45,814 nucleotides of DNA. Source: Paracoccaceae bacterium (GTDB taxonomy: Bacteria; Pseudomonadota; Alphaproteobacteria; Rhodobacterales; Rhodobacteraceae). Of the stretch, positions 1 to 45,814 are shown in pieces. The stretch lies in contig SBGD01000027.1 in NCBI GenBank assembly GCA_006226775.1, positions 1-45,814 of the forward strand. Reading direction: 5' to 3'. The first letter of the stretch is position 1, and each line of letters opens with the position of its first letter. The notes under the pieces are model-generated. The model ran no database searches, was not told the DNA's origin, and worked only from the letters and a program-made list of their open reading frames with translations. Both the position numbers and the translations under genes were made by a program.

Positions 1-1622
1 AGGATCACGTCGGCGCGATGCGCGCCGCGGTCGCCATGGCTGCCCTGATAGATCACGAAGGGCCCCTCGGCGATGTCGATCTCGTCGGCGCCGAGGTTGA
101 GGATCACGTCGGTGTCGGCCAGCGCCTCCATGCCACCCTCGGTCACCGCGCCGATGTCCATCGCGCCGACGCGCGAGGCGGCGGTGTGCAGGACCAGGAA
201 CTTGCTCTCGGTATTGCTGGCAAACTGCATCGCCGCGCCCAGCACCGCGGCGCCATCGGCCTCGCGCAGGGCACCCTGGCCGATGATGACCAGCGTCTCG
301 CGGCCCAGCGCGTCGGAGTGATCGCCCTGAACCAGCTTGTCGAGCGCCGCGCGGTCGGTGCCGAGGTGGACATAGTCATAGGTCAGATCGACCGCCTCGC
401 CCACCAGCCCGACCTTGGCGCCATGGCTCCAGGCCTTGCGGATCCGCGCGTTCAGCACCGGTGCCTCGTCGCGCGGGTTGGTGCCGATCAGCATGATCGC
501 GCCGGCGGTGTCGATATCCTCGATCCGCGCGGTGCCGACATAGCCCGAGCGGTTGCCGATCGGCAGCTGCCCGCCATCGGTGCGGCACTCGACGCGACCG
601 CCCTGCCCCTCGACCAGCTGTTTGAGCGCATAGGCCGCCTCGACCGGCACCAGGTCGCCGACCAGCCCGGCAAGCCCGGTGGCGCCCTTGATCGCCTCGG
701 CGGCGCGGCCCAGCGCCTCGCCCCAGGTGGCGGGCCTGAGCTTGCCGTTCTCGCGGATGTAAGGCTTGTCCAGACGCTGGCGGCGCAGCCCGTCCCAGAC
801 GAAACGGGTCTTGTCGGAAATCCATTCCTCGTTCACGCCGTCATGGTTGCGCGGCAGGAAACGCATGACTTCGCGGCCCTTGGTATCCACCCGGATCGAG
901 GAGCCCAGCGCATCCATCACGTCGATGCTCTCGGTCTTGGTCAACTCCCATGGCCGGGCGGTGAAGGCATAGGGTTTCGACACCAGCGCGCCCACCGGGC
1001 AGAGATCGATGATATTGCCCTGAAGGTTGCTGTCCAGCGTCTCGCCCAGGTAGGCGGTGATCTCGCTGTCCTCGCCGCGGCCGATCTGGCCCATCTGGGT
1101 GATGCCCGCCACCTCGGTGGTGAAACGCACGCAGCGGGTGCAGGAGATGCAGCGGGTCATGTGGGTCTCGACCAGCGGGCCGAGGTCGAGGTCTTCGACC
1201 GCGCGCTTGGGCTCGCGGAAGCGGCTGAAATCGACGCCGTAAGCCATCGCCTGATCCTGCAGGTCGCATTCGCCGCCCTGATCGCAGATCGGGCAATCGA
1301 GCGGATGGTTGATCAGCAGGAACTCCATCACCCCCTCGCGGGCCTTCTTTACCATCGGCGAGTTGGTCTTGACCACCGGCGGCTGGCCTTCCGGCCCGGG
1401 GCGCAGGTCGCGCACCTGCATGGCGCAACTCGCGGCGGGTTTCGGCGGGCCGCCCACCACCTCGACAAGGCACATGCGGCAGTTGCCGGCAATCGACAGG
1501 CGTTCGTGGTAGCAAAAGCGCGGCACTTCGATCCCGGCCTCTTCGCAGGCCTGGATCAGGGTCATCGCCCCTTCCACCTCGATTTCCTTGCCGTCGATGA
1601 TGATCTTTTTCAGGTCGCTCAT
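1..1622 (-). CDS. nuoG: NADH-quinone oxidoreductase subunit G (partial, C-terminus cut by window edge)
   Basis: Large iron-sulfur subunit of the peripheral arm of respiratory complex I. It carries electrons from FMN toward quinone at the cytoplasmic side of the membrane. The ATG at 1622 opens a frame that stays open to position 1, about 540 residues of an expected ~670, so the C-terminus is missing. Visible ligands are Cys37, Cys48, Cys51 and Cys66 (the [2Fe-2S] ferredoxin-like pattern), then a His-Cys3 stretch around [14 protein letters not shown], then CISCTRC with a distal CPVGAL for the [4Fe-4S] domain. After about residue 220 comes the molybdopterin-oxidoreductase-like fold that is normal for NuoG. 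It is the last gene of the nuo cluster seen here, 5 bp after the preceding gene. Confidence 0.96.
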
Positions 1623-1627
1623 GGTTC

Positions 1628-2023
1628 TCACTTCGCTCTCAGAAGGGCGCCGATCTGGCTGCCCTTCGCAATCTCGGTCCGTCCCAGCGCGCAATAGGTC
1701 TCGGGCTGGCCGGCCTTGACCCCGCCCGCCCGCATATAGGCCGAGGCCTCGGCCTCCAGCCGCTTGCGCTCGGCCTTGCTCTCGACGAAATCCTCGATCT
1801 CGGCCTCGCTGTAGCCCAGCTTGCGCGCCTGCTGCTGCAACGACCGGACAAAGGACCAGCCGGCGATCATCCGCGCCTCGATACTGGGGCAGACGATGCG
1901 GATCTGGTCGGCGATCATCACCGAGCGCAGCCCGTCGTTGATCGATTTGACCTGGGCCAGCGGCGGCAGGGCCAGCGCAGGGCCGGCAAGGACCAGCAGG
2001 GTGATCAAGGCCAGATGTCTCAT
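1628..2023 (-). CDS. Exported protein of the nuo operon, DUF5333-like
   Basis: A 131-residue protein with a clean N-terminal signal peptide ([18 protein letters not shown]) and no later membrane segment, so a periplasmic location is inferred. The mature part has two Cys residues (about 43 and 112) and a charged helical middle ([17 protein letters not shown]). I believe it matches the DUF5333 family found beside nuo genes in Rhodobacterales, but this is from memory. The start at 2023 is chosen because its ATG overlaps the previous stop (ATGA at 2020-2023). An in-frame ATG at 2032 would add only three residues. Function is unknown; placement between nuoF and nuoG suggests a link with complex I but does not prove it. 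Confidence 0.8.
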
Positions 2024-2361
2024 TCCACGCATGTTCCCCTGACTTCGATGGTGTCGTTCACGACCGGCAGGCCCTCGGCCTTGGGATCGGTCTCCCAGGC
2101 GATCTCGGAGATGCCGAACCAGCGGATGCAGTACTTGGTGGCGTGATAGACCACGGCCTCGCGCGCGCCCGCCGGGCTACGCGACACCGGGCGCGCGGTC
2201 GAGACGAAGTTGCGCCGGTCGGCCTTGTCCACCGCCTTGGCCGCGCCGCGGAAGTAGACGTCGTCGAAATACACCCGGTTCTCGCGCCGCGTGCCGTCGA
2301 TCAGCGAGCTGCAGGCCGCAAGCGCCAGCGTGGCCGCGCAGAGAAGGATCTTCACCCGCAT
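2020..2361 (-). CDS. Small lipoprotein of unknown function inside nuo operon
   Basis: A 113-residue protein with a short lipoprotein signal: [20 protein letters not shown] gives the lipobox LAAC with Cys17 as the predicted acylated residue. The mature part is charged, with Cys residues near the middle and near the C-terminus (YCIRWFG; RGTCVE). The ATG at 2361 is chosen because an upstream in-frame extension would only shadow the neighbouring gene and would bury the signal sequence. The stop overlaps the next gene's ATG, so translational coupling is likely. I do not recognise the family. It is one of four exported or lipidated products encoded within the nuo cluster. Confidence 0.75.
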
Positions 2362-2365
2362 CCCG

Positions 2366-2701
2366 TCACCCCTCCACACAGAGGACTTCGAAGTCCGCCG
2401 CAGCACCGCGGAGGCCCGCGGAAACCGTGCCCAGCGCCGTGCCGTCGCCACAGGCCACCCGGTTGGCGAAATCGCCCGCCCGGGCCAGTTCGCCCCTGCC
2501 GATCGGCGCGCCGTCCAGCCGGGTGACGCTGACAAAGACCTGCCGCGCCGGGCGCGCGCCGCCGCCCGAGGATTTCAGCGCCACCGCAACGCTTTGCGTC
2601 ACCGCCCGGTAGGTCGCGCTCTTGTAGGTCGCGGCGGCCAGCGGCGCGGCCAGCAGCGCCAGGATCGCAAGGGTCGGGGCGAGGTGTGTCATCCTGCTCA
2701 T
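2366..2701 (-). CDS. Small exported protein of unknown function inside nuo operon
   Basis: A 111-residue protein with an N-terminal signal peptide ([21 protein letters not shown]) and a small mature domain of about 85 residues containing two Cys (VACGDG and EVLCVEG). The ATG at 2701 overlaps the nuoF stop (ATGA at 2698-2701). A second ATG at 2692 is an alternative start and gives a more compact signal peptide. It ends 4 bp before the following lipoprotein gene. No family is recognised. The paired Cys in a predicted periplasmic protein may form a disulfide, which is inference. Confidence 0.72.
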
Positions 2702-3996
2702 TCCGCCGCCATCGCGCCCATGCGGCCCGATTTCTGCGCCTTGATCCGGTCTTCGATCTCTTCTCGGAAGTTGTTGATCAGCCCCTGGATCGGCCAGGCC
2801 GCCGCATCGCCGAGCGCGCAGATGGTATGGCCCTCGACCTGCTTGCTGACGTCGAAGAGCATGTCGATCTCCTCGATCTCGGCCTCGCCCTTCACCAGCC
2901 GCTCCATCACCCGCATCATCCAGCCGGTGCCTTCACGGCAGGGCGTGCACTGGCCACAGCTTTCGTGCTTGTAAAAGGCCGAGAGCCGCCAGATCGCCTT
3001 GATGATGTCGGTCTGCTTGTCCATCACGATCACCGCCGCGGTGCCCAGGCCCGAGCCCAGCTCGCCGCGCAGGTAGTCGAAATCCATGACCGCGTCCTTC
3101 ATCTTCTCGCCGCGCACGCAAGGCACCGAGGATCCCCCCGGGATCACCGCCAGAAGATTGTCCCAGCCGCCGCGGATGCCGCCGCAATGTTTCTCGATCA
3201 GCTCCTGGAAGCCGATCGACATCGCCTCTTCGACGACGCAGGGATTCTCGACATGGCCCGAGATGGCAAAGAGCTTGGTGCCGGCATTGTTGGGCCTGCC
3301 GAACCCGGCAAACCACTCCGGCCCGCGGCGCAGGATGGTGGGCACCACGGCAATGCTCTCGACGTTGTTCACGGTGGTCGGACAGCCGTAGAGCCCCGAC
3401 CCGGCGGGGAACGGCGGCTTCATCCGCGGCATGCCCTTCTTGCCCTCGAGGCTTTCGATCAGCGCGGTTTCCTCGCCGCAGATATAGGCCCCGGCGCCAT
3501 GGGTCAGGTAGAGGTCGAAATCATAGCCCGAGCCGCAGGCGTTCCTGCCGATCAGCCCGGCGTCATAGGCCTCGTCGATGGCGATCTGCAGCGCCTCGCG
3601 CTCGCGGATGTATTCGCCGCGGATGTAGATGTAACAGGCATGGGCATTCATCGCGAAGGACGCGATCAGGCAGCCTTCGACCAGCGTATGCGGGTCGTGG
3701 CGCATGATCTCGCGGTCCTTGCAGGTGCCAGGCTCGGATTCGTCGGCGTTCACGACCAGATAGGCCGGCCGCCCGTCGCTTTCCTTGGGCATGAAGGACC
3801 ACTTCAGCCCGGTCGGGAAACCCGCGCCGCCGCGCCCGCGCAGCCCGCTGGCCTTCATCTGGTCGACGATCCAGTCGCGGCCCTTGTCGAGGATCGACGC
3901 GGTGCCATCCCAATGGCCGCGCTTTTTCGCGCCGTCCAGCGTCCGGTCGTGCATCCCGTAGAGGTTGGTGAAGATGCGGTCCTGATCCTGCAGCAT
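2698..3996 (-). CDS. nuoF: NADH-quinone oxidoreductase subunit F
   Basis: NADH- and FMN-binding subunit of complex I that oxidises NADH and passes electrons to the Fe-S chain. It is 432 residues, the usual size. The Gly-rich nucleotide-binding segment [13 protein letters not shown] lies near residues 54-66. The acidic ADES segment follows, and the [4Fe-4S] motif [10 protein letters not shown] plus a distal HTICALGD Cys sits in the C-terminal quarter. The ATG at 3996 ([14 protein letters not shown]) is the conserved beginning of the family; the 36 codons upstream in frame have no such similarity. Its stop overlaps the start of the next gene. Confidence 0.98.
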
Positions 3997-4012
3997 GTTG
4001 GATGCCACCCTT

Positions 4013-4231
4013 TTACTTGTCCTGACGCTTGCGCCAGATCTGATAGATATTGACGAACGCCCAGAGGAACGCCGCCAGGGCCAGAAGATCGACCAGGAGC
4101 GCATAGCGCCCGGGAAGACCGATCCTCGGTCCGATGAACTGGGCCGCGAGCCAGATCAGCATCGTTCCGGCAATGACCAGCGCGGTGAGGCGCCCCTGCC
4201 GTGCGATCTGATGTTCCGTCTCCTGTCCCAT
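4013..4231 (-). CDS. Two-helix small membrane protein, DUF5337-like
   Basis: A 72-residue protein beginning [15 protein letters not shown] at the ATG at 4231. Two hydrophobic helices are visible: about residues 16-35 ([20 protein letters not shown]) and about residues 44-64. The C-terminus is basic (WRKRQDK), which would place it in the cytoplasm. I believe it belongs to DUF5337, a small Rhodobacterales family adjacent to nuo genes, from memory. It lies 16 bp upstream of nuoF and is transcribed with it. Function is unknown; a membrane-arm accessory or assembly role is only a guess from position. Confidence 0.8.
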
Positions 4232-4248
4232 CTTGTCTTTCGTCTCCG

Positions 4249-4689
4249 TCAGGCCGTGTCGGGCCGATAGCTCCAGCGGCCCTTGCGCGCCGCCAGTTCC
4301 GCCTCGCCCGCCAGCGGGGTCGTCGGTTTGATCACCGGCTTGATCACCGGCTTGATTACCGGCGCCGCCCTTGCCTCGGGCTGCGGCGCGCGCAGGTCCG
4401 CCGGGTCGGGCTGCGGCGTCGGCGCCATGGCGGCGGCGGCGGGGGACGCGGCGGCACTGGCGCGCGCGGCGGCGGCGGTGCTGCTGACCGGGCCATCCGC
4501 GGCCGATTGCCTGCAGACCAGGCGGACCAGAAGCGTGCCGGAGCCGGCAAGGATCGCCAGTGCCAGCAGCAGCGCGGCCACCAGGCCGAACCCGGCGACA
4601 TAGTTCAGCACGACAAACAGCACACCCCCGGCAAAGGCGGCGCCCTGCCAGCATTTCCGGCGGCATCCGGTGTCTGACTTGTCACTCAT
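4249..4689 (-). CDS. Membrane-anchored Ala/Pro-rich protein sharing a C-terminal motif with NuoE
   Basis: A 146-residue protein starting at the ATG at 4689 (MSDKSDTG). Residues 15-55 are strongly hydrophobic and probably form two membrane helices. Residues 65-110 are a low-complexity Ala/Pro linker, then a three-fold VIKP repeat (12-bp DNA repeat at 4325-4360). The last 24 residues contain TPLAGEAELAARKGRWSY. Nearly the same sequence, [18 protein letters not shown], lies in the C-terminal extension of NuoE encoded by the adjacent gene. That suggests a shared docking or interaction element. No known family is recognised. It sits between nuoE and nuoF, with gaps of 26 and 17 bp. Confidence 0.75.
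   Translation of the reverse strand: MSDKSDTGCRRKCWQGAAFAGGVLFVVLNYVAGFGLVAALLLALAILAGSGTLLVRLVCRQSAADGPVSSTAAAARASAAASPAAAAMAPTPQPDPADLRAPQPEARAAPVIKPVIKPVIKPTTPLAGEAELAARKGRWSYRPDTA
4325..4360 (-). repeat. 12-bp tandem repeat (three copies) inside coding sequence
   Basis: Three head-to-tail copies of a 12-bp unit (plus strand GGCTTGATCACC, one base change in each outer copy) encode the VIKPVIKPVIKP segment of the 146-residue membrane protein. The period is a multiple of three, so the reading frame is preserved if copy number changes. Confidence 0.85.
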
Positions 4690-4715
4690 GCTGCGCTCTC
4701 CGTTGCGTCGCGATT

Positions 4716-6020
4716 TCAGTCGGTCTCCGAAGTGCCGGTGCGCGCCGAGAACTCGGTCTCGCCGCCCTCGGCCAGTATCCTGGCTTGCGCCACCCATTCG
4801 TCGCGGGTCACCCGGCCCTTGAAGCCTTCGAGGTTGTGGTCGACCCAGGCGACCTCGGCCTCGGTCCAGGCGGCGATCTGGTCGAAATGGTAAAAGCCCA
4901 GCGCGTTGCAGAGCTGTTCCAGCTTCGGCCCGATGCCCTTGATCTTCTTCAGGTCGTCCGCCGTGCCGTCCCGCGGCGCGTCGAGCGTCTGCGGTTTGGC
5001 GCCTTGCTCGGGCGTGGCGGCAGCCCCCTCATCCGCCGTTGCCGGCGTCTTCGGGGCGGTTGCGGTGCTGGCCGGCTCGTAGCGCCAGTTGCCCCTGCGC
5101 GCAGCGAGGTCGGCCTCACCCGCCAGCGGGGTGCTGGGCTTCATGGCAAAGGGCGCGCGCTCGGGCGAGGGTTCGGCCTCGGGGCGCCCCTTGGAGGTGG
5201 CCCGGGATTCGCGGTTGTCGATGCCGGTCTCGTCGGCGGGCACATCCCTGGTCGGGCGCGGCTCTTTCGCCTTGACCCTGACGGCGCTGGCCGGGGCGTC
5301 GCCGTGGTTGGCCCCCTGCTGCCAGGGCGCGCGCAATTCGGCCTCGCTGCCGTCGATGCGGCGGATGGTATCGCCCAGGTCGGTGGCAAGCTGCACCGAG
5401 GCATTGTAGCGGGGCCGGTCGTCCACGCCTTCGGCCAGGCTGGTCAGCCCGCTCCTGGGCTCGGAGGTATAGCGCCCGTTCTGCGGACCGGGCACCGGCA
5501 CCTTGCCGGCGGCCAGCTCGTCGATGATCTCGGCCAGCCGCTCGGCGGTCAGATCCTCGTAGTAATCCTTGCCGATCTGCGCCATCGGCGCATTGGCGCA
5601 GGCCCCGAGGCATTCGACCTCTTCCCAGGACAGCTTGCCATCGGCCGACAACTCATGCGGCTTGGGCGCGATCTTGTCGCGGCAGACGCCGATCAGGTCC
5701 TCGGCGCCGCAGATCATGCAGGAGGTGGTGCCGCAAATCTGGATATTGGCCACCGATCCCACCGGCTGGAGCTGGAACATGAAATAGAACGAGGCCACCT
5801 CCAGCACCCGGATATGCGCCATGCCCAGCATGTCGGCGACATATTCGATCGCCGGCCGGCTGAGCCAGCCCTCCTGTTCCTGCGCCCGCCACAGGATCGG
5901 GATCACGGCGCTGGCCTGGCGGCCCTCGGGGTACTTGGTGACCTGTGCTTCCGCCCAGGCAAGGTTGGCCTCGGTAAAGGCAAAGGTATCGGGCTGGTCG
6001 TGGTAGAGACGACGGAGCAT
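4716..6020 (-). CDS. nuoE: NADH-quinone oxidoreductase subunit E with long C-terminal extension
   Basis: Small [2Fe-2S] subunit of the NADH module of complex I. The conserved thioredoxin-like domain covers about residues 1-180, with ligands Cys96 and Cys101 (CGTTSC) and Cys137 and Cys141 (CLGAC). The protein is 434 residues, about twice a minimal NuoE. Residues 180-350 are polar and low in complexity and contain the [18 protein letters not shown] motif (about 297-314) also found in the neighbouring 146-residue protein. Residues 355-425 form a helix-hairpin-helix-like domain with [19 protein letters not shown]. The ATG at 6020 is the family start; its first bases overlap the preceding stop (TGATG). 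Confidence 0.96.
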
Positions 6021-6556
6021 CAGGATTTCCCCTCGGCAACCAGGCGGCAGCCGGTAAAGACCGAATACTGCGCACCCATGAATTCGCTTAACTTGTTGAA
6101 CACCGCGGCATTTTCCTTGTTGTCGTCGGCCAGCGTCGCCGGGTTCATGTCCATAAGGCGCTTGGACAGTCCGCGCAACTGCTGCGCCAGGTAGGAGCGG
6201 TACTTGTCGAGTCCGCCCAGCACCTGGGCCTTGGTCAGCCCGGCCTCGAGCCCGTCGAGCAGCGGCACGATATCGCGCTTGATCCGCGCCAGCACCTCGG
6301 GGCTCTTGACCCGGACCTTCGGCGGCCACTCCGCCTCTGACGCCATGCCCGGCACCGTGTGGCGCAGCGCCCCGTCGATCCGCGCGGCGGTGTCGAAATT
6401 CTCGAAACAGATGTCGAGCTTGCGCTCAAGGAAACGCGTCGCCTCGCCCTCGACATAGGAGGTCCGGGCATAGAAGGCCTGCACCGCGACAAAGGTCGCC
6501 GCGAGAAAGGTCGAGGCCGCCAGCACGAAGGTCGAAGGATCGCCCGCGATCTTCAT
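6020..6556 (-). CDS. Single-helix membrane-anchored protein of unknown function in nuo operon
   Basis: A 178-residue protein starting [10 protein letters not shown] at 6556, with one hydrophobic helix near residues 8-29 ([21 protein letters not shown]). A long, mainly helical soluble domain follows, probably periplasmic, rich in charged residues and carrying two Cys (DICFEN and TGCRL). An in-frame ATG at 6607 would overlap the previous gene and lacks a clear ribosome binding site, so 6556 is preferred. Its stop overlaps the nuoE ATG (TGATG). No family is recognised. Confidence 0.72.
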
Positions 6557-6596
6557 GACAGGGCCACCCGCCCGGGATATGCGCCGCGCGCAAGGC

Positions 6597-6893
6597 TCAT
6601 GCGGCACAGGCCCCCGTGATCAGGCGCACGCCGCCGGTTTCCAGCCGCACCGCCTGTTCGCGGGCCAGGCGCTGCTGGGTGATGGTCAGCACGTCTTCGC
6701 GGGTCATGCCCGACTGGAACTCGACCGCGCCGTAATCGGCCTCGCTCACCAGCTCGCAGCCGATGGAATGGACCGCGGCCTCGTAGGCGGCAATGTCGAG
6801 CGGCGCGCCGCGCGCGCCGGCGACCGGCGCCTCCATGCAGCCCGCAAGGGCGCCGAGGGCGGCCAGACCGGTGACAAGGCGCAAGGTGTTCAT
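6597..6893 (-). CDS. Small lipoprotein of unknown function between nuoD and nuoE
   Basis: A 98-residue lipoprotein: [19 protein letters not shown] gives the lipobox LAGC with Cys19 predicted to be lipidated. The mature domain has two further Cys (IGCELV and TGACAA at the C-terminus) that could form a disulfide. Its ATG overlaps the nuoD stop (ATGA at 6890-6893), so translation is probably coupled to nuoD. No family is recognised. Confidence 0.75.
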
Positions 6894-8122
6894 CGGTCGA
6901 TCTCCCCAAAAACGATATCCATGGTGCCGATGATCGCCGCGACATCGGCCAGCTGGTGCCCGCCCGCCACGTAGTCCATCGCCTGAAGGTGCGGAAAGCC
7001 CGGCGCGCGCAGCTTGGCGCGATAGGGCTTGTTGGTACCGTCGGCCACCAGGTAGACGCCGAATTCGCCCTTGGGCGCCTCGACCGCGACATAGACCTCG
7101 CCGGCGGGGACGTGAAAGCCCTCGGTATAGAGCTTGAAGTGATGGATCAGCGCTTCCATCGAGGTCTTCATCTCGGCGCGCGGCGGCGGGGTCAGCTTGC
7201 CGCGGGCGAGGATGTCGCCCTGCCCTTCGGGCGCGCGCAGCTTCTCGATCGCCTGGTGGATGATCTTCAGCGACTGGCGCATCTCTTCCATCCGCACGAG
7301 GTAACGGTCGAAGCAGTCGCCGTTCTTGCCCACGGGGATCTGGAACTCGAACTCGTCATAGCACTCGTAGGGCTGCGCCCGGCGCAGGTCCCAGGCCAGG
7401 CCCGAGCCGCGCACCATCACGCCGGAAAACGCCCAGTTCTGGATGTCTTCCTCGGTGATGATTCCGATATCGGCATTGCGCTGCTTGAAGACGCGGTTCT
7501 CGGTCAGAAGCTCGTCGATGTCCTTGATCACCCGGGGGAAATCATGCGCCCATTCCTCGATGTCGTCGAGCAGGTCCGGCGGCAGGTCCTGGTGCACCCC
7601 GCCGGGGCGGAAATAGGCGGCGTGCAGCCGCGCACCGCAGGCCCGCTCGTAGAACACCATCAGCTTCTCGCGTTCCTCGAAGCCCCAGAGCGGCGGGGTC
7701 AGCGCGCCCACGTCCATCGCCTGGGTGGTGATGTTGAGCAGGTGGTTGAGGATGCGGCCGATCTCGGAATAGAGCACCCGGATCAGCGAGGCGCGGCGCG
7801 GCACCTCGACCTTGCAGAGCTTCTCGATGGCCAGGCACCAGGCGTGCTCCTGGTTCATCGGCGCCACGTAGTCGAGCCGGTCGAAATAAGGCAGGTTCTG
7901 CAGGTAGGTGCGGCTTTCCATCAGCTTCTCGGTGCCCCGGTGCAGCAGGCCGATATGCGGGTCGCAGCGTTCCACCACCTCGCCGTCAAGCTCGAGCACC
8001 AGCCGAAGAACCCCGTGCGCCGCAGGGTGTTGCGGGCCGAAGTTGATGTTGAAGTTGCGAATCTTCTGTTCGCCCGCCAGCGCGTCGGTGCTGCCGTCGT
8101 TGAATTTCGAGCCGTCCATCAT
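6890..8122 (-). CDS. nuoD: NADH-quinone oxidoreductase subunit D
   Basis: The 49-kDa-type subunit of complex I, which with NuoB forms the quinone-reduction chamber at the junction with the membrane arm. It is 410 residues, a normal length. Recognisable blocks include [25 protein letters not shown], the [11 protein letters not shown] segment, SGVMVRGSG and the C-terminal DIVFGEIDR. The first ATG at 8122 is chosen over the adjacent ATG at 8119: a GGAG lies 8 bases upstream and its bases overlap the stop of the 57-residue gene (TGATG). NuoC is a separate gene here, not fused. Confidence 0.98.
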
Positions 8123-8295
8123 CACCGCTTCTCCAGTTCCTGAAGCTTCATCGCCATCCACCACAGAAGCGCCAGCGCGCCGAAGGGGATGAGGCAGGCC
8201 GCGGCCCAGTGTTTCGCGATGCCGAAGTGCGGCAGCAGCTTGAGCATCGGGATGATCGACAGCGCGGTTATGATCAGCCACCAGAGGAATTCCAT
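8122..8295 (-). CDS. 57-residue two-helix membrane protein between nuoC and nuoD
   Basis: An unrecognised small gene. The ATG at 8295 overlaps the nuoC stop (TGATG) and is preceded by AGGAG with an 8-base spacer. The stop overlaps the nuoD ATG in the same way. The product begins [15 protein letters not shown] and has two hydrophobic helices: about residues 3-20, and about residues 30-46 ([17 protein letters not shown]). It ends in a charged tail MKLQELEKR. Perfect nesting between two coupled nuo genes and a strong ribosome binding site make it very likely translated. Function is unknown; it may be a complex I accessory membrane peptide. Confidence 0.85.
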
Positions 8296-8924
8296 CACTT
8301 GGACTCCTTGCTCACATGGCCGTCCGGCGCGGTCTTCTCGTCGCCCGGCAGGATGTATTCCGCGCCCTCCCAGGGGGACATGAAATCGAACTGCCGGTAT
8401 TCCTGCACCAGGTTCACCGGCTCGTAGACCACCCGTTTCTTGGCCTCGTCATAGCGCACCTCGGTATAGCCGGTGGTCGGGAAATCCTTGCGCAGCGGAT
8501 AGCCGCGGAAGCCATAGTCGGTGAGGATGCGGCGCAGGTCCGGATGGCCCGAGAACAGGATGCCGAACATATCGAAGACCTCGCGCTCGAACCAGTTGGC
8601 CGAGGGGTGGATGCCGGTGATCGAGGGCACCATGTCCTCTTCGCGCACGCCCAGCCGCAGGCGGATGCGGTGGTTCTGGTACATCGACAGGAAGTGATAG
8701 ACCACGTCGAAGCGCTTTTGCCGCGCGGGGTAATCGACGGCGGTGATGTCGATCAGGGTCGAGAACTGGCAATTGGGGTCGTTGCGCAGGAATTCGACCA
8801 GCCCGGTCAGATAGGCCGGCGCGACCTCGAGGTTCAGCTCGCCATGGTCGACCGACCACGACAGGATGCAATCGGGACGCTTGAGTTCGATATGGCTGCC
8901 AAGCTCGTTCAGTGCTGCGGTCAT
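8295..8924 (-). CDS. nuoC: NADH-quinone oxidoreductase subunit C
   Basis: The 30-kDa-type subunit of the complex I connecting module, which packs against NuoB and NuoD. At 209 residues it is the standard stand-alone form. Typical blocks are [24 protein letters not shown] and the signature [12 protein letters not shown] followed by [23 protein letters not shown]. It starts 10 bp after the nuoB stop. Its own stop overlaps the start of the 57-residue gene. Confidence 0.98.
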
Positions 8925-8934
8925 GATGCGCCCC

Positions 8935-9468
8935 CTACCTGACGATCGTGCCGGTACGGCGGATCTTGCGTTGCAACTGCATCAGCCCGTAGAGCAGCGC
9001 CTCGGCGGTCGGCGGGCAGCCGGGCACGTAGATGTCGACCGGCACGATCCGGTCGCAGCCGCGCACCACGGAATAGCTGTAGTGATAATAGCCGCCGCCA
9101 TTGGCGCATGAGCCCATCGAGATCACGTAACGCGGCTCGGGCATCTGGTCGTAGACCTTGCGCAGGGCCGGGGCCATCTTGTTGGTCAGCGTGCCGGCGA
9201 CGATCATCACGTCAGACTGGCGCGGGGACGCGCGCGGCGCGATGCCGAAGCGCTCGGCATCGTAGCGCGGCATCGAGGTATGCATCATCTCGACCGCGCA
9301 GCAGGCGAGACCGAAGGTCATCCAGTGCAAGCTGCCGGTGCGCGCCCAGTTGATGATGTCCTCGGTCGAGGTCAGCAGGAAGCCCTTGTCCTGCAACTCG
9401 GCGTTGAGCGCCTGGGTCGCGTGTTCTTGGTCAATACCGGCGGTATTGGCTGCGGTGCTTACTGCCAT
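8935..9468 (-). CDS. nuoB: NADH-quinone oxidoreductase subunit B
   Basis: Carries the terminal [4Fe-4S] cluster N2 that reduces quinone. It is 177 residues starting [11 protein letters not shown] at 9468. The unusual tandem-cysteine motif is visible ([10 protein letters not shown]), with the other ligands in GSCANGGG and [13 protein letters not shown]. The upstream in-frame extension only shadows nuoA. The first 10 bases overlap the nuoA 3' end, indicating coupling. Confidence 0.98.
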
Positions 9469-9824
9469 TCCATGGCCCCTTTCTTCCACTCGTAGGCAAA
9501 GCCGAGGGTCAGGATCGCAAGAAAGACCATCATCGACCAGAAGCCCACCATCGACACGTCCCTGAAGGCCACCGCCCAGGGAAACAGGAAGGCGATCTCG
9601 AGGTCGAAGATGATGAACAGGATCGACACCAGGTAGAACCGGACATCGAACTTCATCCGCGCATCGTCGAAGGCGTTGAACCCGCATTCATAGGCCGAGA
9701 CCTTTTCCGGGTCCGGGTTGCGGACCGCAAGGACGACGGCGGCGAGGATGAGGACGATACCAAGTCCGATGGCGACGGCGAGAAAGACGAGAATGGGCAG
9801 ATATTCCCTGAGCATCTCTTCCAC
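9459..9824 (-). CDS. nuoA: NADH-quinone oxidoreductase subunit A
   Basis: Small membrane-arm subunit of complex I with three hydrophobic helices: about residues 9-35, 62-85 and 92-110. The diagnostic loop [22 protein letters not shown] lies between the first two. It is 121 residues. Translation probably starts at a GTG at 9824, since AGGAG lies 8 bases upstream; the next ATG (9815) is too far from it. It is the first gene of the operon. Confidence 0.97.
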
Positions 9825-9889
9825 GGGGCAGGCTCCTTTCCGGCACGCTCGGGACGCATGCTCTGAGTTGGCTCGCTTGGTATGCTCAG

Positions 9890-9938
9890 GGTTTAGCGCT
9901 GCACCGCAGGGGGGTCAATGGAGGGCGCGAATATTCGC
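9890..9938 (-). promoter_or_regulatory. Putative nuo operon promoter with upstream palindrome
   Basis: On the minus strand TTGACC (9913-9918) and TAAACC (9890-9895) are separated by 17 bases, a plausible -35/-10 pair about 65 bp upstream of nuoA; the -10 match is weak. Directly upstream is a perfect 12-bp palindrome, GCGAATATTCGC (9927-9938), suited to a dimeric regulator. The rest of 9825-10109 shows an AT-rich stretch at 9950-9990 and no convincing gene. Confidence 0.4.
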
Positions 9939-10109
9939 CATCGTGAATGCAACAGAATACCTGTTTAATATCAATGGCATTTACATCTTTTGCGCGTCCT
10001 GCGGCGTTTCGTGGTCTGCACTTGGGGCCGGCGCGTTCCGGGGCGGGGCGACTCTGCGCTACCATACCGGAACCGGGGCAGTTACCCAATCGAAACGCTC
10101 GGATAGCGC

Positions 10110-10889
10110 TCAGATCCAGCCCGGCTTGCGCTTGTCGAAAAAGGCACCGATGCCTTCCTGCGCCTCGGCGCTGTCCCAGCGCGCGGCCAGGGCATCGATG
10201 GCCAGGTCCATCTCGGCCTGCGGCACGGCGCCGCCCAGCGCCCGGATCAGCGCCTTGGCCTCGGCCACGGCGCCCGGCGCGCAGGCGAGATAGGGCGCAA
10301 CCTCGGCCTCGACCGCGGCGTCCAGCTCGGCTTCGGCCACGCTGCGGCCCACCAGCCCCAGCGCCACCGCCTCTGCCGTGTCAAAGAGCCGCGCCGACAT
10401 GAAGACCCGCCGCGCCCGGGCCGGGCCCATGCGGCGCAGCACGAAGGGGCCGATATTGGCGGGAATCAGCCCCAGCCGGGTCTCGGTAAAGCCGAAGCGC
10501 GCGCCCTCGACCGCCACCACCGCATCGCAGACCGCCATCAGCCCCATGCCGCCGCCAAAGGCATTGCCCTGCACCCGCCCGATCAGCGGTTTCGGCAGCG
10601 TATCGAGCGCCTGCAGCATCGCCGCCAGCTTCGCGCTTTCGCGCCGCCGCGTGGCGCTGTCCATCTCGAACTGCGCGCGCATCCAGGCGAGATCGCCGCC
10701 GGCGCAGAAGGTCTTGCCCTCGGCGGCCAGCACCACCACCCGCACCGCGTCATCACCGCCCAGCGCGTTCGCCGCGGCGACCAGTTCCTCCAGTATCCGG
10801 GCGGACATGGCATTGTGCTTGTCGGCCCGCGCCAGCCAGAGCGTCGCCACGCCGCGCGCGTCGGTGTCCACCTTCAAGGTCTCGTACAT
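10110..10889 (-). CDS. liuC: Enoyl-CoA hydratase/isomerase family protein, probable methylglutaconyl-CoA hydratase
   Basis: Crotonase-fold enzyme of 259 residues. In the leucine pathway it hydrates 3-methylglutaconyl-CoA to HMG-CoA; this assignment rests on operon context, because the crotonase fold alone does not define the substrate. Visible signatures are [10 protein letters not shown] (first oxyanion-hole block) and [21 protein letters not shown] with the second Gly-rich block, then [19 protein letters not shown]. The ATG at 10889 is preceded by AGGAGG at 6 bases; a longer frame from 10943 would run through palindromic DNA. It is the last gene of the liu operon. Confidence 0.9.
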
Positions 10890-10910
10890 GCGATCGCCTC
10901 CTGTCGCCGC

Positions 10911-10956
10911 GCAAATTCCATCGATGGAATTTGCAAAAATCATCGATGATTTTTGC
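10911..10956. repeat. Two adjoining perfect 24-bp palindromes
   Basis: Palindrome one occupies 10911-10934 (half GCAAATTCCATC plus its exact complement). Palindrome two occupies 10933-10956 (half GCAAAAATCATC plus its exact complement). They share the GC at 10933-10934 and the same core CATCGATG. The second contains the stop codon of the HMG-CoA lyase gene; the first lies just before the crotonase ribosome binding site. In RNA each would form a 12-bp helix that could affect downstream translation or message stability. Confidence 0.9.
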
Positions 10957-11812
10957 CCCCGCGCATCGCTCGCGCCATATCCGCGGCCTCGGCAATCACC
11001 GCCTCGTCCAACCCGCAGTCATACCCCAGCGCGGCCAGCTTGCGCGTCACGGCCTCGGTCGCCACGTTGCCCGCGGCCCCCGGCGCATAGGGACACCCGC
11101 CCAGGCCGCCCACCGCCGCATCGAAGACCCGCAGGCCAAGCTCGAGCGAGACCTCGATATTCTCCAGCGCCCGGCCTGCGGTATCATGGTAGTGCCCGGC
11201 CAGCATCGCCACCGGCACCACCTCCCCCACCGCGTCCAGCATCGCCGCGATCGCCTCGGGCCGGCCTTGCCCGATGGTATCGCCCAGCGAGATCTCGTAG
11301 CAGCCCATGTCGCGCAGCGCGCCGGCGACCCGTGCCACCTGGTCCGGCGCCACCAGCCCATTGTAGGGGCATTCCACCACGCAGGAGACATAGCCCCGCA
11401 CCGGCACCCCGGCCGCCTTCGCGGCGGCGGCCACCGGCGCGAAACGCTCCAGGCTCTCGGCGATGGTGGCGTTGATATTGGCCTTGGAGAACCCTTCCGA
11501 GGCCGACCCGAAGATCGCCACCTCGTCGGCCTTGGCCGCCAGCGCGCCTTCCAGCCCGCGCAGGTTGGGCGTCAGCGCCGCATAGGAGACCCCGGGCGCG
11601 CGGGCGATCCCCGCCAGCACCTGCGCCGAATCCGCCATCTGCGGCACCCATTTCGGGCTGACGAAACTCGCCACCTCGATCCGTCGAAACCCGGCACCAC
11701 TGAGCAGATCGACCAGCGCGATCTTCTCGGCGGTGGGGATTTGGCGTTTCTCGTTCTGCAACCCGTCGCGCGGGCCGACCTCGAAAATCTCGACTCTGTC
11801 GCCCATGGTCAT
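10940..11812 (-). CDS. liuE: Hydroxymethylglutaryl-CoA lyase
   Basis: Cleaves HMG-CoA to acetyl-CoA and acetoacetate, the last step of leucine degradation. It is 290 residues with a TIM-barrel pattern. Catalytic Arg/Asp are in EVGPRDGLQNE (residues 11-21), metal-ligand histidines are His207 and His209 in HYHDT, and the active-site loop is GGLGGCPYAPGAAGN with Cys240. The start ATG at 11812 overlaps the preceding GST stop (ATGA). The stop codon lies inside a palindromic element. Confidence 0.96.
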   Translation of the reverse strand: MTMGDRVEIFEVGPRDGLQNEKRQIPTAEKIALVDLLSGAGFRRIEVASFVSPKWVPQMADSAQVLAGIARAPGVSYAALTPNLRGLEGALAAKADEVAIFGSASEGFSKANINATIAESLERFAPVAAAAKAAGVPVRGYVSCVVECPYNGLVAPDQVARVAGALRDMGCYEISLGDTIGQGRPEAIAAMLDAVGEVVPVAMLAGHYHDTAGRALENIEVSLELGLRVFDAAVGGLGGCPYAPGAAGNVATEAVTRKLAALGYDCGLDEAVIAEAADMARAMRGGKNHR

Positions 11813-12465
11813 GCCTCCGGCACAGGATAGAAATCCTGCGCATAAATGTCCTGTTCGCCATCCCGCGCCTTGGCCCGCTGGTAGCCGGGCCGCGCCTTGA
11901 GCCGGTCCCGATAGGCGGTGAGGCGGGGAAATTCCTCGAACCGCACGTAATAGCGCGCCAGCTCGAAACCATAGGCGAACATGATGTCCGCCGCGGAAAA
12001 CCCGGTCGGCAGAAGGCAGTCGCCCTCCATCCGCCGCTCGATCGCGCCCAGCGCCGCGCGCAGCCGCGCGGTCAGCAGCTTGATCACCACCGGCGAGGGT
12101 TCAGCCGGGTCGCGCAGGAAAACCCGGTTGAGGTTGAGGTTCTCGACCAGGCAGCCCACGGTCTCGGAATAGGCCAGCATCTCGAGGTAGAGCGCCCGCG
12201 TCTGCGCCCCGGGGCCGGGCTGCAATGCCGGCTCGGGGTGGCGCTCGCAGAGCAGTTGCACGATTGCCCCGCTCTCGAACAGCACCTCGCCGTGGTAGTC
12301 CAGCACCGGCACCCGCCCCGCCGGCGAGAGCGCCAGGAACTCAGGCGTGCGCATCGAGCCGTCGCGGATCGAGTAATAGGCGACCTCAAAGTCCAGCCCC
12401 AGTTCCTCGAGCAGCCAGATCACCCGCAAGGACCGGCCCAGCGGCACGTGGTGCAGGCGGATCAC
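11809..12465 (-). CDS. Glutathione S-transferase family protein
   Basis: A 218-residue protein with an N-terminal thioredoxin-like half (RLHHVPLGRSLRVIWLLEELG, then GRVPVLDYHG and LFESGAIVQLL, the glutathione-binding cis-Pro and ESxAI blocks). The C-terminal helical domain includes GFSAADIMFAYG. It starts at a GTG (12465) that overlaps the mccA stop as GTGA; no nearer ATG keeps the conserved N-terminus. Cytoplasmic. Its place between mccA and HMG-CoA lyase suggests a role in leucine or thioester metabolism or electrophile handling, but the substrate cannot be read from sequence. Confidence 0.88.
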   Translation of the reverse strand: MIRLHHVPLGRSLRVIWLLEELGLDFEVAYYSIRDGSMRTPEFLALSPAGRVPVLDYHGEVLFESGAIVQLLCERHPEPALQPGPGAQTRALYLEMLAYSETVGCLVENLNLNRVFLRDPAEPSPVVIKLLTARLRAALGAIERRMEGDCLLPTGFSAADIMFAYGFELARYYVRFEEFPRLTAYRDRLKARPGYQRAKARDGEQDIYAQDFYPVPEA

Positions 12466-14405
12466 GCGGCGTCCTCGGCCTTGTCTTCCAGCCGGATCAG
12501 CGCCGCCCCGGCCTCGACCTGGGCGCCGACCGCAACCAGCACCTCGGCCACTACCCCGTCGCGCGGGGCGGTCAGCGAATGCTCCATCTTCATCGCCTCG
12601 AGCACCGCCAGCCTTTCGCCCAAAGCCACCTGCTGGCCCACGGTGACCTCGACCTTCTGCACCAGCCCCGGCATCGGCGCCTCGATCACCGACGCGTCCG
12701 AGCCCGCCTCCGCCGCGCGGTCCAGCGCCGGGATCACCCGGTAGGCGCGGCCGTGATCGGCGAATACCGTCACCACGTCGCCCGCCACCGCGAAGGGCCA
12801 GGCGCGGACGCCGTCCAGCGTCCAGCCGCCGGGCCCGCGCAGCGCCTCGACCGTGATCCCGTCGCAGTCCACCAGGCAATCGCCCGGCCCCCGCACCAAT
12901 AGCCGCAGCGCGTGGCGCGTCTCGCCCTCGTCCAGCACCATGACCCGCGCCAGCGGCTGCCAGAGGTGAAAGCCCACCTGCCAGTCGTCGCTGTCCCAGA
13001 GCCCCGCCTCGACCAGCGCCGCCTGCGCCAGCGCCTGGCGGTTGGCCTCGGGCACCGCGGTCAGCGCCGCGATCTCGCGCCCGATCAACCCGGTGTCGAC
13101 CTCGCCGCGGCCAAAACCCTCATGCGCCGCCAACGCGCCCAGAAAGGCCAGGTTGGTCACCGACCCGGCCACTTCGGTCCGCGCCAGCGCCTGCCGCAGC
13201 CGCTTCAGCGCGATCTCGCGGGTCGGCCCATGGGTGATGAGCTTGGCGATCATCGGATCGTACCAGGGCGAGATCTCGTCGCCCGAGCGCACCCCGGTAT
13301 CGGCCCTTGCGCCTTCGGGAAAGGCCAGGTGCGTCAGCGTGCCGGTCGCGGGCAGGAACCCCGCGGGCACGTCCTCGGCATAGAGCCGCGCCTCGAAGGC
13401 ATGGCCATTGATCCGCAACTCCTCCTGCCGGGTCTCCAGCGGCTCGCCCGCCGCCACCCGCAACTGCCATTCCACCAGGTCGACGCCGGTGATGGCCTCG
13501 GTGACGGGATGTTCCACCTGCAACCGCGTGTTCATCTCCATGAACCAGAAGCCATCGGGGCGGAGCCCCTCCGAGCCGTCGACGATGAATTCCACCGTCC
13601 CCGCCCCGCTATAGCCGATCGCCTCCGCCGCGCGCACCGCCGCATTCCCCATGGCGGCGCGCATCTCCTCCGTCATGCCGGGCGCGGGCGCCTCCTCGAT
13701 CACCTTCTGATGGCGCCGCTGCAGCGAACAATCGCGCTCGAAGAGATGCACCGCCCGCGTGCCATCGCCAAAGACCTGCACCTCGATATGCCGCGGCTTG
13801 GAGACGAATTTCTCGACCAGCACCGCATCATTGCCAAAGGCGGTCCGCGCCTCGGCCCGCGCACTCTCCAGCGCCCGCTCGAACTCCGCAGGCTGCTCGA
13901 CCAGCCGCATTCCCTTGCCGCCGCCGCCCGCGACGGCCTTGATCAGCACCGGATAGCCGATCTCCCCGGCCCGCGCCGCCAGCCCCTCCTGATCGGCGCC
14001 GTGATAGCCCGGCACCACCGGCACCCCGGCCTCCTCCATCAGCTTCTTGGCGGCATCCTTCAGCCCCATCGCCCGGATCGCCCGCGCCGATGGCCCGATG
14101 AACACCAGCCCCGCGGCCTCCACCGCCTCGACAAACTCCGGGTTCTCGGACAGGAACCCGTACCCCGGATGGATCGCCTGCGCGCCGGTCGCCAGCGCCA
14201 CCTCGATGATGCGCCCGCCCTTGAGATAGCTGTCGGCCACCGCCGGCCCGCCGATGCAATGCGCCACATCGGCCATCGCCACATGCGCCGCGCCGGCATC
14301 CGCCTGCGAATAGACCGCCACGCAGCGCACCCCCAGCGCCTGCGCCGTCTTCATCACCCGACAGGCAATCTCGCCCCGGTTGGCAATCAGGATCGTGTCA
14401 AACAT
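12462..14405 (-). CDS. liuD: Methylcrotonyl-CoA carboxylase, biotin-containing (alpha) subunit
   Basis: Carries biotin carboxylase and biotin carrier activities. With the mccB product it converts 3-methylcrotonyl-CoA to 3-methylglutaconyl-CoA. It is 647 residues: the biotin carboxylase domain begins MFDTILIANRGEIACRV, the ATP-grasp loop is AVAGGGGKGMR, catalytic FMEMNTRLQVEHPVTE lies in the middle, and the C-terminal biotinyl domain has EAMKMEH with biotin-accepting Lys606. Alpha subunits of propionyl-CoA or acetyl-CoA carboxylases are similar; the liu context supports methylcrotonyl-CoA. The gene symbol mccA is also used. Confidence 0.95.
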   Translation of the reverse strand: MFDTILIANRGEIACRVMKTAQALGVRCVAVYSQADAGAAHVAMADVAHCIGGPAVADSYLKGGRIIEVALATGAQAIHPGYGFLSENPEFVEAVEAAGLVFIGPSARAIRAMGLKDAAKKLMEEAGVPVVPGYHGADQEGLAARAGEIGYPVLIKAVAGGGGKGMRLVEQPAEFERALESARAEARTAFGNDAVLVEKFVSKPRHIEVQVFGDGTRAVHLFERDCSLQRRHQKVIEEAPAPGMTEEMRAAMGNAAVRAAEAIGYSGAGTVEFIVDGSEGLRPDGFWFMEMNTRLQVEHPVTEAITGVDLVEWQLRVAAGEPLETRQEELRINGHAFEARLYAEDVPAGFLPATGTLTHLAFPEGARADTGVRSGDEISPWYDPMIAKLITHGPTREIALKRLRQALARTEVAGSVTNLAFLGALAAHEGFGRGEVDTGLIGREIAALTAVPEANRQALAQAALVEAGLWDSDDWQVGFHLWQPLARVMVLDEGETRHALRLLVRGPGDCLVDCDGITVEALRGPGGWTLDGVRAWPFAVAGDVVTVFADHGRAYRVIPALDRAAEAGSDASVIEAPMPGLVQKVEVTVGQQVALGERLAVLEAMKMEHSLTAPRDGVVAEVLVAVGAQVEAGAALIRLEDKAEDAA

Positions 14406-14423
14406 CTCATTTCTCTCCCATTC

Positions 14424-14490
14424 CCCCCGGCTTCATCTTGCCGGACAAACTCCGGGGGAGTCGCCAGGGGCGACGGGGGCAGAGCCCCCA
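14424..14490. repeat. Cluster of three hairpins between mccB and mccA
   Basis: In the 87-bp gap between the two carboxylase genes three inverted repeats follow each other. They are CCCCCGG/CCGGGGG arms flanking CTTCATCTTGCC, then GTCGCC(AGG)GGCGAC at 14460-14474, then GGGGGC(AGA)GCCCCC at 14475-14489. The segment GGCTTCATCTTGCC with a following AAACTC recurs downstream of moaA (about 30020-30045). It is therefore probably a dispersed intergenic repeat rather than a gene-specific signal. It may attenuate or stabilise the transcript. Confidence 0.75.
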
Positions 14491-14492
14491 GA

Positions 14493-16121
14493 TTACATCC
14501 GGAACACGCCGAACCGCGTGTCTTCAATGGGCGCGTTCAAGGCCGCGGCCAGGCTCAGCGCCAGCACCTCGCGCGACTTGCGCGGATCGATGATGCCGTC
14601 GTCCCAGAGCCGGGCGCTGGCATAGAGCGGATGCGCCTGCTCCTCGAACATCTCCAGCGTCGGCTGCTTGAAGGCGGCCTCTTCCTCCGCGCTCCAGGTT
14701 CCGCCCGCGCGCTCGATGGCGTCGCGGCGCACCGTGGCCAGCACCCCCGCCGCCTGCGGCCCGCCCATCACGCTGATTCGGCTGTTGGGCCAGGTCCAGA
14801 GGAACCGCGGCTGATAGGCCCGCCCCGCCATGCCGTAGTTGCCTGCGCCGAAAGAGCCGCCCACCAGCATGGTGATCTTCGGCACCGAGGTCGTCGCCAC
14901 CGCCGTCACCATCTTGGCGCCGTGCCGGGCAATGCCCTCGTTCTCGTACTTCCGCCCCACCATGAAGCCGGTGATGTTCTGCAGGAAGACCAGCGGGATC
15001 TTGCGCTGCGAGCACAATTCGACGAAATGCGCGCCCTTCTGCGCGGCCTCGGAAAACAACACGCCATTGTTGGCAATGATCCCCACATGCGCGCCCATGA
15101 CCTCGGCAAAGCCGGTCACCAGCGTCTCGCCGAAGCGCGGCTTGAACTCGTCGAAACGCGAGCCATCCACCAGCCGCGCAATCACCTCGCGGATGTCATA
15201 GGGCGTGCGCAGGTCCGCCGGCACCACGTCGAAGATCTCGTCGGGATCATAGGCCGGATCTTCCCCACCCCGTAGGGTGTGCGCTTCGCGCGCACCGCCC
15301 AGGGCCCCCACCGCACCGGACGGCCCCAAAGACCCAACCGCCCGCCGCGCCAGCGCCAACGCATGGCTGTCATCCTCCGCCAGGTAATCCGCCACCCCCG
15401 AGAGCCGTGTATGCACATCGCCCCCGCCCAGGTCCTCCGCCGTCACCACCTCGCCGGTCGCCGCCTTGACCAACGGCGGGCCGGCGAGGAAGATCGTCCC
15501 CTGCTCGCGCACGATGATGGTCACGTCGGACATGGCAGGCACGTAGGCCCCGCCCGCGGTACAGGACCCCATGACCACGGCGATCTGGGCAATTCCCTTG
15601 GCGCTCATCCGCGCCTGGTTGTAGAAGATCCGCCCGAAATGGTCGCGGTCGGGAAAGACCTCGTCCTGGTTGGGCAGGTTGGCGCCGCCGGAATCCACCA
15701 GGTAGATGCAGGGCAGATGGTTCTCCTCGGCGATCTCCTGGGCGCGCAGGTGCTTTTTCACCGACATCGGGTAATAGGTGCCGCCCTTCACCGTGGCGTC
15801 ATTGCAGACCACCATGACCTGCCGCCCCATGACCGTGCCGATGCCGGCAATCACGCCGGCGGCCGGGGCCGCACCGTCATACATGCCATGCGCCGCCGTG
15901 GCGCCCACCTCCAGGAAGGGCGAGCCCGGATCGAGCAGGTTGGCCACCCGGTCGCGCGGCAGCATCTTGCCACGGTCGAGATGCCGGGCGCGGGCCTTCT
16001 CGCCGCCGCCCGCCGCGGCCTGTTCGGCGGCCTCGCGCACCAGGCGCAGCGCCTCGAGATGGCCCGCGCGATTGGCCTTGGCCCCGTCCGATCCCGCCAC
16101 CAGAGTAGATTTCAGTTTCAT
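14493..16121 (-). CDS. liuB: Methylcrotonyl-CoA carboxylase, carboxyltransferase (beta) subunit
   Basis: Transfers CO2 from biotin to methylcrotonyl-CoA. It is 542 residues with the two crotonase-like halves of the carboxyltransferase family: an N-terminal half with [19 protein letters not shown] and [16 protein letters not shown], and a C-terminal half with [18 protein letters not shown] and [19 protein letters not shown]. The [11 protein letters not shown] stretch is typical of methylcrotonyl- and geranyl-type enzymes rather than propionyl-CoA enzymes. The ATG at 16121 (MKLKST) is chosen; the frame extending to 16406 has no similarity. The symbol mccB is also used. Confidence 0.95.
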
Positions 16122-16188
16122 GTCGCTTGCCTCCTGCGCGCCGTGGCGCAGCCCCTGTTGTCGTGTTGCGCTCTTGCCGCCTGCCCTG

Positions 16189-16788
16189 TCATGGTCCGGG
16201 CCGTGTCCGCGGCCGGACCGGCGGCGGCCGATGCGCCCAGCCCGCCGCCCGCGCGGTTTTCGCCACCCCGAGGTAGCGCGCCACCTGCCAGGCCAGCACC
16301 GCATCCTGCAACCGATTGTTGGCCTCGCGGGCCTCGCACCAGGTGCGGAGCGGATCCTCGGCCCCCGCACAGTCCGGCCCCGCCGAGATGCCCCGCGCCA
16401 GGGCATGGGCCCGGGTGTAGAGGTTCTTGGCCAGGGGCGGATCGGTCGCCGCCACCGCGGCCGGGTCGGGCAGATCGGCGATCACCCTTTCGCGCAGCGC
16501 CACCTGTTCCGCCACCAGCGCCTGCTGACAGGCGATCGGCGCCTCGGACCGGTCGCAGCGGGTGATCGCGACCGTGCCGCAATATTCGACGCCCAGCACC
16601 TCCCAGAGATGGAAATCCGCCGCCTCCAGCGCACGGCTGCGATGCACCGCGAGGCTCCATTCGTAGCGGTCGGCCTCGATGTCGATGCAGGTCTGGAACG
16701 CCGGCAGATCCGCGTCCTGCGCCAGCGCCGCCGTCGCGCCCAGGCCGCCCAGCCCGCCCAGCGCAAGGGTTGCGGCCCGCCTAAGCAT
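16189..16788 (-). CDS. Exported cysteine-containing protein of unknown function in liu operon
   Basis: A 199-residue protein with a signal peptide ([24 protein letters not shown]). The mature domain has six Cys (34, 70, 78, 87, 140, 151), which suggests three disulfides in the periplasm. The spacing of Cys and helices loosely recalls LprI-type lysozyme-inhibitor domains, but I cannot confirm that. Its ATG overlaps the acyl-CoA synthetase gene by 8 bp, so it is co-translated with catabolic enzymes although it appears exported. The last 15 residues are a Pro/Arg-rich tail. Confidence 0.75.
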
Positions 16789-18349
16789 CGCCCACCTCCG
16801 CCGCGGCGCGGGCCTTGAGGTCCTTGCGGATCACCTTGCCCGTCACCGTCATCGGCAGGTTGTCCACAAAGGCGATTTCCCTTGGGTAGGAATAGCTTGC
16901 AAGCCGCTCCTTGACCCATGCCTGAAGATCTTCCGCCGCGACCCCGGCCCCCGGTTTCAGCACCACGTAGGCCTTGACGATCTCGTGGCGGATCGCATCG
17001 GGCTTGCCGACCACACCCACCGTCGCCACCGCCGGATGGGTCAGCAGGCAATCCTCGATCTCGCCCGGCCCGATGCGGTAGCCGCCCGAGGAGATCACGT
17101 CATCCTCGCGCCCGACGAAGCGCAGGTAGCTGCCCTTGTCGTGCAGATCCGCGGGTTCGCCCGAGGGCGCCACCATCACCCCCCGGTCGCCGGTCAGCAT
17201 CCAGTCGCCGCGGAATTTCTCGGCCGTGGCCTGCGGATTGTTCCAATAGCCCAGCATCATCGAGGCCGCGCCCTTGCGGACCGCGATGTCGCCCTCGCCC
17301 TCGCAGGGCGCGCCGCCCGGGCCGATCACCGCCACCTCGAAGCCGGGCGCCGGCCTGCCGATGACACCCGGCAACGGGGGAAAGAGGCTCCCGCAGGAGG
17401 ACACCATCATGTTGCACTCGGTCTGGCCGTAGAATTCGTTGATCGTCAGCCCGAAGGCCGCGCGCCCCCAGGCCAGCATCTCGGCGCCCAAGGGCTCGCC
17501 GCCCGAGGCGACGCTGCGCAGCCCAGGCACCGCCACATCCGCCGCCTTGAGCATCCGCAGCGCGGTGGGCGGAAAGAACACGTTGCGCACCGAACCCTCG
17601 TGGCAGATGCGCAGACACTCTTCCGGCGTGAACTTCGCCATCCGGCAGGCCACCACCGGCACGCCCAGCGCCAGGCCGGGCATCAGCACGTCGAAGAGCC
17701 CGCCGATCCAGGCCCAGTCCGCAGGCGTCCAGAGCCGGTCGAACTCCTGACCCAGAAAGTCGTGGCTCATCTCCACCCCCGGCAGATGGCCGGTCAGCAC
17801 CCGGTGACCATGCAGCGCGCCCTTTGGCTTGCCCGTGGTGCCCGAGGTATAGATCAGCACCGCCGGATCCTCCGGCCCGGTCTCGACGCTCTCGACCGGG
17901 CCCTGGTTGGGCAGGGCGTCGGGGATCACCGGCTCGGCCAGATCGCCCAGGAGGGCCGCCCCCTCGGCATCGGTCACCGCAAGGCCAAGCCCGGCATCGC
18001 CGATCCGGCTGGCCAGGGCGTCGTGCTTGAAGAGCTTGAACAAGGGCACTGAAATCGCGCCGATTTTCCAGATCGCCAGATGCGCCGCCGCGCACCAGGG
18101 ATGCTGGCCCAGAAGCACGCCCACCCGGTCGCCGCGGCCCACCCGGGCGCCCAGATGCGCCGCCAGCCGGTCCACCATGACGCGCAATTCGCCGTAAGTG
18201 ACCTCGCGCCGCTCCGTGCCGGAAAGATCGAGGATCGCCAGCCGCTGCGCGGGCTGCGCCAGCGCCTGGTCGGCCATGTTCAGAACCGGCGTCAGGTTCC
18301 AGCGGAAACCGTCGCGCAGGGCCTCGTATGTCGGCGCCAGGGTCAGCAT
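16781..18349 (-). CDS. AMP-forming acyl-CoA synthetase
   Basis: A 522-residue member of the ANL adenylate-forming family. It would activate a carboxylic acid to its CoA thioester; the liu context makes isovalerate, methylcrotonate or acetoacetate plausible substrates, which is inference. Signature motifs are the P-loop-like YTSGTTGKPKGALHGH (about residues 178-193), NEFYGQTECN, the hinge LTGDRG, GREDDVISSGGYRIGPGEIE, and the C-terminal catalytic Lys in MTVTGKVIRKDL. The ATG at 18349 lies 1 bp after the preceding stop. Confidence 0.92.
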   Translation of the reverse strand: MLTLAPTYEALRDGFRWNLTPVLNMADQALAQPAQRLAILDLSGTERREVTYGELRVMVDRLAAHLGARVGRGDRVGVLLGQHPWCAAAHLAIWKIGAISVPLFKLFKHDALASRIGDAGLGLAVTDAEGAALLGDLAEPVIPDALPNQGPVESVETGPEDPAVLIYTSGTTGKPKGALHGHRVLTGHLPGVEMSHDFLGQEFDRLWTPADWAWIGGLFDVLMPGLALGVPVVACRMAKFTPEECLRICHEGSVRNVFFPPTALRMLKAADVAVPGLRSVASGGEPLGAEMLAWGRAAFGLTINEFYGQTECNMMVSSCGSLFPPLPGVIGRPAPGFEVAVIGPGGAPCEGEGDIAVRKGAASMMLGYWNNPQATAEKFRGDWMLTGDRGVMVAPSGEPADLHDKGSYLRFVGREDDVISSGGYRIGPGEIEDCLLTHPAVATVGVVGKPDAIRHEIVKAYVVLKPGAGVAAEDLQAWVKERLASYSYPREIAFVDNLPMTVTGKVIRKDLKARAAAEVGDA

Positions 18350-18350
18350 G

Positions 18351-19067
18351 TCAGGTCCGGTACTCCGGGTTCTCGAAATCGAAGCGGCAGCCGGCGTCAA
18401 AGGCCCGGCGGTCATTGCCCTCGTTCGGATAGCCGCCCGCGTCGTGCAGCATCTTCGCCAGGTGCATCAGGTTCCAGGTCATGATCGTGGTATTGCGCCG
18501 GGTAAAGGCGTTGTCGAAGCCGACCCGCTTGCCATCCACCTCGTCACCATAGGAGGGCCCCGGCCCCGCCTCGCCGATCCAGCCGCAATCGGCCTGCGGC
18601 GGGATGGTATAGCCCAGGTGCGACAGAGCGTAGCCGATGGTCATTGCCGCGTGCTTGATGCCGTCCTCGTTGCCGGTGATGACGCAGCCGCCGACCTTGC
18701 CGTAAAAGATCGACTGGCCCTTGTCGTTGAGCTCGCCCGACATGCCGTAGAGCCGTTCGATCAGCACGCGGCAGGTCGAGCTTTCCTCGCCCAGCCAGAG
18801 CGGCGTGCCGATCACGAGGATATCCGCCGCCTTCACCTTGTCCCACAGCCGGGGCCAGTCGTCGCGGTCCCAGCCATGTTCGGTCATGTCGGGATAGACC
18901 CCCGGCGGCACCTGGTGGTCGAGCATGTGGAGATGTTCCACCGCGACGCCGTTCTTTTCCATGATCGCCGCCGAGGCGGACATCAAGAGCCGCGTATGGC
19001 TCTTGGCGCCGTCGCGTTTCAGCGAGGTATTGACGAAAAGCGCGGTGAGCGCCGTGAAACCGGTCAT
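18351..19067 (-). CDS. NADPH-dependent FMN reductase/flavodoxin-fold oxidoreductase
   Basis: A 238-residue cytoplasmic protein with a flavodoxin-like fold. The phosphate-binding segment is near the N-terminus (FVNTSLKRDGAKSHT), the ADILVIGTPLWLGEESS loop sits in the middle, and GGCVITGNEDGIKHA follows. These match NAD(P)H-dependent flavin reductase families. The substrate is unknown. It lies 48 bp after liuA in the same direction. It could regenerate or handle flavin for the acyl-CoA dehydrogenase, but this is speculation from position. Confidence 0.85.
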   Translation of the reverse strand: MTGFTALTALFVNTSLKRDGAKSHTRLLMSASAAIMEKNGVAVEHLHMLDHQVPPGVYPDMTEHGWDRDDWPRLWDKVKAADILVIGTPLWLGEESSTCRVLIERLYGMSGELNDKGQSIFYGKVGGCVITGNEDGIKHAAMTIGYALSHLGYTIPPQADCGWIGEAGPGPSYGDEVDGKRVGFDNAFTRRNTTIMTWNLMHLAKMLHDAGGYPNEGNDRRAFDAGCRFDFENPEYRT

Positions 19068-19115
19068 GTTGCCTCCCTTGTCCGGGGGATCATAGCCGAA
19101 CCCCCGGTTTGCGCA

Positions 19116-20279
19116 TCATGCCATTTTCGACATCATTTCCCGTCCGATCAACATCCGGCGAATCTCGGAGGTGCCGGCGCCGATCTCCATCAGCTTGGCG
19201 TCGCGGAAGATGCGGGAAACCGGGGTCTCGTTCATGAAGCCCGCCCCGCCCATCGCCTGCACCGCCTGGTGCGCCACCACCATGGCCTCTTCGGAGGCAT
19301 AAAGACAGCAGGCCGCCGCGTCCTGGCGCGTGACCTCGCCCCGGTCGCAGGCCTTGGCGACCTCGTAGACATAGGCCCGGGCCGAGTTCATCTTGGTGTA
19401 CATGTCCGCCAGCTTGCCCTGCATCAGCTGGAAATTCCCGATCGGCTGGCCGAATTGCTTGCGCTCGGCCATGTAGGGCATGATCTCGTCGAGACAGGCG
19501 GCCATGATGCCGGTGCCGATACCCGCCAGCACCACGCGCTCGTAATCGAGGCCCGACATCAGCACGCGCACGCCCTTGCCCTCTTCGCCGAGGATATTGT
19601 CGAAGGGCACTTCGACATCCTCGAAGATCAGCTCGGCGGTGTTCGAGCCGCGCATCCCCAGCTTGTCGAAATGCGGGCTGGTGGAAAAGCCGGTCATCTG
19701 CTTTTCGATCAGGAAGGCGGTGATGCCCTTCGAGCCGGCCTCGGGGTCGGTCTTGGCATAGACCACCAGCGTATCGGCATCCGGCCCGTTGGTGATCCAG
19801 TACTTGGTGCCGTTCAACCGGTAGTGATCGTTGCGCTTTTCGGCCCGCAGCTTCATCGAGACCACGTCCGAGCCCGCGCCCGCCTCGGACATGGCCAGCG
19901 CGCCGACATGTTCGCCCGAGACCAGCTTCGGCAGGTATTTCTGCTTCTGCGCCTCGGTGCCGTTCAGCTTGATCTGGTTGACGCAGAGGTTGGAATGCGC
20001 ACCGTAAGACAGCGACACGCTGGCCGAGGCGCGGGCGATCTCCTCGACCGCGATCACATGCGCGAGATAGGACATGCCCGCCCCGCCATACTCCTCGGAC
20101 ACGGTGATGCCCAGAAGGCCCAGGTCGCCCATTTCCTTCCACAGCGCGTTGGGGAAACTGTTCGTGGCATCGATCTCGGCGGCCAGGGGTCTGACCCGCT
20201 CCTGCGCCCAGCGGTGCACCACCTCGCGCAGCGCGTTGGCGTCTTCTCCCAGATCGAATTGCATCGTTGCCGTGAACAT
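19116..20279 (-). CDS. liuA: Isovaleryl-CoA dehydrogenase
   Basis: FAD enzyme that oxidises isovaleryl-CoA to 3-methylcrotonyl-CoA, passing electrons to ETF. It is 387 residues with the acyl-CoA dehydrogenase signature [14 protein letters not shown] and [17 protein letters not shown]. The catalytic base is predicted as Glu247 in [11 protein letters not shown], the position used by isovaleryl-CoA dehydrogenases. C-terminal [20 protein letters not shown] and [18 protein letters not shown] fit the family. It is the first gene of the liu operon, and its neighbours complete the leucine pathway. Confidence 0.96.
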
Positions 20280-20301
20280 GGCCGTTCTCTCCCCCGGTTA
20301 A

Positions 20302-20349
20302 TGAACGAGTGTTCAATAAATAAGTAACAGGAGAAACCGAGTCGGTCAA
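20302..20349 (-). promoter_or_regulatory. Putative liu promoter with TetR-type operator
   Basis: Minus strand: TTGACC at 20344-20349 and TACTTA at 20321-20326, with a 17-base spacer. Just downstream, where transcription should start, is TGAAC-GAGT-GTTCA (20302-20315), an inverted repeat with partial extension on both flanks that resembles TetR-family operators. Its position fits repression by steric block. No regulator gene is in the window. Confidence 0.5.
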
Positions 20350-20378
20350 TCACCGGATTCGGCCACTATACCCGCAAC

Positions 20379-20400
20379 GGGCGGCTCATAAGAGCCGCCC
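20379..20400 (-). terminator. Perfect 9-bp hairpin after the SH3-domain gene
   Basis: GGGCGGCTC-ATAA-GAGCCGCCC forms a strong hairpin between the SH3 gene (ending at 20425) and the liu promoter. No T-run follows on the minus strand, so it is a possible terminator or insulating hairpin rather than a textbook intrinsic terminator. Confidence 0.5.
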
Positions 20401-20424
20401 GCGCGCGTGGTCTAGGGGGTCGGG

Positions 20425-21072
20425 TTACCGGATCACGTAGACGATGGTGCGCTCGGCCGGATCGACCAGCACCGGCTGGCCGTTGACATAGACATAGCGC
20501 AATTCGCTTTCGGGGATCTCGGCCAGTTCCACCGTTTCGGGCAGGATGGCGCCGGTCACGACCTCGCCGTCAAGATAGATCGGCTCGAGCGTATTGGTGC
20601 GCACATAGGTCACCACGCGCTCGTCCGGCTGGGCGGCGGCCCCGGCGGATCCGGCCAGCAGACCGCCGGCCACCGCGCCCACCGGCCCGGCGATCAGCGC
20701 ACCGGCCAGCGCACCTACGCTGCCGGCGCCGACAAAGGCCTCGGCGTCCTTGCTGTCGTCATAGGTCACCCGGGCGATGGTCACCTCGGGGGCCACGACG
20801 GCGGTGGCGGCCTCATCGACCATGGCGGTCAGGTATTCCCCATAGGCCCAGCCTTCCTGGCCCTCATAGGTCACCTTGCACCAGTTGCCCTGCTCGAGGC
20901 AGGCTTCGACTTCGGCTTCGTCCTGCCCGGCGATGACGCCGATGATCTCGTACTGCGGCCCAGGTCCGGCGCGCAGGTTGAGGTCGGTGACGGCCGTGGC
21001 CGAGGTTGCCGCGGCAAGCGGCCCGGCGGCGAGAATTGCGGTCGAGGCGGTCAGGATTGCGGTACGAAACAT
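20425..21072 (-). CDS. Exported SH3-domain, DUF1236-like protein
   Basis: A 215-residue protein starting MFRTAILTASTAILAAG at 21072 with an AGGAG ribosome binding site; the longer frame is not supported. After the signal peptide there is a bacterial SH3 domain at about residues 27-80 (TDLNLRAGPGPQYEIIG, WCKVTYEGQEGWAYGEYL). A Gly/Ala-rich segment at about 115-155 could be a membrane-interacting glycine-zipper helix. The C-terminal region (about 160-215), ending LRYVYVNGQPVLVDPAERTI, fits DUF1236. A cell-wall-associated function is likely but unspecified. Confidence 0.85.
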   Translation of the reverse strand: MFRTAILTASTAILAAGPLAAATSATAVTDLNLRAGPGPQYEIIGVIAGQDEAEVEACLEQGNWCKVTYEGQEGWAYGEYLTAMVDEAATAVVAPEVTIARVTYDDSKDAEAFVGAGSVGALAGALIAGPVGAVAGGLLAGSAGAAAQPDERVVTYVRTNTLEPIYLDGEVVTGAILPETVELAEIPESELRYVYVNGQPVLVDPAERTIVYVIR

Positions 21073-21346
21073 GGGTCGTCTCCTTTTGGTCTTTGCATCG
21101 AAGCACCGCGGGTTTCGCGGCGTTCGAGGGGCCAATGACGGGCCTCGGGGATTGGTTCCGCATCGCCCCCTAGGGCCCTTTGGTCACTGGCAAAATTCCG
21201 CTGGAACGGCGCGCGGGGCCCGGCTGATCCTTGCCGAGGGGCCCGGGGTGTGATGCAACCTTTTCACCGCTCGGACGTTGGCGCGCGGGCGGGGATGCGC
21301 GAGGGCGCGGGAACCGCCGGACACGCGCGCGCGTTGAGAGGCCGAA

Positions 21347-21387
21347 CCGGTCGCGCGACCGGCCATTTGACCTGCCCATTTGACCTG
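21347..21387. repeat. 16-bp palindrome and 13-bp tandem repeat upstream of creA
   Basis: The 21073-21424 intergenic stretch (352 bp) holds no supportable gene. Near creA it contains a perfect palindrome, CCGGTCGC-GCGACCGG (21347-21362), overlapping the first of two copies of CCATTTGACCTG (about 21362-21387, 13-bp period). Each copy includes TTGACC, which could act as a -35 element, but no matching -10 is evident. Confidence 0.5.
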
Positions 21388-21424
21388 CGCGCCCGTCCCG
21401 GCACGCCTGCTTCAGGAGATCGCC

Positions 21425-21904
21425 ATGACCACGCTTCTTGCCCGCCTCTGCCCCCTCGCCCTTGCCTTCACCTTGACTCTGGCCGGCGCCGCCAGCGGCG
21501 AGCAGGTCGGCGAGATCGATGTCGACTGGGTGGGCAACGACATCATCATCGAGGCCATTGCCGACCCCAAGGTCGAGGGCGTCACCTGCCACATCGCCTA
21601 TTTCGAGCGCGGGCTCATCGACCGGATCTCCAAGGGCAACTGGTTCGAGGATCCGTCCAATGCCTCGATCTCCTGCCGCCAGACCGGGCCGATCAGGATG
21701 GGCGATATCGAGACGGACGAGGAAGGCGAGGATGTCTTTCGCACCTCGCGCTCGATCATCCTGAAGTCGCTGCGGGTCAAGCGGATCTTCGACCAGCGCA
21801 ACCAGACGCTGATCTATGTCGCCCATGCGGCGGAACTGACCGATGGCTCGGCCAAGGTCTCGATGTCGACGGTGCCGCTTTACGGCGCGGGGCTTAAGGA
21901 CTGA
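21425..21904 (+). CDS. creA: CreA family protein
   Basis: A 159-residue exported protein with signal peptide MTTLLARLCPLALAFTLTLAGAA. It has the family core: GEIDVDWVGNDIIIEAIADPKVEGVTCHI, then EDPSNASISCRQTGPI with two conserved Cys, then RSIILKSLRVKRIFDQRNQTLIYVAH. CreA proteins are widespread and periplasmic, and their role is unresolved despite the name. The ATG at 21425 follows AGGAGATCGCC. Its 3' end overlaps the convergent aminotransferase gene by 25 bp. Confidence 0.9.
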   Translation: MTTLLARLCPLALAFTLTLAGAASGEQVGEIDVDWVGNDIIIEAIADPKVEGVTCHIAYFERGLIDRISKGNWFEDPSNASISCRQTGPIRMGDIETDEEGEDVFRTSRSIILKSLRVKRIFDQRNQTLIYVAHAAELTDGSAKVSMSTVPLYGAGLKD

Positions 21905-23085
21905 TAGACCGCGCCGACCTCGGCCCGGATGATCCGCGCGATCAGCGCGCAATCGACCCGTGAGAAGGTCAGCGGCAGGCGCATGTCGATAATGGCTTTC
22001 AGCACCCGGTCGCTGGCGGGCATCGGCGCGCAGGCGGCGTAGCGCCAGCTGTCATAGCGCGAGGTGAAGGCCACGGGCTCGGCGCCGCCGAACCATTTCA
22101 GCTCGACCCCGCGGGCGGCGCAGCGGCGCAGCACCTCGGCGATGGCGGCCTCGGACCAGTCGAGCAGCAGGAACTGGAGGGACGATCCGACCTGTTCCGC
22201 CTCGTCGAGCGGCGTGACAAGCTGCAACCCCGGCGTGTCGCGCAGGCCCTCCTCGATCACCCGGTAACGCGCGTTCCACCGCGCCACCTGCTCCGGCAAT
22301 GCGGCCAGTTGCGGCCGCAAGAGCGCCGCGCGCAGGTTGTCCATCCGGCCCGAGACATTGGGCGTGTGGTATTTCACCCGCTCGAAGACCTCCGGCCCCG
22401 GCGCCGCCAGGTGCCGACCATATAGCATGTAGGAGCCTGACAGGATCACCGCCCGCGCCGCGACCTCCTCGTCGTCGGTCACGAGGAAACCGCCCTCGCC
22501 GGAATTGACATGTTTGTAGGTCTGGCTGGAATAGCAGCCCACCGCCCCGTGCCGCCCCGAGGCCACCCCGCGCCAGGTCGCCCCCATGGTATGGGCGCAA
22601 TCCTCGATCACGGTGATGCCCGCGCCGGTGCAGATCGCCATCAGCCGGTCCATGTCGCAGATATGGCCGCGCATGTGACTGAGCATCAGCACCTCGGCCT
22701 GGTCGGCCTTGGCCACAAGGTCGTCGAGGTCGATCACCAGCCCCTCGGTCACGCCGACAAAGACCGGCACCGCCCCCAGCGAGGCAATGGCCCCGGGCAC
22801 CGGCGCCAGGGTGAAGGCATTGGTCAGCACCCTATCGCCCGCGCCGACGCCGATGGCGCGCAGCGCGCAGGCCAGCGCATAGCCGCCCGAGGCCACCGCG
22901 AGGCAGTATTTCGCCCCGGTGAAGGCGGCGAACTCCTGTTCCAGCAGCGCCACCTCGCCCGCCTCGCCCGCCGCCACGTTGTAGCGGTGCAGACGCCCCG
23001 AGCGCAGGACCTCCAGCGCCGCGGCAATGCCCGCTTCGGGGATCGGCTCCTGCTGGGTGAAACTGCCGGTGAAACGCTCGCTCAT
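21880..23085 (-). CDS. DegT/DnrJ/EryC1/StrS-family PLP aminotransferase
   Basis: A 401-residue cytoplasmic PLP enzyme of the sugar aminotransferase type. PLP-ring Asp162 is in VIEDCAHTMGA and the Schiff-base Lys191 is in SSQTYKHVNSGEGGFLVTDD. VASGGYALACAL resembles the phosphate-binding turn. Its amino-acceptor sugar cannot be assigned: there is no nucleotide-sugar biosynthesis cluster around it, although glmU and glmS lie 0.8 kb away. Its 3' end overlaps creA. Confidence 0.88.
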   Translation of the reverse strand: MSERFTGSFTQQEPIPEAGIAAALEVLRSGRLHRYNVAAGEAGEVALLEQEFAAFTGAKYCLAVASGGYALACALRAIGVGAGDRVLTNAFTLAPVPGAIASLGAVPVFVGVTEGLVIDLDDLVAKADQAEVLMLSHMRGHICDMDRLMAICTGAGITVIEDCAHTMGATWRGVASGRHGAVGCYSSQTYKHVNSGEGGFLVTDDEEVAARAVILSGSYMLYGRHLAAPGPEVFERVKYHTPNVSGRMDNLRAALLRPQLAALPEQVARWNARYRVIEEGLRDTPGLQLVTPLDEAEQVGSSLQFLLLDWSEAAIAEVLRRCAARGVELKWFGGAEPVAFTSRYDSWRYAACAPMPASDRVLKAIIDMRLPLTFSRVDCALIARIIRAEVGAVYQSLSPAP

Positions 23086-23128
23086 GGCCTGACCCTGCGG
23101 CCGCTCCGCGCCAAGGTCAACCGGGACG

Positions 23129-23809
23129 TCACGGCGCGGCTGTGCCCAGCAACTGCCGCGCCAGCGCGGGCAGCGCGTCGAAACTCTCGAGCAGCGCCTC
23201 GGGCTCCAATGCGGCCATGTCCTCGCCCGAGGGGCCGAAGGTGACCAGCACGCAGGCCACCCCGGCGGCGCGCGCGGTGGCGCGGTCGGTGTCGCTGTCG
23301 CCGATCAGGATCGAGCGGTCCACCGCCCCGCCCGCACGCTCGACCGAGGCGACGTAGGGCGCCGGATCGGGCTTGCGTACCGGCAGGGTATCGGCGCCGA
23401 CCAGCGAGCCGAAGAGATCGCGCACCCCCAGCGACACCAGCAGCTTGTGCGCCATCCGCTCGGGCTTGTTGGTGCAGACGCCGATGCGGAACCCCTCGGC
23501 CAGAAGTGCGGCCAGCGCGTCCCCCACGCCGGGAAACAGCACCGTGTGGTGGTCGAGCGCGCCGTCGTATGCCTCGAGCAGCATCGGATACCAGCGGTCG
23601 ACCTCCTCGGCGATCCCCTCGCCCCGGTCCAGCCGCGTCAGCCCGGCGCGCAGCATCGCCTTGCCGCCGCGCAGCGCCACCCCGGCGTCCGCCCCCGGCA
23701 CCAGCAGATCGCCCGCCCCCATCGCCCGGAAACAGGCATTGGCCGCGGCAATCAGATCGGTGCTGGTATCGGCCAGCGTGCCGTCGAGATCGAAAATCAC
23801 CGTGCGCAT
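23129..23809 (-). CDS. gph: Phosphoglycolate phosphatase (HAD family)
   Basis: A 226-residue HAD-superfamily hydrolase. Motif I is FDLDGTLADTS (nucleophile Asp), motif II is VCTNKP, motif III Lys lies in VRKPDPAPY, and motif IV is LIGDSDTDRATA. The cap domain is typical of Gph/PgmB-like enzymes, which dephosphorylate 2-phosphoglycolate. Another sugar-phosphate substrate remains possible. ATG codons at 23815 and 23809 are both possible: AGGAG is 4 and 10 bases away respectively. MRTVIFDLDG at 23809 is the usual beginning. Confidence 0.85.
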   Translation of the reverse strand: MRTVIFDLDGTLADTSTDLIAAANACFRAMGAGDLLVPGADAGVALRGGKAMLRAGLTRLDRGEGIAEEVDRWYPMLLEAYDGALDHHTVLFPGVGDALAALLAEGFRIGVCTNKPERMAHKLLVSLGVRDLFGSLVGADTLPVRKPDPAPYVASVERAGGAVDRSILIGDSDTDRATARAAGVACVLVTFGPSGEDMAALEPEALLESFDALPALARQLLGTAAP

Positions 23810-23918
23810 GAACATCAGGCTCCTGTCACAAACCGCAATGCTTGGTGAGCCAAGCAACCTTGCAGGCCACGCTCCAGCGGATAAAACGGGGCCGAGCCAA
23901 TTACAAAGAGAATCCGCC
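23810..23918. promoter_or_regulatory. Divergent intergenic region gph/glmU
   Basis: This 109-bp region must hold the promoters for both directions. It contains an inverted repeat GCTTGG-TGAG-CCAAGC (23840-23855). No clear -35/-10 pair was identified. The glmU ribosome binding site appears weak (AAAGAGAA upstream of the ATG). Confidence 0.35.
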
Positions 23919-25273
23919 ATGAGCACCAGCCTGATCATTCTTGCCGCCGGAAAAGGCACGCGGATGCGGTCCGACCTGCCGAAAGTCCTGCACAAGGTGG
24001 CCGGATTCCCGCTTCTGGCCCATGCCATGACCTCCGGCGCCGCCTTCGAGCCCGAGCGCACGGTGATCGTCACCGGCCATGGCGCGGAACTGGTGGATGC
24101 CGCCGCCCGGGCGGTGGACGAGGCCGCCACCTGCGTCGTGCAGGAAGAGCAGCTGGGCACCGGCCACGCGGTGCTCCAGGCCCGCCCGGCGCTGGACGGG
24201 TTTCGCGGCGACGTGATCGTGCTTTATGGCGACACCCCTTTCATCCGCCCCGAGACGCTGCAGGCGATGGCCGAGGCGCGCAAGACCCATGACGTGGTGG
24301 TGCTGGGCTTTCAGGCCGCCGATCCGGCCAAGTACGGCCGGCTGGTGATGGACGGCGAGGAACTGCAGAAGATCGTCGAGTTCAAGGATGCCTCGATCCG
24401 CGAGCGCGCCATCGATTTCTGCAATTCCGGCGTGGTCTCGGCCAGCGCCGAGACGCTCTTTGCCCTGCTCGACAAGGTCGGCAACGACAATGCCTCGGGC
24501 GAATATTACCTGACCGACATCGTGGCGCTGGCGCGCGAGGCCGGGCTTTCGGCCACCGCCGTCGCCTGCGACGAGCTCGAGACCATGGGCGTCAATTCCC
24601 GCGCCGACCTGGCCGTGGCCGAGGCCGCCTTCCAGGCGCGCGCCCGGGCCGAGGCACTGGAGAGCGGCGTCACCCTGACCGCGCCGGAAACGGTGTTCTT
24701 TGCCATGGACACCCATGTCGGCCCCGATACCGAGATCGAGCCCAATGTGGTCTTCGGCCCCGGCGTCACAATCGAGAACGGCGCCCATATCCGCGCCTTT
24801 TCCCACCTCGAGGGCGCCCATGTCTCGCGCGGTGCGGTGGTCGGGCCCTACGCCCGGTTGCGCCCCGGCGCGGAACTGGCGGAAGACGTGCGGATCGGCA
24901 ATTTCGTCGAGATCAAGAACGCGGTGATCGACGAGGGCGCCAAGGTCAACCACCTGACCTATATCGGCGACGCCCATGTCGGCGAGCGGTCCAACATCGG
25001 CGCCGGCACCATCACCTGCAATTACGACGGCGTCTTCAAGCACCGCACCGAGATCGGCAAGCGGGTCTTCGTCGGCTCGAACACCATGCTTGTGGCGCCG
25101 GTCAAACTGGGCGACGATGCCATGACCGGCAGCGGCACGGTGGTCACCAAGGATGTGCCCGAAGGCGCGCTGGCCCTGGGCCGCGCCGATCAGGTCAACA
25201 AATCCGGGCTGGCGCGGAAAATGTTCGAAATCCTCAAGGCCCGCAAGGAAAAGCAGGCGGAAGGCAAGTCATA

Positions 25274-25274
<1 letters not shown>
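23919..25274 (+). CDS. glmU: Bifunctional UDP-GlcNAc pyrophosphorylase / glucosamine-1-phosphate acetyltransferase
   Basis: Makes UDP-N-acetylglucosamine for peptidoglycan and lipopolysaccharide. It is 451 residues. The N-terminal uridyltransferase begins LIILAAGKGTRMRSDLPKVLHKVAG, with LYGDTPFI. The C-terminal left-handed beta-helix acetyltransferase has hexapeptide repeats and GAGTITCNYDGVFKHRTEIG. The ATG at 23919 is the conserved start, and the longer frame to 23373 is a shadow of gph. It overlaps glmS by TAATG, leaving no room for a glmS riboswitch. Confidence 0.97.
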
Positions 25275-27096
<1,822 letters not shown>

Positions 27097-27097
<1 letters not shown>

Positions 27098-27648
27098 TGG
27101 CCAAGCAATTCGACGCCCTGAGCGAGGCCCACCAGGACTTCATCGCCGCGCAGCATATCTTCTTCTGCGGCACGGCCACGGCCGATGGACGGGTCAATGT
27201 CTCGCCCAAGGGGATGGATGCGCTGCGGGTGCTGGGACCGAACCGCATTGTCTGGCTCAACCTCACCGGCTCGGGCAACGAGACCGCCGGCCACCTGCGG
27301 CAGATCCCGCGCATGACGCTGATGTGGTGCTCCTTCACCAAACGCCCGCTGATCATGCGCGCCTATGGCACCGCCCGCGCCGTGCATCTGAGCGATCCCG
27401 ACTGGGGTGCGATGATTGCCCATTTCAGCGCCCCGCTCGGCGCGCGCCAGGTCTTCGACCTGTCGATCGACCTCGTGCAGACCTCCTGCGGCTATGCGGT
27501 GCCCTTCATGGATTACGCGGGCGAGCGCGACACCCTGACCCGCAGCTACGGCGACAAGGACGATGCCGGCTTGCGCAGCTACTGGGAGCTCAAGAACAGC
27601 AAGACCATCGACGGGCTGCCCACCGGCATCGAGGCCAACCTCGAATGA
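27097..27648 (+). CDS. Pyridoxamine 5'-phosphate oxidase-fold family protein
   Basis: A 183-residue protein with the split-barrel flavin-binding fold suggested by FFCGTATADGRVNVSPKGMDALRVL and IVWLNLTGSGNETAGHL near the N-terminus. It is the type usually annotated as PPOX-family, without a proven substrate. Translation is placed at the ATG at 27097, which overlaps the glmS stop (TGATG); a GTG one codon upstream is also possible. Its stop overlaps the next ATG (ATGA). Confidence 0.82.
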
Positions 27649-28325
27649 GCCCGGAGGGCGCCCTTTTCGAGCTGCGCGCCTTTGCCGAGGCCGGGCGCGA
27701 CGCGCAGATGGCCGCCTATCACAAGGTCGAACGGCCCTATCTCGGCGTGCCCAACGGCGCGATCAACGACCTGACCACCTTCTGGCGGCGCGATCTTTCG
27801 ATCGACGACCGGGTGGCGCTGGCCGATGGTCTCTGGCAGAGCAATATCCACGAGGCCCGCATCGCCGCCGCCAAGCTGCTGACCCAGGCGCGGATCAGGC
27901 CGGATGACGGGGTCTGGCGGCTGATCGCCTCCTGGGTGCCCGAGTTCGACGCCTGGGCGATTGCCGATCACGCCTGCATGGCCGGGCAACGGCGCCTGAC
28001 CGCCGATCCGACACGGCTCGACGAAGTCGAGACCTGGACCGCCTCCGATCACCTCTGGACCCGCCGCGCCGCGCTGGTGATGACCCTGCCCTGGACGAAG
28101 ATGGCCCACCCCAGGCCCGAGCAGATCGCCCAGCGCGACCGCATCCTCGGCTGGGCCGCGGCTTACACGGGTGACAGCGAATGGTTCATCCAGAAGGCGG
28201 TGGCCTGGTGGCTGCGCGAGCTGTCGAAACGCGCGCCCGAGGTGACGGCGGACTTCCTGGCGCAGCACGGCGCGCGGATGGCGCCCTTCGCCCGGCGCGA
28301 AGCGGCGAAATACCTTACTGCCTGA
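27645..28325 (+). CDS. DNA alkylation repair (AlkD-like HEAT-repeat) protein
   Basis: A 226-residue protein rich in helices and Trp, resembling AlkD-type HEAT-repeat glycosylases. Conserved-looking blocks are VPNGAINDLTTFWR near the N-terminus, WVPEFDAWAIADHAC, and SEWFIQKAVAWWLRELSKRAP toward the C-terminus, with FARREAAKYL. These enzymes excise bulky alkylated bases; that function here is inferred from family. It is the last gene of the glmU-led run, and its 3' end overlaps the convergent lipoprotein gene by 11 bp. Confidence 0.85.
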   Translation: MSPEGALFELRAFAEAGRDAQMAAYHKVERPYLGVPNGAINDLTTFWRRDLSIDDRVALADGLWQSNIHEARIAAAKLLTQARIRPDDGVWRLIASWVPEFDAWAIADHACMAGQRRLTADPTRLDEVETWTASDHLWTRRAALVMTLPWTKMAHPRPEQIAQRDRILGWAAAYTGDSEWFIQKAVAWWLRELSKRAPEVTADFLAQHGARMAPFARREAAKYLTA

Positions 28326-28806
28326 AGACGCGGATTTCCGGCAATTCGGTCAGCGGCGCCTCGATCAGCCGCATCGCCGCCAGCGAGATCCGGCTGCCCG
28401 CGGTGGCGGGCCCCTCGATCGGGATCAACTCGACCTGCGCCGACTTGCCATTGGCGGGATATTCCACCCGTCCCTTGGCGGGCGCATCGACCAGCGGCGT
28501 TTCCAGCCAGAACCCGGGGCGCGCCGGATCGCCCAGCGAGGCCACGGTGGTGCCCAGAAGCGCCTCGCCGCCCGCGGGTTTTTCCGCCGCCGCCGCGCGC
28601 TCCTGCCGGGTGGTGGTGTCGAAATCCTCCTCCGAGGCGGCGTCGGCCGGCGGCGGTGTCGACGCCACGGTGTCCAGCGGCGCGCCGGGATCGGCGGGCA
28701 CGGCGGCGGGCTGGGCGCGGTCCTTCGGTTGCAGGAACCCACCCATGTCGGCGCATCCCGACAGCATCACAAGCGCCAGGGCGCCAAGGGTAAACCGGTG
28801 TCTCAT
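28315..28806 (-). CDS. Lipoprotein of unknown function
   Basis: A 163-residue lipoprotein with signal MRHRFTLGALALVMLSGCADMG (lipobox LSGC, Cys18). The mature protein begins with a Pro/Ala-rich low-complexity linker (about residues 30-75). A small globular C-terminal domain of about 80 residues follows, ending AAMRLIEAPLTELPEIRVFRQ. No enzyme motif is visible. It lies divergent to moaA, with 82 bp between them. Confidence 0.78.
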   Translation of the reverse strand: MRHRFTLGALALVMLSGCADMGGFLQPKDRAQPAAVPADPGAPLDTVASTPPPADAASEEDFDTTTRQERAAAAEKPAGGEALLGTTVASLGDPARPGFWLETPLVDAPAKGRVEYPANGKSAQVELIPIEGPATAGSRISLAAMRLIEAPLTELPEIRVFRQ

Positions 28807-28888
28807 GCGCTCAAACTACGCCATTCACCGCCCTCGTCAACGCCACATTCCCCTTGTTCCCCCCGGCCCCGGACCCTAGGTTCAGGGC

Positions 28889-29896
28889 ATGACCCCGAAA
28901 CTCACCGATCCCTTCGAGCGCCCGATCTCCTACCTGCGCGTCTCGGTCACCGACCGCTGCGATTTCCGCTGCGTCTACTGCATGTCCGAGAACATGACCT
29001 TCCTGCCCAAGAAGGAGCTTCTGACGCTGGAGGAACTGGACCGGATGTGCTCGGCCTTCATCAACCTGGGCGTCGGGAAGCTGCGCATCACCGGCGGCGA
29101 GCCGCTGGTGCGCCGCGACATCATGACCTTCTTCAACGCGATGACCCGGCACCTCGACAGCGGCGCGCTCGAAGAGTTGACGCTCACCACCAACGGCAGC
29201 CAGCTCGAGCGTTTCGCCGATCAGCTTTACGCCGCCGGCGTGCGCCGGGTGAACATCTCGCTCGACACGCTGGACGAGGAGAAATTCGCCCGCGTCACCC
29301 GCTGGGGCCGCCTGCCCCAGGTGCTGCGCGGCATCGACGCGGCGCAACAGGCGGGGCTCCGGGTCAAGATCAACACCGTGGCGCTCAAGGGCTTCAACGA
29401 GGACGAGCTTTTCGCCCTCGCAGACTGGTGCGCCGCGCGCGACATGGATCTCACCTTCATCGAGGTCATGCCGATGGGCGATCTCGGCAACGAGGACCGG
29501 GTCGGCCAGTACTGGTCGCTCGACGACCTCGCCGACCAGCTGCGCCAGCGCTTCACTCTCACCGACCTGCCCGAGCGTACCGGCGGCCCGGCGCGCTACG
29601 TCCGGCTGGAGGAAACCGGCCAGAAGATCGGGTTGATCACCCCTCTGACCCACAATTTCTGCGAAAGCTGCAACCGGGTGCGGCTGACCTGCACCGGCGA
29701 GCTCTTCATGTGCCTGGGCCAGGAGGACAACGCCGACCTGCGCGCCCCGCTGCGCAATCACCCCGACGACGACGCCCCGCTGGAGGCGGCAATCCGCGCC
29801 GCCATCGCCCGCAAGCCCAAGGGCCACGACTTCGACTATTCCCGCCAGCGGGCCGACGGCCAGGTCTCGCGCCACATGAGCCACACCGGCGGCTGA
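28889..29896 (+). CDS. moaA: GTP 3',8-cyclase (molybdenum cofactor biosynthesis protein A)
   Basis: Radical-SAM enzyme that starts molybdopterin synthesis from GTP. It is 335 residues. The radical-SAM cluster is C24-x3-C28-x2-C31 ([11 protein letters not shown]) and the SAM-binding loop is [11 protein letters not shown]. The C-terminal second [4Fe-4S] cluster has [16 protein letters not shown]. The final C-terminal HMSHTGG is the typical Gly-Gly tail. No other moa/moe genes are present here. Confidence 0.97.
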
Positions 29897-29902
29897 ACCG
29901 AA

Positions 29903-30045
29903 GAGAGGGGGCCAGCCCCCTCGGCCTGCGGCGCCGTCCATTGGGCTTGAACCAATGGCGCCAAATGAACGGCCCCCGGAATTTATCCGGCAAGATGAAG
30001 CTGCAGGATGTCCCTGGCTTCATCTTGCCAGGAAAACTCTCCCCG
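29903..30045. repeat. Array of inverted repeats downstream of moaA
   Basis: Gene-free 29897-30134 contains several hairpins. GAGGGGGC/GCCCCCTC lies immediately after moaA (about 29905-29922) and could be its terminator. CCATTGG-GCTTGAA-CCAATGG lies at about 29938-29960. GGCAAGATGAAG and its exact complement CTTCATCTTGCC are separated by 17 bases at about 29988-30030. The last element is related to the repeat between mccA and mccB. No ORF with supportable features was found. Confidence 0.7.
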
Positions 30046-30134
30046 AAGGGCCGATCCGCCACAGGCCTTGCACTTGCCGTGAGGCGTCGCCTCGCCACTT
30101 TCCGAAAAAGAGCGCGCGGAAGCGCAGGATTTGA

Positions 30135-30929
30135 TCAGGCCCAGGCCGCCCCGAGATCGGCGCGGGAGCGTTCGATCCAGTGCTCCTTCAGCCAGTCGCA
30201 GGGTTTCGAGTAGCGGATGAGCGAGCCGGAATAGCCCTCCAGCGCATCCGTCATCTTGGGCCGGCCATGGAAACAGACCACCCTGGCGTCCTCGGGCAGG
30301 CGCGGCGGGGCGACGTAGTTGCGGGGGAACGGGTTGCAATCGTATTTGAAGCTCACCACCCAGTCGCAGGGGATATAGGCGAAGACCTCCCTGTCCATCG
30401 CCTTGTGCGAGGTATAGCGCTGCTCGGATCCGCGCGCCTGTTCCACCTCGGCATAGGGATTGGCGGCGAGATCGTCGTAGAGAAACCCGTGCTGCGCCGG
30501 ATCGAAGCGGAAGACCGAGCCATGGCCGGTCGGCCGGCCCTTGCGCGCCTCGGTCCAGTCGTGGCGCATGGCGATCTTGCCCGGCGCCATCTGCCAGATC
30601 GGGGTCAGGTCGCCGGTGATCACCACGTCGAGATCGAAGCCCAGCACCGGCCCCTCCAGGTCAGGCACCAGCCCGGGGCGAAACAGCGAGACCTTGCGCA
30701 TCGCGCCCTGCCGGTTGGCCAGGGCCAGGGCCGCCGCCATCGGCTCGGCAAAGGGTTCGACCGGCAGGTCCAGCACCTCGATGTCGGGATGCAGCCCGTC
30801 GCGGTGCTCGGTCATGCAGAAGAACCGCACCGGGGCGGCGATATTCCGCCGAACCCCGGAATAGAGCCGGTTGACGTATTCCGGGCCGAACAGGGTTCCC
30901 CATTTGATGCACATGATATTGGCGGTCAC
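30135..30929 (-). CDS. Glycosyltransferase-like protein
   Basis: A 264-residue protein without signal peptide or membrane segment. Its opening (ANIMCIKWGTLFGPEYVNRLY) and the DxD-type motif in VLGFDLDVVITGDL (about residues 96-109) fit a GT-A-fold, nucleotide-sugar-dependent transferase such as those annotated near GT8. The C-terminal ARVVCFHGRPKMTDAL is common in those proteins. Acceptor and donor are unknown. It is a single gene between repeat-rich DNA and the DUF2934 gene. Confidence 0.7.
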   Translation of the reverse strand: MTANIMCIKWGTLFGPEYVNRLYSGVRRNIAAPVRFFCMTEHRDGLHPDIEVLDLPVEPFAEPMAAALALANRQGAMRKVSLFRPGLVPDLEGPVLGFDLDVVITGDLTPIWQMAPGKIAMRHDWTEARKGRPTGHGSVFRFDPAQHGFLYDDLAANPYAEVEQARGSEQRYTSHKAMDREVFAYIPCDWVVSFKYDCNPFPRNYVAPPRLPEDARVVCFHGRPKMTDALEGYSGSLIRYSKPCDWLKEHWIERSRADLGAAWA

Positions 30930-31047
30930 GGTCCGGCTCCTTTGTCGCTGCCCCCGCTTAGCCCGGATCAGGGTGTCACACCAGCATCACACCAAAGTTT
31001 CCGCGACGGCAGAGAGATTGTGAAAACACCGGAAATCCTATAGGGCC

Positions 31048-31059
31048 GTTAGCGCTAAC
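31048..31059. promoter_or_regulatory. Palindrome GTTAGCGCTAAC upstream of DUF2934 gene
   Basis: A perfect 12-bp palindrome with the TTAGCGCTAA form typical of LacI-family operators. It lies 27 bp before the ATG at 31086 and just after a TATAGG (31039-31044) that could be a -10 element. The -35 candidate TTGTGA (31018-31023) is only 15 bases away, so the promoter call is weak. A GAGGGGG ribosome binding site follows. Confidence 0.45.
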
Positions 31060-31085
31060 CAATCCCATGAGCGAGGGGGACACCC

Positions 31086-31442
31086 ATGAGAGACGCGCAA
31101 GTGACCGATCAGGCCGCGATTGCCGAAACCGCCTATCACCTGTGGCAGGACGCGGGCCATCCGCATGGCCGCGACCAGGAATTCTGGCTTCAGGCCGAAG
31201 CCGCGGTGAGCGCGGCCAGCATCAAGCCGAAGCGCAAGGCGCCGGCCCGGGCCGCGGCCAAACCGGTGGCCGACAAGGCCGCGGCGCCGAAAGCCAAACC
31301 GGCAGCCAAGGCCAAGGCCGCAACGAAAGCCAAGGCCGCGCCGAAGGCGCAAGCCGCTGCCAAGGCCGAAGCGGCCCCCAAGGCCAAGGCGGCGCCCAAG
31401 GCGAAAGCCCCGGCGCGGCGCCGCGCGGCGGCCAAGGCCTGA
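31086..31442 (+). CDS. DUF2934 protein with Ala/Lys-rich (histone H1-like) tail
   Basis: A 118-residue protein. The first ~40 residues (QAAIAETAYHLWQDAGHPHG and RDQEFWLQAEA) match the small DUF2934 domain. Residues 47-118 are almost only Ala, Lys, Pro and Arg in repeats such as KAKAAPKAKA, ending RRRAAAKA. That composition resembles histone H1-like or nucleoid-binding tails, so DNA or RNA binding is possible; the combination is inferred, not proven. Confidence 0.8.
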   Translation: MRDAQVTDQAAIAETAYHLWQDAGHPHGRDQEFWLQAEAAVSAASIKPKRKAPARAAAKPVADKAAAPKAKPAAKAKAATKAKAAPKAQAAAKAEAAPKAKAAPKAKAPARRRAAAKA

Positions 31443-31450
31443 CCCGGGCC

Positions 31451-31480
31451 GGCGGGCGGTCTGCTGCCTTTCCGTCCGCC
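31451..31480 (+). terminator. Hairpin after DUF2934 gene
   Basis: GGCGGGCGG (31451-31459) can pair with CCGTCCGCC (31472-31480), counting one G-U pair, over a 12-base loop. It starts 8 bp after the stop. No U-run follows, so termination is uncertain. Confidence 0.35.
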
Positions 31481-31550
31481 AACCCGCTTGAATCCGCTTG
31501 CGGACCGGTTTACCGTCATCCCGACCAGAGTTTCAGCGCAGGAGGGCTTC

Positions 31551-31586
31551 ATGGAAAATGTCTGCACCCTGCGGACCGCGCCCTAG
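31551..31586 (+). CDS. 11-codon minigene (possible leader peptide) upstream of rsgA
   Basis: ATG at 31551 is preceded by a very strong ribosome binding site, GCAGGAGGG (31538-31546). It opens a reading frame encoding MENVCTLRTAP, then stops with TAG. Proline as the last residue before a stop slows termination in known leader peptides, which is the basis for suspecting regulatory stalling. The frame is too short for protein evidence; the strong ribosome site is the main support. Confidence 0.45.
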   Translation: MENVCTLRTAP

Positions 31587-31601
31587 GCGCCGTCCGGACA
31601 G

Positions 31602-31652
31602 ATGCTTGAGACCCAGGCAAACGCTCCTTCTGAAACGGGACACGTCCTTTGA
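31602..31652 (+). CDS. 16-codon upstream ORF overlapping the rsgA start
   Basis: Reading frame encoding MLETQANAPSETGHVL; its TGA (31650-31652) overlaps the TTG start of rsgA at 31649. Such TTGA overlap is the usual geometry of translational coupling. The ribosome site in front (CCGGACAG) is weak. It could also be chance. Confidence 0.3.
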   Translation: MLETQANAPSETGHVL

Positions 31653-32683
31653 CATCCAGAACCTTGCCTGACCTGGGATGGTCAGATCACTTCGCGCGCC
31701 AGCTTTCCGAGGCGGACGCAGCCCTTTCCCCTGCCCGCGTGGCAGAGGTTCACCGCGACCGGCTGGTGGTGCTGACCCCGGCCGGCCTGAGCGACCTGCA
31801 TCCGCGCGACAGCAGCGGCGCCTATGCCGTGGGCGACTGGGTGCTCAGCGATGGCGTCTCGGCGGTGCGCCGGCTGGTGCCGGTCTCCGACCTGTCGCGC
31901 CGCGCCGCCGGGCCCGGCGTGGCCGCCCAGCGCATTGCCGCCAATATCGACACCATCGGCATCGTCACCAGTTGCAACGAGGATTTCAACATCCCGCGGC
32001 TGGAGCGCTACCTGGCGATGGTCACCGCCTCGGGCTGCCTGCCACTGGTGATCCTGACCAAGGCCGATGTGGCCGAGGCGCCCGAGGACTATGTGCGCCA
32101 GGCCCATCGCCTGTCGCCGCTGGTCACCGCGCTGGCGGTCAATGCCAAGGACCCCGAGGATGCCGGGCGGCTCACGCCCTGGTGCTCGAAGGCGCAGACC
32201 CTGGCGCTGATCGGCTCGTCCGGGGTGGGCAAGACGACGCTGCGCAATACGCTGACCGGCGAGAATGCCGCGACGCAGGAGATCCGCGACGACGATGCGC
32301 GGGGCCGGCACACCACCACCTTCCGTGCCCTGCGCCCGACGCTGGCGGGGGGCTGGCTGATCGACACGCCGGGAATGCGCGAGTTGCAGCTGACCGATTC
32401 CGCCGAAGGCATCGAGGCGGTGTTCGACGACCTGGAGGTGCTGGCCGCCAATTGCCGGTTCAGCGATTGCGGCCACGACACCGAGCCCGGCTGCGCCGTC
32501 AAGGCCGCCGTCACCGCCGGCCGGATCGAGCCCGAGCGGGTGGCGCGCTGGCAGAAGCTGCTGCAGGAGGATCGCGCCAACTCGGAAAGCCTGGCCGCGG
32601 CGCATGCAAGGCAACGCCGATTCGGCAAGCTGATCAAGGAAGCCAAGGCCGAGAGCCGCAGGAAGCGCGATACCGAACGGTAG
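31649..32683 (+). CDS. rsgA: Ribosome small-subunit-dependent GTPase A
   Basis: Circularly permuted GTPase that acts in late 30S subunit maturation in the cytoplasm. It is 344 residues. An N-terminal OB-like region is followed by G4 TKAD (137-140), G1 GSSGVGKTT (189-197), a G2-like DDDARGRHTTT and G3 DTPGMREL (239-246). Zinc ligands are Cys269, Cys274, His276 and Cys282 (CRFSDCGHDTEPGC). The only suitable start is TTG at 31649, 8 bases after GGGA; a start this weak suggests limited or regulated translation. Confidence 0.93.
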   Translation: MTSRTLPDLGWSDHFARQLSEADAALSPARVAEVHRDRLVVLTPAGLSDLHPRDSSGAYAVGDWVLSDGVSAVRRLVPVSDLSRRAAGPGVAAQRIAANIDTIGIVTSCNEDFNIPRLERYLAMVTASGCLPLVILTKADVAEAPEDYVRQAHRLSPLVTALAVNAKDPEDAGRLTPWCSKAQTLALIGSSGVGKTTLRNTLTGENAATQEIRDDDARGRHTTTFRALRPTLAGGWLIDTPGMRELQLTDSAEGIEAVFDDLEVLAANCRFSDCGHDTEPGCAVKAAVTAGRIEPERVARWQKLLQEDRANSESLAAAHARQRRFGKLIKEAKAESRRKRDTER

Positions 32684-32717
32684 CGGGTCGAGGCCGGGGC
32701 GACCAGGTGCGGCGTCA

Positions 32718-32960
32718 TCCCGGGCTTGACCCGGGATCTCGTGGCGCGGGTTGCGGGAGGTCCCGGGTCGAGCCCGGGACGACGGAGCGCGCGGGGAGCG
32801 GGAGGTCCCGGGTCAGGCCCGGGACGACGGAGCTTGCGGGCGGCGGGAGGTCCCGGGTCAGGCCCGGGACGACGGAGTGCGCGGGGAGCGGGAGGTCCCG
32901 GGGCAAACCCGGGACGGTGGAGCGCGCGGGGGGCGGGAGGTCCCGGGGCAGGCCCGGGAC
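32718..32960. repeat. 45-bp tandem array of CCCGGG palindromes
   Basis: Six copies of a unit containing TCCCGGG-(4 to 6 nt)-CCCGGGA start at 32718, 32761, 32806, 32851, 32896 and 32941. The last five have an exact 45-bp period; the first interval is 43 bp. Between palindromes the linker GACGGAGCGCGCGGGGAG varies slightly. The first copy has the form of a dispersed alphaproteobacterial intergenic palindrome. The array fills the convergent gap (32684-32989) between rsgA and the amidohydrolase gene, so it could serve both as a bidirectional transcription stop. Confidence 0.9.
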
Positions 32961-32989
32961 GACGGGTCGCGAGGGGCGTGTCGGGGCGC

Positions 32990-34153
32990 TTACGCCGCCG
33001 GCATCCGGCTTTCGACGATTTGCGCCCACCAGGAACAGCCGGCGGGGATTGCCTCGTCGTTGAAGTTGTACTCGGGGTGATGCACCGACGCCGTGTCGCC
33101 ATTGCCGACGAGGATATAGGCGCCCGGGCGTTCCTCGAGCATGAAGGCGAAATCCTCGCCGCCCATGACCAGCGGCGCATCATCGCAATGGCCCGAGACC
33201 TTGCGCGCCACATCGGCGGCGAATTCGGTCTGTTCGGCGTGGTTCACCATGCAGGGATAGCCGCGGTAATAGTCGATCTTCACGCTGCCGCCGAAGGTCG
33301 TGGCAATGCCCTGGCAGATCTGCTTGATCCGCCGTTCCGCAAGGTCGCGCATCTCGGCGCTCATGGTGCGCACCGTGCCTTTCAGCGCCACCCGCTGCGG
33401 GATCACGTTGAACGCCTTGGAGGAGGTCTCGAAGGAGGTCACCGAGACCACGATCTGATCGACCGGGTCGGCATTGCGCGACGCGATGGTCTGCAGCGCC
33501 AGCACCGCCTGGGCGGCCATCACCGTCGTGTCCACCGTCTCGTGCGGCTTGGCGGCATGGCCGCCCTTGCCCTCGAAGGTAATGTCGAACTGGTCGGTCG
33601 CGGCGAAAAACGCGCCGGGGCGGATGGCGAAGGATCCCACCGGCTGGCCCGGCCAGTTGTGCATGCCGTAGACCTCCTGGATGCCCCAGCGCTCCATCAG
33701 ACCGTCGTCGCACATCTCCTTGCCGCCGCCGCCGCCCTCTTCGGCGGGCTGGAAGATCACCACCGCCGTGCCGTCGAAGTTGCGGGTCTCGGCCAGGTAT
33801 TTCGCCGCCCCCAGCAGCATCGCGGTATGGCCGTCATGGCCGCAGGCATGCATCGCGCCATCGGTCTTCGACGCATAGTCCAGCCCGGTCTGCTCGTGGA
33901 TCGGCAGGGCGTCCATGTCGGCGCGCAGCCCGATCACCTTGCCCGAGCCATCGGCCTTGCCCTTGATCACGCCGACCACGCCGGTGCGCCCGATGCCGGT
34001 CACCACCTCGTCACAGCCGAAGGCGCGCAGCCTGTCGGCCACCATGGCGGCGGTGCGGTGGGTCTCGAAGAGGATCTCGGGGTTCTCGTGCAGATCACGG
34101 CGCCAGGCGGTGATCTCGTCGTGCAATTCGGCGAAACGGTTCTTGACGGGCAT
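32990..34153 (-). CDS. M20-family amidohydrolase (hippurate hydrolase/N-acyl amino acid type)
   Basis: A 387-residue metal-dependent hydrolase that removes acyl groups from amino acids or similar amides. Metal-site motifs are GLRADMDALPI, HACGHDGHTAMLLGAA, FQPAEEGGGGG, and the C-terminal VHHPEYNFNDEAIP. Cytoplasmic, with no signal peptide. It lies 120 bp downstream of the fused ABC ATPase gene in the same direction, and near a peptide-type uptake system. That suggests it hydrolyses an imported N-acylated amino acid or small peptide. Confidence 0.92.
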   Translation of the reverse strand: MPVKNRFAELHDEITAWRRDLHENPEILFETHRTAAMVADRLRAFGCDEVVTGIGRTGVVGVIKGKADGSGKVIGLRADMDALPIHEQTGLDYASKTDGAMHACGHDGHTAMLLGAAKYLAETRNFDGTAVVIFQPAEEGGGGGKEMCDDGLMERWGIQEVYGMHNWPGQPVGSFAIRPGAFFAATDQFDITFEGKGGHAAKPHETVDTTVMAAQAVLALQTIASRNADPVDQIVVSVTSFETSSKAFNVIPQRVALKGTVRTMSAEMRDLAERRIKQICQGIATTFGGSVKIDYYRGYPCMVNHAEQTEFAADVARKVSGHCDDAPLVMGGEDFAFMLEERPGAYILVGNGDTASVHHPEYNFNDEAIPAGCSWWAQIVESRMPAA

Positions 34154-34273
34154 GTCGGCTCTCCTTGGTCACAGGCCTTTTGGTCATGGGCCCTGGTCAC
34201 GGGGTGATCCGCCCCGCAGCACCGGGGGCGCGCGGCCCTTTGCCTTCTCAGGTGGCGGTCCTGACCGGCAAGG

Positions 34274-36094
34274 TCAATAGCCGCTGTCGGTTGTCAGCAC
34301 GTAATGGCCCGGTCCCACCGCGCGGTAGAGCGAGGGTTCGGGAACATGGCCGACGGGATGAATGGGCGATGGGATCGGCTTGAAGTCGAGGTCCTTCTCG
34401 GACTTGCGCTGGCGCGGATCGGCGATCGGCACCGCCTTGATCAGCGCGCGGGTATAGGGATGCTGCGGATCCTCGAAGACCGCCGCGCGCGGGCCCATCT
34501 CGACGATCCGGCCGAGGTACATCACGCCGACATCGTGGCTGACCCGTTCGACCACCGCCATGTCGTGGCTGATGAAGAGGTAGCTGAGCCCGAGGTCGGC
34601 CTGCAACTCCATCATCAGGTTCAGCACCTGCGCCTGCACCGAGACATCCAGCGCCGAGACCGCCTCGTCGGCGATGATCAGCTTGGGGTTCAGCGCCAGC
34701 GCGCGGGCAATGGCGATCCGCTGGCGCTGGCCGCCCGACATCTCGTGCGGGAAACGGCGCATGAAGCTGCGCGGCAGGTGCACCCGGTCGAAGAGCATCG
34801 CCACGCGGTCGGCGATCTCGGAACCCGAGGCGATGCCGAAATTGCGCATCGGCTCGCTGACCTGGTCCATCAGCTGCATCTGCGGGTTGAGCGAGGCGAA
34901 GGGATCCTGAAAGATCATCTGCATGTCGCGCCGCGCCTCGCGCAGCTGGCCCTGGTTCAGCGCCATGATGTCGGTGCCGCCGATGTCGACGCTGCCGGAA
35001 AGCGGCTCGACCAGCCGCAGGATCGACCGGCCGGCGGTGGACTTGCCGCAGCCCGATTCGCCCACAAGGCTGAGCGTGCGGCCGCGGTTGAGGGTAAACG
35101 ACAGGTCCTCGACCGCATGGACATGGGCCACCGTGCGGCGAAAGAAGCCGCCCTTGACCGCGAAGCGCGTGGTGAGGTTCTTCACCGTCAGGAGCGCATC
35201 CTCGCCGCCGGGGATCGGCGCGATCTTCTGGCCCTCCACCCCCATCAGCTTCATCGGCTCGGGCGCCGCCTTGCCGCGCATCTCGCCCAGCTTGGGCACG
35301 GCGGCCAGCAGCGCCTTGGTATACTCGTGCTGCGGGGCCTCGAAAATCTGCTCTACGGTGCTTTCCTCGACCTTGTTGCCGCGGTACATGACGACGACGC
35401 GGTCAGCCATCTGCGCCACCACCGCCATGTCATGGGTGATGAACATCACCGCCGTTCCCGTCTCGCGCTTGAGCCGGTCCATCAGCGCCAGGATCTCGGC
35501 CTGGATGGTCACGTCGAGCGCGGTGGTCGGCTCGTCGGCGATCAAGAGGCGCGGCTCGCAGGCCAGCGCCATGGCGATCACCACCCGCTGGCGCATCCCG
35601 CCGGAAAGCTCATGAGGGTATTGCTTCAGCCGCCGCTCGGCCTCGGGGATGCGCACCTGTTTGAGCAGTTCCAGCGCCCGCGCCTCGGCCTGGCGGCGCG
35701 ACATGCCCCGGTGCAGGCGCAGCCCTTCGGTCAACTGCCGCCCGACGGTGAACACCGGGTTGAGCGCGGTCATCGGCTCCTGGAAGATCATGCCGATCTC
35801 GTTGCCGCGGATGGTGCGCATCAGGTCCTGGTCGGTCTGCGCCAGGTCGATCTCGCCGCCCTTGCGCCGGTCGAACAGCAGCCGCCCGCCGGCGATCCGC
35901 CCGCCGCCGAATTCCACCAGCCGCATCAGCGACAGCGAGGAGACCGACTTGCCCGAGCCGGATTCGCCGACGATGCAGACGGTCTCGCCCGGGTTGATCT
36001 CGAACGAGACATCCTCGACGCCCACCACCGGCCCGTCCTTGGTCTGAAACTCGACGCGAAGTTGTTCGATCCGGGCAATCGGCTGATCCAGCAC
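34274..36094 (-). CDS. Fused two-domain ABC transporter ATP-binding protein (oligopeptide type)
   Basis: A 606-residue protein with two complete ATPase halves, equivalent to DppD/OppD and DppF/OppF fused. First half: Walker A GESGSGKS, signature [16 protein letters not shown], Walker [13 protein letters not shown]. Second half: Walker A GESGCGKS, signature [16 protein letters not shown], Walker [13 protein letters not shown], where Ala replaces Pro-Thr of the usual DEPTSALD. Each half has the oligopeptide C-terminal region. The start is placed at GTG 36094 with AGGAG upstream; the longer frame is unsupported. Divergent from the matching binding protein and permeases. Confidence 0.92.
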
Positions 36095-36354
36095 CGCCTG
36101 CGCTCCTGTCCCTGGGATGTCCGAAACGCTAGGCGCAGCGCCCCGCCCTGTCAAACCGCGCGGGCGGTTCGGGCACGACAAGTCTTGCATTTCCGTCAAA
36201 CTCTGTTTCGATGAGGGGATGAGCCGGGGATGTGCCAGATTTGCCGAACATGCGGATGCCACCGCCCCGGGCCACCATGACAATGACAACGACAAGAACG
36301 ACCCTAATCGGGCGGCCCGGCCGTCCCGACCCGAGGTCCAGCACGGAGAGTGAC

Positions 36355-38055
36355 ATGTACGCAAAATCCCTTCTACTCGGGACCGCGGCCTGCCTTGCCT
36401 TCGCCACTGCCGCCACGGCAGAGCGTGGCAGCGATGGCGAGGTGCGCATCATCTACTGGCAGGCGCCGTCGATCCTGAACCCCTATCTCTCGTCGGGCAC
36501 CAAGGACCTGGAAAGCGCCTCGCTCGCGCTCGAACCGCTGGCCCGCTTCGACGAGACCGGCACCATGGTGCCCCTGCTGGTCGACGAATTGCCCACCGTC
36601 GACAATGGCGGCGTCAATCAAGAGCTGACGCAGATCACCTGGAAACTCACGCCGGGCATCCTGTGGTCGGACGGCACGCCCTTCACCTCGGCCGATGTCA
36701 AGTTCACCGCCGATTACTGCATGCACCCCGAGGGCGGCTGCGCGCAGAACCCGAAATTCGAGAACGTGGCCAGCATCGAGACCCCCGACGATCTGACCGT
36801 GGTGGTGAATTTCGACAAGCCGACCCCCTATCCCTATTCGCTTTTCGTGGGCGGCGAGAGCCCGATCCTTCAGCAGGCCCAGTTCAAGGACTGCACCGGC
36901 ACCCGCGCGCCGGAATGCACCGAGGCGAACTTCAACCCGATCGGCACCGGCCCCTTCGTGGTGACCGAGTTCCGGCCCAATGACGTCATCACCTTCGAGG
37001 CCAACCCGAACTACCGCGACCCGGACAAGCCGGCCTTCGCCAAGGTGCTGTTCAAGGGCGGCGGCGATGCCACGGCGGCGGGGCGCGCGGTGCTCGAGAC
37101 CGGCGAATTCGACTATGCTTGGAACCTCCAGCTTGCGCCCGACGTGATCGCCGGGATGGAGGCCGCCGGCAAGGGCAAGGCGGTGGCGGGCTTCGGACCG
37201 CTGATGGAACGCATCATGCTGAACCACACCAACCCCGACCCGGCGCTCGGCCCGGACGAGCGGGCGGTGATCCGCCCGCATCCCTTCCTGCAGGACCCGG
37301 CGGTCTACAAGGCGATGTCGCTGGCCATCGACCGGCCCTTGCTGGTGGAAATCGGCTATGGCCAGGCCGGCCGCGTGACCTGCAACTGGGTGCCGGCGCC
37401 CGAGCTCTACAATTCCGACACCTTCGACTGCTCGACCCAGGACATTGCCGGGGCCAACAAGATGCTCGACGACGCGGGCATCGTCGACACCGATGGCGAC
37501 GGCATCCGCGAAAAGGACGGCGTGCCGCTCAAGGTGCTCTACCAGTCCTCGACCAACGCGGTGCGCCAGGACTTCCAGGCGCTGATCAAGCAGTGGTGGA
37601 GCGAGATCGGCATCGAGGCCGAGTTGCGCAACATCAACGCAAGCGTGTTCTTCGGCGGCGATCCCGGCAGCCCGGACACCTTCCAGAAGTTCTATGCCGA
37701 TGTCGAGATGTACGCCAATACCTTCAACGGCACCGATCCGCAGGCCTATCTCGGCAATGCGCTGTGCGACGAGGCTCCGCGCCCGGAAACCCAGTGGCAG
37801 GGCCAGAACGTCTCGCGCTTCTGCCATGAGGATTATGACGCCCTGCACCAGGAGCTGACGCGCACGGCCGATATCAACGAACGCGCCCGCATCGCCAAGG
37901 AGCTGAACGACATGGTGGTCGAGCGCGGCGGAATGATCCCGCTGGTCCACCGGGGCCGGATCTCGGCCCATGCCAACAGCCTGGGCGGCGTCAATCTCAA
38001 CGTCTGGGACAGCGAGATCTGGGAAATCGGCAACTGGTATCGCATCGCCGAGTGA
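36355..38055 (+). CDS. Peptide-type ABC transporter substrate-binding protein (SBP family 5)
   Basis: A 566-residue periplasmic protein, with signal peptide MYAKSLLLGTAACLAFATAATA. The family-5 features are RIIYWQAPSILNPYLSSGTKD near the N-terminus, WKLTPGILWSDGTPFTSADVKFTADYC, and GTGPFVVTEFRPNDVITFEANPNYR. It captures di/oligopeptides, opines or similar solutes; which one cannot be read. Cys pairs are present. The ATG at 36355 has GGAGAG four bases before it, and upstream in-frame codons lack similarity. It is the first gene of the uptake operon. Confidence 0.93.
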   Translation: MYAKSLLLGTAACLAFATAATAERGSDGEVRIIYWQAPSILNPYLSSGTKDLESASLALEPLARFDETGTMVPLLVDELPTVDNGGVNQELTQITWKLTPGILWSDGTPFTSADVKFTADYCMHPEGGCAQNPKFENVASIETPDDLTVVVNFDKPTPYPYSLFVGGESPILQQAQFKDCTGTRAPECTEANFNPIGTGPFVVTEFRPNDVITFEANPNYRDPDKPAFAKVLFKGGGDATAAGRAVLETGEFDYAWNLQLAPDVIAGMEAAGKGKAVAGFGPLMERIMLNHTNPDPALGPDERAVIRPHPFLQDPAVYKAMSLAIDRPLLVEIGYGQAGRVTCNWVPAPELYNSDTFDCSTQDIAGANKMLDDAGIVDTDGDGIREKDGVPLKVLYQSSTNAVRQDFQALIKQWWSEIGIEAELRNINASVFFGGDPGSPDTFQKFYADVEMYANTFNGTDPQAYLGNALCDEAPRPETQWQGQNVSRFCHEDYDALHQELTRTADINERARIAKELNDMVVERGGMIPLVHRGRISAHANSLGGVNLNVWDSEIWEIGNWYRIAE

Positions 38056-38067
38056 TCCCGCGTCGGT

Positions 38068-38101
38068 GACGGTCGGAAGGGCCCCGCCCCTTTCGGCCGT
38101 C
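38068..38101 (+). promoter_or_regulatory. 14-bp intercistronic hairpin between binding protein and permease genes
   Basis: GACGGTCGGAAGGG (38068-38081) pairs with CCCTTTCGGCCGTC (38088-38101) with two G-U pairs and a 6-base loop. Located in the 110-bp gap after the binding-protein gene. Such hairpins commonly protect the upstream message and lower expression of the membrane genes; here that role is inferred. Confidence 0.7.
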
Positions 38102-38165
38102 TTCCTCCCGAGGCCGCCGCCCGTGCCAGGCGCCCTGCCCCCCAACCCCCGGAAGACCTCGCGAC

Positions 38166-39203
38166 ATGCTCACCTTTGCGATCCGACGACTGGTCCTCTC
38201 CGTACCGACGCTGCTGTTCATCTCGCTCGTCATCTTCCTGTTGCTGCAACTCGCACCCAACGACCCGATGGCCCAGATGCCGCTGACCGTGCCGCCCGAG
38301 GTGCGCGAAAAGATGCGCGAGGCGATGGGCCACGGGCAGCCGATCCACATCCAGTATTTCAAGTGGGTGCTCCAGTTCTTCTGGATCGAGCCCAAGGTCT
38401 TCATCGACTGGCTGACCGCCGACAGCTTTCTGCTGGGCTGGCTGCCCGATACCTCGCTCTACAACGGAGAGCTGCGGGTGATCTCCTGGCAGACCCGGTC
38501 GCCGGTGATGGACATCGTGGTCCAGCGCATTCCCCAGACGCTCTGGGTGGTGGGCACCGCCTATGTGCTGGCCATCGTCATTGCCGTGCCGATCGGCATC
38601 TATTCCGCCTATCGGCAGTATTCCTGGTTCGACCAGATGGGCACCTTCGTGTCGATGGTGGGCTTTTCGATCCCGCCGTTCTTTTCCGGCGTGCTGGTGA
38701 TCGTGATCTTTTCGGTGCAACTGGGCTGGTTCCCCTCGATCTACGACACCACGCACAAGGTGGTGGATTGGGAAAGCTTCCTGAAACAACTCAACCAGAT
38801 GATCATGCCGGTCATGGTGCTGACGCTGCAGATCACCGCGCAACTGAGCCGTTTCATGCGCGCCTCGATGCTCGACAACCTCAACCAGGACTACGTGCGC
38901 ACCGCCCGCGCCAAGGGGCTGGGCGAGCCCAACGTGGTGCTCGTGCATGTGCTGCGCAACTCGATGATCCCGGTGGTCACGGTGATCGCGCTGGGCGTGC
39001 CGTCGATCTTCGGCGGCGCCATCATCACCGAGCAGGTGTTCAAGGTGAACGGCATCGGCCAGCTTCTGATCACCTCGATCGAGGCCAACGACCTGCCGAT
39101 GGTGCAGACCCTGACCTTTGTTTTCGCCGTGCTGATCGTGATGTTCAACCTCATTGCCGACCTGCTTTACGGCGTGCTCGACCCGAGGATCCGCTATGAC
39201 TGA
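38166..39203 (+). CDS. ABC transporter permease (DppB/OppB-like)
   Basis: A 345-residue inner-membrane protein with six predicted helices, the first near residues 9-29 (LVLSVPTLLFISLVIFLLLQL). The family EAA loop is QDYVRTARAKGLGE, followed by a gate helix region with LRNSMIPVVTVIALGVPSIFGGAIITEQVF. It forms the translocation pore with the next permease. Its 3' end overlaps the next gene by 8 bp. Confidence 0.94.
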   Translation: MLTFAIRRLVLSVPTLLFISLVIFLLLQLAPNDPMAQMPLTVPPEVREKMREAMGHGQPIHIQYFKWVLQFFWIEPKVFIDWLTADSFLLGWLPDTSLYNGELRVISWQTRSPVMDIVVQRIPQTLWVVGTAYVLAIVIAVPIGIYSAYRQYSWFDQMGTFVSMVGFSIPPFFSGVLVIVIFSVQLGWFPSIYDTTHKVVDWESFLKQLNQMIMPVMVLTLQITAQLSRFMRASMLDNLNQDYVRTARAKGLGEPNVVLVHVLRNSMIPVVTVIALGVPSIFGGAIITEQVFKVNGIGQLLITSIEANDLPMVQTLTFVFAVLIVMFNLIADLLYGVLDPRIRYD

Positions 39204-40152
39204 GGTGAGCCCCCCCGAAAGCCCGCCGCGCAGCCAGTGGATGGATGTCTGGCACCAGTTCAAGAGCCATCGCGGCGCGCTGTTCGGCGCCTTCGTCTTC
39301 CTGGTGATCGTGCTGGCGGTCTATATCGGGCCGTTCATCTGGCCGCATGATCCGCAATTCCTGCCGCAGGGGCGGGCCTTCATCGACCTGCGCGACACGC
39401 GGCCGGTCTATGTGGCGCTGTGGGATGCCGGGGCCAAGATCGACTGGTCGCATCCGCTGGGCACCGACAACCTGGGCCGCGACACCCTGGCGCGGCTGTT
39501 GTTCGGCGGCCAGGTCTCGATTGCCGTGGGGCTGACGGCGATGCTGCTGTCGCTTGTCCTGGGCACGCTGGTGGGCGTGGTGGCGGGCTATTTCCGCCGT
39601 CTCGACGGGGTGCTGATGCGGCTCACGGACCTCTTTCTCGCGCTGCCGCTGCTGCCGCTGATCCTGGTGGCGTCGCTGCTGTTTCGCGATGCGCTCTCGG
39701 CGGTCTTCGGGCCGGAGGGCGGGGTCTTTGCGCTGATCGTGGCGCTGATCGGGCTGACCTCGTGGATGCAGACCGCGCGGATCGTGCGCGGCGACGTGCT
39801 GGCGCTGAAGGAGCGGGAATTCGTGCTCGCCGCGCGCTCGATCGGCACCACCAATACCAGGCTGATCACCCGTCACATGCTGCCCAATATCCTGTCGCCG
39901 ATCCTGGTCTCGGCCACCCTGGGCATTGCCACGGCGATCATCACCGAGAGCGCGCTGTCGTTCCTTGGCTTCGGCTTTCCGCCGGATTTCCCCACCTGGG
40001 GGCGGCTGCTGAACGACGGGGTCGACCGGCTGGTGAGCTATCCCGAGCGCTCGATCTGGCCGGGAATCATGATCTCGCTGACGGTCCTGTCGGTGAATTA
40101 CCTCGGCGACGGGCTGCGCGACGCGCTGGATCCGCGGATCCGTGGCCGCTGA
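39196..40152 (+). CDS. ABC transporter permease (DppC/OppC-like)
   Basis: A 318-residue inner-membrane protein. The N-terminal helix near residues 28-50 (GALFGAFVFLVIVLAVYIG) is followed by the DppC-type extracytoplasmic HPLGTDNLGRDTLARLLFGG. The EAA loop is EREFVLAARSIGTTNTRLITRHMLPN. The start at ATG 39196 inside the previous gene gives translational coupling; the longer frame to 39154 is unlikely. It completes the uptake system with the divergent fused ATPase. Confidence 0.94.
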   Translation: MTEVSPPESPPRSQWMDVWHQFKSHRGALFGAFVFLVIVLAVYIGPFIWPHDPQFLPQGRAFIDLRDTRPVYVALWDAGAKIDWSHPLGTDNLGRDTLARLLFGGQVSIAVGLTAMLLSLVLGTLVGVVAGYFRRLDGVLMRLTDLFLALPLLPLILVASLLFRDALSAVFGPEGGVFALIVALIGLTSWMQTARIVRGDVLALKEREFVLAARSIGTTNTRLITRHMLPNILSPILVSATLGIATAIITESALSFLGFGFPPDFPTWGRLLNDGVDRLVSYPERSIWPGIMISLTVLSVNYLGDGLRDALDPRIRGR

Positions 40153-40196
40153 GGGCCACATATCGAAATAAGACCATGCGTCCGGCCCCGCCCTGC

Positions 40197-40220
40197 CCCG
40201 GCGAACCCCCGTTCGCCGGG
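40197..40220 (+). terminator. 10-bp hairpin after the permease operon
   Basis: CCCGGCGAAC-CCCC-GTTCGCCGGG is a perfect stem with a 4-base loop, 45 bp after the last permease stop. No U-run follows. The rest of 40153-40365 holds no supportable gene and probably includes the promoter of the YeeE-family gene. Confidence 0.5.
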
Positions 40221-40365
40221 CGGTGACGCCACCGGAACGATATTCGCCCTTTGCCGCAAGCGCCACGAGGCCCGTCCGGAGGGCTTTCGCCTTCGCCACC
40301 GCCTTCCCCTTGATCCCGGCCGCATCTCCGGGCACTCAGGCGCCGGTTTGAGACGGAGCAGCCCC

Positions 40366-41448
40366 ATGTTCGAGCAATTCGCATTTGAAGACACCACCGC
40401 ACGGCAGGCCAGCGTGATCCTCGCGCTGGTGCTGGGCGCGCTGTTCGGCGGGCTGGCCGAGCGGACGAAATTCTGCTTTCGCCGCGCCCTGGTCGGCGAG
40501 GACCGGCGCGCCGCGGCGGGCATCTGGCTCATGGCGCTGGCCAGCGCGCTGATCGGCACCCAGGCCGCGGTGGCGCAGGGCTGGATCAGCTTCGACGATC
40601 ACCGCTTCATGACCTCCGACCTGGCCTGGCTGGCCATCGTGCTGGGCGGCGTGCTGTTCGGCGCCGGCATGGTGCTGACCCGGGGCTGCGTGTCGCGGCT
40701 GACCGTGCTGGGCGGCACCGGCAACCTGCGCGCGCTTTCGGTGCTGGTGGTCTTTGCGGTGGTGGCCCATGCCACGCTCAAGGGCGTTCTGGCGCCGCTG
40801 CGCACGACCCTGGCCGCCGTCACCCTGCCCCTGGGCGAGAGCGTCTCGCTGGCGGCCCTGCCCGGCGGCGCGCTGGTCTGGACCGCGGCGCTGGCCGCCG
40901 TCGCGCTGGCGTTTGCGCTGCGCTCGGGCAACCGGGTCGGCCCGCTGGTGCTTGCGGCCCTACTGGGCCTCTTGGTGCCCGCCGCATGGGTCGGCACCGG
41001 CTTCGTGCTCTACGACGATTTCGACCCGATCACGCTGGAAAGCCTGTCCTTCACCGCGCCGGCCACCGAAACCCTGTTCTGGACCGTCGCCTCGACCGCC
41101 ATCGAGCCGGGCTTCGGCGTCGGGCTGTTCGGCGGTGTGCTGGCCGGGGCGCTGGTCGCCTCGCTGGTGTTCCGCAGCTTCCGCTGGCAGAGCTTTTCCA
41201 GCCCGCGCGAAACCGGCCGCTACATGGGCGGTGCCGCGCTGATGGGGCTGGGCGGCGTGCTGGCGGGCGGCTGCACCGTGGGCGCGGGCCTGGCCGGGGT
41301 GCCGACCCTGTCGCTGGCGGCATTGCTGGCGCTGGTCGCCATCGCGGCGGGGGCGCTGGTCACCCAGCTTCTGCTCAATGCTTCGCGTCCAGGCGCTTTT
41401 TCATCCGACGCAGGAACCACCAGACCACAGCCACAACCGGCAGAGTGA
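40366..41448 (+). CDS. YeeE/YedE-family membrane transporter
   Basis: A 360-residue, very hydrophobic inner-membrane protein with about ten helices. Conserved Cys motifs of the YeeE/YedE (thiosulfate/sulfur-compound uptake) family are LAERTKFCFRRALV near residue 30, AGMVLTRGCVSRLTVLGGTGN, and GGVLAGGCTVGAGLAGVP near residue 300. The transported sulfur compound cannot be assigned. The last ~23 residues (SRPGAFSSDAGTTRPQPQPAE) are low complexity and lie in the region overlapping the convergent DUF3422 gene. Confidence 0.88.
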   Translation: MFEQFAFEDTTARQASVILALVLGALFGGLAERTKFCFRRALVGEDRRAAAGIWLMALASALIGTQAAVAQGWISFDDHRFMTSDLAWLAIVLGGVLFGAGMVLTRGCVSRLTVLGGTGNLRALSVLVVFAVVAHATLKGVLAPLRTTLAAVTLPLGESVSLAALPGGALVWTAALAAVALAFALRSGNRVGPLVLAALLGLLVPAAWVGTGFVLYDDFDPITLESLSFTAPATETLFWTVASTAIEPGFGVGLFGGVLAGALVASLVFRSFRWQSFSSPRETGRYMGGAALMGLGGVLAGGCTVGAGLAGVPTLSLAALLALVAIAAGALVTQLLLNASRPGAFSSDAGTTRPQPQPAE

Positions 41449-42664
41449 GCCCGGCCAGCACCATCTCCTTGCTGAACCCCAGGCCCTTGCCCAGCGGGTA
41501 GAACAGATAGCCCGCCAGCGAGACCGCGTAGTAGCTGATCGCCACCACCGACAGCCCTTCGACGGTCTCCTGCAGGCGCAGTTGCAGCTCGGCCCGGCGG
41601 TTCATCGCCTCGAGTTGCGACTGGCTCTGCGCCGAGCGCTCGACCTCGATCCGGGTGCGCAGCAGTTCCGAGGCGCGCATCGCCCGTTCCGCCATGGTGG
41701 CCAGCCGCCGCTCGGTGGATTTCACCGTCCGCATGGCCGGATCGTAGCGGCGGATCATGAATTCGTGCCAGCTTTGCCGCCCGTTGTAATGGCTCTCGCG
41801 CAGCATCTCGATGCGTTGCAGCACGATGGCCTCATAGGCCCCGGTCGCGCCGAAGCGGAACGAAGACTTCGCCGATTGCGCCTCGAGCTCGGCCGAGATC
41901 GACAGCAGCGCCTCGAGCGTGGCATCGGCGGCCTGAGTGTCATCGGTCATCCGCGTCATCAACTGGGTCAGCTTGTCGTCCAGCGCGCCCAGCACCGGGC
42001 CCAATTCGCGCGAGCGGGCGAACCCCAGCATCGACAGCGACTTGTAAAGCTCGATCTCGCTGATCCGTTGCAGGACGCGACCGATGCGGCTGGCGCCGGT
42101 GCCCTCTGCCGGGAAGACGGCAAAACGCACATGGCCCGCCGGGTCGATGCGGAAGTCGCCGGCGACGATGGCCGCCTCCTCCAGCACCTGCGTCACCGCA
42201 AGGCTTTCGGGCACGAACCAGTCTTCCAGCGCCTGTGACAGCTTTTCGGGATCGGGCTGCGCCTCGACCCGGATCAGCGCCGAGGTCACCCGCTGGCCCG
42301 GCGCCTTGGCCAGCCAGTCCTTGGGAAAGACCGCAAAATCCGCCGGATCGAAGGGCCGTTCGCCCACCCCGTCCATGAAGACCGAATAGGTCACCACCTC
42401 GGTATGGCTTTCCCATTTCAGATTGTGCTTGCCGATCTGCGCCGAGTGATGCGTCGCCCCGGGCTGGGGATGCGGCGCGCCGTAGCGGTCGAGCAGGTCG
42501 ATCAGATGCGCCAGGTCCGCGGCCTTGTCGCGCGAGGCCGGGTGTTCCTCGCGCCGCACCACGAGGTAGACCGCCCGCCCCGGCGCGCTGGCGCTGGGAA
42601 AGGGCCGGGCGTGCAACTCGTTCGAGAGCTGGTAGCGCAGGGGATGATCGGTGATCTGGGTCAT
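41375..42664 (-). CDS. DUF3422 family membrane protein
   Basis: A 429-residue protein with the DUF3422 beginning YQLSNELHARPFPSASAPGRAVYLV. The middle is a long soluble region rich in helices, with probable coiled coil near residues 325-365 (ERAMRASELLRTRIEVERSA). Two C-terminal membrane helices follow (VAISYYAVSLAGYLFYPLG; MVLAGLTLPVVAVVWWFLR). The N-terminal bulk is predicted cytoplasmic. Function unknown. Its 3' 74 bp are antisense to the YeeE-family gene. Confidence 0.88.
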   Translation of the reverse strand: MTQITDHPLRYQLSNELHARPFPSASAPGRAVYLVVRREEHPASRDKAADLAHLIDLLDRYGAPHPQPGATHHSAQIGKHNLKWESHTEVVTYSVFMDGVGERPFDPADFAVFPKDWLAKAPGQRVTSALIRVEAQPDPEKLSQALEDWFVPESLAVTQVLEEAAIVAGDFRIDPAGHVRFAVFPAEGTGASRIGRVLQRISEIELYKSLSMLGFARSRELGPVLGALDDKLTQLMTRMTDDTQAADATLEALLSISAELEAQSAKSSFRFGATGAYEAIVLQRIEMLRESHYNGRQSWHEFMIRRYDPAMRTVKSTERRLATMAERAMRASELLRTRIEVERSAQSQSQLEAMNRRAELQLRLQETVEGLSVVAISYYAVSLAGYLFYPLGKGLGFSKEMVLAGLTLPVVAVVWWFLRRMKKRLDAKH

Positions 42665-42691
42665 GGTCCTGGGGCCGTTCGGTTTTGCCGC

Positions 42692-42719
42692 AATCTAGCC
42701 GGATGCGCCCCGAGGTAAA
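42692..42719 (-). promoter_or_regulatory. Putative promoter of the DUF3422 gene
   Basis: Minus strand TTTACC (42714-42719) and TAGATT (42692-42697) with a 16-base spacer, 27 bp before the ATG at 42664. Moderate match only. Confidence 0.35.
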
Positions 42720-42882
42720 CAAGAAAATTCATTCCGTTTCAATGTGTTACGTGAATACTACGGCATACCGCCCGGGTTTTCGGCGTAACCCCCCGAATGC
42801 ACTTGGAAAAGCCCGTGGGCGTCCTTGCGGCACTGGTGCAATCGGGCCGCAGGGGGCGCTGTCCGGCCCGCCGGGGCGGGGC

Positions 42883-42916
42883 CAAACGAAAGGGCGCGGA
42901 GCAATCCCGCGCCCTT
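42883..42916 (-). terminator. Terminator-like hairpin with TTTCGTTTGG tail
   Basis: On the minus strand AAGGGCGCGG (42916-42907) pairs exactly with CCGCGCCCTT (42899-42890) over a 7-base loop and is followed by TTCGTTTGG. The same TTTCGTTTGGC tail follows the pntB terminator at 43125-43156, which supports this direction and role. It would end a transcript other than pntB, unless it is a backup. Confidence 0.65.
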
Positions 42917-43037
42917 CCCGGCCCTTTTCCCCGTGAGTGGTGTTCTCTCAGACCGCCGTCCGAAGCGCCCTCCCGGCGGCTGCCCCGCGGTGCGGTGGCC
43001 GGTTTCGGCGCTGCCCGGTGAGGATAGGACGCGCGGG
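42886..43037 (-). ncRNA. Candidate structured small RNA between pntB and DUF3422
   Basis: A TATACT (43044-43049, minus) could start a transcript at about 43037 that ends at the terminator at 42883-42916, giving roughly 150 nt. Its sequence holds two more helices: CCCCGCG/CGCGGGG (43032-43038 with 42983-42989) and CCGCCG/CGGCGG (42974-42979 with 42953-42958). No clean -35 is found at 17 bases (GTGACA lies 21 bases off). I could not match it to 6S, SRP or RNase P RNA. The region has no supportable protein gene. Confidence 0.3.
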
Positions 43038-43124
43038 GCCACAAGTATAGATTGCGGCGGCCTGCGCGCCTGTCACCGGCGACTTCCCGCGCGCGGGCCC
43101 ATTGCGCTGGCCCTTTGCCAAACG

Positions 43125-43156
43125 AAAAAGCCTCCCCGGATCGCGCCGGGGAGGCT
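43125..43156 (-). terminator. Rho-independent terminator of pntAB
   Basis: Minus strand AGCCTCCCCGG-CGCGAT-CCGGGGAGGCT followed by TTTTTCG: an 11-bp GC-rich stem plus U-run, 27 bp after the pntB stop. The best intrinsic terminator in the window. Confidence 0.93.
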
Positions 43157-43183
43157 CTGTGTGTCGTGCAGGACGGGCCGGGC

Positions 43184-44617
43184 TCAGTCGATCAGCGGCA
43201 GGAGCTTGTTCAGGCTCTCGCGCGCGTCACCATAGAACATCCGCGTATTGTCCTTGAAGAACAGCGGGTTCTCGATGCCCGAATAGCCCGTGCCCTGGCC
43301 GCGCTTGGAGACGAAGACCTGTTTGGCCTTCCAGCACTCGAGCACCGGCATCCCGGCGATGGGGCTGTTGGGGTCTTCCTGGGCCGCCGGGTTCACGATG
43401 TCGTTCGAGCCGATCACGATGGCCACATCGGTCGAGGGGAAGTCGTCGTTGATCTCGTCCATCTCCATCACGATGTCATAGGGCACCTTGGCCTCGGCCA
43501 GGAGCACGTTCATGTGCCCGGGCAGACGGCCCGCCACCGGGTGAATGGCGAACCGCACGTTCTTGCCCTTGGCGCGCAGCTTGTTGACCAGTTCGGACAC
43601 CGCGTTCTGCGCCTGGGCCACCGCCATGCCGTAGCCGGGGATGATGATCACCGAATCGGCCTCGTTCAGCGCCGTGGCCACGCCATCGGCATCGATTGCC
43701 ACCTGCTCGCCTTCCACGGCCATCTGCTCGCCCGAGGGCCCGCCGAAACCGCCGAGGATGACCGAGACGAAATGCCGGTTCATCGCCTTGCACATAATGT
43801 AGGACAGGATCGCACCGGACGAGCCGACCAGCGCGCCGACCACGATCAAGAGGTCATTGCCGAGCGAGAAGCCAATCGCCGCCGCGGCCCAACCCGAGTA
43901 GGAGTTGAGCATCGAGACCACCACCGGCATGTCGGCGCCGCCGATGCCCATGATCAGGTGATAGCCGATGAAGAGCGCCGCCAGCGTCATCACAAAGAGC
44001 GGGAAGAAACCGCCCGAGCCGAAGTACCAGACCAGGCAGAGCAGCGACAGGATCGCCGCGCCGAGGTTGAGCATGTGCCCGCCCGGCAGCTTGGTGGCGA
44101 CCGAGGTCATCTTGCCCGCCAGCTTGCCATAGGCCACCACCGAGCCGGTGAAGGTCACCGCGCCGATGAAGACGCCGAGGAAAAGCTCGACCCGCAGGAT
44201 GTTGACCTCGACCGGGGTCTTGTGCGCCAAGAGCGCCGCAAAGCCCTCGAGCCCGACGCGCGCCTCTTCGGACATGGCCAGCACGCGGCCCAGCTCGAAA
44301 TGCGCGTTGAAGCCGACGAAGACCGCGGCCAGGCCGACAAGGCTGTGCATCGCCGCCACAAGCTGGGGCATCTCGGTCATCTGCACGCGCTTGGCGACGT
44401 AGGTGCCGATGATGCCGCCCGCGGCGATCAGGATCAGCGACAGAAGCCAGAGCCCCGAGCCCGGGCCGATCAGCGTGGCAATGACCGCCAGCGCCATGCC
44501 GACAATGCCGTACCACACGGCGCGCTTGGCGCTTTCCTGGTTCGACAGGCCACCCAGCGAGAGGATGAAGAGAACAGCCGCGACGACATAGGCGGCAGTG
44601 GTGAAACCGAATTCCAT
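43184..44617 (-). CDS. pntB: NAD(P) transhydrogenase subunit beta
   Basis: Membrane subunit of the proton-translocating transhydrogenase that makes NADPH from NADH using the proton gradient. It is 477 residues. The N-terminal ~270 residues are membrane helices with the conserved [23 protein letters not shown] block. The C-terminal NADP-binding domain has [36 protein letters not shown] and [14 protein letters not shown]. It starts 15 bp after pntA and ends with a strong terminator. Confidence 0.97.
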
Positions 44618-44632
44618 TGTTTCAGCCTCTCC

Positions 44633-45814
44633 TTAAGATTTCTGGAACATGGCAAGCATGCGCCGGGTGACGAGGAAGCCGCCGAAGATGTTGATCCCGG
44701 CCATGAAGACCGACAGCGCCGCCAGCAGGATCACCAGCCACGAGCCCGAGCCGATCTGCATCAGCGCGCCGAGGATGATGATCGACGAGATCGCGTTGGT
44801 CACGGCCATCAGCGGGGTGTGCAGCGAATGCGCCACGCCCCAGATCACCTGGAAGCCGACGAAGACCGCCAGCACGAAGACGATGAAATGCTGCATGAAG
44901 GACGCCGGCGCCACCAGGCCCACGCCCAGCAACAGCACGGCCCCGACGGCCAGCAGGGTGACCTGCTGACGGGTCTGCGCCTTGAAGGCGGCGACCTCGG
45001 CGGCGCGTTTTTCCGCGGCGGTCAGCTCCTTGGGCTTCTCGCGCTTCTGCACCGCGATGGCCTGGACCTTCGGCGGCGGCGGCGGGAAGGTGATCTCGCC
45101 CTGGTGGGTCACGGTCGCGCCGCGGATCACGTCGTCGTCCATGTTGTGATTGACCTTGCCGTCCTTGTCGGGGGTCAGGTCAGTCAGCATGTGACGGATG
45201 TTGGTGGCGTAGAGCGTCGAGGCCTGGGTCGCCATGCGCGAGGGGAAGTCGGTATAGCCGACGATGGTCACGCCATTGTCGGTGACGATCTTCTCGTCGG
45301 GGACGGTGCCTTCGACGTTGCCGCCACGCTCGGCCGCGAGGTCGATGATGACCGAGCCGGGCTTCATCGCCTTGACCATGTCCGCCAGCCAGAGCTTGGG
45401 CGCGGGGCGGTTGGGGATCAGCGCGGTGGTGATGACGATGTCCACCTCGGGCGCGAGTTCGCGGAACTTGGCAAGCTGGGCGTTGCGGAATTCCTCGGAC
45501 TGGACGCTGGCATAGCCGCCGGTGGCCGCGCCGTCCTGCTGTTCCTCCTCGAAGTCGAGATAAACGAACTGCGCACCCATCGATTCGACCTGCTCGGCCA
45601 CTTCGGGGCGCACGTCGAAGGCATAGGTGATGGCACCAAGGCTGGTCGAGGTGCCGATCGCGGCCAGACCCGCGACGCCGGCACCCACCACCAGCACCTT
45701 GGCCGGGGGCACCTTGCCCGCCGCCGTCACCTGGCCGGTGAAGAAGCGGCCGAAGTTGTTGCCGGCCTCGATGACCGCGCGGTAGCCGGCGATATTGGCC
45801 ATCGACGACAGCGC
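44633..45814 (-). CDS. pntA: NAD(P) transhydrogenase subunit alpha (partial, N-terminus cut by window edge)
   Basis: NAD(H)-binding subunit of the transhydrogenase. The frame is open to the end of the window (393 residues visible of an expected ~510-525); an internal ATG at 45802 is not the start. Visible: SMANIAGYRAVIEAGNNFGR, the nucleotide fold VLVVGAGVAGLAAIGTS, MKPGSVIIDLAAERGGN, and VTIVGYTDFPSRMA. A Lys/Glu-rich linker (REKPKELTAAEKRAAE) leads to the C-terminal membrane part. The NAD-binding and membrane parts are one gene here, not split into two as in some relatives. Confidence 0.96.
   Translation of the reverse strand, partial: ALSSMANIAGYRAVIEAGNNFGRFFTGQVTAAGKVPPAKVLVVGAGVAGLAAIGTSTSLGAITYAFDVRPEVAEQVESMGAQFVYLDFEEEQQDGAATGGYASVQSEEFRNAQLAKFRELAPEVDIVITTALIPNRPAPKLWLADMVKAMKPGSVIIDLAAERGGNVEGTVPDEKIVTDNGVTIVGYTDFPSRMATQASTLYATNIRHMLTDLTPDKDGKVNHNMDDDVIRGATVTHQGEITFPPPPPKVQAIAVQKREKPKELTAAEKRAAEVAAFKAQTRQQVTLLAVGAVLLLGVGLVAPASFMQHFIVFVLAVFVGFQVIWGVAHSLHTPLMAVTNAISSIIILGALMQIGSGSWLVILLAALSVFMAGINIFGGFLVTRRMLAMFQKS

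Follow-up and report, generated by a model that had tools for sequence, protein, structure and literature searches.

Bacterial complex I is composed of 14 core subunits, which are accompanied in Alphaproteobacteria by NDUFS4, NDUFS6 and NDUFA12. The structure of the enzyme from Paracoccus denitrificans, reported at 2.3 Å, contains NDUFS4, NDUFS6, NDUFA12 and PIMT as extra components, and NDUFA12 is described there as beginning with two amphipathic helices (PMC11522691). In R. sphaeroides, a Tn-seq study scored the 14 nuoA-N genes as essential, the authors cautioning that a mutant in nuoG is viable, though slow (PMC5513736). For cytochrome bd oxidase, a protein of 37 aa, CydX, has been described along with further conserved small proteins of related operons, CydY and CydZ (PMC4325964), and CydX is presented as a demonstrated component of its enzyme (PMC4325964; PMC6005532). 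Similarly, TorE (56 aa) and NapE have been assigned a role in strengthening anchoring and multimerisation, NapE accompanying 68% of NapC and TorE about 43% of TorC according to the same source (PMC6134056).

The window analyzed here is a whole stretch of 45,814 nucleotides from Paracoccaceae bacterium (assembly GCA_006226775.1, contig SBGD01000027.1, positions 1-45,814, forward strand). Its nuo genes lie on the minus strand; NuoC, NuoD, NuoB and NuoF were named above cut-off by NCBIfam models, and the NuoA candidate matched NuoA models, but below their cut-offs. A small gene, hereafter the hairpin gene, is located between nuoC and nuoD, with the following features:

8122-8295, minus strand: 57-codon gene, stop included, for a two-helix membrane protein, a type 1 hairpin (translation, conservation, dN/dS and AlphaFold2)
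8304-8308, minus strand: AGGAG, Shine-Dalgarno-like, within the 3' end of nuoC, 8 bases ahead of the hairpin ATG (direct reading)
8293-8297, minus strand: TGATG, with one base common to the nuoC stop and the hairpin ATG (direct reading)
8120-8124, minus strand: TGATG, with one base common to the hairpin stop and the first nuoD ATG (direct reading)
8295-8924, minus strand: nuoC (NCBIfam NF004733, E = 3.5e-102)
6890-8122, minus strand: nuoD, starting at 8122 or 8119 (NCBIfam NF004739, E = 3e-185)

On the minus strand the junctions read CAAGGAGTCCAAGTGATGGAATTC...GAGAAGCGGTGATGATGGACGGC: the A of the nuoC stop TGA (8297..8295) is also the A of the hairpin ATG, and the A of the hairpin stop TGA (8124..8122) is that of the first of two nuoD ATGs (8122 and 8119). 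The initial annotation had described a short membrane-protein ORF at 8122-8295, preceded by AGGAG at 8 bases and joined through TGATG to both the nuoC stop and the nuoD ATG. These signals are read directly in the sequence, and the coordinates and description were retained, but the strand had to be corrected, the gene being a minus frame where the plus frame gives a different peptide. The closest solved chain to the window NuoC is 8qby_C, from P. denitrificans complex I (E = 3.7e-96). As the usual minimum of Prodigal is 90 nt, a 57-codon gene is not excluded by its length. The same nuo operon contains another small gene, which encodes a 72-residue DUF5337 protein between nuoE and nuoF (4013-4231, minus strand; PF17272, E = 3.3e-34). 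Its nuoE frame (4716-6329, minus strand) is far longer than a usual NuoE, with an Ala/Pro-rich linker and an extra C-terminal segment.

Relatives of the hairpin were searched in a sample of the family comprising 295 genomes from 294 genera. Using the 57 residues as a tblastn query, 84 of the 295 genomes were matched at E ≤ 0.1; matches at E ≤ 1.2e-15, the window itself apart, share 55-77% identity over almost the full length. Within the window's genus, all four genomes examined contain a match and one relative reaches 86% identity. A profile built from 45 relatives retrieved 75 of the 295 genomes at E ≤ 1e-3 and 77 at 0.01. The median dN/dS of the hairpin, calculated on 81 distinct sequences (2347 of the 3240 pairs, those with dS of 0.1-1.5), is 0.18 with a 95th percentile of 0.40, the values for nuoC and nuoD being 0.10 and 0.075, and its variability at codon positions 1, 2 and 3 is 0.26, 0.12 and 0.42, highest at the third and lowest at the second. 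The initial annotation had proposed to compare the 57 residues with other nuoC-nuoD intervals by tblastn and dN/dS, and this comparison finds the frame conserved there. The hairpin protein is under purifying selection, and the ORF is almost certainly a real protein-coding gene.

This gene is strongly tied to nuo operons. Among the 75 matching genomes, 71 have it between nuoC and nuoD, one has it adjoining nuoC at a contig end (L042), one contains a decayed copy (L069), and two have it solely between nuoF and nuoG (G177, G261). By hand count, the matches at E ≤ 1e-3 in the 295 genomes fall into 81 places, 80 of which are within nuo operons; the exception, in G288, carries a stop within the frame and is not beside nuoC-nuoG. 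At the second site, nuoF-nuoG, hairpins with an RTGHSG turn were found in G130, G221 (two or more copies), G177 and G261, while in G180 such a hairpin directly precedes nuoG; in G130, G221 and G180 the nuoC-nuoD site is filled as well. Seven further nuo operons lacking the hairpin at nuoC-nuoD were read, and an RTGHSG profile match was found after nuoF in one (L247) and in none of the other six. Two-helix relatives with the RTGHSG turn and a ...LAFKxWP end were observed between nuoF and nuoG in L100, L101, L102 and L103 and before nuoG in L240, L101 having two, perhaps three, such hairpins in tandem.

In a collection of named genomes, 182 relatives were found and the best 80 were fetched, all 80 of which occupy the nuoC-nuoD interval in the same orientation (79 placed by script and L123 by reading, since the nuoC stop computed for it lay within the hairpin). 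The genera among these best 80 of 182 include Ruegeria (R. pomeroyi included), Sulfitobacter, Roseobacter, Phaeobacter, Sedimentitalea, Primorskyibacter, Marivita and others. A class-level search beyond the family had its top match in L072 (E = 3.1e-12), which also lies between nuoC and nuoD; at the next seven loci (L073-L079), read by eye, the match lies elsewhere. In other families of the class, the same hairpin pattern was seen by eye beside apparent copper-resistance genes (L073/L243, L076) and, as tandem pairs, beside an apparent purB (L075, L078). The hairpin may represent a wider superfamily.

AlphaFold2, based on an alignment of 40 sequences, predicted helices at residues 2-23 and 28-56 (mean pLDDT 85.4, pTM 0.48). 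This predicted helical hairpin, along with the hydrophobic stretches visible in the sequence, agrees with the two hydrophobic helices and charged tail noted at the outset. In the 40 aligned relatives, residues W6, P16, L21, P22, F24, G25, W30, P37, L43, W45, L51, E53 and E55 are invariant besides M1, and the set of positions invariant or at least 90% conserved consists of M1, W6, P16, M17, K19, L20, L21, P22, F24, G25, K28, W30, C34, P37, G39, L43, W45, K50, L51, Q52, E53 and E55. The window's protein is of type 1, with about 57 aa and a typical KLQELEKR end, while type 2 proteins are mostly of 57-75 aa, with a start that is often Gly/Tyr-rich and a PFWRLLPRYGIP-like turn; three loci (L002, L017, L053) contain both types in one interval. 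In L139, L146, L173 and L125, the type 1 gene is followed by a hairpin-like ORF (about 75 residues, KRHGYP turn) that is probably another relative.

Searches of Pfam and NCBIfam returned no family for the window protein up to E = 1. Membership in these collections was also rejected for its relatives, which match only below threshold: those at nuoF-nuoG have a weak similarity to DUF5684 and DUF805 (best E = 0.0066 and 0.043) and stay below gathering (17.5 against 27.4 bits and 14.7 against 25.7 bits, respectively), the window protein itself having no match to either up to E = 1. PDB chains searched with one sequence and two profiles yielded no complex I chain, and the best matches were at chance level (E = 4.2 for 6nwd_A with the sequence query; E = 0.42 for 8hju_Z, a reaction-centre small polypeptide). 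A relative by fold was likewise rejected, the five structure matches all having E > 8, which is meaningless for a hairpin. Odd gap values had hinted at a NuoC-hairpin fusion, but in the six loci checked the frames are separate.

The distribution of the gene is patchy. A confident match (E ≤ 1e-3) is absent from 220 of the 295 family genomes, though 287 match the NuoC plus NuoD query, and in several non-match genomes nuoC abuts nuoD (intervals having been read for a minority of them). A set of 118 loci was assembled from the match genomes and from the non-match genomes with the best NuoC/NuoD scores against the window or P. denitrificans NuoC, L042 being left out of the initial 119 for want of nuoD. 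Among the 47 hairpin-less loci of this set, the nuoC-nuoD gap is at most 60 nt in 20, including 14 with a gap of -4. On the NuoC tree of the 118 loci, presence and absence require at least 31 changes, little below the mean of 36.8 obtained when the labels were shuffled 200 times (minimum 28), whereas types 1 and 2 follow the tree better, with 13 changes compared with 22.8 (minimum 16; 68 loci); these counts are rough, as the loci are nearly one per genus and non-random and NuoC is short. A match is likewise lacking in G702, taken as P. denitrificans, its NuoC being identical to chain 8qby_C over 196 residues. Only 50 nt separate its nuoC from nuoD, and the stretch from nuoC to nuoG contains no hairpin at E ≤ 0.001. 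Complex I can therefore function without the hairpin, and the P. denitrificans structure neither supports nor refutes a role for it.

The best explanation of these data, in which we have moderate confidence, is a real gene coupled to nuoC that makes an inner-membrane hairpin, most likely a membrane factor of complex I that is accessory rather than core. Whether the hairpin acts on complex I at all is, in our estimate, evenly balanced. The initial annotation had suggested an accessory or assembly subunit of complex I, in keeping with a genuine gene, a predicted two-helix protein, the tie to nuo (80 of 81 places) and purifying selection; the 220 of 295 genomes without a confident match and the frequent presence changes (at least 31) on the NuoC tree argue against a core or essential role. 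We infer that the hairpin is translated by coupling, resides in the membrane, binds complex I and has a role there. As suggested by the overlap and the Shine-Dalgarno-like sequence, the ribosome ending nuoC would reinitiate at the hairpin ATG, so that the peptide would be made beside the peripheral-arm subunits NuoC and NuoD. It is predicted to insert into the inner membrane as a hairpin, and its confinement to nuo operons at two sites, together with selection, points to a putative accessory membrane factor of complex I. It might aid the membrane side by helping the peripheral arm to dock, by stabilizing the enzyme, or by influencing how the complex packs in the membrane.

The main rival, a possible though rather doubtful one, holds that nuoC-nuoD is a permissive slot in a well-expressed operon, that the hairpin is among several genes which have settled in it to be expressed, and that its function in the membrane has nothing to do with complex I. 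Consistent with this proposal and against a complex I role, the slot also takes genes without an evident complex I tie. Motif counts in the 118 loci gave 30 sulfotransferase-like inserts (an undercount, since at least three ORFs that look like sulfotransferases, in L037, L038 and L114, escaped the motif), 11 Lumazine_bd_2/SnoaL-like, 4 GFA-like and one hotdog thioesterase, and one representative of each class was confirmed by Pfam (PF13469, PF12893, PF04828 and PF22636). Among the named loci, the large ORF of the R. pomeroyi locus L163 was likewise missed by the sulfotransferase motif. The frequent turnover of the hairpin on the NuoC tree and the more distantly similar small proteins found outside nuo in other Alphaproteobacteria point in the same direction. 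However, a general passenger would be expected elsewhere too, while 80 of the 81 family places are in nuo operons, at no fewer than two different junctions. Sulfotransferase-like genes recur at nuoC-nuoD (e.g., L203, L211, L214, L085, L087, L090, L092, L095). In L216, L225, L228, L229, L232, L234, L238 and L239, from the genus of P. denitrificans, the slot contains a 143-residue ORF, tightly coupled on both sides, which resembles the hotdog thioesterase of FlK type in L098 (the L098 protein being assigned to PF22636).

A second rival, which appears very unlikely, is that translating the short frame sets the nuoC/nuoD ratio or timing, the peptide itself being incidental. The TGATG at both ends in the window would suit such a translational spacer, as would the 5' junction, which lies within -8 to +15 nt in 71 of the 80 named loci, 60 of the 80 having the exact one-base overlap with nuoC. 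In the 20 nt upstream of the hairpin, an exact AGGAG is found in 41 of the 80 named loci, and AGGAG, a 4-5 base part of it or a variant in 73. At the 3' junction, by contrast, only 17 of the 80 couple to nuoD within the same range, chiefly through a 4-base overlap (14), and the purifying selection on amino acids and the invariant residues already disfavor an incidental peptide. Both junctions are tight in only 15 of the 80 named loci by script, with L123 as one more that a boundary artefact had hidden from the script. The tight double coupling first noted is thus real in the window without being a general rule, and the window's double overlap stands at the orderly extreme of widely varying nuoC-nuoD arrangements.

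The loose 3' junction is usually explained by another small ORF or gene coming next. In 18 of the 80 named loci nuoD follows within 60 nt of the hairpin; the intervening sequence of the other 62 comprises 26 short single-helix ORFs (LLAGA, a loose motif), six Lumazine_bd_2-like genes, one type 2 hairpin, one sulfotransferase and 28 cases without class. A recurrent ORF of about 40 residues (GELxALGALGVLLAGAAxKAxEAEKVRVRAEAKKKxRGR-like) was observed just after the hairpin in Ruegeria (L129, L140, L178, L190 and similar loci), and a different small ORF (LEELMAKLFG...LKGRK) between hairpin and nuoD in some Sulfitobacter loci.

The small size and hydrophobicity of the protein and its position in an insertion hotspot could also indicate a small membrane toxin, or a phage- or defence-related protein. 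This we regard as highly improbable, as the gene is kept in one operon across many genera and no hairpin match was found in a plasmid collection; a phage or defence protein was rejected, as neither PHROGs nor PADLOC contained a match (E ≤ 0.1) to the window protein or to the one type 2 relative compared with them. Weakest of all is a chance open frame without product, the likelihood of which is negligible: when the same bases were shuffled 20,000 times with dinucleotides preserved, a frame of equal length was open in 25.9% of cases, but frame, length and residues are kept in 81 distinct DNA sequences with a dN/dS of 0.18, and it is this conservation across relatives, including the named loci, rather than openness, which is decisive. 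The contention that the arrangement is hard to explain by chance accordingly fails for openness alone; it is borne out by conservation and by the combination of an open frame with two hydrophobic stretches, found in none of the 20,000 shuffles (with analysis-specific thresholds).

Returning to an accessory membrane factor of complex I, a broader and more tentative proposal is that the nuoC-nuoD junction of Rhodobacteraceae could be a socket for exchangeable small membrane proteins, giving complex I lineage-specific, swappable supernumerary membrane subunits. Type 1, type 2 and KRHGYP hairpins and the single-helix ORFs of about 40 residues would then substitute for, or sit alongside, each other, related hairpins being found at nuoF-nuoG. 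Such subunits would have escaped notice in the solved P. denitrificans enzyme, since this species lacks the genes. If the accessory role is correct, the hairpin would represent a new accessory-factor class for complex I in many marine Rhodobacteraceae, members of a class, the Alphaproteobacteria, related to the mitochondrial ancestor. Even if it is a passenger, nuoC-nuoD is plainly a case of a core respiratory operon repeatedly taking foreign genes at one stop/start junction.

With respect to known systems, the matches listed in literature searches include no named ORF between nuoC and nuoD in this group; relative to these matches, a complex I-linked small membrane accessory protein of this family is new, and its kind, an operon-borne accessory, is already known. 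NDUFS4, NDUFS6, NDUFA12 and PIMT resemble the proposed hairpin factor as additions to the core of the same enzyme in the same bacterial family. To our knowledge, however, none of them is a membrane-spanning hairpin, and no solved complex I chain, known supernumerary subunits included, matches the window protein. CydX is a single helix, whereas the window protein is a predicted two-helix hairpin from another operon, with no family match. TorE and NapE share with it the character of small membrane proteins, patchy and syntenic with a respiratory system, but are single helices with c-type cytochrome partners, while two helices are predicted here. Descent from CydX or TorE/NapE was rejected on the basis of the family and structure searches: neither Pfam nor NCBIfam gave a match up to E = 1, the best PDB chain for the sequence reached E = 4.2, and two helices are predicted. 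The hairpin nevertheless shares two features of accessory proteins of this class: its gene stays in the operon of the enzyme it would serve across many genomes (80 of 81 places, 80 of 80 named loci), and it is a small hydrophobic protein (57 aa, two predicted helices) under protein-level selection (dN/dS 0.18). By analogy, it may act on complex I as CydX does on cytochrome bd, and TorE and NapE on their c-type cytochromes.
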